The position numbers and the translations under genes were made by a program. Shown one piece after another: positions 1 through 38,256 of a stretch of 38,256 bases of DNA. The stretch comes from an uncultured Bacilli bacterium (GTDB taxonomy: Bacteria > Bacillota_I > Bacilli_A > RF39 > UBA660), in contig CANQMM010000009.1 of assembly GCA_947624955.1 (NCBI GenBank), positions 1-38,256 on the forward strand. The letters are read 5' to 3'. Under the pieces are notes generated by a model, which worked only from the letters and a program-made list of their open reading frames with translations, was not told the origin of the DNA and did not search any database. Every line of letters begins with the position of its first letter. Within the stretch, counting starts at the first letter, position 1.

Positions 1-42
1 AGAAGGAGTTTTTCTTTTCAACTCATCGCTAAAGCTCAACTG

Positions 43-67
43 AACCCCTAGCCTAGCTAGGGGTTTT
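43..67 (+). terminator. Intrinsic terminator of an upstream plus-strand gene
   Basis: A perfect 9-bp stem (43-51 with 57-65) with a 5-base loop is followed by TTTT on the plus strand. It would end a plus-strand transcript entering from before the window. Bases 1-42 are too short to assign to a gene. Confidence 0.6.
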
Positions 68-75
68 CTTCTAAC

Positions 76-107
76 AATAAAAACGAGATATTAATCCCGT
101 TTTTATT
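76..107 (-). terminator. Intrinsic terminator after deoD
   Basis: A 10-bp stem (76-85 with 98-107) continues after one mismatch into three more pairs with an ATTA loop. Its outer arm reads as a T-rich run on the minus strand, about 40 bases past the deoD stop. The A-rich opposite arm means it could also work on the plus strand as a second terminator behind 43-67. Confidence 0.65.
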
Positions 108-148
108 TAGCATCAATTGATGCTAGTATCTTTTCCCCTTTTTAAACT

Positions 149-874
149 CTAGATAATGGAATCTAGGGCTAATGTAATCATTTCATCTAAAGAGCGTTCA
201 CGTTCCTCAGGCGAAATTACATCCTCACTAAATTTGGAATCCACGGCGGTAAAAATACAAGCTGCTTCTTTTTTAAAGGAATTGGCTACGTGACATACGG
301 CGAAAGCTTCCATCTCTTCAACTATTGGATTAATACCTTCGGGGATACGATTCAAAATCGCATCGATATCAACGTATGGGCCAAAGACATCGGTAGTCAT
401 CGTTGTGCCAATGTGTAACTTTTTACCTTGCTTTTCGGCGGTATTCTTGATTTTTTCCACTAGATTAGCTGATGGATAAACGATACTGCCACGATAACCG
501 TTATATTGATAAGCAAAGTTGGATTCACTATAAATTCGGTCAGATAAAATTAACTCGGGTACTTTGACATCAGGAGTTATAACTCCGCAAGTACCGATTC
601 GAATTACTTTTTCAACTTGGTAATAATAGAACAATTCAAATAGATAAATACTAGCACTAGGCATTCCCATACCGTGGGCCATAACTGTTATTCTTTGATT
701 ATGATAATAACCAGTATAACCATACATATTTCTAACATCCGTTACTAATTTAGCATCAGTTAAAAACTTTTCCGCAATGTATTTTGCCCGTAGTGGATCT
801 CCAGGCATAATGACTAGTGGAGCTATTTCATCTTTTTGACAATCCATATGAATGGGATATTCTTGTGGTTTCAT
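149..874 (-). CDS. deoD: Purine nucleoside phosphorylase, DeoD type
   Basis: This cytosolic enzyme splits purine (deoxy)nucleosides with phosphate into free base and (deoxy)ribose-1-phosphate, in purine salvage. The 241-residue protein has the usual length of the hexameric DeoD family. The N-terminal MPGDPLRAKYIAE phosphate-site block (residues 23-35), the GTCG loop (94-97) and the EEMEAFAV nucleoside-site block (186-193) are all present. Asp212 and Arg225 keep the 13-residue spacing of the catalytic Asp204/Arg217 pair in the E. coli enzyme, although the segment between them differs. The start is set by a strong AGAGGAGG ribosome site a few bases upstream. The gene stands alone, with a terminator behind it. 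Confidence 0.95.
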   Translation of the reverse strand: MKPQEYPIHMDCQKDEIAPLVIMPGDPLRAKYIAEKFLTDAKLVTDVRNMYGYTGYYHNQRITVMAHGMGMPSASIYLFELFYYYQVEKVIRIGTCGVITPDVKVPELILSDRIYSESNFAYQYNGYRGSIVYPSANLVEKIKNTAEKQGKKLHIGTTMTTDVFGPYVDIDAILNRIPEGINPIVEEMEAFAVCHVANSFKKEAACIFTAVDSKFSEDVISPEERERSLDEMITLALDSII

Positions 875-896
875 TGACGACCTCCTCTATGATTTT

Positions 897-902
897 ATTA
901 TA
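897..902 (-). promoter_or_regulatory. Putative -10 box for deoD
   Basis: A TATAAT on the minus strand lies shortly upstream of the deoD ribosome site and would give a leader of about 15 bases. No convincing -35 box stands at the normal distance, and the region is very AT-rich, so this is tentative. Confidence 0.35.
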
Positions 903-962
903 TATCATTTACATATATTATGTATATATTTTGCAAAAGATTTACATAGTTTTAGTGTAAAC

Positions 963-983
963 AAAAACGTATTTTTCAATACG
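963..983 (-). terminator. Intrinsic terminator after the nuclease gene
   Basis: A 6-bp stem CGTATT/AATACG (968-973 with 978-983) and 4-base loop run directly into TTTTTG on the minus strand, immediately after the TAG stop at 984-986. Confidence 0.75.
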
Positions 984-1733
984 CTATTTGGTAACCATTC
1001 TTTGGCTATCGCCGGTTTTATAGTCGATTTGGATGCCATCTTGGACATTGTAAATATAAACATTGAACTTAACGCCTGCCCCATTATCTTCGATGCTTAT
1101 GGCTTCCATTTGGATACCACTTGCTACTAAGTTTTCGCCTTCAAATATGGGCGTAACTCGATATAGAACATGGTTATTAGTTTCTTTTATATAATCAGCA
1201 ACTTGATCTTCAAATTCTAGCATACCGACGGTATTAGTATATCTAGTACAAGTAATTAAGTTTTGTTTATTGGCATTTTCACCAGTTAGTTGGTAACCAA
1301 TTAAATGACACCGGTTATAAAGATAATTACCTTCAATTAAATCATCATAACGAACGGTATGCCAGCCGCTTGGTTTAACACTACCAATACTACCGCGTTC
1401 TTCAGTGGGCATTGTTTCTTTGCCGACTTTAGCAAAAGCTACACCGCATCTACCTAAGGAATCTAGGGGACTATAGATTTCTAATTCTTTAGTATTGTAA
1501 TCTTCTTCCGTAAATTGCGGCTCATTATCGTTAATGACAACATAACTAGCCCCATTGTATTCGGGAATATCACCAATATCGTAACTTTGACCATAACTAG
1601 TTGGTAAGCCGTATTTAAAAACGTTCTTTAAATTATCTGAATAACTAATAAACAAGCTAGCGATAATTAAGACAATTAGGGAGATGATAAATTTATTATA
1701 TAAGCTTTGTTTTTTCTTTCTTCTTTTGACCAT
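984..1733 (-). CDS. Membrane-tethered DNA/RNA non-specific endonuclease
   Basis: This is a 249-residue nuclease of the DNA/RNA non-specific endonuclease (NUC, beta-beta-alpha metal) superfamily, resembling streptococcal EndA. A Lys/Arg-rich N terminus precedes one membrane helix (about 14-31), so the nuclease domain should lie outside the cell. The catalytic block reads NRCH (140-143), where many relatives have DRGH; His143 is the expected general base. A downstream NKQNLI segment (155-160) supplies the metal-binding Asn. Such enzymes degrade extracellular DNA for nutrition or in DNA uptake; which role applies here is not shown. A GTG 9 bases further upstream lies inside the AGGTGG ribosome site, so the ATG at 1733 is chosen. 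Confidence 0.85.
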   Translation of the reverse strand: MVKRRKKKQSLYNKFIISLIVLIIASLFISYSDNLKNVFKYGLPTSYGQSYDIGDIPEYNGASYVVINDNEPQFTEEDYNTKELEIYSPLDSLGRCGVAFAKVGKETMPTEERGSIGSVKPSGWHTVRYDDLIEGNYLYNRCHLIGYQLTGENANKQNLITCTRYTNTVGMLEFEDQVADYIKETNNHVLYRVTPIFEGENLVASGIQMEAISIEDNGAGVKFNVYIYNVQDGIQIDYKTGDSQRMVTK

Positions 1734-1760
1734 TGAATCCACCTACTACTTTATATAAAT

Positions 1761-1766
1761 ATTATA
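1761..1766 (-). promoter_or_regulatory. Putative -10 box for the nuclease gene
   Basis: TATAAT on the minus strand, about 28 bases before the start codon, with a ribosome site in between. No good -35 box. The rest of the 1734-1948 gap is AT-rich and I see no gene in it. Confidence 0.4.
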
Positions 1767-1948
1767 CTACTTTAGATATTTTTGTTATAGTTTAATTAGT
1801 ATTTTCTTTACAAGAAATTGTTTGGGTAAACACTTTAACAATGAATAACTGCATTATATTCATAAAAAAATTGAGATCAGTAATTGACCCCAAAATATTG
1901 GATATTCAGCTATTTTTATATTATATAATATGTTAATTTAACATTAAT

Positions 1949-2428
1949 CTATTTCTTATTTTTAATACTTATTTCAACTAATTTATCAATATTATTAGCA
2001 ATTTTCCTATTTGTATCTAATAAATAGGCCATCCATTTTATTATACTTTCAAAAATTGGTCCCAAAAATAGCAAAATTATCCCTATTACCGTACCTACAA
2101 TTGGAGGAAATGATACTATTGATGATAAAAGTATATCTAATATAATCACAACTATACCAATAACTATAAAACCAATTTTAACTGCCTTACCCCAAAATAA
2201 TAGTAGTGAATTGGTCTTATTTATATCTATATTTTCACTTTCCGTTACTTTAAGATTTGAATTCGTATTTGTAAAATTTAAGGAAGCTTGATAACTTTCA
2301 AATTCTTCTTTATTATTGGTTGTTTCTTCAATTATTTGCTTCCAATTAGTATTACATTTTGGACAAATACCGTTTATTAACTCAACTTCAGTTTCGCAAT
2401 TATTACAATAAAATTTATTGTTTTTCAT
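1949..2428 (-). CDS. Zinc-ribbon membrane protein of unknown function
   Basis: The 159-residue protein starts with a four-cysteine zinc ribbon: CNNC at about 8-11 and CPKC at 22-25. A polar, Asn/Glu/Thr-rich linker follows (about 30-75). Two adjacent hydrophobic helices (about 80-104 and 107-130) and a short charged tail complete it. This ribbon-linker-two-helix plan is common in small Firmicutes membrane proteins, but I recognise no specific function. The start codon follows a long hairpin (2438-2487) that contains the nearest ribosome-site-like sequence, AAAGGGA, at an unusually long distance. Its direction matches rlmD upstream, from which it is separated by 85 bases. Confidence 0.7.
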   Translation of the reverse strand: MKNNKFYCNNCETEVELINGICPKCNTNWKQIIEETTNNKEEFESYQASLNFTNTNSNLKVTESENIDINKTNSLLLFWGKAVKIGFIVIGIVVIILDILLSSIVSFPPIVGTVIGIILLFLGPIFESIIKWMAYLLDTNRKIANNIDKLVEISIKNKK

Positions 2429-2437
2429 AATTTTGTT

Positions 2438-2495
2438 CGTTCCCTTTCTAACTAAAATTTTAACATTTTTTCGTTAAAAAGGGAACGTTTTTTTT
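2438..2495. promoter_or_regulatory. Long leader hairpin with a T-run on the plus side
   Basis: Two 15-base arms (2438-2452 and 2473-2487) pair completely as minus-strand RNA, with one G-U wobble; the plus-strand version has one C/A mismatch. Eight T residues (2488-2495) follow on the plus strand. On the minus strand the second arm holds AAAGGGA, the only plausible ribosome site for the gene at 1949-2428, so the fold could hide it. As a plus-strand terminator it would have no gene to serve. Function is inferred only. Confidence 0.55.
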
Positions 2496-2513
2496 ATAAT
2501 AAATTATTATAAT

Positions 2514-3698
2514 TTATTTTAAATTTAGAATACATAAGCACTCTATATGATAGGTATAAGGGAACATATCATAAGCTTTCATACTTTGAATTTGGTATTT
2601 CTCTTGCAATTTAAGAAGGTCTCTTTTAAGAGTTTGTGGGTCGCAAGACATATAGATTAAAGTAGATGGGTGCATCTCTAAGATCGTTTTAATTGTTAAT
2701 TGGTCTAAGCCTTTTCTTGGTGGGTCGACAATTACAGTATCAATGTCTTCGGGAATTTTATTAATGATATTGGCTACTTCTCCTAAGTGATAAGAAGCAT
2801 TAGCAACGTGGTTAATTTGGGCATTTTTAAGAGCATTTAAGATAGCATTAGGAATTATTTCAACTCCATATAATTGTTGGGCTTTAGGCGAGCAAGCGAT
2901 TCCTATTGACCCTACACCACAATATAAATCTAAAATCTTGGAATTGTCCGGAATACTATTAGATATGTCCTTAAAGATAATCGAAGTAATATAGGGATTA
3001 ATTTGAAAGAAAGAATTATAACTTATTTCGTATAAGTGATGGTTAATGATATCGATAAAGTGGTCTTCACCATAGATTACTTGATCATTTTGGACGATAC
3101 CAACTATTTTATAGGTCGTTAAGTCTTCTTTAAGATTTAAATGATTATTAGAGGCGATACTAAGTAATATTTCGGCATTATAATTGCATCTTATAGTTAC
3201 TTCGCCATTACCAATATTGAGTTTATTTAATAAGGGGATTACTTTATTGATAGCGGGATGAGCTAGGAAACATTCTTGGATAGGAATTAACTTGTGGGTA
3301 CGACCACTATAATAACCTAGTTGATTATTTTGAACTTTTAAAGTTATTTTATTGCGATAATGTAAGGGCTCAGGAGAGGCAGCAAACTCGATATCGGGAT
3401 ATAAATTTTCGAAGATTTCGTTTACTTTAGTCTTTTTTAAAGCAATGGTATTTGCATAAGAGGTATGCATTAGTTCACAACCACCACATTTCGGATAATA
3501 AGGACAGAGGGGTTTAATACGAAGCGGACTTTCTTTAATAAAAGTATTTACTTCCCCTACTTGGTATTGGGATTTCTCTTCCGTAATATTTAAAGTAATT
3601 TCTTCATCGGGTAAGGTATTAGGAATAAAAGTTATTTTGTCATTAACATAAGTTATTCCCCGACCAAAATTATCTAATTTACTAATTTTATAAGACAT
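2514..3698 (-). CDS. rlmD: 23S rRNA 5-methyluridine methyltransferase, TrmA/RlmD family
   Basis: This enzyme uses SAM to methylate C5 of a uridine, most likely in 23S rRNA. The 394-residue protein has an N-terminal TRAM RNA-binding domain (about 1-55). Four cysteines suited to a 4Fe-4S cluster follow (C65, C71, C74, C143). The SAM site LDLYCGVGSIGI sits near 257-267. VDPPRKG (324-330) and the MSCDPQTLKRD block follow, with Cys352 as the catalytic nucleophile. Family members divide into RlmC, RlmD and dual-site RlmCD, and the sequence alone does not tell me which uridine (747, 1939 or both) is the target. It diverges from the germination operon; the 74-base gap must hold both promoters. Confidence 0.9.
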   Translation of the reverse strand: MSYKISKLDNFGRGITYVNDKITFIPNTLPDEEITLNITEEKSQYQVGEVNTFIKESPLRIKPLCPYYPKCGGCELMHTSYANTIALKKTKVNEIFENLYPDIEFAASPEPLHYRNKITLKVQNNQLGYYSGRTHKLIPIQECFLAHPAINKVIPLLNKLNIGNGEVTIRCNYNAEILLSIASNNHLNLKEDLTTYKIVGIVQNDQVIYGEDHFIDIINHHLYEISYNSFFQINPYITSIIFKDISNSIPDNSKILDLYCGVGSIGIACSPKAQQLYGVEIIPNAILNALKNAQINHVANASYHLGEVANIINKIPEDIDTVIVDPPRKGLDQLTIKTILEMHPSTLIYMSCDPQTLKRDLLKLQEKYQIQSMKAYDMFPYTYHIECLCILNLK

Positions 3699-3724
3699 AT
3701 AATCACCGATTTAATTATAGACAA

Positions 3725-3754
3725 TGAATTAAACTTGTGCAAGGTATTAAATTA
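3725..3754 (+). promoter_or_regulatory. Weak candidate sigma-G promoter of the germination operon
   Basis: TGAATT (3725-3730) is 17 bases from TAAATTA (3748-3754). The arrangement resembles the forespore sigma-G consensus (GHATR, 17-18, CATNHTA) but with mismatches in both boxes. It is offered because receptor operons in Bacillus are sigma-G dependent, not because the match is good. Confidence 0.25.
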
Positions 3755-3772
3755 CAATAAAGAGGCAAAATA

Positions 3773-5188
3773 ATGCTAGGTGGAGTATGTATGATAGAAA
3801 GAAAGATTAAAGAAGAATTTAATGATAGTAGCGATTTAATTGTCAAGAAGATTAAAAATATAACTATTATATATTTAGAAAGTGTTAGTAGTAGTGATAA
3901 AGTTAATGATTATATTACTTTAATGACGAGTATAGATAACGGGAAAATTAGGGATGTCTTTGACCGAATGGCAGCTCCCAATATTAAAGAAATTAAGAAA
4001 TATGATGAGTGTGAATTTTATCTAACGAATGGCTTTACCTTAATAATTAAGGGAAGGAAAATTTATGCCGTTGAGACAAGGGCGGATATTCATCGGAGTG
4101 TCAATGTTCCACAAACCCAACAATCAATTAATGGTCCGAAAGATGCTTTTACCGAGAATATTCAAATAAATTTAGGATTAATTAAGCGAAGAATTAAATC
4201 TAGTCATTTAATAAATGAAGATTTTATGATTGGGCGAAAAACGAATACTAAAGTAAGTCTTTTATATTTAGATGATATTTGTGATGAAGGGTTAATCTTT
4301 AAAATTAAAAGGAAACTTTCCAAAATCGATATCGATGGACTTTTAGATTCAGCAATCTTAGCGCAGTTACTAACGGAAGAAAGTAAAACGCCTTTCCCAA
4401 TGGCCATCGAGAGTGAAAGACCGGATAGAGTGGCGAATGATTTACTCGAGGGGAAGGCAGCTTTAATTGTCGATACCTCGCCTTTTGTCATCGTCTTACC
4501 TGCTTTTTTTGTCGACTTTATCAATCCCAAAAGTGATGATTACAATAAAAGTGTCAATATTAACTTTGTCAAAATTATTCGTTCAGTATCATTATTATTG
4601 ACGCTTTTAGCACCTGCTTTATATGTTGCTTTAATTAATTACAATCAAGAAACTATTCCAATTAGTTTACTCATCAATTTCTCCCAACAAAGAGATGGTG
4701 TGCCTTTTCCGGCAGCTATCGAAGCTTTCATCATGCTTATAATGTGTGAGATTTTAAGAGAAAGTGATATTCGCTTCCCTTCTTCTTATGGGAGTTCAAT
4801 TTCGATATTGGGGGCCTTAATTATGGGAGAAGCCGCAGTTAGTGCGGGGATTGTCAGTCCTATTATGATAATCGTCATTGCCATTACTTTTATTACTAGT
4901 TTAATATTTACGGAAATGGAAATGATTAACTCGCTACGCGTATTCCGCTTTTTATTATTAATCGCCGCGGCCTTAGCCGGGTTATTTGGGATTGTCTTAG
5001 CCGGATTTATCTTTTTGATACATCTATGTAGTGTGGAAAATTACAGTATGCCTTATACTTATCCGCTAGCACCTTTTGATAAAATTTATGCGAAAAAAAC
5101 GTTATTAAAAGAGCAAACGAAGAAAAGTAAATATCGCAGTAAGTTACTAGCAAGGAAAAATCAAGTGAGGATGGGTGGCGAAGAATGA
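3773..5188 (+). CDS. gerA: Spore germination receptor subunit, GerA family
   Basis: This is the A subunit of a nutrient germinant receptor, which sits in the spore inner membrane and, with the B and C subunits, triggers germination. The protein has a long soluble N-terminal half (about 1-235), including the typical DSSDL segment near the start and the EGKAALIVDTSPF block near 225. A membrane half follows with several helices (about 270-440) and a Lys/Arg-rich tail. At 471 residues it is slightly short for the family. Two starts compete: ATG 3773 (AAAGAGG, 7-base spacing) and ATG 3791 (AGGTGG, 7-base spacing, beginning MIERK). It overlaps the next gene by 4 bases. The gene symbol is generic; it could equally be called gerKA-like. 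Confidence 0.9.
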   Translation: MLGGVCMIERKIKEEFNDSSDLIVKKIKNITIIYLESVSSSDKVNDYITLMTSIDNGKIRDVFDRMAAPNIKEIKKYDECEFYLTNGFTLIIKGRKIYAVETRADIHRSVNVPQTQQSINGPKDAFTENIQINLGLIKRRIKSSHLINEDFMIGRKTNTKVSLLYLDDICDEGLIFKIKRKLSKIDIDGLLDSAILAQLLTEESKTPFPMAIESERPDRVANDLLEGKAALIVDTSPFVIVLPAFFVDFINPKSDDYNKSVNINFVKIIRSVSLLLTLLAPALYVALINYNQETIPISLLINFSQQRDGVPFPAAIEAFIMLIMCEILRESDIRFPSSYGSSISILGALIMGEAAVSAGIVSPIMIIVIAITFITSLIFTEMEMINSLRVFRFLLLIAAALAGLFGIVLAGFIFLIHLCSVENYSMPYTYPLAPFDKIYAKKTLLKEQTKKSKYRSKLLARKNQVRMGGEE

Positions 5189-6246
5189 AAAAGATTTTAT
5201 TGGTATTAATGTGTTTAATGATGTGCGGTTGTTATGATTATAAGGAGTTAAATCAAATATCGATTATTGGCGGAATTGGTATCGATTATGATAATGAGTA
5301 TATCGTCTCTTTAGAGATTATCAATGATAAGAAAACTAGCGAGGGCGATAGTGACTCAGTAAAGACCGCAACTATCAATGGAACGGGGAAAACTTTCGTA
5401 GAGGCATTTAATAATGCGATAGCCAAAGTAGATCGAGACCCCTACTTCTATCAAATGCAAGTATTACTAATTAGCGAAAATGCCGCCGTTAAAGGTTTGA
5501 ATGAAGTATTCGATTATCTATTAAGAGAAAGTAAAATTAATAATTCATTTTATACGGTCGTAACTAAGGATACAACTCCGCAGGAGGTCTTTCAAATCAA
5601 CAGTCTTACGGAGCCGGTAGCATCTTCCAAAATAGTCAAGATGTTAAAAGATGGGAGTGGCGATATCAAATTCAATAAGAATGATGAGTTTGACTTACTA
5701 GTTGGGAAATATGTTAAACAAGGTATAGATATTTCCCTAGTGGCTTTAGAAATGGAAGATGGCGAGATAGCATTTAATCATATGGCGATATTTAATGGTG
5801 ATAGTTTAATAACCTTTCTAAATAAAGATGATAGTATTACTTATAATTTACTGACTAATAAAAGTGAAGGGATTTATTTAACAAGTGAAGATAATGTGGT
5901 AGCGTTATTTGGTAATAAAACTAAAAAAGAATTTAAAGATGGGAAAATAGTAATTACTTTTACCGCGGATGCAACAATTACGGAAGTCCAAGATAATATC
6001 GATTTTAAAGATTTATCAGTCTATAGCAAGTTGAGTCAGGAGTTTTCTAAGACGATGCAAGAAAATATCGAAAATCTAATTGACCATAGCCGGAATTATA
6101 ATGCCGATATTTTAGGACTAGGACAGCTCATTTATGCCGATAAACCAAATTCATATCAAAAAGGAATTGGGTTAAAAGTCTTAGTTGAAGTAAATGCTAG
6201 TATTAACGTTAACAAAAATGGAATTACTTTTGAGGTGATCAAATGA
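5185..6246 (+). CDS. gerC: Spore germination receptor lipoprotein, Ger(x)C family
   Basis: This is the C subunit of the germinant receptor, a lipoprotein held at the outer face of the spore inner membrane. A short signal peptide ends in MMCGC, making Cys16 the likely lipidated residue. The mature start YDYKELNQISIIGGIGID is characteristic of Ger(x)C proteins, and the length of 353 residues is normal. ATGA overlaps link it to the gene before and the gene after, so the three subunits should be translationally coupled. The order A-C-B matches the gerK operon of Bacillus subtilis, not its A-B-C gerA operon. Confidence 0.92.
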   Translation: MKKILLVLMCLMMCGCYDYKELNQISIIGGIGIDYDNEYIVSLEIINDKKTSEGDSDSVKTATINGTGKTFVEAFNNAIAKVDRDPYFYQMQVLLISENAAVKGLNEVFDYLLRESKINNSFYTVVTKDTTPQEVFQINSLTEPVASSKIVKMLKDGSGDIKFNKNDEFDLLVGKYVKQGIDISLVALEMEDGEIAFNHMAIFNGDSLITFLNKDDSITYNLLTNKSEGIYLTSEDNVVALFGNKTKKEFKDGKIVITFTADATITEVQDNIDFKDLSVYSKLSQEFSKTMQENIENLIDHSRNYNADILGLGQLIYADKPNSYQKGIGLKVLVEVNASINVNKNGITFEVIK

Positions 6247-7295
6247 TAACGAAAAGACAATACGTAATTACTTATTACTATTTAGTTAGAGCATTATTTT
6301 TTGGGGCAGCAACATCATATTTAATTAATACTACCGGGAATGCTTGTTATTTATCCGCAATTATTGGCATAGGATTAGGACTTGGATTTAGTTACCTACT
6401 CTACTACATCAATAAAGTTAAAGAAGAAAAGAAGATAGTCGATTATGTAGGACGAGGTTTACTAGCCAACGGGATTAAATTATTACTTTTACTAATTGGG
6501 GTGGTATTACTAAATAATGTCTTAGTGTCGATATCGACGATGGCTTATGCTTTTTACTTGGTTAGCACACCCGTAATATTTATTACGTTAGCTATCGCTA
6601 TAGTTATCTATTATGCCCTTAAAAAAGGGATTAAAGGATTTTTAAGAGCAATTGAAATTCTATTTCCCCTATCAATTATTATCTTTATTTTAAAATTTTC
6701 CACGGTATTTGAAGCAATGCATCTCGATAATTTTAAACCTTGGCTCAATAGTGATTTAAAAAGTATCTTAAAAGGGAGTTTAGTCTTCTTTAGTAATACG
6801 ATTACTCCCGGGATATTAATGTTAAACTTCCAAAAAAGTGATTATGAATATAAGAATAATGCATTGGGTTATCTATTAGGTAGTGGAACTATTCTCTTTG
6901 TTTTAATCCTTATTATTGGCATATTTGGAATGCCTTTAGCAAGGATGCTTAGGTATCCAGAATATATGATCCTTAAGAAGGTAAATATTTTAAATTTTAT
7001 TGAGAATATCGAAAACTTTTTAACAATTGTCTTAATTATCGATAATCTCGTTGTGGGGGTTTTAGCGACATTTTTAGTCCGGGATGTAGTTAAGTCGTGG
7101 GTTAAGAAAGAAAAAATTATTAAATGGTGGGATATCATTTTCCTTTTAGGAATGTGCTTAGTAAGTGTCTATTTATTTAATAATCATTATGCAAATATCT
7201 TAAGATTATACCGGTATGAATATATCTTAATGCTCGGGTTATCATTGAGTCTAATAGGTCTTATCTTATGGCAAATAAAAAGGCTTGATCAATAA
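6243..7295 (+). CDS. gerB: Spore germination permease, GerB family
   Basis: This is the B subunit of the germinant receptor, an APC-superfamily transporter-like membrane protein in which germinant specificity usually resides. The 350 residues form about ten hydrophobic helices from residue 8 to the C terminus, as expected for endospore germination permeases. It is the last gene of the operon. Its stop codon lies inside a hairpin shared with the convergent gene at 7306. The germinant cannot be deduced from the sequence. No gerD or other germination gene is nearby. Confidence 0.92.
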   Translation: MITKRQYVITYYYLVRALFFGAATSYLINTTGNACYLSAIIGIGLGLGFSYLLYYINKVKEEKKIVDYVGRGLLANGIKLLLLLIGVVLLNNVLVSISTMAYAFYLVSTPVIFITLAIAIVIYYALKKGIKGFLRAIEILFPLSIIIFILKFSTVFEAMHLDNFKPWLNSDLKSILKGSLVFFSNTITPGILMLNFQKSDYEYKNNALGYLLGSGTILFVLILIIGIFGMPLARMLRYPEYMILKKVNILNFIENIENFLTIVLIIDNLVVGVLATFLVRDVVKSWVKKEKIIKWWDIIFLLGMCLVSVYLFNNHYANILRLYRYEYILMLGLSLSLIGLILWQIKRLDQ

Positions 7296-7307
7296 ATCAG
7301 GCTTTTT
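7277..7307. terminator. Bidirectional terminator between convergent genes
   Basis: An imperfect hairpin AAAAAGGCTTGAT / ATCAGGCTTTTT (7277-7289 with 7296-7307) has T-runs on both strands. It covers the stop codon of gerB and touches the stop of the opposing gene. Confidence 0.6.
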
Positions 7308-7995
7308 AAAATGGTAAATCGACATATGGAGGAATTTGTAAAGATTTGATTTGGGTATCGATTTTAGCAAGATGTTCTTGATTGTGAGAAGCATCAAGAA
7401 GAGTTTTTAAGTCCTTATCGTAGGTTTTTGCTTCGGCAAAGTATGGCTCGCTACTATTATAAAGGGAAGTTAATAAATTAGCAGCTAATTCATCATTACC
7501 ATAGAGCAGCGATAGAAGGATCCACGGAGAATTAGAATAATTAAAGTGACTATTCGGCTCTTTTAGTAATGCGTAAATAAATTGAAAGTTTTCGGGATTA
7601 ATAACAGCACAAGTAACTAGGACTTCTAAAGCCAAAATGATACTGCTTAGATTTGTAAACTTAGCATAGTCTAAGAGTTCTAAAATTTGTTCTTTAAAGT
7701 ATTCATCTTTTACTCTATTTAGTAATTGGATGATATAGTTATTAATAAAAGTTTGCATTTCGTTAGTTAGATTATCCACTAACTCTTGATTTTCGCCAAA
7801 AACTTTCCATAAACCTTCAGCGCAAATAGATAGAAAAGTAACATCACCATAATTGGATCCATACTTTTTAAAATAAGCTAGTTCATGGGGTCGCTCGCGA
7901 AAGCGATGAAGCTCTAAGAAGGTAAATTCTTCATTGGTAAGGCGTTTTAGCAAGCGACCACTAAATGGTAGTTTTTCAGTGATTGGTAATGGCAT
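7306..7995 (-). CDS. Unknown protein, paralogue of 9453-10139 (copy 1)
   Basis: I do not recognise this family. The 229-residue protein looks soluble and mostly helical, with no signal peptide. It is clearly homologous to the protein at 9453-10139: shared blocks are a LPFSGRLLKRL N terminus, FTNLSSIILALEVL in the middle, WILLSLLYGNDELA, and an identical-style C-terminal end IPPY followed by DLPF. The longer frame starts at 8013, but AGGTGG lies 6 bases before the ATG at 7995. With that start, SGR falls at residues 12-14 in both paralogues, which settles the choice. It overlaps the end of miaB by 20 bases, so the two are probably co-translated. Confidence 0.75.
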   Translation of the reverse strand: MPLPITEKLPFSGRLLKRLTNEEFTFLELHRFRERPHELAYFKKYGSNYGDVTFLSICAEGLWKVFGENQELVDNLTNEMQTFINNYIIQLLNRVKDEYFKEQILELLDYAKFTNLSSIILALEVLVTCAVINPENFQFIYALLKEPNSHFNYSNSPWILLSLLYGNDELAANLLTSLYNSSEPYFAEAKTYDKDLKTLLDASHNQEHLAKIDTQIKSLQIPPYVDLPF

Positions 7996-9397
7996 CTTTA
8001 ACCACCTCGCCATCTAGGGAAAAACTCTTAGCGGCAGTTATTTCAACATCAATGATCTCCCCGATTAAGTCTTGAGAACCAGGGAAATTTACGAGTTTCA
8101 TCGTTTCGGTATAACCAAATAATTTATCTTTTCCTTTCTCACTTGGGCCTTCAACTAAGACTTTGACGGTTTTCCCAACATATTTAGTATTAGCTATTTT
8201 CGAATAGTGATTAATTAGAGTATTTAAACGTTGCAGACGTTCTTCTTTAGTGGGTAAATCGATAGCGTCAAGCATTTTCGCTGCAGGAGTGCCTTCTCTT
8301 GGAGAGTAAATAAAGGTATATGCCCCATCAAATTGGCAAGTATTGACAACATCAAGAGTTTCTTCAAAGTCTTCGGCTGTTTCATTAGGAAATCCAACAA
8401 TAATATCGGTAGTTATCGCAACATTAGGAACTTTTTCTTTAATAGTTTGATAAAGATGGAGATATTCCTCTTTAGTATATCTTCTACCCATTAGTTTAAG
8501 AATTCTCGATGACCCGGATTGGAGAGGCAAATGAATATAAGGCATGATATTAGGATATTTAGCAATCGTCTCAATCATTGCATCAGTAAAATCCCAAGGA
8601 TGAGAAGTAACGAAACGAATGCGCGGAATACCGGTTTTACTTACGGCTTCTAATAGGTCCGCAAAACTCATCTCCCCTTCTAAATCTTTACCGTAGGCAT
8701 TGACATTTTGACCTAGAAGAGTTACCTCTTGATAACCGGCGTCTTTAAGGTCTTCAACCTCTTTTAAAATATCTTGACTTTTCCGACTCCTTTGTTTACC
8801 GCGCGTATAAGGGACGATACAATAAGTACAAAATTTATCACAACCATACTGAATATTAACCCAAGCTTTAATTTGGGAATCGCGATTATAAGGAATATTT
8901 TCGAATACTTTGCCTTCATAAGAGTAAACATTGATGGCTTGTTCTTTTTGCTTTTCTAAAATTAATTGTGGTAACTCGTGAATATTATGGGTGCCAAATA
9001 CTAAATCGACATAAGGGTGATGAGCCCGAATTTCGGAAACGACATTTTCTTCTTGGGCCATACAACCACATAAACCGATAATTAAATTAGGTTTTTCTTT
9101 TTTTAAATGTTTACAGCGTCCTAAAAAACCAAATACTTTATCGTGAGCATTCTCTCTAATGGCACAAGTATTTAAAATAACGATATCCGCTTCTTTTAAA
9201 TCTTCGGTTTTAGTATATCCTAGACTAGATAGATGAGCAGCGATTTCTTCCGAGTCGTGAACATTCATCTGACAACCATAAGTCTTTAAAAAGTATTTTT
9301 GGTTAGTAAATGGGGAATTATTTTCACTATTTAAATAAACATAGTCAACAGCGGCATTAGTTCTAAGGCGCGCGGCATTTAGATTTGGTAACTGCAT
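7976..9397 (-). CDS. miaB: tRNA-2-methylthio-N6-dimethylallyladenosine synthase
   Basis: MiaB is a radical-SAM enzyme that adds a methylthio group to isopentenyladenosine at position 37 of tRNAs reading UNN codons. The N-terminal UPF0004 domain carries the auxiliary-cluster cysteines C42, C78 and C112 (YGCQMN, NTCAIRE, GCMAQ). The radical-SAM motif CDKFCTYC gives C186, C190 and C193, followed by the family signature VPYTRGKQRSR. A TRAM domain ends the 473-residue protein. A GTG three codons upstream lies within the AGGAGTGA ribosome site, so ATG 9397 is chosen. An extended -10 promoter sits just upstream, and an unrecognised gene overlaps its 3' end. Confidence 0.96.
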   Translation of the reverse strand: MQLPNLNAARLRTNAAVDYVYLNSENNSPFTNQKYFLKTYGCQMNVHDSEEIAAHLSSLGYTKTEDLKEADIVILNTCAIRENAHDKVFGFLGRCKHLKKEKPNLIIGLCGCMAQEENVVSEIRAHHPYVDLVFGTHNIHELPQLILEKQKEQAINVYSYEGKVFENIPYNRDSQIKAWVNIQYGCDKFCTYCIVPYTRGKQRSRKSQDILKEVEDLKDAGYQEVTLLGQNVNAYGKDLEGEMSFADLLEAVSKTGIPRIRFVTSHPWDFTDAMIETIAKYPNIMPYIHLPLQSGSSRILKLMGRRYTKEEYLHLYQTIKEKVPNVAITTDIIVGFPNETAEDFEETLDVVNTCQFDGAYTFIYSPREGTPAAKMLDAIDLPTKEERLQRLNTLINHYSKIANTKYVGKTVKVLVEGPSEKGKDKLFGYTETMKLVNFPGSQDLIGEIIDVEITAAKSFSLDGEVVKDAITNH

Positions 9398-9417
9398 AGT
9401 AATCACTCCTAGTGCTC

Positions 9418-9426
9418 ATTATATCA
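9418..9426 (-). promoter_or_regulatory. Extended -10 promoter of miaB
   Basis: TGATATAAT on the minus strand is a full extended -10 element, about 20 bases before the miaB start. The -35 position (TTAAAG) is poor and falls inside the preceding terminator hairpin, consistent with an extended -10 promoter. Confidence 0.6.
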
Positions 9427-9454
9427 AAAAAGACTTCGGCTTTAAAGTCTTTTT
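9426..9454 (-). terminator. Terminator after the gene at 9453
   Basis: A 10-bp stem (9427-9436 with 9445-9454) with an 8-base loop ends in six T residues on the minus strand. It overlaps the stop codon of the upstream gene and abuts the miaB promoter. Confidence 0.75.
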
Positions 9455-10139
9455 AAAAGGGAATATCCTCTGATTCATAAGGGGGAATTTTTAATGATAG
9501 AATCTGTTCTTTGATTTGTGGGCCTTCTTTTTCCGAACTATAAGTGCGAATTAGGTAATCTAAAGTGCGATCATTATCGCTACGACTAAAATAATATTGA
9601 CTAAATTCGCCAGTTAAAGAACTAGTAACGCTTTCGGCTAATTCATTATTACCATAAAGAATCGATAACAATATATATGGAGCGTTATTATTTCTTAAAC
9701 GGTGAAGACGTTTATTACTAAGCAAATCATAAAGATAAGGATATTTATCGGGATATTTTATCGCCGCGGAAGTGAGGACCTCGACTGCTAAAATTAAAGA
9801 AGGTAAATTAGTAAAAGTGGAACTATTAAATAAACTTAATATTTTAAAACGAATTCCGATATCGGGAACTTTTTGAATTAAACTTGCTAAATAATTATTG
9901 ATAAAACGATTGAAGACATATTCAAAATCGGAAGAACGCGAACCATTTACGACCCATTTGCCGGATTCATAAACCATTAGATTGATAGCCGACCAACGAA
10001 TTTCATCAATGGCAAAGCGTAACATTTCTTCTCTTTGAGGAGTTTTTCTAAGTAATTTGAAAGCTTGAAAGTCATTTTTAGCTAAGCGGACTAAAAAGCG
10101 ACCACTTAGAGGAATTCGATCGTTTATGAAATTTTCCAT
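9453..10139 (-). CDS. Unknown protein, paralogue of 7306-7995 (copy 2)
   Basis: This is the second member of the unrecognised family, 228 residues. It matches the other copy in the N-terminal IPLSGRFLVRL block, FTNLPSLILAVEVLTSAAI, YILLSILYGNNELAESV, and the end IPPY...DIPF. It has no membrane segment and no metal or nucleotide motif that I can see. The start follows a strong AAGGAGGAG ribosome site. It has its own promoter (10199-10227) and terminator, so it is transcribed separately from miaB and the other copy. Helical content and the fixed C-terminal IPPY/PF peptide suggest protein-protein contacts, but that is a guess. Confidence 0.75.
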   Translation of the reverse strand: MENFINDRIPLSGRFLVRLAKNDFQAFKLLRKTPQREEMLRFAIDEIRWSAINLMVYESGKWVVNGSRSSDFEYVFNRFINNYLASLIQKVPDIGIRFKILSLFNSSTFTNLPSLILAVEVLTSAAIKYPDKYPYLYDLLSNKRLHRLRNNNAPYILLSILYGNNELAESVTSSLTGEFSQYYFSRSDNDRTLDYLIRTYSSEKEGPQIKEQILSLKIPPYESEDIPF

Positions 10140-10198
10140 TACTTACTCCTCCTTAAAGCGGGATTTTGTTTTTCCCATAGGCATCTTTAATGCTTTTT

Positions 10199-10227
10199 AT
10201 TTTAACATACGAAAAGCTATTATTCAA
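10199..10227 (-). promoter_or_regulatory. Promoter for the gene at 9453
   Basis: TTGAAT (10222-10227) is exactly 17 bases from TAAAAT (10199-10204), which also has an upstream TG (extended -10). The -35 box lies in the last codons of the DNA-polymerase gene at 10220. Confidence 0.65.
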
Positions 10228-11611
10228 TATCGAAAAAACCGGTCCACGGGTCTTTGCGGGTAAGTCGCTTTAAAGCTTTGGTCAGAGTTATTTCATTGGG
10301 AGATACTTTATCAAGTTCCGACCAACGAATGGGCATCGATACAGGAGCATTAGGTCTAGCGCGTAAAGAATATGGAGCAACACTAGATGCCGATTTAGTA
10401 TTTCTAACCCAATCGATGAAGATCTTCCCTTTTCTTGCTTCTTTGCGAATATTGCTCGTATATTTATCCGGCCACTGAGTTTCCATAATTTGGGCAATAT
10501 CTTTGGCAAAAGCCCGGAATTTAGACCAAGTTTTTAAATTGGTTAGAGGCACCACAACGTGATAACCTTTACCACCACTAGTTTTAAGATAACTCTTTAG
10601 ATGTAATTTATCCAAAATGCTTTTTAAATCTCTTACTCCTTCTCTAACTTTAGCTAGAGATAAACCTTCGTCAGGGTCAAGATCAAAAACTAAAAGATTG
10701 GGATGATTTAAATTAGCAATAGTACTCCCCCAAATATGGAATTCTATTCCATTCATTTGCGCTTCATTTATTAAGCCGGTTTGGTCGCGGATATAGTAAT
10801 AATCTTTCTTTTTCTCTTTAGTATTGGGAATATTTATTTTACCAAGACCGGGAGAACTTGCTTCATAGTGTTTTTTAAAAAAGGTTTCGCCATCAATACC
10901 TTCCGGACATCTAATCGTACTAATAATTCGCCCTTCAATATAGGGGAGCATGCGTTTAGCAACTTTAGCATAGTATTGAACTACTTGCATTTTTGTAATC
11001 TTAGATTCTTTGTACAGTAATTTATCGGGGTTAGTTATGGATATACCGGAGACGGTATGGGAAGATTGCTTCAGTTTAACATTACGGGTTATTTCTTCCA
11101 TCGTGCGGCCGGTTTTAATACTTGTAGTAAATTCATTAATGTTTTGAAAAAGACAAATAGTATCCGGTTCTTTTTTTAAAAGCCAGTTATTTTCTTTAAA
11201 TTTAATTAGAGCCCACCTACCCTTTAGTCTTTGACCATATAAGATAAATTTTAGATTATTTTTGGTAGAATTCGGTAGTGGTTGCCAGTAGCCTTCATCC
11301 CAAAGCATAACGGTGCCAGCGCCATAGGAACCTTTAGGAATTGTGCCTTCAAAATGACGATACTCTAAGGGATGATCTTCAACTTGGACTGCTAAGCGCT
11401 TATCTTGCGGATTATAGGAGGGTCCTTTAGGAACCGCCCAACTTTTTAAAGTGCCATCTAGTTCTAACCGAAAGTCATAGTGGTCTTTTCGGGCAAGATG
11501 GTGTTGGACGACAAAATGGAGTTTCTTACTACTTTTTTGAATTTTTCCTTGCGGTTCTTGAGTTTTAGTAAAGTCTCTTTTAGCTTGATATTTTTGTAAT
11601 TTATTAGTCAT
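10220..11611 (-). CDS. ligD: LigD-type 3'-phosphoesterase/primase-polymerase fusion
   Basis: This end-processing enzyme of non-homologous end joining trims 3' phosphates and ribonucleotides and adds nucleotides at breaks. Residues about 30-160 form the LigD phosphoesterase domain. H38, H44, D46, R48 and H80 line up with H42, H48, D50, R52 and H84 of Pseudomonas LigD. The second half is the LigD primase-polymerase, with the FDLDPDEG metal-binding motif and the SGGKGYH(V) block. No ligase domain is attached: that is the separate upstream gene, overlapped by 8 bases. The PE-POL order without LIG is unusual compared with PE-LIG-POL, POL-PE-LIG or the Bacillus LIG-POL forms. Confidence 0.92.
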   Translation of the reverse strand: MTNKLQKYQAKRDFTKTQEPQGKIQKSSKKLHFVVQHHLARKDHYDFRLELDGTLKSWAVPKGPSYNPQDKRLAVQVEDHPLEYRHFEGTIPKGSYGAGTVMLWDEGYWQPLPNSTKNNLKFILYGQRLKGRWALIKFKENNWLLKKEPDTICLFQNINEFTTSIKTGRTMEEITRNVKLKQSSHTVSGISITNPDKLLYKESKITKMQVVQYYAKVAKRMLPYIEGRIISTIRCPEGIDGETFFKKHYEASSPGLGKINIPNTKEKKKDYYYIRDQTGLINEAQMNGIEFHIWGSTIANLNHPNLLVFDLDPDEGLSLAKVREGVRDLKSILDKLHLKSYLKTSGGKGYHVVVPLTNLKTWSKFRAFAKDIAQIMETQWPDKYTSNIRKEARKGKIFIDWVRNTKSASSVAPYSLRARPNAPVSMPIRWSELDKVSPNEITLTKALKRLTRKDPWTGFFDIE

Positions 11612-12497
11612 CTTTTATCTCCTTTTTAAATGTTGCTTCACGTAAATGATTTTGCCTAGTTCTATTTAAATAGGTTACTAAACACTGATACTTAGGTGGT
11701 AGATAGGTCACGCCAACATTATGGTAATCCGAAAATGGCGAGGTTTGTCTAGGAGGAAGTTTTTTTAATTTGGTATAGAGTTTTTGTCTTTTACCGATGG
11801 TGACTTTACCTACAAAGTAAAGTTTACCATCCTTGTATTCGCCTAAATAAAGGGAAGCTACGGCATTTTGCGGTTCTTCCGATAAGCCACCAACATAAAA
11901 GACAGATTTTTGTAAGTTTTTAATCTTTAACCAATTACTACTTCTCGTAGCAACTTCATAGGGACTATCAAGACGTTTAGCAACAATTCCTTCTAAATTT
12001 AATTTGACGACTTTGCGAAAGAGCTTTTGACCATCATTAAATGTCGGACTTATTAAAAAATAGTCATTTTCAGGAAAACTATGCAATTTTTCTTGCCGTT
12101 TAATTAAAGTTAAACTAGTTAAATCCCGATTTTGATAAAGGCAGTCAAAAGCGATATAACATACCGGCTGATGGGTAGCAAAATATTGAATTTTGAGGGG
12201 ATCTTTCAAGTGTTCCCGTTCTTCTAAATGAGCAAAACTCGGTTTATTTTGGACAAAAGCCACAATTTCTCCATCAAAGATGAGATGGTCTTTATGCGGT
12301 CTCGGTATCTGCTGTAATTCAGGATATAACGCGGTAATATCTTTACCGGAACGACTAAATATTTTGAATTCTTGGGGACCAAGATGAATAGTGGCTCTAA
12401 TACCATCAAATTTCAGTTCATAGACGTATTCCGAAGAATTAAAAGGTGTAGGTACTTCTTTTAATAACATCGGTTTAAAGGGTTTACCAAAAATCAT
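11604..12497 (-). CDS. ligD: ATP-dependent DNA ligase, LigD ligase domain
   Basis: This enzyme seals DNA breaks in end joining, using ATP to adenylate its catalytic lysine. The 297-residue protein consists of the adenylation domain and the OB-fold only. Motif I is ELKFDGIR, with Lys29 as the adenylated residue. FDGEIVAF (motif III), EGIVAKR (motif IV) and WLKIKN (motif V) follow in order. It lies between ku (4-base overlap) and the PE-POL gene (8-base overlap), so it is the ligase part of a split LigD. The replicative NAD-dependent ligase would be encoded elsewhere. Confidence 0.93.
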   Translation of the reverse strand: MIFGKPFKPMLLKEVPTPFNSSEYVYELKFDGIRATIHLGPQEFKIFSRSGKDITALYPELQQIPRPHKDHLIFDGEIVAFVQNKPSFAHLEEREHLKDPLKIQYFATHQPVCYIAFDCLYQNRDLTSLTLIKRQEKLHSFPENDYFLISPTFNDGQKLFRKVVKLNLEGIVAKRLDSPYEVATRSSNWLKIKNLQKSVFYVGGLSEEPQNAVASLYLGEYKDGKLYFVGKVTIGKRQKLYTKLKKLPPRQTSPFSDYHNVGVTYLPPKYQCLVTYLNRTRQNHLREATFKKEIKDD

Positions 12498-13243
12498 TTG
12501 ACAGGTTCCAAACTTTTTTGTAGAGACGTCAACAAGTCTTTGACGCTAGCTTTTTTCTTAACTGTTCTTTTAGGGATGGCTTTGCCATTTATTTTATCAT
12601 CGATAGCTTGCTTAATCTGATTTTGATAGTCATCTTGATAGGTTTCCGGTTTAAAATGACTAGATAATTGATTAATTAATTTGAGGGCTAAATCCATTTC
12701 TTGTTTACTGAATTTAACTTCAGTTTGAGCGTCCGGGATATGAACCTCTTCGGCAAAATAAATTGTCGACATCAAAATATTTCCGGCAAAATAACTAAGC
12801 AAACAGTAATAAAATTTACTATGTAAAGTCGTCTTGGCGATGGCTACTTTTTTAGATTTCTTTAAAGCTTCTAAGAAAAGCGAGAAAGCTTTAGATTTCT
12901 TCGGCGTAGTCAAAATATAACTTTTTTCATAGTAGAAGGGGTCAATTTCACTAGCGGGGACAAAGGCGACGATTTCTAAAGTTTCACGATAATCGATAGT
13001 CAAATTATTTAATTCTTCTTTAGTAAAGGTTACATATTCATTTTTACTATATTCATAACCTTTTAGTAAGTCCGCTTCTTTGACAATTTTCTTACAATGG
13101 GAACAATATTTTTGATAATGAATCCGATGTAAGCATTTTTTATGTAATTGATTGAAAGTGGTATCATTATTTTTAATGACGGGGTTATAAACTACGGGAA
13201 TATTGACTAAACCAAAGGATATAGTCGTATTAATATTTGCCAT
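12494..13243 (-). CDS. ku: Ku homodimer DNA-end-binding protein
   Basis: Bacterial Ku encircles double-strand DNA ends and recruits LigD. The 249-residue protein begins with the family hallmark TISFGLVNIPV. It keeps the Cys-containing segment (CLHRIHYQKYCSHCKK) seen in bacterial Ku. The Lys-rich C-terminal tail resembles the DNA-binding extension of other Ku proteins. ATG 13243 follows AGGTGATTTT. The longer start at 13261 would overlap the proposed -10 box and has no ribosome site. In Bacillus, ku/ligD is expressed in the forespore by sigma-G to protect spore DNA; the promoter-like sequence at 13259-13289 suggests the same here. Confidence 0.94.
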   Translation of the reverse strand: MANINTTISFGLVNIPVVYNPVIKNNDTTFNQLHKKCLHRIHYQKYCSHCKKIVKEADLLKGYEYSKNEYVTFTKEELNNLTIDYRETLEIVAFVPASEIDPFYYEKSYILTTPKKSKAFSLFLEALKKSKKVAIAKTTLHSKFYYCLLSYFAGNILMSTIYFAEEVHIPDAQTEVKFSKQEMDLALKLINQLSSHFKPETYQDDYQNQIKQAIDDKINGKAIPKRTVKKKASVKDLLTSLQKSLEPVK

Positions 13244-13258
13244 AAAATCACCTGATAT

Positions 13259-13289
13259 CATTATGGGTTAAAAAGGAAAAATTTATACA
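13259..13289 (-). promoter_or_regulatory. Sigma-G-like promoter of the ku operon
   Basis: On the minus strand TGTATA (13284-13289) is 18 bases from CATAATG (13259-13265). The forespore sigma-G consensus is GHATR, 17-18 bases, CATNHTA: the -35 matches fully and the -10 at six of seven positions. No comparable vegetative promoter is visible in the short gap. It overlaps the T-run of the preceding terminator. Confidence 0.5.
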
Positions 13290-13324
13290 AAAAAAAAGAT
13301 TTAAAGTTAAGCCTTTAAATCTTT
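13289..13324 (-). terminator. Terminator of the sigma/anti-sigma operon
   Basis: A perfect 12-bp stem (13295-13306 with 13313-13324) with a 6-base loop gives way to nine T residues on the minus strand. The stop codon of the anti-sigma gene lies in the loop. Confidence 0.85.
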
Positions 13325-14113
13325 AGCAAAAGCGATAACCTCGTCTTTTGTCATACCATAAGCAGTCATAAGATAAGCAATGCCATCATAACTAAAATAG
13401 AGATTACTATAGATAGTATATCGGCTTGAATTCTCATCTTCATTTTTACCGAAACTTTTTCTATCATAATAAACAGCTGTTACCCCTAAATTTTCTAATT
13501 CAATAGTTTGGTAATGGTCGTTATTAAAAGTATGTGGTGAGATATAACCAAACCACCGCTCATAAAAGTCATCTTTATAGTATTTAGTAGGAATGACGGC
13601 AAGTAAGTTAATATCGCGGCGATTGAAATGATATTCTTCATAAGAATCGTAATAATCCCAATCATGATTTTTATATAATGTTTCGTAGTTAATGGTAATA
13701 CTCTCTACATAGCCATCATCATTAGGGATTAAGTGATAAACAGCCGGAGTATCTTGATATTTAAGTAACTTAACACCAAGAAAATCTTCGATTTTCCTAA
13801 TTGGAATTAAAGAGTCATTAACTTTGATATCTTGGATTAGGGTATTATCAAGATTAGTCTTTTTAGCAGTGATATCGACATTAGCATTTTCCGGGATATC
13901 TGCCGAGGTTTCCTTAGCAGTCCAGGTTTTAAAGACTTCTCTTATCTCATCAGCATAAACAACAGAGATGGAGACAGTACAAATTAGGAATAAAGCAAGT
14001 ATGGCATAGGAAAGACGATAGGACGTTTTTTTGGTAATTCTAACAAATAGCTTTTGTTTAACACTATCCCTTATTGGGTATTTTTCGAAACTTTGACGGT
14101 ATTCATTTTTCAT
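13307..14113 (-). CDS. Probable membrane-bound anti-sigma factor
   Basis: This is the probable partner that holds the adjacent ECF sigma factor at the membrane until a signal arrives. The 268-residue protein has a short charged cytoplasmic part (1-32), one membrane helix (about 33-54), then a large extracytoplasmic domain rich in Tyr and Asp. The N-terminal part is short for sigma-binding domains with the zinc HxxxCxxC motif, and that motif is absent. The role is therefore inferred from the topology and from the 4-base overlap with the sigma gene. The extracellular part would be the sensor; I do not recognise its ligand. Confidence 0.7.
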   Translation of the reverse strand: MKNEYRQSFEKYPIRDSVKQKLFVRITKKTSYRLSYAILALFLICTVSISVVYADEIREVFKTWTAKETSADIPENANVDITAKKTNLDNTLIQDIKVNDSLIPIRKIEDFLGVKLLKYQDTPAVYHLIPNDDGYVESITINYETLYKNHDWDYYDSYEEYHFNRRDINLLAVIPTKYYKDDFYERWFGYISPHTFNNDHYQTIELENLGVTAVYYDRKSFGKNEDENSSRYTIYSNLYFSYDGIAYLMTAYGMTKDEVIAFAKDLKA

Positions 14114-14583
14114 AACATATCCTCCTTTAAAATATGTTTTAATTTTTCTCTTGCTCTTCGCAAGCGTTGCTTAACAGCATTTTCTTTTAATTTTAGGAGT
14201 TTACCTATTTCTTGGATGCTGTAGCCTTCATAATAATATAGATGAATAATTAACCGGTCTTTTTTCGGTAATTCAAAGATGGTACTTAGTAATTCATCAT
14301 TTTGGTAAGTAAAAGTAATATTTTCTTCTTCTTGGTCTTGAAATAGTCTTACCTTTTTACACCAACTAGATAATATATAAGTTTTACAATCATTGATGGT
14401 AACTTTAATTAGCCAGTTTTTAATATGAGCTTCATTCAATAATTTGGCTAAGTTTTTATGAAGTTTGATAAAAACATTTTGAACGATATCTTCAGCATCA
14501 TACTGATTTTTAGTATAACTTAACGCCAAATGATAAATATTATTCTTGTATTTTTCATATATATCATCAAATTCTGGGTTCAT
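14110..14583 (-). CDS. ECF-family RNA polymerase sigma factor
   Basis: This is an alternative sigma factor of the extracytoplasmic-function group, with 157 residues holding only regions 2 and 4. Region 2 includes YTKNQYDAEDIVQNVFIKLH (about 23-42). Region 4 ends with the helix-turn-helix YSIQEIGKLLKLKENAVKQR (about 121-140). AAGGAG lies 5 bases before the ATG. The next gene encodes its likely anti-sigma factor. Regulon and signal cannot be read from the window; a candidate self-regulated promoter lies upstream. Confidence 0.9.
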   Translation of the reverse strand: MNPEFDDIYEKYKNNIYHLALSYTKNQYDAEDIVQNVFIKLHKNLAKLLNEAHIKNWLIKVTINDCKTYILSSWCKKVRLFQDQEEENITFTYQNDELLSTIFELPKKDRLIIHLYYYEGYSIQEIGKLLKLKENAVKQRLRRAREKLKHILKEDML

Positions 14584-14611
14584 ATTTACTCCTTATTGAA
14601 AGCTTTCATTA

Positions 14612-14642
14612 ATAATACTTATTATTGGAGGGATTGGTTACA
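14612..14642 (-). promoter_or_regulatory. Candidate promoter of the sigma operon
   Basis: On the minus strand TGTAACC (14636-14642) resembles the AAC-containing -35 boxes of ECF sigma factors. TATTAT follows 18 bases later at 14612-14617. The second box looks more like a housekeeping -10, so self-regulation is only a possibility. Confidence 0.35.
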
Positions 14643-14652
14643 TTACCTAAAT

Positions 14653-14676
14653 AAAAAAGAAGTTGTAAAAACCTCT
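14653..14676 (-). terminator. Weak terminator after serS
   Basis: A 5-bp stem (14658-14662 with 14672-14676, one G-U pair on the minus strand) is followed by six T residues on the minus strand, shortly past the serS stop. Confidence 0.4.
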
Positions 14677-14689
14677 CAGTTTAAATAAT

Positions 14690-15976
14690 TTATTTTTTAG
14701 GAGTAATAACTTCTTTGCCACCCATATATGGTACTAGAACTTTAGGTATTTTGATGGAACCATCGGCTTGGTAATTGTTCTCAATTAGAGCGATGAGGGC
14801 TCTAGTACTTGCGAGGACCGTATTATTGAGGGTGTGAAGATAGTAGTTACCTTTGTCACTTTTGGCACGAATACCTAAACGGCGAGCTTGGGCATCCGTT
14901 AAGTTAGAGCAGCTGCCGACTTCAAAGTATTTTTGTTGCCGAGGACTCCACGCTTCTACATCACAAGATTTATATTTTAAATCTGCTAAATCACCACTGC
15001 AGCATTCTAGTTGGCGAACAGGAATATCGAGATTTCTAAATAATTCAACGGTGTATTGCCACATCTTTTCATACCAAGAAGCGGACTCTTCAGGTTCACA
15101 AATGACGATCATTTCTTGCTTCTCAAATTGATGAACACGGTAGATACCTCTTTCTTCGATACCGTGAGCTCCGACTTCTTTACGGAAGCACGGAGAATAA
15201 GATGTCATCGTAATTGGTAATTTAGATTTATCGATAATTTGGTCTTTAAATTTACCAATCATCGAATGTTCAGAAGTACCAATTAGGTATAAGTCCTCCC
15301 CTTCGATTTTATACATCATCGCATCCATTTCTTTGAAGGACATAACGCCGGTTACGACACTACTTCTAATCATAAATGGCGGAATGCAATAAGTAAATCC
15401 TTTATCGATCATAAAATCTCTAGCATAGGCAAGCATCGCACTAGAAAGACGAGCAATGTCCCCCATTAGGTAGTAAAAACCATTACCACTAGTTCTTCCA
15501 CTTGCTTCTTTATCTAAGCCATCTAAAGCTTCTAAGATATCGGCGTGATAAGGGATTTCATAATCAGGTACTATTGGTTCACCAAATTTTTGTAATTCAA
15601 CATTATGGGTATCATCTTCCCCAATTGGCACATCATCAGCAATAATATTTGGGATAACCATCATTTTTTCTTTGATTATCTTACTTAACTCTTCTTCTTT
15701 GCTAGTTAATTCGGCAATCTCTTCATTCATTTGCGATACTTTAGCTTTAATTTCATTAGCTTCAGCGGTCTTTTTCTCACGCATAAGAGCACCAACTTCG
15801 GCACTTAGCCGGTTCTTTTCAGCCCGCAATTCATCCATTTGCTTTTTAGCATCCCGATAAGCGACATCTAAATCATAGATTTCATCAACAATGGGTAATT
15901 TTTCATCTTGAAATTTCTTTTGAATATTTTCTTTAACTAATTCCTTATTTTCTCTTATTAATTTAATATCGATCAT
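14690..15976 (-). CDS. serS: Seryl-tRNA synthetase
   Basis: This class II aminoacyl-tRNA synthetase charges tRNA-Ser (and tRNA-Sec where present) with serine. The N-terminal part (about 1-110) forms the long antiparallel coiled coil that grips the tRNA long arm: heptad-like Lys/Glu/Ala-rich sequence is visible from about 30 to 105. The catalytic core has the motif 2 region FRKEVGAHG...RVHQFEKQE and motif 3 with GSCSNLTDAQARR near the serine site. The longer frame from 16039 runs through the leader's terminator hairpin. ATG 15976 with AAGGAT upstream gives the family-like MIDIKLIREN start and 428 residues. Expression is controlled by a T-box leader. Confidence 0.97.
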   Translation of the reverse strand: MIDIKLIRENKELVKENIQKKFQDEKLPIVDEIYDLDVAYRDAKKQMDELRAEKNRLSAEVGALMREKKTAEANEIKAKVSQMNEEIAELTSKEEELSKIIKEKMMVIPNIIADDVPIGEDDTHNVELQKFGEPIVPDYEIPYHADILEALDGLDKEASGRTSGNGFYYLMGDIARLSSAMLAYARDFMIDKGFTYCIPPFMIRSSVVTGVMSFKEMDAMMYKIEGEDLYLIGTSEHSMIGKFKDQIIDKSKLPITMTSYSPCFRKEVGAHGIEERGIYRVHQFEKQEMIVICEPEESASWYEKMWQYTVELFRNLDIPVRQLECCSGDLADLKYKSCDVEAWSPRQQKYFEVGSCSNLTDAQARRLGIRAKSDKGNYYLHTLNNTVLASTRALIALIENNYQADGSIKIPKVLVPYMGGKEVITPKK

Positions 15977-15995
15977 TTTAATCCTTCTTTCTTTG

Positions 15996-16195
15996 AAAAA
16001 ACCACATACTTTGCAAGGAGCAAAAGTATGCGGTACCATCCTTTATTAACTTAATTTACTCTAACGGGTGTTCCGGTAGTGATTGGCTACATTCCAAAAG
16101 GAGATTCATTTAAGTTCATAACCTACTTGCACCTACCGCAGGCTCTCTAAATATGAGGCTTAAATTACTAATCTTTCTTCAACAATTTATGTTAG
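15996..16195 (-). promoter_or_regulatory. T-box riboswitch leader of serS
   Basis: This leader senses uncharged tRNA-Ser. It contains the conserved T-box core GGATGGTACCGC (plus-strand positions 16030-16041). The competing terminator follows directly: stem 16005-16014 with 16020-16030, then a T-run (15996-16001). Upstream, the Stem I landmark AGAGAG and its partner regions lie near 16140-16150. A GAATCTCC segment near 16100 offers serine codons (UCU or UCC) as the specifier. Uncharged tRNA-Ser would pair with the codon and the T-box bulge and favour read-through into serS. Confidence 0.93.
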
Positions 16196-16196
16196 T

Positions 16197-16226
16197 AGTA
16201 TACCACTATTAACGAGTTTTAGTCAA
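16197..16226 (-). promoter_or_regulatory. Promoter of serS
   Basis: TTGACT (16221-16226) and TATACT (16197-16202) are spaced by 18 bases on the minus strand, with a TG before the -10. Transcription would start just ahead of the T-box Stem I. Confidence 0.8.
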
Positions 16227-16232
16227 ATAAAT

Positions 16233-16261
16233 TTGCATTTTAAAGAATTTTGTGCTATTAT
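16233..16261 (+). promoter_or_regulatory. Promoter of the gene at 16292
   Basis: TTGCAT (16233-16238), 17 bases, TATTAT (16256-16261), with TG one base before the -10. It is back to back with the serS promoter, the two -35 boxes only 6 bases apart. Confidence 0.7.
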
Positions 16262-16291
16262 ATAAAGCAATTCAAAAAAGGGGTTGAATTT

Positions 16292-17509
16292 ATGGGGGAT
16301 TTTTTAGTTGCTCGTTTAGAGCAGTATGGATTTTTTAATAAAAATTTAACTAATGAGGAAAGATTACATGCTTTATATGAAGCTTGTGATGATTATTTTT
16401 TGGAAATTATAAGAGCTTACAATAATACTTATGTGCAAAAGATTGAGGTCGATTATTTAAGAATAGTTAACGATCCAGTTCACTACTTATTACGTTTGCT
16501 CGCTAATTATACAAATAATCCGTATGTCCGTAGTTGTTTAGGAATTTTAGCAAGTGAATTAAATTGCTTAATTAATTTTTTACAAGGGCAAAAGATTGCC
16601 ATTCAGGAGAACGCTCGCGATAATTCTTTAGTCTCTAGAGGTAAAAAATATACAAAGTTAAATATTAAACAAGGATTAAATAGAGATTTAGAGATGGTTG
16701 CTGGCGAGTTAGTAGCGATTAGGGAAATCTTTAAAACGGAAAATTTAGGAGTAAGTCGCCGCTTTGCTCTAATTGATGATGCCAAAATCAAAGGCCAAAT
16801 CGATAGTAAGAAAGAAATGGAAAGCGAACTAGCCTTTGGCTTATTAAAGCAACGAACTAATTGGGGAGTTTTAACGGGATTTAGGTCAATACTTGATGAA
16901 TATGTCGATATTACGAATAGAACATTAGATGTCAATCCCCTACTCGGCGATAATGCTTTATATATTAGAAAAACTTTAGCAATTGCACCGATATACACGT
17001 GCGATGAAAGTCGAAAATTTAGAGAAGCTATGCTCCAAAGAAACTTACGCGGTAAACACTTTTATACCAATTTATTAGATGGGGAATTTGAAGATGGCCG
17101 ATTTGGAACAATTATTTATGGCAATAATGGTTTATGTCAAGTCCCTTCTTGGGAAAAGCAAAAAGAAATGTTAAGGGAATTAAAAAGAGTTTTAGCCGAG
17201 GATGGCAGAATCATTTTAACAACAACCGATATGGAAGTGTTAGAAATGGTGAGTCCAGAATTAGCCAAGAAAACTAAAGAGTTTATGATTAGTAATGGTG
17301 GCGAACGCTACAAATTACCAAATAGCGAGGCGATTAAAACAAAAATCGGGGGATTTATTGAGTACCAAGATCCGGAATATTATGAAGAATTATTTACGGA
17401 AGCCGGATTAGATATCGCCCACTATTACGATTTAAAAGATACGACCGGGAATTTAATCTTTGATCATCTAGATGTAGGTAAAGCTTATATCTTGAAGAAA
17501 AGAGGATAA
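16292..17509 (+). CDS. Unknown protein with a degenerate methyltransferase-like C-terminal domain
   Basis: Function is unknown. Residues about 1-240 are helix-rich and match no family I know. The last part resembles the second half of a class I SAM methyltransferase: FGTIIYGNNGLCQVP, then a helix with RELKRVL, then DGRIILTTTD, as in motifs IV to VI. A Gly-rich SAM-binding motif I (GxGxG type) is not visible before it, so the enzyme may be inactive or bind its cofactor differently. The longer frame begins at 16250 inside the promoter. ATG 16292 with AAGGGG 8 bases before gives 405 residues. The gene at 17557 follows in the same direction but has its own promoter. Confidence 0.7.
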   Translation: MGDFLVARLEQYGFFNKNLTNEERLHALYEACDDYFLEIIRAYNNTYVQKIEVDYLRIVNDPVHYLLRLLANYTNNPYVRSCLGILASELNCLINFLQGQKIAIQENARDNSLVSRGKKYTKLNIKQGLNRDLEMVAGELVAIREIFKTENLGVSRRFALIDDAKIKGQIDSKKEMESELAFGLLKQRTNWGVLTGFRSILDEYVDITNRTLDVNPLLGDNALYIRKTLAIAPIYTCDESRKFREAMLQRNLRGKHFYTNLLDGEFEDGRFGTIIYGNNGLCQVPSWEKQKEMLRELKRVLAEDGRIILTTTDMEVLEMVSPELAKKTKEFMISNGGERYKLPNSEAIKTKIGGFIEYQDPEYYEELFTEAGLDIAHYYDLKDTTGNLIFDHLDVGKAYILKKRG

Positions 17510-17526
17510 TTCCTTTTTTAATGCTG

Positions 17527-17535
17527 TGATATAAT
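17527..17535 (+). promoter_or_regulatory. Extended -10 promoter of the gene at 17557
   Basis: TGATATAAT on the plus strand, with a poor -35, lies about 9 bases before the ribosome site AAGGAGG. Confidence 0.6.
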
Positions 17536-17556
17536 ATAGTGATAAGGAGGCGTCTT

Positions 17557-18369
17557 ATGGGAAAAGAAGCGACTTTAGAAGAAATTCAAAAACGGATTAT
17601 TGGGGGATTATACTTAACCGTCAAAACGATGCGATACGGGATGTATTCCTTAACTTATGAAGTCTACACTTTTGATAACGAAGGCGTTTTATTATTAAAT
17701 TCTCCTAATACTGATATCTATATCTTATTAGATAAATACTTTAATACAATAACTATTGAAAAAGTGCAAATAAATAATCATTCAGAAAAAGAAAAATTCG
17801 TCGTCGATAGTTTTATCAAGTATGGGATGGAAACTATTCCTAATTTAGGTTATCCTTTTACGACATATACTCTTCAAGATATAAACCGAATGGATGATAC
17901 AATAGGATTTATAAGGGATGTTCAAGGAAATTATGTAGGAATTAAAGATGGTAAATTAATAAATGTGGAACTTGATGAAAGACATTTTTTACTATTAGAA
18001 TATCTTAAATTTTTAAAAAAGAAGATGGAAATCTTTTGGCAGGTTAGTATACATTTACAATTATTAGGTCTTCCCGTACCGAGTATTAAGGATTATGTAA
18101 CAAAGTTAGTGGCCGGGATTAATGAAGAAATTGCAAGAAAGAGAGATGCTAGTGAACAACTAAGTATCTGGGACCTTAAACAAAGCTATGGGGAGTTTAT
18201 GGATAAAGAAGAAGATGAGGGTACACTAAAAAATATAGTCAAGTTATTTAATTTAACTAATAACGGTGAAGATTTAGTAGTGGTTGCTCAGCAATTATGG
18301 AGTATTTTAAATGAAGACGCGCCAAAACCGAGTTTCAAAGAAGGCATACTCTATTGGCGTTACCCATAA
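17557..18369 (+). CDS. Unknown 270-residue protein
   Basis: I do not recognise this protein. It appears soluble, without a signal peptide or long hydrophobic helix. The N-terminal half (about 15-105) looks beta-rich (GLYLTVKTMRYGMYSLTYEVYTF). The second half is helical, with an acidic patch (MDKEEDEG) near 220. The frame can be extended back to a GTG at 17539, but that would read through the strong AAGGAGG ribosome site, so ATG 17557 is used. It follows the methyltransferase-like gene by 47 bases and could share its function, but nothing in the sequence proves this. Confidence 0.7.
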   Translation: MGKEATLEEIQKRIIGGLYLTVKTMRYGMYSLTYEVYTFDNEGVLLLNSPNTDIYILLDKYFNTITIEKVQINNHSEKEKFVVDSFIKYGMETIPNLGYPFTTYTLQDINRMDDTIGFIRDVQGNYVGIKDGKLINVELDERHFLLLEYLKFLKKKMEIFWQVSIHLQLLGLPVPSIKDYVTKLVAGINEEIARKRDASEQLSIWDLKQSYGEFMDKEEDEGTLKNIVKLFNLTNNGEDLVVVAQQLWSILNEDAPKPSFKEGILYWRYP

Positions 18370-18406
18370 AAAAAGAGTCACTCGAGATGTTCTTTAGCAA
18401 AGTGAC
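18368..18406 (-). terminator. Terminator at the end of the cell-wall cluster
   Basis: Stem GTCACT/AGTGAC (18377-18382 with 18401-18406) with an 18-base loop runs into TCTTTTTTT on the minus strand. The stem includes the last codons of queH. The long loop makes it a moderate call. Confidence 0.5.
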
Positions 18407-18998
18407 AACCACAATAATCTTGCCGATAAAGTTGATACTTTTTAGCTAATTCGATACTGCGTAAATAACCATCGCGTTTTTTAAAATCCGCTAATAAGTA
18501 TTTGACTTTTACCTCACTTTCAACCGCTAAACCGATGGCATTAACTATCTGACTATTTTTATGCGGACTGACAGTAAGCGTTGTACCAAAATAATCATAA
18601 CCTAAGGAAGCCGCCGTTTGGGCGGTTTTTAATAAGCGCAGTTTAAAACAGACCGGGCAACGCGAACCGCCTTCTCTTTCGTTTTCTAGGCCTTTAGTAC
18701 AAGCAAGAAAGGAAGCATTATCATAATCGCAATCCAAATAATCAATAGCATATTCTTTAAGTTCTTGGATTAGACGAATTTGTTCTTGTTTTCGATGTTC
18801 ATATTCACTAAGGGGTTCGATATTTGGATTATAGTAATAGATAGTTGTTTTAAAATAAGGGGCAACGCGTTCAATTACCGCACTCGAACAAGGACCACAG
18901 CAGCTATGGAGTAATAAACGGGGTTTCGGAGAACAGTTTTTGACTTCCTCACAAATTTTTTGAAATTCTAAATCGTAGTTAGTCTTCACCTTCGGCAT
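18378..18998 (-). CDS. queH: Epoxyqueuosine reductase QueH
   Basis: QueH performs the last step of queuosine synthesis in tRNA, reducing epoxyqueuosine, and is the non-cobalamin alternative to QueG. The 206-residue protein has the family cysteine clusters HSCCGPCS near the N terminus, SRCPVCFKLR near the middle, and DYCGCHF at the C terminus. These bind the iron-sulfur cluster and the adjacent metal site in this family. The reading frame overlaps ftsQ. The ATG at 18998 immediately abuts AAGGAG (no spacing); a GTG at 18989, 9 bases from it, is the more workable start. It is the last gene before the terminator. Placement in a division cluster is probably incidental. Confidence 0.92.
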   Translation of the reverse strand: MPKVKTNYDLEFQKICEEVKNCSPKPRLLLHSCCGPCSSAVIERVAPYFKTTIYYYNPNIEPLSEYEHRKQEQIRLIQELKEYAIDYLDCDYDNASFLACTKGLENEREGGSRCPVCFKLRLLKTAQTAASLGYDYFGTTLTVSPHKNSQIVNAIGLAVESEVKVKYLLADFKKRDGYLRSIELAKKYQLYRQDYCGCHFAKEHLE

Positions 18999-19746
18999 CT
19001 CCTTCAGTTTTAGCTAGTTCTTTATAAGTGGTAAAGATATGGGCATCAGATTCCGAATCGAGCATAATAACACCGCGTTCCGTACCATACTTTTTAACAA
19101 TACTATCATAATAAGAAAGATAATCTTTAAACTTTTGCATATAGACGGTATTGATATAAACGGTGTTGCCATCGTTCATCGAGAAAACAAATCGCAACGG
19201 GTCATCGACATCGCCTTCGGGGGTGCTACCATCCGGTTGATATTCGATTTCATTAATCATATAAACAATCGTCGGATCGATTTTGGATAATTGGGTTGTA
19301 AAATCTTTCAAGATATCTTCCGGTACATAGTTAACTAGGGTTGGTAAACCATAAAATTTCGTATCATTTAAAGATGAACCATCACTTAAGATAGCGGTAT
19401 TAGTTGATTGGTAATAAAATAAGGGATAATTTTCCGTAATATCGATAGTTATATGGCCTTTTAAATCCTTTTTAACCGCAACATCTTTTACTAAAGGAAG
19501 GGTTTTAAGCGATGCAATGATTTGTTTTTTATTTATTTTAAGGATTTTGGGATAATTCGTTAGATTAGCTTTTTCGATAATAGTGACATCTTTAGTGTAA
19601 GCATTGCCGTGAATAACAATATTTTTCACTCTTAAAGTAAATAGGTAATAAGTAGAATAAGCAATAGTACCAATTATTATTAAGATAATTACGAGATTGC
19701 GATAGTTAAGATGACGTTTCTTTTTGGGTTTAGGACGAGAAGGCAA
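18979..19746 (-). CDS. ftsQ: Cell-division protein FtsQ/DivIB
   Basis: This is a divisome membrane protein that links FtsL/FtsB-type partners to septal synthesis. The 255 residues show a Lys/Arg-rich cytoplasmic N terminus (1-16), one membrane helix (about 17-38), and a POTRA domain starting at VKNIVIHGNAYTKD. The beta domain follows (ITENYPLFYYQ onward). The acidic tail ends EGED. It comes after murB with a 6-base gap, the same neighbours as in Bacillus (murG-murB-divIB). It overlaps the start of queH. Confidence 0.9.
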   Translation of the reverse strand: MPSRPKPKKKRHLNYRNLVIILIIIGTIAYSTYYLFTLRVKNIVIHGNAYTKDVTIIEKANLTNYPKILKINKKQIIASLKTLPLVKDVAVKKDLKGHITIDITENYPLFYYQSTNTAILSDGSSLNDTKFYGLPTLVNYVPEDILKDFTTQLSKIDPTIVYMINEIEYQPDGSTPEGDVDDPLRFVFSMNDGNTVYINTVYMQKFKDYLSYYDSIVKKYGTERGVIMLDSESDAHIFTTYKELAKTEGDAEGED

Positions 19747-19752
19747 AAGGTA

Positions 19753-20649
19753 TCACTCCCATCCAATAAATTCTTGCTCAATTATTAAGTCGACACCCGT
19801 TTTCGTAAGAACGGTATCGTGAACATACTTGATTAAGTTATAGATATCTTTACTAGTAGCATTACCGGTATTGATAATAAAATTAGCGTGTTTTTCACTG
19901 ACGCAAGCCCCACCTATCTTATAACCTTTTAGATTACACATTTCAATTAATCGGCCGGCGTAGTCCCCTTCCGGATTACGGAAAACACTACCAGCAGAGG
20001 GATATTCTAGGGGTTGCGTAGCTACTCTTCTTTGTTGACGGTCTTTAATAATTTCTAAAGAAGCTTCTTTATCACCAGGTGATAATTTGAAGGTAGCTGC
20101 TAAAATTAGCCAATCTTTATGACTCTTAAATATCGATGTTCGATAGCCGTAAGTTAAATCGTCATGACTTTTAGTTACGACATCCATATTTTCATCGATG
20201 ATGGTGACCTCACTCACATAATCCAAAATACAACTATTGTAAGCTCCGGCATTACCATAGATACTACCACCGACAGTTCCCGGAATACCACAAGCAAATT
20301 CTAAACCTTTGAGAGAATAATCGATACTTTTTAAAGCAATTTCACTAAGCATTGCTCCGGCTTCGGCATAGGCAGTTTGGTCTTCTTCATTAAACTGGTA
20401 AGCGCGCATATTTTTAAAAGTTATATATACCCCATTAAATGGCTCATCATTTAAGACAATATTAGAACCATTACCTAAAATGATATATGGTAGATGATTT
20501 CTTTTTAAATAGTCAATTAAGTTAATTAAATCGACACTATTAGTAGGAGATATTAAATACTTAGCTATACCCCCAATATGGTAAGTATTATATTTTTTTA
20601 AATCGACATCGGTCAATAAGGGACCAAATTGTTGTAAATCTGTTATCAT
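19753..20649 (-). CDS. murB: UDP-N-acetylenolpyruvoylglucosamine reductase
   Basis: MurB uses FAD and NADPH to make UDP-N-acetylmuramate, the second committed step of peptidoglycan precursor synthesis. The 298-residue protein has the FAD-binding block YIILGNGSNIVL and GIPGTVGGSIYGNAGAY. The family YRTSIFK and PSAGSVFRNPEG segments follow, the latter holding the active-site serine region, and it ends with a conserved Glu-containing IEQEF. Length and motifs suit the type II MurB of Firmicutes. Its start overlaps the murG stop by 4 bases. Confidence 0.96.
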   Translation of the reverse strand: MITDLQQFGPLLTDVDLKKYNTYHIGGIAKYLISPTNSVDLINLIDYLKRNHLPYIILGNGSNIVLNDEPFNGVYITFKNMRAYQFNEEDQTAYAEAGAMLSEIALKSIDYSLKGLEFACGIPGTVGGSIYGNAGAYNSCILDYVSEVTIIDENMDVVTKSHDDLTYGYRTSIFKSHKDWLILAATFKLSPGDKEASLEIIKDRQQRRVATQPLEYPSAGSVFRNPEGDYAGRLIEMCNLKGYKIGGACVSEKHANFIINTGNATSKDIYNLIKYVHDTVLTKTGVDLIIEQEFIGWE

Positions 20650-21722
20650 TTTATCAACTCCTTTATTACTTGATAGATTTTCGTACTACTATCATTCGTA
20701 CGCATTTTTTCAAGATTAGCTTGCATTTGCTTAATCGTGCTCGGATTATGGAGAATTTCTTGGACTTTGTGCATTAAATTAGTGGGCGTTAAATCTTTTT
20801 CTTCAATTAGGTCGGCCGCATAGTGTTCTTTTAATTCTAGAGCATTGTAATATTGATGGTTATTAGCAACGAATGGGGACGGAATAAAGATGGCGGGTAA
20901 TTTTAAAGCAATGATCTCGCTAATGGTCGATGCCCCAGCTCTAGTTATCAATAAGTCCGTATTTTTAAGAAGACCGGGTAGATTATCGAGATAAGGTAAA
21001 ACTTTAACGTTGCTTGGGAATTTTAATTTAGTAAAATCCGCATAGTAATCTTTGCCGGTGATATAGAGAACTTCAAAATCTTCTGTTTGACAAGCAGTTA
21101 AAAACTCTTGCATTTTCGCATTTATCGTTGAACTTCCTAAACTACCGGAAACGATAACAATCAATTTTTTGTGAGGATTTAAACCTAAACTCTCTTTGGA
21201 TATCGGAGTCATTTTTAAAGCATTCTCGGCACAAGGATTACCGGTTACCACACATTTATCGCTCGGAAAATAGTCTTTGCTGCTAGCGAAAGATAAAGCA
21301 ATTTTATCACATTTTTTAGCAAGGACTCGGTTAGTTTTCCCAGGAAGGGAGTTTTGTTCATGAATAAGGGTTTTAAGATGTAACTTTTGGGCAGCTTTAA
21401 TTACCGGATAAGTGACATAACCACCGACACCGATAACGATATCCGGTTTAAAGTCCCGCATAATCTTTAGACATTTCTTTTCCGCTTGGTTAATTAAAAA
21501 GAGGTTTTTAAAATCCCGAAAGATAGCTTTTTTACTGAAGCCGTAGATCTCAAGACTTTGATAGGGAATATTTCTTTTAGGAACCAAATCTTTTTCCATA
21601 CGATTATGAGTGCCAATATATAAGACATCGAGATGTTTTTCTTCTTCTTTTAATTTTTTAATAATGGCTAATGCGGGATAGATATGACCACCGGTACCAC
21701 CAGCAGATATTATGACTTTCAT
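20646..21722 (-). CDS. murG: Lipid II synthase, N-acetylglucosaminyltransferase MurG
   Basis: MurG adds GlcNAc to lipid I at the inner face of the membrane, making lipid II. The 358 residues begin with the UDP-GlcNAc transferase signature ISAGGTGGHIYPALAI. GVGGYVTYPVI and the second glycine-rich loop GSLGSSTIN follow, and then the donor-site block RAGASTISEI. A 4-base overlap couples it to murB. An own promoter in the 80-base gap upstream suggests that murG-murB-ftsQ-queH can also be transcribed apart from the glycosyltransferase genes before it. Confidence 0.97.
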   Translation of the reverse strand: MKVIISAGGTGGHIYPALAIIKKLKEEEKHLDVLYIGTHNRMEKDLVPKRNIPYQSLEIYGFSKKAIFRDFKNLFLINQAEKKCLKIMRDFKPDIVIGVGGYVTYPVIKAAQKLHLKTLIHEQNSLPGKTNRVLAKKCDKIALSFASSKDYFPSDKCVVTGNPCAENALKMTPISKESLGLNPHKKLIVIVSGSLGSSTINAKMQEFLTACQTEDFEVLYITGKDYYADFTKLKFPSNVKVLPYLDNLPGLLKNTDLLITRAGASTISEIIALKLPAIFIPSPFVANNHQYYNALELKEHYAADLIEEKDLTPTNLMHKVQEILHNPSTIKQMQANLEKMRTNDSSTKIYQVIKELIK

Positions 21723-21740
21723 GATAAATCACCTAATATA

Positions 21741-21746
21741 ATTATA
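21741..21746 (-). promoter_or_regulatory. Putative -10 box before murG
   Basis: TATAAT on the minus strand about 20 bases before the murG start, with AGGTGA as ribosome site. The -35 region (GCAAAA) is poor. Confidence 0.45.
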
Positions 21747-21804
21747 CTATATTTTAAAGGATTTTTTGCTTATTATCGGCATTTATCGTAAACTTATTGT
21801 CATT

Positions 21805-22749
21805 TTAATCAATAATTTCTTCAACGATGTAACGAGGTCTTCTTTTGGTCTCGTGATAAATTTTGCCAATATATTCCCCTACTATGCCGATTGATAGCAT
21901 TTGTAAACCACCAATAAACCAAATAGAAATGATTAGTAAATGCGTACTATCGATAGGATTACCCATAATTTTAGTAATCAGCGTGTAGAGCATTATAACG
22001 ATACTTATAAAGATGATTAAAACGCCCGTAGATAAGATTAATCTAAGCGGTTTAATACTAAATGAGGTAATACCATCAAAAGCGAAAGATAGCATTTTCT
22101 TAAGGGGATATTTACTAGTGCCAGCAAAACGCTCATTACGTTCGTAATATACGATAGAGCTATCAAAACCGATTAAAGGGACAATTCCCCGAAGGAAAAG
22201 ATTGACCTCTTGAAATTCCGCTAAAGCTTGTAAAGATCTTTTACTTAGAAGACGGCAATCGGCGTGATTATAGACAATATCGACACCTAAGGATTTCATT
22301 AAACGGTAAAATCCTTGAGCCGTAAAGCGTTTAAAGAAAGTATCTTTAGTTCGACTGCTGCGAACACCATAAACGACATCTTTGCCTTTTTGGTATTCTG
22401 CGAGCATGGCATCGATGACATTAATATCATCTTGTAAATCGGCATCCATAGATATGGCAATATCGGCCTTATCTTTCGCGTACATAAGACCAGCTAGCAA
22501 GACATTTTGGTGACCCCGGTTACGGGAAAGTTTTAAACCACTAAATAGGTTATCTTCTTGATGATAGTTGGTAATTAAGTTCCAAGTCTGATCTTTGGAG
22601 CCGTCATTACAAAATAGAACGCGGCTTTTAGACGATATTTTTTGCTCCTTCATTAAGGTTGTAAATTTCTCTTTTAATCTTTTATGAGTTTCCGGTAAAA
22701 CTTCTTCCTCATTATAACAAGGAATAACTAAATATAAAATTGGGCGCAT
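21805..22749 (-). CDS. Polyprenyl-phosphate glycosyltransferase, GtrB/DPM1-like GT2
   Basis: This probable GT2 enzyme moves a sugar from a nucleotide onto undecaprenyl phosphate, making the donor for a membrane GT-C transferase. The first 230 residues are a GT-A fold with IPCYNEEE, FCNDGSKD and the DADLQDD metal site. Two membrane helices follow near 236-262 and 272-295, the topology of GtrB proteins. Its ribosome site overlaps the stop of the GT-C gene before it, so the two form a pair. The sugar is unknown. There is no GtrA-type flippase beside it. Confidence 0.88.
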   Translation of the reverse strand: MRPILYLVIPCYNEEEVLPETHKRLKEKFTTLMKEQKISSKSRVLFCNDGSKDQTWNLITNYHQEDNLFSGLKLSRNRGHQNVLLAGLMYAKDKADIAISMDADLQDDINVIDAMLAEYQKGKDVVYGVRSSRTKDTFFKRFTAQGFYRLMKSLGVDIVYNHADCRLLSKRSLQALAEFQEVNLFLRGIVPLIGFDSSIVYYERNERFAGTSKYPLKKMLSFAFDGITSFSIKPLRLILSTGVLIIFISIVIMLYTLITKIMGNPIDSTHLLIISIWFIGGLQMLSIGIVGEYIGKIYHETKRRPRYIVEEIID

Positions 22750-22752
22750 AAA

Positions 22753-24258
22753 TTAACTCTCCTTTACTTCAAATAAATATGCTTTATAGTTACTGTTTTC
22801 AAATTTAGAATCGGCCGAAGCGATAAGTTGGTAATTAGTGTATAAAAGGGGTTCAGAGGCTTGTAATTCTTCCGAGTTTTTCTTAGTATAGTATAGAATA
22901 TACGAGGTCGTACGATTAGCAATGTAGGACTTAAAAGCATCTAAGTTATCGGGAAAATACTCGTAACTAATATTTTGCTTTTCAAAAAAGTAAGTGCTAG
23001 GTAATAAACCACTAGCAGTATAGATACCGCTATCTAAGTAACCGATATTGACAATGGTCGGGTTTTCTTTCGTTTTTAAGATTTCCGCAAATTGGTACTG
23101 AAAATAATCTTGCTTTTTCGTACCGATCAACTCTTTATAGTTCGCACCGCGATAAGAGATGAATAAGCAAATTAGAAAGGTCCCGGCAATAAAGAGAGTG
23201 GCGACTTTATTCGGTAAAGATACTAAGGGTTTATCTAGGAAACGGAAAAGGCCGAGATAAGTAACACTACTAAAGAAAAGAATAAATAAAAGATAATATT
23301 TATAAAATTTTAAACCGAAATAAGTACCTAAAATAGTAAAGAAAAACATTACAATAAATAGTATTTTCGCTCTTTTACTAAGAGGTAAGGTAAAGATAAG
23401 CAAAGGAAGTGCAAGAATAATGGGTAACATTAGACCATTAGATTTTAATGATTCCAAGAAACCTTTAAGCAAGCTCCAAAACTTAGCGGCAAGCGACATC
23501 TTAGCACCTTGGTAAGCTGTGATATTGGTAATAAAGTAGACGTCAATAAAGTCTTTAATACCGTGATTGATACCGAAATAGATTAATGTTATACCTAGCG
23601 GAATAAACATTCCTAGAAGAATGAGTAAAGGATAAATGATGGCTTTTTTATAATCCTTAGCAAGTAAGTAATCGATAAACAGCGCTAGCGTAAAGCCAAA
23701 ATAGAAACCGAGTAAAGTATATTTAATGAGTAAGACAAGGCCGGCTAAGATGCCATTTAATAGCATTTCTTTTTTGGTTAAGGGGGAGACTTTAAAATGT
23801 TTAAAAAAATAATATAGGGTAATAAAGAAGAAAGCGATGGATAATTCTTCCGCACTACCACCGTGCGTAAAAGCGGGGCTCGTCGTAAGTAAAGCGGTAA
23901 AAAAAGGAAGAATAATGAAGGAAGAACGCGAACTAATAAATAGTTTTAAAGTTTTATAGAGGAAATATAAGCCAATACTAAAGATTAAAACTTCAATGAT
24001 AAAGACCCCATAAAAAGTATCTTTGGATATTAAGTAACCAAAACCATAGATTAAATAAAGAAATGGACCTTTTTGTTCGAAGATATCCCGGTAAGGAACT
24101 AAACCATTGAATAAACTTTTACCAACTGTAAAAAAGGCATTGGCATCAACCCAGTCATTAAAGCCATAAAGAAAAGAATTTTTACTAGTTAGGGCAAGAA
24201 TTAAGAAACTAGTAAGTAGACAATAGAGATATGGTAAATATTTTTTAAGTTTTTTCAC
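22753..24258 (-). CDS. Membrane glycosyltransferase, probable GT-C fold
   Basis: This 501-residue protein has about ten membrane helices and a soluble C-terminal domain (about 385-501). An early acidic site (NDWVDANAF near 35) and YRDIFEQKGPFLY near 56 are typical of the first periplasmic loop of GT39/GT-C enzymes, which transfer a sugar from a lipid carrier outside the cell. It is followed by the GtrB-like donor maker with only a 3-base gap. The likely acceptor is a wall polymer or a surface protein, but this is inference. Translation appears to start at a GTG with AGAAGG upstream. It has its own extended -10 promoter. Confidence 0.75.
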   Translation of the reverse strand: MKKLKKYLPYLYCLLTSFLILALTSKNSFLYGFNDWVDANAFFTVGKSLFNGLVPYRDIFEQKGPFLYLIYGFGYLISKDTFYGVFIIEVLIFSIGLYFLYKTLKLFISSRSSFIILPFFTALLTTSPAFTHGGSAEELSIAFFFITLYYFFKHFKVSPLTKKEMLLNGILAGLVLLIKYTLLGFYFGFTLALFIDYLLAKDYKKAIIYPLLILLGMFIPLGITLIYFGINHGIKDFIDVYFITNITAYQGAKMSLAAKFWSLLKGFLESLKSNGLMLPIILALPLLIFTLPLSKRAKILFIVMFFFTILGTYFGLKFYKYYLLFILFFSSVTYLGLFRFLDKPLVSLPNKVATLFIAGTFLICLFISYRGANYKELIGTKKQDYFQYQFAEILKTKENPTIVNIGYLDSGIYTASGLLPSTYFFEKQNISYEYFPDNLDAFKSYIANRTTSYILYYTKKNSEELQASEPLLYTNYQLIASADSKFENSNYKAYLFEVKES

Positions 24259-24283
24259 GGTCTTGACCTTCTTTGCTATTTAA

Positions 24284-24292
24284 ATTATAACA
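24284..24292 (-). promoter_or_regulatory. Extended -10 promoter of the glycosyltransferase pair
   Basis: TGTTATAAT on the minus strand, about 26 bases before the GTG start, with a poor -35. Confidence 0.5.
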
Positions 24293-24305
24293 TGAAGATA
24301 AAAAG

Positions 24306-24325
24306 AAAAAAAGAAATATTCTTTT
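24306..24325 (-). terminator. AT-only terminator after the dCMP deaminase gene
   Basis: A 7-bp stem AAAAGAA/TTCTTTT (24309-24315 with 24319-24325) with a 3-base loop and a T-run on the minus strand, overlapping the stop codon. Its stability is low, so read-through is likely. Confidence 0.4.
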
Positions 24326-24836
24326 ATCTAATGTTTAAAGGTTCATCAGGTAAAAGAGATATTTCAATTTTTTCGTGAGGAAGATTATCTAATTTGCGAA
24401 TTTTAACGCCACATTCAGTTAAAATTTTACGACTGACAAAGTTATTGTCAGAATCTTTATATTTATCCGATAAGTAAACCACTTCGGAAATACCGGATTG
24501 AATAATTGCTTTGGCACACTCATTGCAAGGAAATAAATCGACATAAATTCGGGCACCTTTTAAGTCATTACGACTGCCATGATAATTAAGGATGGCATTC
24601 AATTCCGCGTGACAAACATAGGCGTATTTAGATTCGGTAAAGCCCCCTTCCCGACTCCAAGGAAAATCTTCATCGGCAAAACCATTTGGGGTACCGTTAT
24701 AACCAATGGATAATATCCGGTTATCTTGGTTGACGATACAAGCTCCTACTTGCGTATTCGGGTCTTTACTTCGTCCGGCGGATAATTTAGCTATACTGAT
24801 AAAAAATTCATCCCAATTAATATTTCTATTTGCCAT
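24324..24836 (-). CDS. comEB: Deoxycytidylate (dCMP) deaminase
   Basis: This zinc enzyme converts dCMP to dUMP, feeding thymidylate synthesis. The 170-residue protein has the cytidine/deoxycytidylate deaminase motif CHAELN (His76, Glu78) and PCNEC (Cys104, Cys107) for zinc binding and proton transfer. The N-terminal block KDPNTQVGA and the GYNGTPNGF loop are those of dCMP deaminases. In Bacillus the homologue ComEB lies in the competence operon; here it stands between wall genes, with no competence gene near. The start follows CGGAGTGA. Confidence 0.93.
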   Translation of the reverse strand: MANRNINWDEFFISIAKLSAGRSKDPNTQVGACIVNQDNRILSIGYNGTPNGFADEDFPWSREGGFTESKYAYVCHAELNAILNYHGSRNDLKGARIYVDLFPCNECAKAIIQSGISEVVYLSDKYKDSDNNFVSRKILTECGVKIRKLDNLPHEKIEISLLPDEPLNIR

Positions 24837-24865
24837 AAAATCACTCCGTAATTATCATACCACAT

Positions 24866-26137
24866 TTATTCGGGATATTGAAGAGTTAATGATGGCTCTT
24901 GAGGGGTATACATTTGGGGTTTAAGGTTTTTTGCTTTTAACAAAACAGCTTTCACCGCGGCGAAATTATCGAGCATAGTTGGTAAGAAATTATTGGTAAT
25001 ATCACCATAAGGAGCAAGCGGATTACCACCCATTTTAGATAATTCAATTAAGAGAGAACCGGGAAAGTTCGTGCGCAGTAAGTCCCCTACTCCGGTATTT
25101 GTTTGAGTGGTAACTAGATGATACTGAGAAGGCTTACTATAAACAACTCCTAATTCTTGATTAATTTCATTGATGGTATTTAGATTAATTGGTGGTTGAA
25201 AATTTTCAAGGGGTAATTTATCAGGGGCGGTTTGATAGTAAATCCATCCGGCGGTACCGTGAAAAGATAAGGTGCCACAATATTCGCCACTTTGATAAAG
25301 ATTGGTAAGTAAGTCAATTAATCCTTGATTTTCCGGCTCATAAGTGAATGTTTCTTTAGCAAAACAAGGAGCACCTAATGGACCTTTGGTATAGTTTAAA
25401 ACATTACTAGAACGGCGGTGGCCATAGACGATTTGGTCATTTTGATAAACTTGAAGAGCACGATAATTATAAGGGGTGTTACTATTTAAATCGATACCAC
25501 TACCGTTGCTTCGCCAATCGATCAAGCTACCGGCCGGAAACTCCGTCGAACTACAGATTTGACAGACACTATCGTGTAAAGCCGCATCAGTTATTTGCGA
25601 TGGGAAAGCACTTTTAAAAATGCTATGGTGAGCTTTGGCCATATGGCTACCGGTTACTAAAGATAGAGCATCATCTTGCCGATAAGCTAAGTAATATTTG
25701 TGACAAAGTTTTTCTAATTTTTGAAGATACGGGCATTTAGCTACTGAAGGTGAAGACAAATTAACCGCCGGCAAATCTGGAATATAATTAGCAATGGCCG
25801 TGGTATTAATGATAAAACCTTCAGGATTTTGTAAAGGAATGAAATGCAAAGTAAAATCTGACAAATCAAAGTCTTGGAAGATCCCCTCACCTTTAATTAG
25901 GGAACGCATTAATTGCGTAGTAAAATCGACACTGATTAATTCATTACCGTGAGTGCCACCAATAATGACAAAATGATTTTTTCCTTCACCAATAGTATAG
26001 TGTTCGACGGGATAACCTAATCGCGTAATGGCTAAGGGTTCTTGACAATGTAATGGGTATTGATGCTCATTACTATCCTTAAAGAGACTGGCAATACGTT
26101 GTTGATATTTGGCATAATCGAGAATTTCATAAATCAT
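24866..26137 (-). CDS. Zinc carboxypeptidase-like protein, peptidase family M14
   Basis: This is a probable metallopeptidase of the M14 fold. The 423 residues show H63-x-x-E66 (GGTHGNE) for zinc, R210 in the DWRS segment, DLNSN at 216-220 with YNYR, His293 in SFHG as the third zinc ligand, and Glu365 (LLIELSKMG) as the general base. No signal peptide is visible, so it should act in the cytosol. M14 relatives trim peptidoglycan stem peptides or amino-acid conjugates; its place behind ftsW suggests wall-peptide recycling, as inference. The frame runs back to 26212, but AAGGAG only precedes ATG 26137. Confidence 0.8.
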   Translation of the reverse strand: MIYEILDYAKYQQRIASLFKDSNEHQYPLHCQEPLAITRLGYPVEHYTIGEGKNHFVIIGGTHGNELISVDFTTQLMRSLIKGEGIFQDFDLSDFTLHFIPLQNPEGFIINTTAIANYIPDLPAVNLSSPSVAKCPYLQKLEKLCHKYYLAYRQDDALSLVTGSHMAKAHHSIFKSAFPSQITDAALHDSVCQICSSTEFPAGSLIDWRSNGSGIDLNSNTPYNYRALQVYQNDQIVYGHRRSSNVLNYTKGPLGAPCFAKETFTYEPENQGLIDLLTNLYQSGEYCGTLSFHGTAGWIYYQTAPDKLPLENFQPPINLNTINEINQELGVVYSKPSQYHLVTTQTNTGVGDLLRTNFPGSLLIELSKMGGNPLAPYGDITNNFLPTMLDNFAAVKAVLLKAKNLKPQMYTPQEPSLTLQYPE

Positions 26138-26155
26138 AAAAATACTCCTTAGATA

Positions 26156-26161
26156 ATTATA
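26156..26161 (-). promoter_or_regulatory. Putative -10 box before the M14 gene
   Basis: TATAAT on the minus strand about 19 bases before the start. No strong -35 is present. Confidence 0.4.
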
Positions 26162-26229
26162 CGCTTCCCCAACCCTAATATTCTTTATTAAGTTTAACAA
26201 AATACAAGCCATTTCGCAAGTTTATTTCA

Positions 26230-27318
26230 TTAATGATTTTTAGAGATATTTAAGATAATGCCTATACTGGCCATACTAACTAGAAGACTAGAGCCACCAT
26301 AACTTAGAAATGGCAAGGTGACCCCGGTAACGGGGATTAAGCCGATGACAACCATCAGATTTAATAAGGATTGGACGATTAAGCCAAAGGATAAACCGAA
26401 AGAGAGATATTTGGCAAAGGTATCTTCACAAGAAAGAGATACTTTTAAAGAGCGGTAGAAGATAATTAGGAGTAAACTAGTAACGATTAAGACACCTAAA
26501 AAGCCGAATTCTTCACTGATAATAGAAAAGATAAAGTCGGTTTGGGGTTCAGGTAAGTAGAAATGCTTTTGCCGAGAATTTAAAAAACCTTGACCTAGAA
26601 GGCCACCGGGACCGATAGCATATAGTGACTGAATTATTTGAAAACCACTACCTAGCGGGTCAGTCCAAGGATTTAAGAAAGACATTATTCTTTCTAGTCT
26701 ATAGGGAGCTAGAGCTATTAAAATAACGATACCGACAAGGCCAACAAGACCTATTTTTAAGAAGAAGGATAATTTAACTCCGGAAATAAAAATAATCGAT
26801 ACGAGAGTTAGGACGATAACCATCGCGGTACCAAAGTCGGGTTCTAACATAATTAAGAGAAAGAAAACACCGATAATAAGTAAGATGGGAAAAATACCTT
26901 TAACAATCGACTTAATACTTTTATCATTACTAGATAAATATTTCGAGACAAAGATTATTAAGCCAATCTTGGCAAATTCACTCGGTTGAATACCTAATGA
27001 ACCAATACCAAACCAACTCCGCGAACCATTGCGGATTTTACCGATTCCGGGAATTAAAACTAAGACGAGGAGCAAAAAACAACCAAAAAGAATTAAATTA
27101 GCTTTATTTTGGTAGAGATGGTAATCGATTTTAGAGAGGATGCACATAATAAATAAACTGATTAAGAAAAAGATTAGTTGAGCTTTGACAAACTTGTAAG
27201 GATCATTAAATTTATACTCCGCCCAAATATAACTAGATGAATAAATCATAATAAGACCAAAAACCGCTAAGGCGATGACGGAAAGGAGTAAGATGATGTC
27301 AAAATGTTTTTGTTTCAT
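26230..27318 (-). CDS. ftsW: Lipid II polymerase of the SEDS family, FtsW/SpoVE
   Basis: This is the membrane glycosyltransferase that polymerises lipid II at the septum (FtsW) or in spore cortex synthesis (SpoVE). The 362 residues form about ten membrane helices. SEDS markers are NGSRSWFGIGSLGIQPSE, the MLEPDFGTA segment with the catalytic Asp, PEPQTDFIFSIISEE, and the near-C-terminal GVTLPFLSYGGSS. In Bacillus the gene at this place is spoVE, and the SpoVD-like partner is also nearby, so it may be either. Such proteins act with a class B PBP; two candidates are in this cluster. Its strong AGGAGG ribosome site is followed by a 7-T spacer. Confidence 0.95.
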   Translation of the reverse strand: MKQKHFDIILLLSVIALAVFGLIMIYSSSYIWAEYKFNDPYKFVKAQLIFFLISLFIMCILSKIDYHLYQNKANLILFGCFLLLVLVLIPGIGKIRNGSRSWFGIGSLGIQPSEFAKIGLIIFVSKYLSSNDKSIKSIVKGIFPILLIIGVFFLLIMLEPDFGTAMVIVLTLVSIIFISGVKLSFFLKIGLVGLVGIVILIALAPYRLERIMSFLNPWTDPLGSGFQIIQSLYAIGPGGLLGQGFLNSRQKHFYLPEPQTDFIFSIISEEFGFLGVLIVTSLLLIIFYRSLKVSLSCEDTFAKYLSFGLSFGLIVQSLLNLMVVIGLIPVTGVTLPFLSYGGSSLLVSMASIGIILNISKNH

Positions 27319-27386
27319 AAAAAAACCTCCTAGTTAATTGTATTTTTCCAAAAAAGAAAAATAACTACTAGAAGGGCGAATAGTAA

Positions 27387-28379
27387 TTAAAGCCAAACAC
27401 CATAAGTTACAGCGGCCATGGCTAGGATTAAACCAACTATCCAAAATAATTTGACGATATCTCGTTCAGCCCACCCTAATTGTTCAAAGTGGTGATGAAG
27501 AGGAGCCATTAAGAATACTTTTTTGTGAAATTTAATAATGGCAATCATTTGAATTAAAGAACTCAAGGTTTCAATGATAAATACCCCACCAACTAAAACT
27601 AAAGATAATTCGTGTTTGGTGAGAATAGCAATGGTGGCAAGTGCTGCCCCTAACGCTAAAGAACCGGTATCTCCCATAAAGATCTTGGCAGGATGCGTGT
27701 TATAAAATAAGAAACCTAATAAACTACCGACTAGGCAAAAGCAAAAGATGGCTAGTTCTTGATAACCTTCTAGCCAACCGGCATTCCAAGCAAGAAGACC
27801 ATAAGCAAAGAAAGCAATGGCACTTAAGCCACCCGCTAGACCATCTAAGCCATCCGTAATATTGACGGCATTGGAAGAACCAACAAGTAAGAAAAGAATA
27901 AATAAGCCATAAATCCATCCAAGATTAAGTTCAATACCTAAACTAGTTATTTCAATTACCGGGTCATTACCATTTTTCATATAGATGTAAAAGAATACTA
28001 AAGCAATAAAGGTTTGAAATACTAATTTAGTCATCACGGATAAACCAGCATTATTTTTATATTTTAACTTGATAAAATCATCGGCAAATCCTAATAAGGC
28101 ATAACCTATAAAGGTGATTAAAAGTATTATGACATTCGAACTCATTTCAATACTGCCGCGAAGCCATAAAAGAAGCATAGTTACGATAGTGGGAATGATA
28201 AATATTAAACCACCTAGAGTCGGAGTACCATCTTTAGATAAATGTCTTTCGCCAATTTTTAAACTAACTTTTTGACCAATTTTATGGCTTTTTAAGATAG
28301 GAATCAATACTAAGCCCAAGACGATGGACATAATGAAACCAATCATCATAACGAGTGCAGATTTTGCGAGAATAAGCAT
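27387..28379 (-). CDS. mraY: Phospho-N-acetylmuramoyl-pentapeptide transferase
   Basis: MraY attaches the UDP-MurNAc-pentapeptide to undecaprenyl phosphate, making lipid I. The 330-residue protein has ten membrane helices. The cytoplasmic motifs are GFADDFIKL (metal-binding aspartates), NAVNITDGLDGLAGG, GDTGSLALG and MAPLHHHFE, all intact. It is placed between the SpoVD-like PBP and ftsW. murE and murD, its normal flanking genes, are absent. A strong AGAGGTG ribosome site marks the start. Confidence 0.98.
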   Translation of the reverse strand: MLILAKSALVMMIGFIMSIVLGLVLIPILKSHKIGQKVSLKIGERHLSKDGTPTLGGLIFIIPTIVTMLLLWLRGSIEMSSNVIILLITFIGYALLGFADDFIKLKYKNNAGLSVMTKLVFQTFIALVFFYIYMKNGNDPVIEITSLGIELNLGWIYGLFILFLLVGSSNAVNITDGLDGLAGGLSAIAFFAYGLLAWNAGWLEGYQELAIFCFCLVGSLLGFLFYNTHPAKIFMGDTGSLALGAALATIAILTKHELSLVLVGGVFIIETLSSLIQMIAIIKFHKKVFLMAPLHHHFEQLGWAERDIVKLFWIVGLILAMAAVTYGVWL

Positions 28380-28465
28380 GCAAAAACACCTCTTTCTTTA
28401 TTTTTATTATAACCTTATTTTGCCTAATTCTTGATTATTTAAGAAAATATTGACACTATTTGACG

Positions 28466-30373
28466 TTAATTACTTAATAGGAGTTTGATAGTACTACCTT
28501 CTTCGACATAGATATTGGCCGCCGGGGTTTGATAGATTACGGTATCGCCAACACCGGAAAATTCTACTTTAAATTGTTTAATGGCTGCTGAGGCTTCTTT
28601 TTTACTCATTCCATAGACATTAGGTAACTGATAATATTTTTTATCTAACCAAGTGTATTCCCGCGGTGTTACTTCACTAGCCGGTGGGAGATTTTTAATA
28701 CTGATAATACTATTGAAGACATTTTTGGCAATAGGAGCAGAGACAGTTCCTCCATATTGAGTGATCCCTTTAGGATTATCAATGGCAACATAGACAACGT
28801 AATCCGGTTTATCAGCGGGCATAAATCCCATAAAGGAAACAATGTAATTGCCGACTAAGTAATGACCATCTTGAACTTTTTGGGCTGTTCCGGTTTTACC
28901 CCCTACTCGATAATTTTCGATATAGGCATTTTTCCCGGTACCACTATTGACAACCGTCTCTAAGGCATACCGAACTAGAGATGATGTTTCTTCACTAATT
29001 ACTTGTCTTACTAACGTGCTTGATTTTTCTTCGATAACTGTTTTAGTTTCCGGTTCTAATAAACGTTTGACAATCATTGGTTGATATAATTTACCACCAT
29101 TAATAGCAGCGGAGACGGCTGTAACTTGTTGGATTGGGGTGACACTTATGCCTTGCCCAAAAGCGGTAGTAGCTAGTTCAACCGGGCCGACATTATCTAG
29201 AGAAAATAGAATTCCACTACCTTCACCATTTAAATCGATACCGGTCTTTTTTCCAAAACCAAAATCATTGATATATTTAAATAGTTTTTCTTTGCCGAGT
29301 TTTTGACCGAGCATGACAAATCCCGGGTTACAAGAGTTTTGGACAACTTCTAGGATAGTTTGACTACCGTGACCGCCACTCTTCCAACATTTGATGCGCG
29401 CACCATCGACGGCGATGGAGCCCGAGTCATGGAAAGTATCTTTAAAAATATTGACTGTTTGTTCTTCAATCGAACTAGCGAGAGTGATTATTTTAAAGGT
29501 ACTTCCGGGTTCATAAGTCATCCATATTGGAAGGTTACGATTAATAATCTCGGTGGTAGATTGTTGGTAATAATTAGGGTTAAAGTTCGGTCTTGAGGAC
29601 ATAGCTAAAACTTCCCCATTATTGGGGTCCATAACAAGAATTAGAGCTTGCTCCGGGTTATATTTACTCATAACATTATCGAGTTCTCTTTCGACAGCTA
29701 GTTGAATATCTAGATCGATGGTTAAAGCAACATCGACACCGGGAGTGGGCGCTTCATAAACTTCGGATAATTCTAGGCGATGACCTTTACCATCCGAAAA
29801 ATATTTGATAGCACCATCTTTGCCGGTAAGATATTTATCATATGCTAGTTCAATCCCCGATAAGCCTTGATTATCAATACCGACATAACCTAAAGTATGA
29901 GCTAGTAAATTATCATAAGGATAATACCTTTTGGACTCTCTTAAAAGATAGACACCATCATAATTTAAATTATCTATCCGTTCGGCGACCTCATAACTTA
30001 ACTGACGGCCTTCGGGATGGACACGTTCGATAGATGTCTTTTTATTAACGTGTTTATACATCGCATCGTAAGTAGTTCCGAGGATTTCCGCTAAATCTTT
30101 GGCCACTTGCTCTTTATCTTGAATTTGATTGGGAATAAGAACTAAAGATGTGGTTGTGATATTGGTAGCGAGTACCTGACCATTACGATCAGTAATCAAA
30201 CCGCGATCGGCAGTAATTGGCAGGTTTCTACTCCAAAGACCTTCAGCTAATTCATTTAATTCATCATATTTAAATATTTGAATATAAAATACCCGAATAA
30301 TTATGGCCATAATTAGGACGATAACAATGATAAAGGATATTTTTATTCTGACATTTTTTTCTTTAAGAAACAT
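28466..30373 (-). CDS. spoVD: Class B penicillin-binding protein, SpoVD-like
   Basis: This transpeptidase crosslinks peptidoglycan and, as SpoVD, is needed for spore cortex. It has 635 residues: one membrane helix (about 10-30), a dimerisation/pedestal domain, and a transpeptidase domain. The active site is complete: S291-T-F-K294, S347-C-N349, K493-T-G495. One PASTA domain ends the protein (about 577-635). The segment KCWKSGGHGSQT with QNSCNPGF follows SpoVD closely. The neighbouring PBP at 33108 has two PASTA domains and looks like the division PBP2B, so the order pbpB-spoVD is kept as in Bacillus, but with two other genes between them. Confidence 0.92.
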   Translation of the reverse strand: MFLKEKNVRIKISFIIVIVLIMAIIIRVFYIQIFKYDELNELAEGLWSRNLPITADRGLITDRNGQVLATNITTTSLVLIPNQIQDKEQVAKDLAEILGTTYDAMYKHVNKKTSIERVHPEGRQLSYEVAERIDNLNYDGVYLLRESKRYYPYDNLLAHTLGYVGIDNQGLSGIELAYDKYLTGKDGAIKYFSDGKGHRLELSEVYEAPTPGVDVALTIDLDIQLAVERELDNVMSKYNPEQALILVMDPNNGEVLAMSSRPNFNPNYYQQSTTEIINRNLPIWMTYEPGSTFKIITLASSIEEQTVNIFKDTFHDSGSIAVDGARIKCWKSGGHGSQTILEVVQNSCNPGFVMLGQKLGKEKLFKYINDFGFGKKTGIDLNGEGSGILFSLDNVGPVELATTAFGQGISVTPIQQVTAVSAAINGGKLYQPMIVKRLLEPETKTVIEEKSSTLVRQVISEETSSLVRYALETVVNSGTGKNAYIENYRVGGKTGTAQKVQDGHYLVGNYIVSFMGFMPADKPDYVVYVAIDNPKGITQYGGTVSAPIAKNVFNSIISIKNLPPASEVTPREYTWLDKKYYQLPNVYGMSKKEASAAIKQFKVEFSGVGDTVIYQTPAANIYVEEGSTIKLLLSN

Positions 30374-30397
30374 AGTAACCCCCTAGAATTATTGTAT

Positions 30398-30964
30398 TTA
30401 TTCTTCACGAGTTTTAGTACTTACTAGTTCGCTTGTAAAGACTAGTTGATACTTATTAGTAAGTTTTTTACAAGTAACCATCGTTAGTAGATTATTAGGA
30501 GGATCCAAAAGGGTGTGCATATATCCGGTCTTCGGGATTTCTTTAATTTCCATTAATTTATAAGTATAGATTTTATCGTAGTAGATAGTTATTTCATCAC
30601 CAATAGATAATTTATCTAAATCATTAAAATAAGCATTGCTAGCCGGACCACTATGGCCGGCTAAGATGAGATTACTATGTAATTCATTGGGCATTTTAGA
30701 ACCGTTGAGGATTTCAATATTTAAATTAACGTTATTTAAATCAGGATCATTGGGATAGAGAACTTTTTGAAGATTAATTTTAGGAATAGAAAGAATTAGA
30801 TTATCGGGTACTACTGTTAATTCAGGTTCTTCTAGGTATTCAGTTATAATCTTTTTTTCTGTAATAGTCGTCTTCGTACTTTGATATTGCTGGTAAATGG
30901 TTAAGGCTAGAGCGATAACTATTAAGAGGATGCCAAGATATCTAATTATTTTTCTTTTTACCAT
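30398..30964 (-). CDS. Sortase, probable class D-like
   Basis: This transpeptidase anchors surface proteins to lipid II or the wall. The 188-residue protein has an N-terminal membrane helix (about 8-25) and an extracellular catalytic domain. His104 (AGHSG) and Cys165 (VTCKK) are present. The third catalytic residue, normally Arg about eight or nine positions after the Cys, appears to be Gln173 (NKYQLVF). Its start lies inside the 3' end of the surface protein gene (23-base overlap) and has no clear ribosome site, so it is probably translated by coupling. The substrate is almost certainly that protein, whose sorting motif is VPDTA. Confidence 0.85.
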   Translation of the reverse strand: MVKRKIIRYLGILLIVIALALTIYQQYQSTKTTITEKKIITEYLEEPELTVVPDNLILSIPKINLQKVLYPNDPDLNNVNLNIEILNGSKMPNELHSNLILAGHSGPASNAYFNDLDKLSIGDEITIYYDKIYTYKLMEIKEIPKTGYMHTLLDPPNNLLTMVTCKKLTNKYQLVFTSELVSTKTREE

Positions 30965-33017
30965 AGCAGTATAAGCCTACGCCGATAAAGAGTAGATAAC
31001 TACAACTTACCGCAGTATCGGGAACGGGAATGATAGTTTCTTCATCAGGGATGGGTTCTTCTTTTTCTTCAGGAGTTTCGACAATATCTGGCTGAGGAAT
31101 TCCCGGTGTTGGTGGCGTCATTGGTAAGTGTTGATTATAGATGATGATTTCTTCTAAAGCTTTATTTTCAACGATTTGGAACCAATAGACTTGGTGGTTA
31201 GGTAAATAATCAGGATTTGGGGTATCTTCGATTAAATAGTAATTGCCATATGGTAAATCATTTAGGTAGATAATGCCAAAATCATCAGTAGTCATTTCAT
31301 AAAGTAATTCATCTTGAGAATTATATATTTTAAATTTAGTATTATGAATCGGTTTTAAGGTTTCTTCATCGAGTTTTAAAATTTTTAAATTACCTAATAT
31401 AATGGGTTCAGTACTAGTTATTTCATAGATGTGATTATTTTCAGTAATAGTTATTTCATATGTTTGGGTATCGAGAAGATATCCGGTTGGTGGAGTTATT
31501 TCTTTGATAGTATATGTTCCATATGGGAGTAAACTACTTGCTGCTTCGTTATTCTCATTAATTGTCAGGGTTTCCATTAAGTTATTTTTACTATCCCTAA
31601 TTTCATATTGAGCATTAGTTAGAGGAATATCATAATCACTATGTTTGTGAATTTTTATTTGACCCTGAATTATCGGTTCAGTACTAGTTATCTCATAGAT
31701 ATGGTTATTTTCAGTAATAGTTACTTCATATGTTTGGGTATCAAGAAGATATCCGGTTGGTGGAGTTATTTCTTTGATAGTATATGTTCCATATGGGAGT
31801 AAACTACTTACTGCTTCGTTATTCTCATTAATTGTCAAAGTTTCCACTAAGTTATTTTTACTATCTCTAATTTCATACTGAGCATTAGTTAGGGGTAAAT
31901 CATAACTACTTTGTTTGTGAATCTTGATTTTTCCTTTTAGGAGCTCATTATTTAAGGTAAATTCGAGATGATAAGTATCTTCTTTTAAAGTAAAGTAATG
32001 TTTAGTCAAATCTAAGACATAACCGTTTGGAGCAATTTCTTCTTGGAAATAGTAATCGCCAAGTTCTAAGAATTTATCAAATACAGCTTCCCCATTTTGA
32101 TTGGTGACTAACTCCCCTACTTTTTGGTTATTCAACTGATAGATACCATAGTGAGCATTAGGAAGAAGAGTTTGATTATCTAAAGACTTTTTAGTAATCT
32201 TTAAAGATGGTTGGATTGTCCTATAACTATAATTATAAGTTAGATGGGTTAAATCCCCGGGATGGACTACTTTTTGGGAGCTTAAAGAATAGTATAATGT
32301 CGGTTGTTCGTGGTAATAAACTTTAGGTGATAGACTAAAAGTGGTTAACCCTTCATTAGTATTGGAAAGAGTAATATTTCCGTCATTTAATTCAACTTTA
32401 TTACCGGTATTTTGCATTATTTGATAATTCTTTAACTGAGAAGCACTTTTAGTAAGTGGCGCGTTCCCTATTAGGGTAGATGGGATAACTAGTTCAGGTG
32501 GGGTTAGAATATTAGTGACTAGTTCTTCTAGTTCGGCAATTTCATCTTGATATTTAGTATCATCCCGCTCCCCATTTAGGGTTTTCGTAAAATAGATATC
32601 GCTATCAGGTGCAGATTCTTGCCAAATGAGATATTGGGTAATAATCCACCACTTTTCAGCGGTATGGTCGTGGGTGGCATCTTTATAATTGTATCCATAA
32701 TAAGCTAAAGCAGCAATACGGTTCCAAGTGGCATTGCTAATATCGAGGATTTTGGGAATATCCGTGGTGTATTGGGCATATTTTGTATTAGATGAGACCA
32801 CAACATAAGGTTCTAGACAATAAACGGGGGAATTATCGCTACTCCGTTTAGTAAATTGCGCAGTGGTATACTTTATCAGTTTACCATTCTTCTCAAATTT
32901 TAGATAATTACCGACGATGTAAGTATCTAAATAAATTTTTCCCTCATAGGTTTCAGCTTTTACTTGGAGAGAGGCAAGACCAAGTAAAATGATTAAAAAA
33001 TATAAGATTTTTTTCAT
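30942..33017 (-). CDS. Sortase-anchored surface protein with thioester and SpaA domains
   Basis: This predicted cell-wall adhesin or pilin has 691 residues. A signal peptide (1-21) precedes a thioester domain: Cys67 (YCLEP) and Gln128 (TQYLIW) form the likely Cys-Gln crosslink, which covalently grabs host or other surface amines in such adhesins. Four CnaB/SpaA-like domains follow (about 255-345, 358-447, 448-537, 540-635), with E residues in contexts like IKEITPP that support isopeptide bonds. A Pro/Glu stalk leads to the sorting signal VPDTA, a hydrophobic stretch and a KKKNN tail. The sortase gene overlaps it. It is oddly placed between two PBPs. Confidence 0.88.
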   Translation of the reverse strand: MKKILYFLIILLGLASLQVKAETYEGKIYLDTYIVGNYLKFEKNGKLIKYTTAQFTKRSSDNSPVYCLEPYVVVSSNTKYAQYTTDIPKILDISNATWNRIAALAYYGYNYKDATHDHTAEKWWIITQYLIWQESAPDSDIYFTKTLNGERDDTKYQDEIAELEELVTNILTPPELVIPSTLIGNAPLTKSASQLKNYQIMQNTGNKVELNDGNITLSNTNEGLTTFSLSPKVYYHEQPTLYYSLSSQKVVHPGDLTHLTYNYSYRTIQPSLKITKKSLDNQTLLPNAHYGIYQLNNQKVGELVTNQNGEAVFDKFLELGDYYFQEEIAPNGYVLDLTKHYFTLKEDTYHLEFTLNNELLKGKIKIHKQSSYDLPLTNAQYEIRDSKNNLVETLTINENNEAVSSLLPYGTYTIKEITPPTGYLLDTQTYEVTITENNHIYEITSTEPIIQGQIKIHKHSDYDIPLTNAQYEIRDSKNNLMETLTINENNEAASSLLPYGTYTIKEITPPTGYLLDTQTYEITITENNHIYEITSTEPIILGNLKILKLDEETLKPIHNTKFKIYNSQDELLYEMTTDDFGIIYLNDLPYGNYYLIEDTPNPDYLPNHQVYWFQIVENKALEEIIIYNQHLPMTPPTPGIPQPDIVETPEEKEEPIPDEETIIPVPDTAVSCSYLLFIGVGLYCYGKKKNN
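31406..31935 (-). repeat. Two tandem 270-bp copies encoding adjacent SpaA domains
   Basis: The coding DNA repeats with a period of 270 bp (90 codons): copy one 31406-31675, copy two from 31676, with similarity fading near 31935. The encoded domains differ at about seven residues by my count. Their near identity at the DNA level points to a recent duplication and a site for copy-number change. Confidence 0.9.
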
Positions 33018-33107
33018 AAATAAAAATCAGTCCTTTCACTTTATATATTATAGGTAAATGGCTGATTTCCTTTTTTTTTATGTAAATTTTTGAAAAAAAT
33101 GGCAATT

Positions 33108-35243
33108 TTATTCATTTTCAGGGTTATTTTCGACTGTACCGAGGGTTATAGTGAGAGTTGAATTAGCATCGATTAGCGTGCCTTTAGCAATACTACTTAC
33201 ACTCACCGTACCATAACCACTGATGGTATAAGGAAGATTTATTAGATTACAAAAAGTAATTATTTCATTTCGCGTCCAACCGACAATATCCGGCATAGTA
33301 ATTTCTTCTCCTTCGGTATATAGGAAGACTTTATCACCGGCAAGGGCTTGACGGTTAAGTGGGTATTGCTTAATGATATATTTACCATTACCGATAACTA
33401 TCGGAGTTAAACCCATATTTTTTAATTTTTCTTCGATATCCATTACTTCCATACTTAAGTAGCTTTCAATTTGTTTAAGAGAATTTTCATCATCAGGGTC
33501 TTCTTCAATAATTTCGATATTCTTATATTTAGCGACCTCAGCGATAAGATTGGCAATGGATGAAGCTACTTTACCAATTCCACCGTGGAACTTTTTAACC
33601 GAAACATATAGAATATAACGGGGATTATCGTAAGGGAAGACACCGGCAAAGGAATTGATATAATCATAAGTACCCGTTAGATAATGGCCATTCTCGGCAA
33701 TATTTGCAGTTCCGGTTTTACCCATAACAGGGACAGTGGCAGGTTGATAACGCGAAGCATCAGTTCTACCGACATTAAGGACGGTCGCCCGCATTAACTC
33801 TTGCATTTTGGTTGTTGTTTCGTGGGAAGCCACTTTACGAATTTCCGTTCTTTCATTTTGTAAGATGACTTCCCCATTATTACCATCGACTATTTTATCG
33901 ACAATATAAGGTTTAATTATCGTCCCATCGTTTACTAAAAAAGATAAAGCTTGTAAAGTTTGAACAGGTGTGGTTAAAATACCTTGCCCATAGGAGGCCG
34001 TAGCAATATCTGTACGATATTTAAGATCAATTTTCCCGGCCGATTCATTAGGTAAAGTAATACCGGTAGGAGATCCAAAACCGAGCTTTTCATAATAGTC
34101 AGTTAGTCTTTTGGCTCCTAGTTCTAAAGCTAAAGTAGTAGCAGCGACATTGGATGAATAAGTAAAACCATCATCAAAAGTAATTCTTCCCCACCCGGTA
34201 CCGTTAAAGTCTTTAATCGTATAATCATCGACTTGAATATGCCCGGAATCATAGTAAGCACTACCATCATAAATTCCGGCTTCCATAGCGGCAGCAAAAG
34301 AAAATATCTTCATCGTACTACCCGGTTCATAAGGATTACTAGTTAAAGGATTTTTATATTCGGTAATATCTAAAGTATTAGGATTAAATGTTGGATAAGC
34401 GGCAGAAGCTAAAATCGCTCCGGTTTTCCCATCCATAATAGCTACGTGGGCGGCTTCAATCTCGGAGTCAGTAGTAATCTTCGTAATGGCATTCTCGGCA
34501 AATAGTTGAATTTTATTATCGATAGTTAAATAGATATTATTACCGGCTTCCGGTAAGTTTAATGTGGCTTCGGTATTAGGCATTTGATAACCATAAGCAT
34601 CTTTTTGATAGATACTTATACCATCTTTACCGGTTAATTCGTCATTAAAATACGTTTCAATACCCATTCCTTCACCGGCGATTTTCCCCTCTTCATTCTG
34701 ACGAGCATAACCTATGATATAAGGAGCAAAGGATTGCATATTATAAAATCTCTTAGTCGAAGCAATAAAGTCAATTCCGGGCAGTTTTAAAGCTTCAATA
34801 GCACTCTTAGTATTCTCCATTATTCCCCGACCATTGGGACCCAATTCAACCTGGTATAAACCTTCTTTATTTAATAAACTTAAAATATATTCTTCATCCA
34901 TATTGAGTATTTCGGATAAAGCGTGAGCAGTCATCGATTTATCGACCACGTGTTGAGGATTTTTAGGATCAGTTGTTCTTCTTTCATCTAAGTAAGCAAT
35001 GACCGTATAAGAGTTAACATTTTGGGCTAAGAGTTCGCCATTGACATCGTAGATATTCCCCCGATTAGCTTCTAGGGTTTTAGTTGTGGTATTACGATTA
35101 TTAGCAAACTCTGCCAAATCGATACCATCGACAGTCGGACTTAAGACCACAACACTTAGCTTAATTAAAATCACTAAAAAAGAAAAAAGAACACAGATGA
35201 TAACTAAACGATTAGCAACAATGGTCTTTTTTCTTCTCTTCAT
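33108..35243 (-). CDS. ftsI: Class B penicillin-binding protein, division PBP2B/FtsI
   Basis: This transpeptidase crosslinks septal peptidoglycan, working with FtsW. The 711 residues comprise a cytoplasmic basic tail, one membrane helix (about 11-34), the pedestal with RGNIYDVNGE (61-70), and the transpeptidase domain. The motifs are complete: S309-T-M-K312, S363-S-N365, K509-T-G511. Two PASTA repeats end the protein (about 585-705). The gene follows ftsL, as pbpB does in Bacillus. An AAGGAG site precedes the ATG. It is separated from the SpoVD-like PBP by the adhesin and sortase genes. Confidence 0.94.
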   Translation of the reverse strand: MKRRKKTIVANRLVIICVLFSFLVILIKLSVVVLSPTVDGIDLAEFANNRNTTTKTLEANRGNIYDVNGELLAQNVNSYTVIAYLDERRTTDPKNPQHVVDKSMTAHALSEILNMDEEYILSLLNKEGLYQVELGPNGRGIMENTKSAIEALKLPGIDFIASTKRFYNMQSFAPYIIGYARQNEEGKIAGEGMGIETYFNDELTGKDGISIYQKDAYGYQMPNTEATLNLPEAGNNIYLTIDNKIQLFAENAITKITTDSEIEAAHVAIMDGKTGAILASAAYPTFNPNTLDITEYKNPLTSNPYEPGSTMKIFSFAAAMEAGIYDGSAYYDSGHIQVDDYTIKDFNGTGWGRITFDDGFTYSSNVAATTLALELGAKRLTDYYEKLGFGSPTGITLPNESAGKIDLKYRTDIATASYGQGILTTPVQTLQALSFLVNDGTIIKPYIVDKIVDGNNGEVILQNERTEIRKVASHETTTKMQELMRATVLNVGRTDASRYQPATVPVMGKTGTANIAENGHYLTGTYDYINSFAGVFPYDNPRYILYVSVKKFHGGIGKVASSIANLIAEVAKYKNIEIIEEDPDDENSLKQIESYLSMEVMDIEEKLKNMGLTPIVIGNGKYIIKQYPLNRQALAGDKVFLYTEGEEITMPDIVGWTRNEIITFCNLINLPYTISGYGTVSVSSIAKGTLIDANSTLTITLGTVENNPENE

Positions 35244-35263
35244 AATTAACTGACTCCTTATTT

Positions 35264-35551
35264 TTATTTTTGATTAACAATTACGATGTTATCATTATTA
35301 TAAGTCAATCCCAATTCGTTTGCAAGTGCTTGAATTTTATCGAGACTAGTTAATTCGCTGATTTTCATATCGAGTGCTTCATTGATATTTTCTTGGTATT
35401 CGATATTATTTTTTAGTTTTTCAACCTCGATATTAGTCTCGGATACTAAGGCCTTAGAATAGACATTAACTACCGGTAATAAGATTAATAAACCAATAAT
35501 AACGATAAATAACATCTTTTCAATTTTTAATGTTTGACGCTTCTTTTTCAT
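35264..35551 (-). CDS. ftsL: Cell-division protein FtsL
   Basis: This small divisome protein partners with FtsQ and FtsB/DivIC. The 95 residues have a Lys/Arg-rich N terminus, one membrane helix (about 13-33) and a short extracellular coiled coil (about 38-75: heptad-like Leu/Ile pattern with Glu and Asn). Sequence identity in this family is low; the call rests on topology and on its place between rsmH and pbpB. The start follows GAAAGGAT, overlapping the end of rsmH. Confidence 0.85.
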   Translation of the reverse strand: MKKKRQTLKIEKMLFIVIIGLLILLPVVNVYSKALVSETNIEVEKLKNNIEYQENINEALDMKISELTSLDKIQALANELGLTYNNDNIVIVNQK

Positions 35552-35554
35552 AAT

Positions 35555-36466
35555 TTAAATCCTTTCAATAATCCTTAATTTAGCACTTTTACTACGCGAA
35601 TTTTCATCTATTTCGGTACTGCTTGGTAATATGGGTTTACGATTAACTAATTTAATAGTTGGTGTATATTCGTCGGGAATAGTTGGTAAACCTTTTACCA
35701 TATCAGCTACTTCACTATATTTTTTAAATATTTGTTTAGTTATCCGATCTTCTAATGAATGGAAGGTGATAACACATAAGCGACCTTGGGGTTTTAATAA
35801 ATCAATTGCATCTTTTAAGGCACTTTCTAATACTTTTAATTCACTATTCACCTCAATCCGAATGGCTTGAAAAATAGTTCTTTCGGGATGATGAAGATAA
35901 AAGTATTTAGAACCCACGGCACTTTTAATTACCTCTACTAGTTCTTGAGTAGTAGTTAAAGGTTTTTCTTTTCTTTGAGAAACTATCTTGTTGGCAATCA
36001 ATTTAGATAGCTTTTCTTCCCCATAAGTATAGAAGATATTAGTTAATTCTTCTTGAGAATACGTACTGACTACGGCTTCAGCTGTCAACTTAGCATCTCT
36101 ATCCATCCGCATATCTAAGGGAGCATTTTGCATAAAGGTAAATCCCCGCTCAGCATTGTCAATTTGCGGACTAGATAATCCTAAATCGAATAGAATACCG
36201 TCGACTTTTTCATCTAGATAATCTTTGAGGTTAACAAAGTTAGTATGAATTAAAGTAAAATTTGGACTAATTTCTGCTAAGACTTTTTGGGAATAGGAAA
36301 TGGCTTCCGCATCTTGATCGAAGGCATATAAGTGACCGGTTGTTAGTTTTTTTAGGATTGCACTACTATGTCCGGCATAACCTAAAGTTGCATCAATATA
36401 GATGCCATCGGGCTTAATATTTAAACCATCAATAGCTTCTTTTTTTAAAACGCTATAGTGTTTCAT
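35555..36466 (-). CDS. rsmH: 16S rRNA (cytosine-1402-N4)-methyltransferase
   Basis: RsmH (MraW) methylates N4 of cytosine 1402 in the ribosomal P site, using SAM. The 303-residue protein has the family start [13 protein letters not shown], the SAM motif [41 protein letters not shown], and the C-terminal [11 protein letters not shown] block. It overlaps mraZ by an ATGA, has no strong ribosome site of its own, and is probably translated by coupling. Its place, second in the division cluster, is the standard one. Confidence 0.97.
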
Positions 36467-36900
36467 TCGTAGTTCACATCCGTAAACAAGCTTTCAGCAA
36501 TTTCATCGAGGTTATCAGCATTTTCGGTCATGAAATTATCCCAATTAGCTTTGGACCAAATTTCAATACGATCGTTGGCGCCGATTACAACACATTCTTT
36601 TTGTAAATCGGCGTAACCAACTAATGGGGAGGTAATGTTTATTCGGCCTTGACGGTCAAATTCACATTCAGTAGCACCGGAGAAGAAGGATCTTGTAAAT
36701 GTTCGGGCAACTTTTTTAGTAAAAGGTAGAGTTTTAAGTTTGGCAACAATATTATTCCATTCGGTTTCGCTATACACGTATAGGCATTTTTCAATACCGC
36801 GAGCGAGAATGAACTTATCCCCAAGTTCACTACGAAACTTTGCTGGCACGATAAGGCGCCCTTTTTCATCAATATTATGATGAAATTCACCCATGAACAT
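36463..36900 (-). CDS. mraZ: Transcriptional regulator MraZ
   Basis: MraZ is an AbrB-like DNA-binding protein that controls its own division/cell-wall operon. The 145 residues contain two swapped AbrB-like halves, each with the family DxxGR motif: [13 protein letters not shown] near 12-24 and FDRQGRINI in the second half. MFMGEF at the N terminus is family-typical. It is the first gene of the cluster. Its ribosome site is the poor GGGGGA that is itself part of the proposed operator, so bound MraZ could block both transcription and translation start. Confidence 0.95.
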
Positions 36901-36905
36901 TTAAA

Positions 36906-36935
36906 TCCCCCACTTTCCTCCACAATGTACCACTG
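36906..36935 (-). promoter_or_regulatory. MraZ operator, three direct repeats
   Basis: Three GTGG cores occur on the minus strand exactly 10 bases apart (CCAC at 36910-36913, 36920-36923, 36930-36933). The one nearest mraZ reads AAAGTGGGGG. This is the layout of known MraZ boxes, which are tandem TGGGN or AAAGTG repeats with one-turn spacing. The array lies between the -10 box and the mraZ start. Confidence 0.75.
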
Positions 36936-36944
36936 TCTACCATT

Positions 36945-36973
36945 ATAATATAGGAAATCGCATTGATTGTAAA
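36945..36973 (-). promoter_or_regulatory. Promoter of the mraZ cluster
   Basis: TTTACA (36968-36973), 17 bases, TATTAT (36945-36950) on the minus strand. Transcription would start just upstream of the operator repeats. Confidence 0.6.
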
Positions 36974-36983
36974 TGGTTAAAAT

Positions 36984-37009
36984 AAAAAAAGTACTAAATT
37001 TTTAGTACT
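36984..37009 (-). terminator. Terminator after ddl
   Basis: A 9-bp stem AGTACTAAA/TTTAGTACT (36990-36998 with 37001-37009; the tip probably frays open) followed by seven T residues on the minus strand. It isolates ddl from the mraZ promoter. Confidence 0.8.
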
Positions 37010-37041
37010 CTTGACATAAATTTACATTTATTAGAAAGCAA

Positions 37042-38244
37042 TTAATCAATTCCCATTTTTTTACTACCCTTACTACCATTGTAAGTAGATAAGATATTGG
37101 AATCGAAACGAGTTGTCCTTTTTTGCTCGTTCTTATAGTCTTTAATTGCGGTGGTGATCATTTCATCTAAAAGCATTGTATAAGTTTTACCGACCGGTTT
37201 AAAGAAGAAGAACGCAAGACATCCGGGAATCGTATTCGGTTCATTTAAATAAACTTTTTTATTCTTTTTATCTACTAAATAATCGAAACGCGTTACCCCA
37301 CTTAAGTTTAATAACTTAAAGGCTTGAATACTAGTCTCTTTAATTTCCGTTTCGAGAGCTTTAGATAATTTAGCTGGAATATGGAAGCCATTGGTGGAAA
37401 CTTTGCCGCTAGTTTTGGCAGGCGTTTTGACTTTGTTTTTCGTCCCATCCCCAAGATATTTATCTTCAAAAGTAAGGAAATCATTGCTCGTAGCTACTTC
37501 CCCTAGTTCACCGACTGTTTGTAATTCGTGATTACCTAAAACGGCGCAATCGATTTCTTGGAGATCTTGGATGACTTCTTCGACAACAATCTTCGCATCA
37601 TAAGTGATAGCTTCTTCGATCGAGTCTTTTAATTCTTGTTCATTTTTAGCTACGGTGATACCAATACTACTTCCTAACCGAGCAGGTTTAACAATTACCG
37701 GATAGTGTAGTTTTTCAATTTCTTTAATAATCCGTTTTTCATCGGTTTGGTACTCATTATCGTAGAACCAAACATATTTAGGAACATTAATGCCCGCAGC
37801 TGCTAGCAATTGTTTTTGCACTACTTTATCTTGACCAATGGCTGCTCCTAACATCGAAGGTCCGGCATAAGGGATGCCTACTAGTTCAAGATAACCGGCT
37901 AGGGACCCATCTTCGACACCTTTACCGTGAACGATAGGGATAGCAACATCGATGGTATCAACTACGCCTTTAAATAAGCCACTCACTTTTTGTAAAACAA
38001 ATTCATTGTTCTTTTTAATTAAACAAACTTCTTTAGCAATGGAACTAATCATATCGAGATTTTTAAAACTCTCCATATCTTTTAGTAATGGCGATGTGTA
38101 CCACGTACCTTCTTTCGTTATATAGATAGGAACTGCTTCATATTTTTCCTTATCTAGAAAACTCATCGCTTGGACAGCTGTAATAATGCTTACTTCGTGT
38201 TCAACACTATTACCGCCAAAAATTATACCTACTTTTATTTTCAT
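37042..38244 (-). CDS. ddl: D-alanine--D-alanine ligase
   Basis: Ddl joins two D-alanines with ATP for the peptidoglycan stem. The 400-residue protein has GGNSVEHEVS with catalytic Glu15, the ATP-grasp segment PVIVKPARLGSSIGI with the active-site Ser, and LNEPNTIPG near the C terminus. The omega loop reads FLTFEDKY: the Lys-Tyr pair equivalent to K215-Y216 of E. coli DdlB is kept, which argues for D-Ala-D-Ala and against D-Ala-D-Lac. Two tyrosines in the same loop are replaced, and a basic insertion (TKNKVKTPAKTSGKVS) lengthens it. AGGAGTGATAAG precedes the ATG at the window edge; its promoter is outside. Confidence 0.94.
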   Translation of the reverse strand: MKIKVGIIFGGNSVEHEVSIITAVQAMSFLDKEKYEAVPIYITKEGTWYTSPLLKDMESFKNLDMISSIAKEVCLIKKNNEFVLQKVSGLFKGVVDTIDVAIPIVHGKGVEDGSLAGYLELVGIPYAGPSMLGAAIGQDKVVQKQLLAAAGINVPKYVWFYDNEYQTDEKRIIKEIEKLHYPVIVKPARLGSSIGITVAKNEQELKDSIEEAITYDAKIVVEEVIQDLQEIDCAVLGNHELQTVGELGEVATSNDFLTFEDKYLGDGTKNKVKTPAKTSGKVSTNGFHIPAKLSKALETEIKETSIQAFKLLNLSGVTRFDYLVDKKNKKVYLNEPNTIPGCLAFFFFKPVGKTYTMLLDEMITTAIKDYKNEQKRTTRFDSNILSTYNGSKGSKKMGID

Positions 38245-38256
38245 CTTATCACTCCT

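Follow-up and report, generated by a model that had tools for sequence, protein, structure and literature searches.

A thioester adhesin and its overlapping Gln/Lys-type sortase: a candidate surface display cassette of a gut Bacilli family, lodged between two division transpeptidase genes

An adhesin gene and an overlapping sortase gene reside within the division (dcw) cluster of an uncultured Bacilli bacterium, in a stretch of 38,256 nt (hereafter, the window) belonging to a draft genome of 1.17 Mb in 65 contigs. Adhesin-sortase pairs of this type recur as a standard cassette in this gut Bacilli family, and the sortase falls into a clade in which the Arg regarded as catalytic is replaced by Gln, and a second position is invariantly occupied by Lys. 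We hold with fair confidence, judging from the sequence, that the pair is a self-contained display cassette inserted with its own promoter at the pbpX/spoVD joint, and that the Gln/Lys sortase would work on the VPDTA signal of its partner. The dcw location of the cassette looks incidental, and coupling to division as a selected arrangement is improbable.

All the genes concerned are on the minus strand. The dcw cluster opens with the conserved genes mraZ, rsmH and ftsL (35264-36900), followed by pbpX (33108-35243), encoding a PASTA transpeptidase of the division type nearest to PBP2X/SpoVD, the gene of a thioester-domain/SpaA surface adhesin of 691 aa (30942-33017), a sortase gene (30398-30964; 188 aa, one N-terminal membrane helix), a gene for a SpoVD-like PASTA transpeptidase (28466-30373), mraY (27387-28379; TIGR00445) and ftsW/spoVE (26230-27318; TIGR02614, above cut-off). 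The SpoVD label fits the 28466-30373 product of the two PBPs, which passes the NCBIfam cut-off (TIGR02214, 724 against 688 bits). The last 23 nt of the adhesin ORF are shared with the sortase ORF. A preliminary description of this DNA had a sortase gene overlapping a gene for a VPDTA-tagged thioester/SpaA protein, the two lying co-directionally between two PASTA transpeptidases; coordinates, strand and overlap are all correct, and PASTA domains were recognized by profile in both flanking PBPs.

The adhesin matches the Pfam TED domain (27.0 bits, cut-off 22) and carries four SpaA stretches (1e-65). Its layout comprises a plain signal peptide (MKKILYFLIILLGLASLQVKA), in which the YSIRK/GXXS motif is absent, the thioester domain (aa ~64-148), four SpaA repeats, and the VPDTA sorting motif (31011-31025), followed by a hydrophobic stretch and a basic KKK tail. 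The presumed thioester residues are Cys67 (VYCLEP; codon at 32817-32819), kept in the dcw orthologs, and Gln129 (TQYLIW; 32631-32633). According to the mechanism proposed, the protein would be exported by the Sec route and stay in the membrane through its hydrophobic C-terminus; the sortase encoded by the overlapping gene would cut VPDT/A, and the adhesin would then be joined to a peptidoglycan precursor. The SpaA stalk would present the thioester head, predicted to form a covalent bond with a surface amine of the host or of a neighbor.

A second thioester-domain-like protein, which ends in a VPDT/IPNT tail and is not accompanied by a sortase, occurs in 3/3 species of the genus (L223:1387-2754 in G000:C6, the window's genome; L221:1357-2724 in G002:C11; L224:1394-2734 in G001:C7). 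In these paralogs the Cys of the dcw adhesin motif VYCLEP has been lost (VYPLQV, VYLLQP, VFLSNP). The window's genome encodes two SpaA proteins only, the window adhesin and the C6 protein, which ends in a VPDTM tail, has a degenerate thioester motif, and is not adjoined by a sortase. The second sortase of the genome (L002:1171-2013, corresponding to G000:C8:34150-34993; 280 aa) adjoins an NPTTG protein, and carries Lys (KEKVVMHAKL) at the position of the Arg, which its relatives retain. Since this other enzyme differs in type and in neighbor, the window sortase probably serves both VPDT proteins. It had been described as dedicated to the adhesin; it is indeed the only VPxT-type sortase of the genome, but the C6 protein has no sortase of its own. 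As two proteins are probably served, the term is to be taken loosely.

The assignment of the 188-aa protein to sortases is supported by Pfam (PF04203, 57.7 bits against a cut-off of 26.6; 1.3e-15) and by an AlphaFold model (mean pLDDT 93) with an eight-strand fold, for which the top Foldseek matches listed are all sortases. The catalytic His104 (LAGHSG; codon at 30653-30655) and Cys165 (MVTC; 30470-30472), the last residue of beta-7, are in place, as is Thr164. The Arg on beta-8 has been called catalytic in all native sortases identified (PMC8361268). The corresponding column is occupied in the window sortase by Gln173 (30446-30448), the second residue of beta-8. That the Gln stems from an alignment error was ruled out, since a HMMER pairwise alignment (8t28), two MAFFT alignments and the strand positions of the model concur. 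Moreover, Arg is absent within 18 residues after the Cys in 50/59 Gln-type sortases.

His104, Gly106, Phe113, Lys145 (codon at 30530-30532), Thr164, Cys165 and Gln173 are invariant in 20/20 aligned family members. These had been chosen after the Gln had been seen, and a fairer test is thus given by a set of 100 distinct sortases encoded at the loci fetched. Fifty-nine of them carry Gln, and three Tyr or His, in the Arg column; all 62 members of this clade have Lys at position 145 (62/62). Among 37 Arg-type sortases, Lys is found at this position in 2, and Pro in 22. In a tree built without these columns, from a short alignment that leaves many forks unresolved, the 62 sequences group together (SH-aLRT 90) with one Arg-type sister, and the not-Arg state requires only two changes. 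Across 245 genomes sampled from the phylum, the window's family alone gave strong profile matches (E<=1e-36), and the weaker matches outside it are of the Arg type, where readable. Within the family, 87 of 145 sampled genomes match the clade profile at E<=1e-25. Plasmid records searched for relatives of the clade gave no match, and no description of sortases lacking the Arg was found in the open-access literature.

The thioester domain was matched 50 times in 60 relatives, and in 31 of the 50 cases a same-strand sortase gene lies just downstream. In 49/50 Gln-type pairs the stop codon of the partner gene overlaps the sortase start. Sorting signals were read from the last residues of the gene ending at, or just before, each sortase gene. 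P4 is Val or Ile in 44/50 partners of Gln-type sortases, the residues following Thr being mixed, and Leu, Met or Tyr in 17/17 partners of Arg-type enzymes. The residue swap thus tracks a second residue and the sorting signal.

The order pbpX-adhesin-sortase-spoVD is identical in a second species of the genus (G002; CANQIR010000024.1, uncultured Bacilli bacterium, isolate Lapin-027__bin52), with identities of 73, 42, 55 and 86%, respectively; its repetition in a second species denotes that the arrangement is not due to chance. In a third species (G001) the orthologous adhesin gene resides elsewhere, ~10 kb off, past a convergent pyruvate kinase gene. Orthology is indicated by 44% identity over the first 260 aa, against ~30% or less for the other paralog over most of that length. 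Orthologs of the dcw adhesin are 42% (L063) and about 41% (L064) identical to the window protein. The pbpX gene of the third species (L064:11428-13548) is split into two frames by an in-frame TGA or a shift, possibly an assembly error.

Neighborhoods of pbpX were examined at 71 distinct loci across the family, of which 63 have a readable downstream gene. The adhesin-sortase insert was found in G002 alone among the 63 readable loci, and neither the 40 loci fetched around pbpX nor the 47 from a scan of genome contigs revealed it outside the genus. The pair lacks, therefore, the conserved cluster position across relatives expected of a dcw component. The mraZ-rsmH-ftsL-pbpX segment is kept almost throughout the family, and what follows pbpX varies by genome. 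In eight other loci (G003, G005, G014, G017, G018, G021, G027, L148) 3-8 unrelated genes separate pbpX from a same-strand spoVD. The cargo scanned at the joint includes AbiEi/AbiEii plus a polysaccharide deacetylase, hybrid histidine kinases, an M23/G5 peptidase, teichoic-acid glycerophosphotransferases, a radical SAM/SPASM protein, a LytR-CpsA-Psr protein and an AAA_14 ATPase. Unrelated genes differing from relative to relative (toxin-antitoxin, kinases, peptidases, teichoic-acid enzymes) stand at the joint in L068, L075, L076, L081, L084, L088, L093 and L148. In two outgroup families (G057, G059) pbpX directly adjoins spoVD. The joint resembles an insertion hot spot within an otherwise conserved division cluster. 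Given the varied cargo received in the family, the adhesin-sortase pair is to be seen as one such cargo. Cassettes of this kind are dispersed through the family, and one may have been inserted at the joint in this genus, bringing its promoter along.

The adhesin seems to be transcribed from its own promoter. The gap between pbpX and the adhesin gene is 90 nt long in the window, 185 nt in G002, and both gaps end with GGAAAT-N12-TATAAT (33047-33070 in the window, minus strand), after which come (A)GTGAAAGGA and the start of the adhesin. In the window element the -10 is good, the -35 weak. A simple promoter pattern is not in excess in the window's genome (4 sites against 4 in the control; 14 against 7 if mismatches are allowed). 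Near-identical copies of the element in G002 are 11 against 6. The 24-base pattern used when mismatches were allowed was built from the sites themselves, and is thus not independent. The case for a promoter is built on these G002 copies, and on the element being common to both thioester-domain loci, as nearly the same 24-mer precedes in G002 the second thioester-domain gene and further loci. Some of the latter sites lead into PD-(D/E)XK-like genes, and several are at contig ends. In the window's genome two further sites precede an ABC-transporter ATPase gene and another accessory gene. The G002 element (GGAAATTGGAAAGTTTTTTATAAT) was noted in ~10 copies, on contigs C11, C18, C22, C24, C37, C48, C52, C96 and C106, often preceded by a GTGTCAA hairpin and leading into PD-(D/E)XK-like genes; many of the copies are at contig ends. 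A scan with consensus promoters and terminators gave no excess over shuffles, and was set aside.

On the pbpX side, a terminator-like hairpin with a T-run directly follows pbpX in G002; its stem is AT-rich, and 8/200 shuffles fold as well. On the spoVD side, the gap is 24 nt in the window (30374-30397) and 25 nt in G002, includes a ribosome site, and is too short for a full promoter; no hairpin or terminator was seen in it in either species. Read-through from the cassette into spoVD-mraY-ftsW is therefore likely, and a transcript running from the adhesin start into these genes is predicted for this genus. Within 33018-33107 (minus strand), RNA reading through from upstream would pair GGAAAUCAG with CUGAUUUU, masking the ribosome site of the adhesin, which would stay free of this fold in RNA started at the local promoter. 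The hairpin has a z of about -2, is equalled by 5/200 shuffles, and is not clearly kept in G002; it was set aside.

How far do these data agree with the notion that expression of the pair accompanies septal synthesis, with anchoring at the septum via lipid II made locally? Co-directionality, conservation in two species with the same gene order, and the absence of a terminator in the short gap to spoVD speak for this proposal, and in S. aureus and group B Streptococcus surface proteins are known to be anchored at the septum (PMC5962339, PMC3676364). As a selected arrangement, the coupling is not upheld. The pair is at the dcw cluster in two species only, the ortholog of the third species is elsewhere, unrelated cargo is found at the joint, and dozens of comparable cassettes are found apart from dcw genes. 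Furthermore, the adhesin has a promoter-like element shared with non-division genes, a terminator-like hairpin comes after pbpX in G002, and the signal peptide has no YSIRK/GXXS. Division-coupled display is, all considered, very unlikely; location alone does not demonstrate it, and the dcw setting is best seen as a one-genus curiosity. The evidence suggests late dcw genes driven by the adhesin promoter, rather than an adhesin driven by division genes. That spoVD, mraY and ftsW may actually depend on transcription of the cassette is a real possibility, somewhat short of an even chance: the gap is too short for a promoter and in G002 the pbpX side ends in a hairpin with a T-run, but a promoter may be hosted within the sortase gene, and the AT-rich stem of the hairpin is equalled by some shuffled sequences. 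The read-through is worth a line; attention is merited by the Gln/Lys clade.

Since the Arg has been described as catalytic in all native sortases identified (PMC8361268), its replacement by Gln could imply weak or absent activity. The window enzyme might accordingly be a dead or slow protein serving as a binding scaffold, anchoring being carried out by the second sortase of the genome. This is unlikely, because His, Cys and the TC motif are invariant in the clade, the copies overlap their own substrate genes, and the second sortase adjoins a protein with a different signal. The Gln/Lys sortase is a new variant, and probably active. Catalysis would proceed via His104 and Cys165; Gln173, along with Lys145 on the beta-6/beta-7 side of the pocket, would probably take over the work of Arg in holding the substrate and the transition state. 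Gln may supply a neutral hydrogen-bond donor, Lys the charge, in a pocket reshaped for Val/Ile. The idea that the family hosts a separate sortase class, marked by His-Cys-Gln plus the clade Lys, by Val/Ile-Pro-x-Thr signals and by an overlapping adhesin gene, and active without Arg, is slightly favored. A widespread natural clade which replaces a residue taken as required in all sortases offers a direct test of the purpose of Arg. Its members are candidate ligases of VPxT specificity, apparently undemanding as to the residue that follows Thr, and call for caution in annotation and inhibitor design based on the His-Cys-Arg triad.

Compared with known systems, the adhesin resembles the TIE proteins SfbI and Cpa (PMC4450167) in its N-terminal thioester domain with Cys and Gln motifs, SpaA-type stalk, secretion signal and sorting signal. 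Unlike them, it has VPDTA in place of LPXTG, and its gene overlaps a sortase gene and sits, in this genus, inside the dcw cluster. With the surface proteins displayed at the septum of S. aureus and group B Streptococcus it shares sortase anchoring and the idea of septal deposition, but the YSIRK/GXXS motif of those systems is missing. Among solved structures, the class C pilin sortases (4d7w, 8t28) are the best sequence matches to the window sortase, and their genes likewise adjoin those of SpaA-type proteins. Yet the window enzyme is short, scores 48.5 bits against the class C cut-off of 160, and has the catalytic Arg replaced by Gln, the loop Pro by Lys, and Leu at P4 of the signal by Val/Ile. 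Class E and class D sortases (Thermobifida SrtE, C. perfringens SrtD) have close folds in Foldseek, but carry the Arg, and their NCBIfam cut-offs are similarly missed (37.2 against 160 and 29.2 against 165 bits, respectively). The layout of SrtE1, with Cys320 and Arg329, is matched in the window sortase by Cys165 at the end of beta-7 and Gln173 as the second residue of beta-8.
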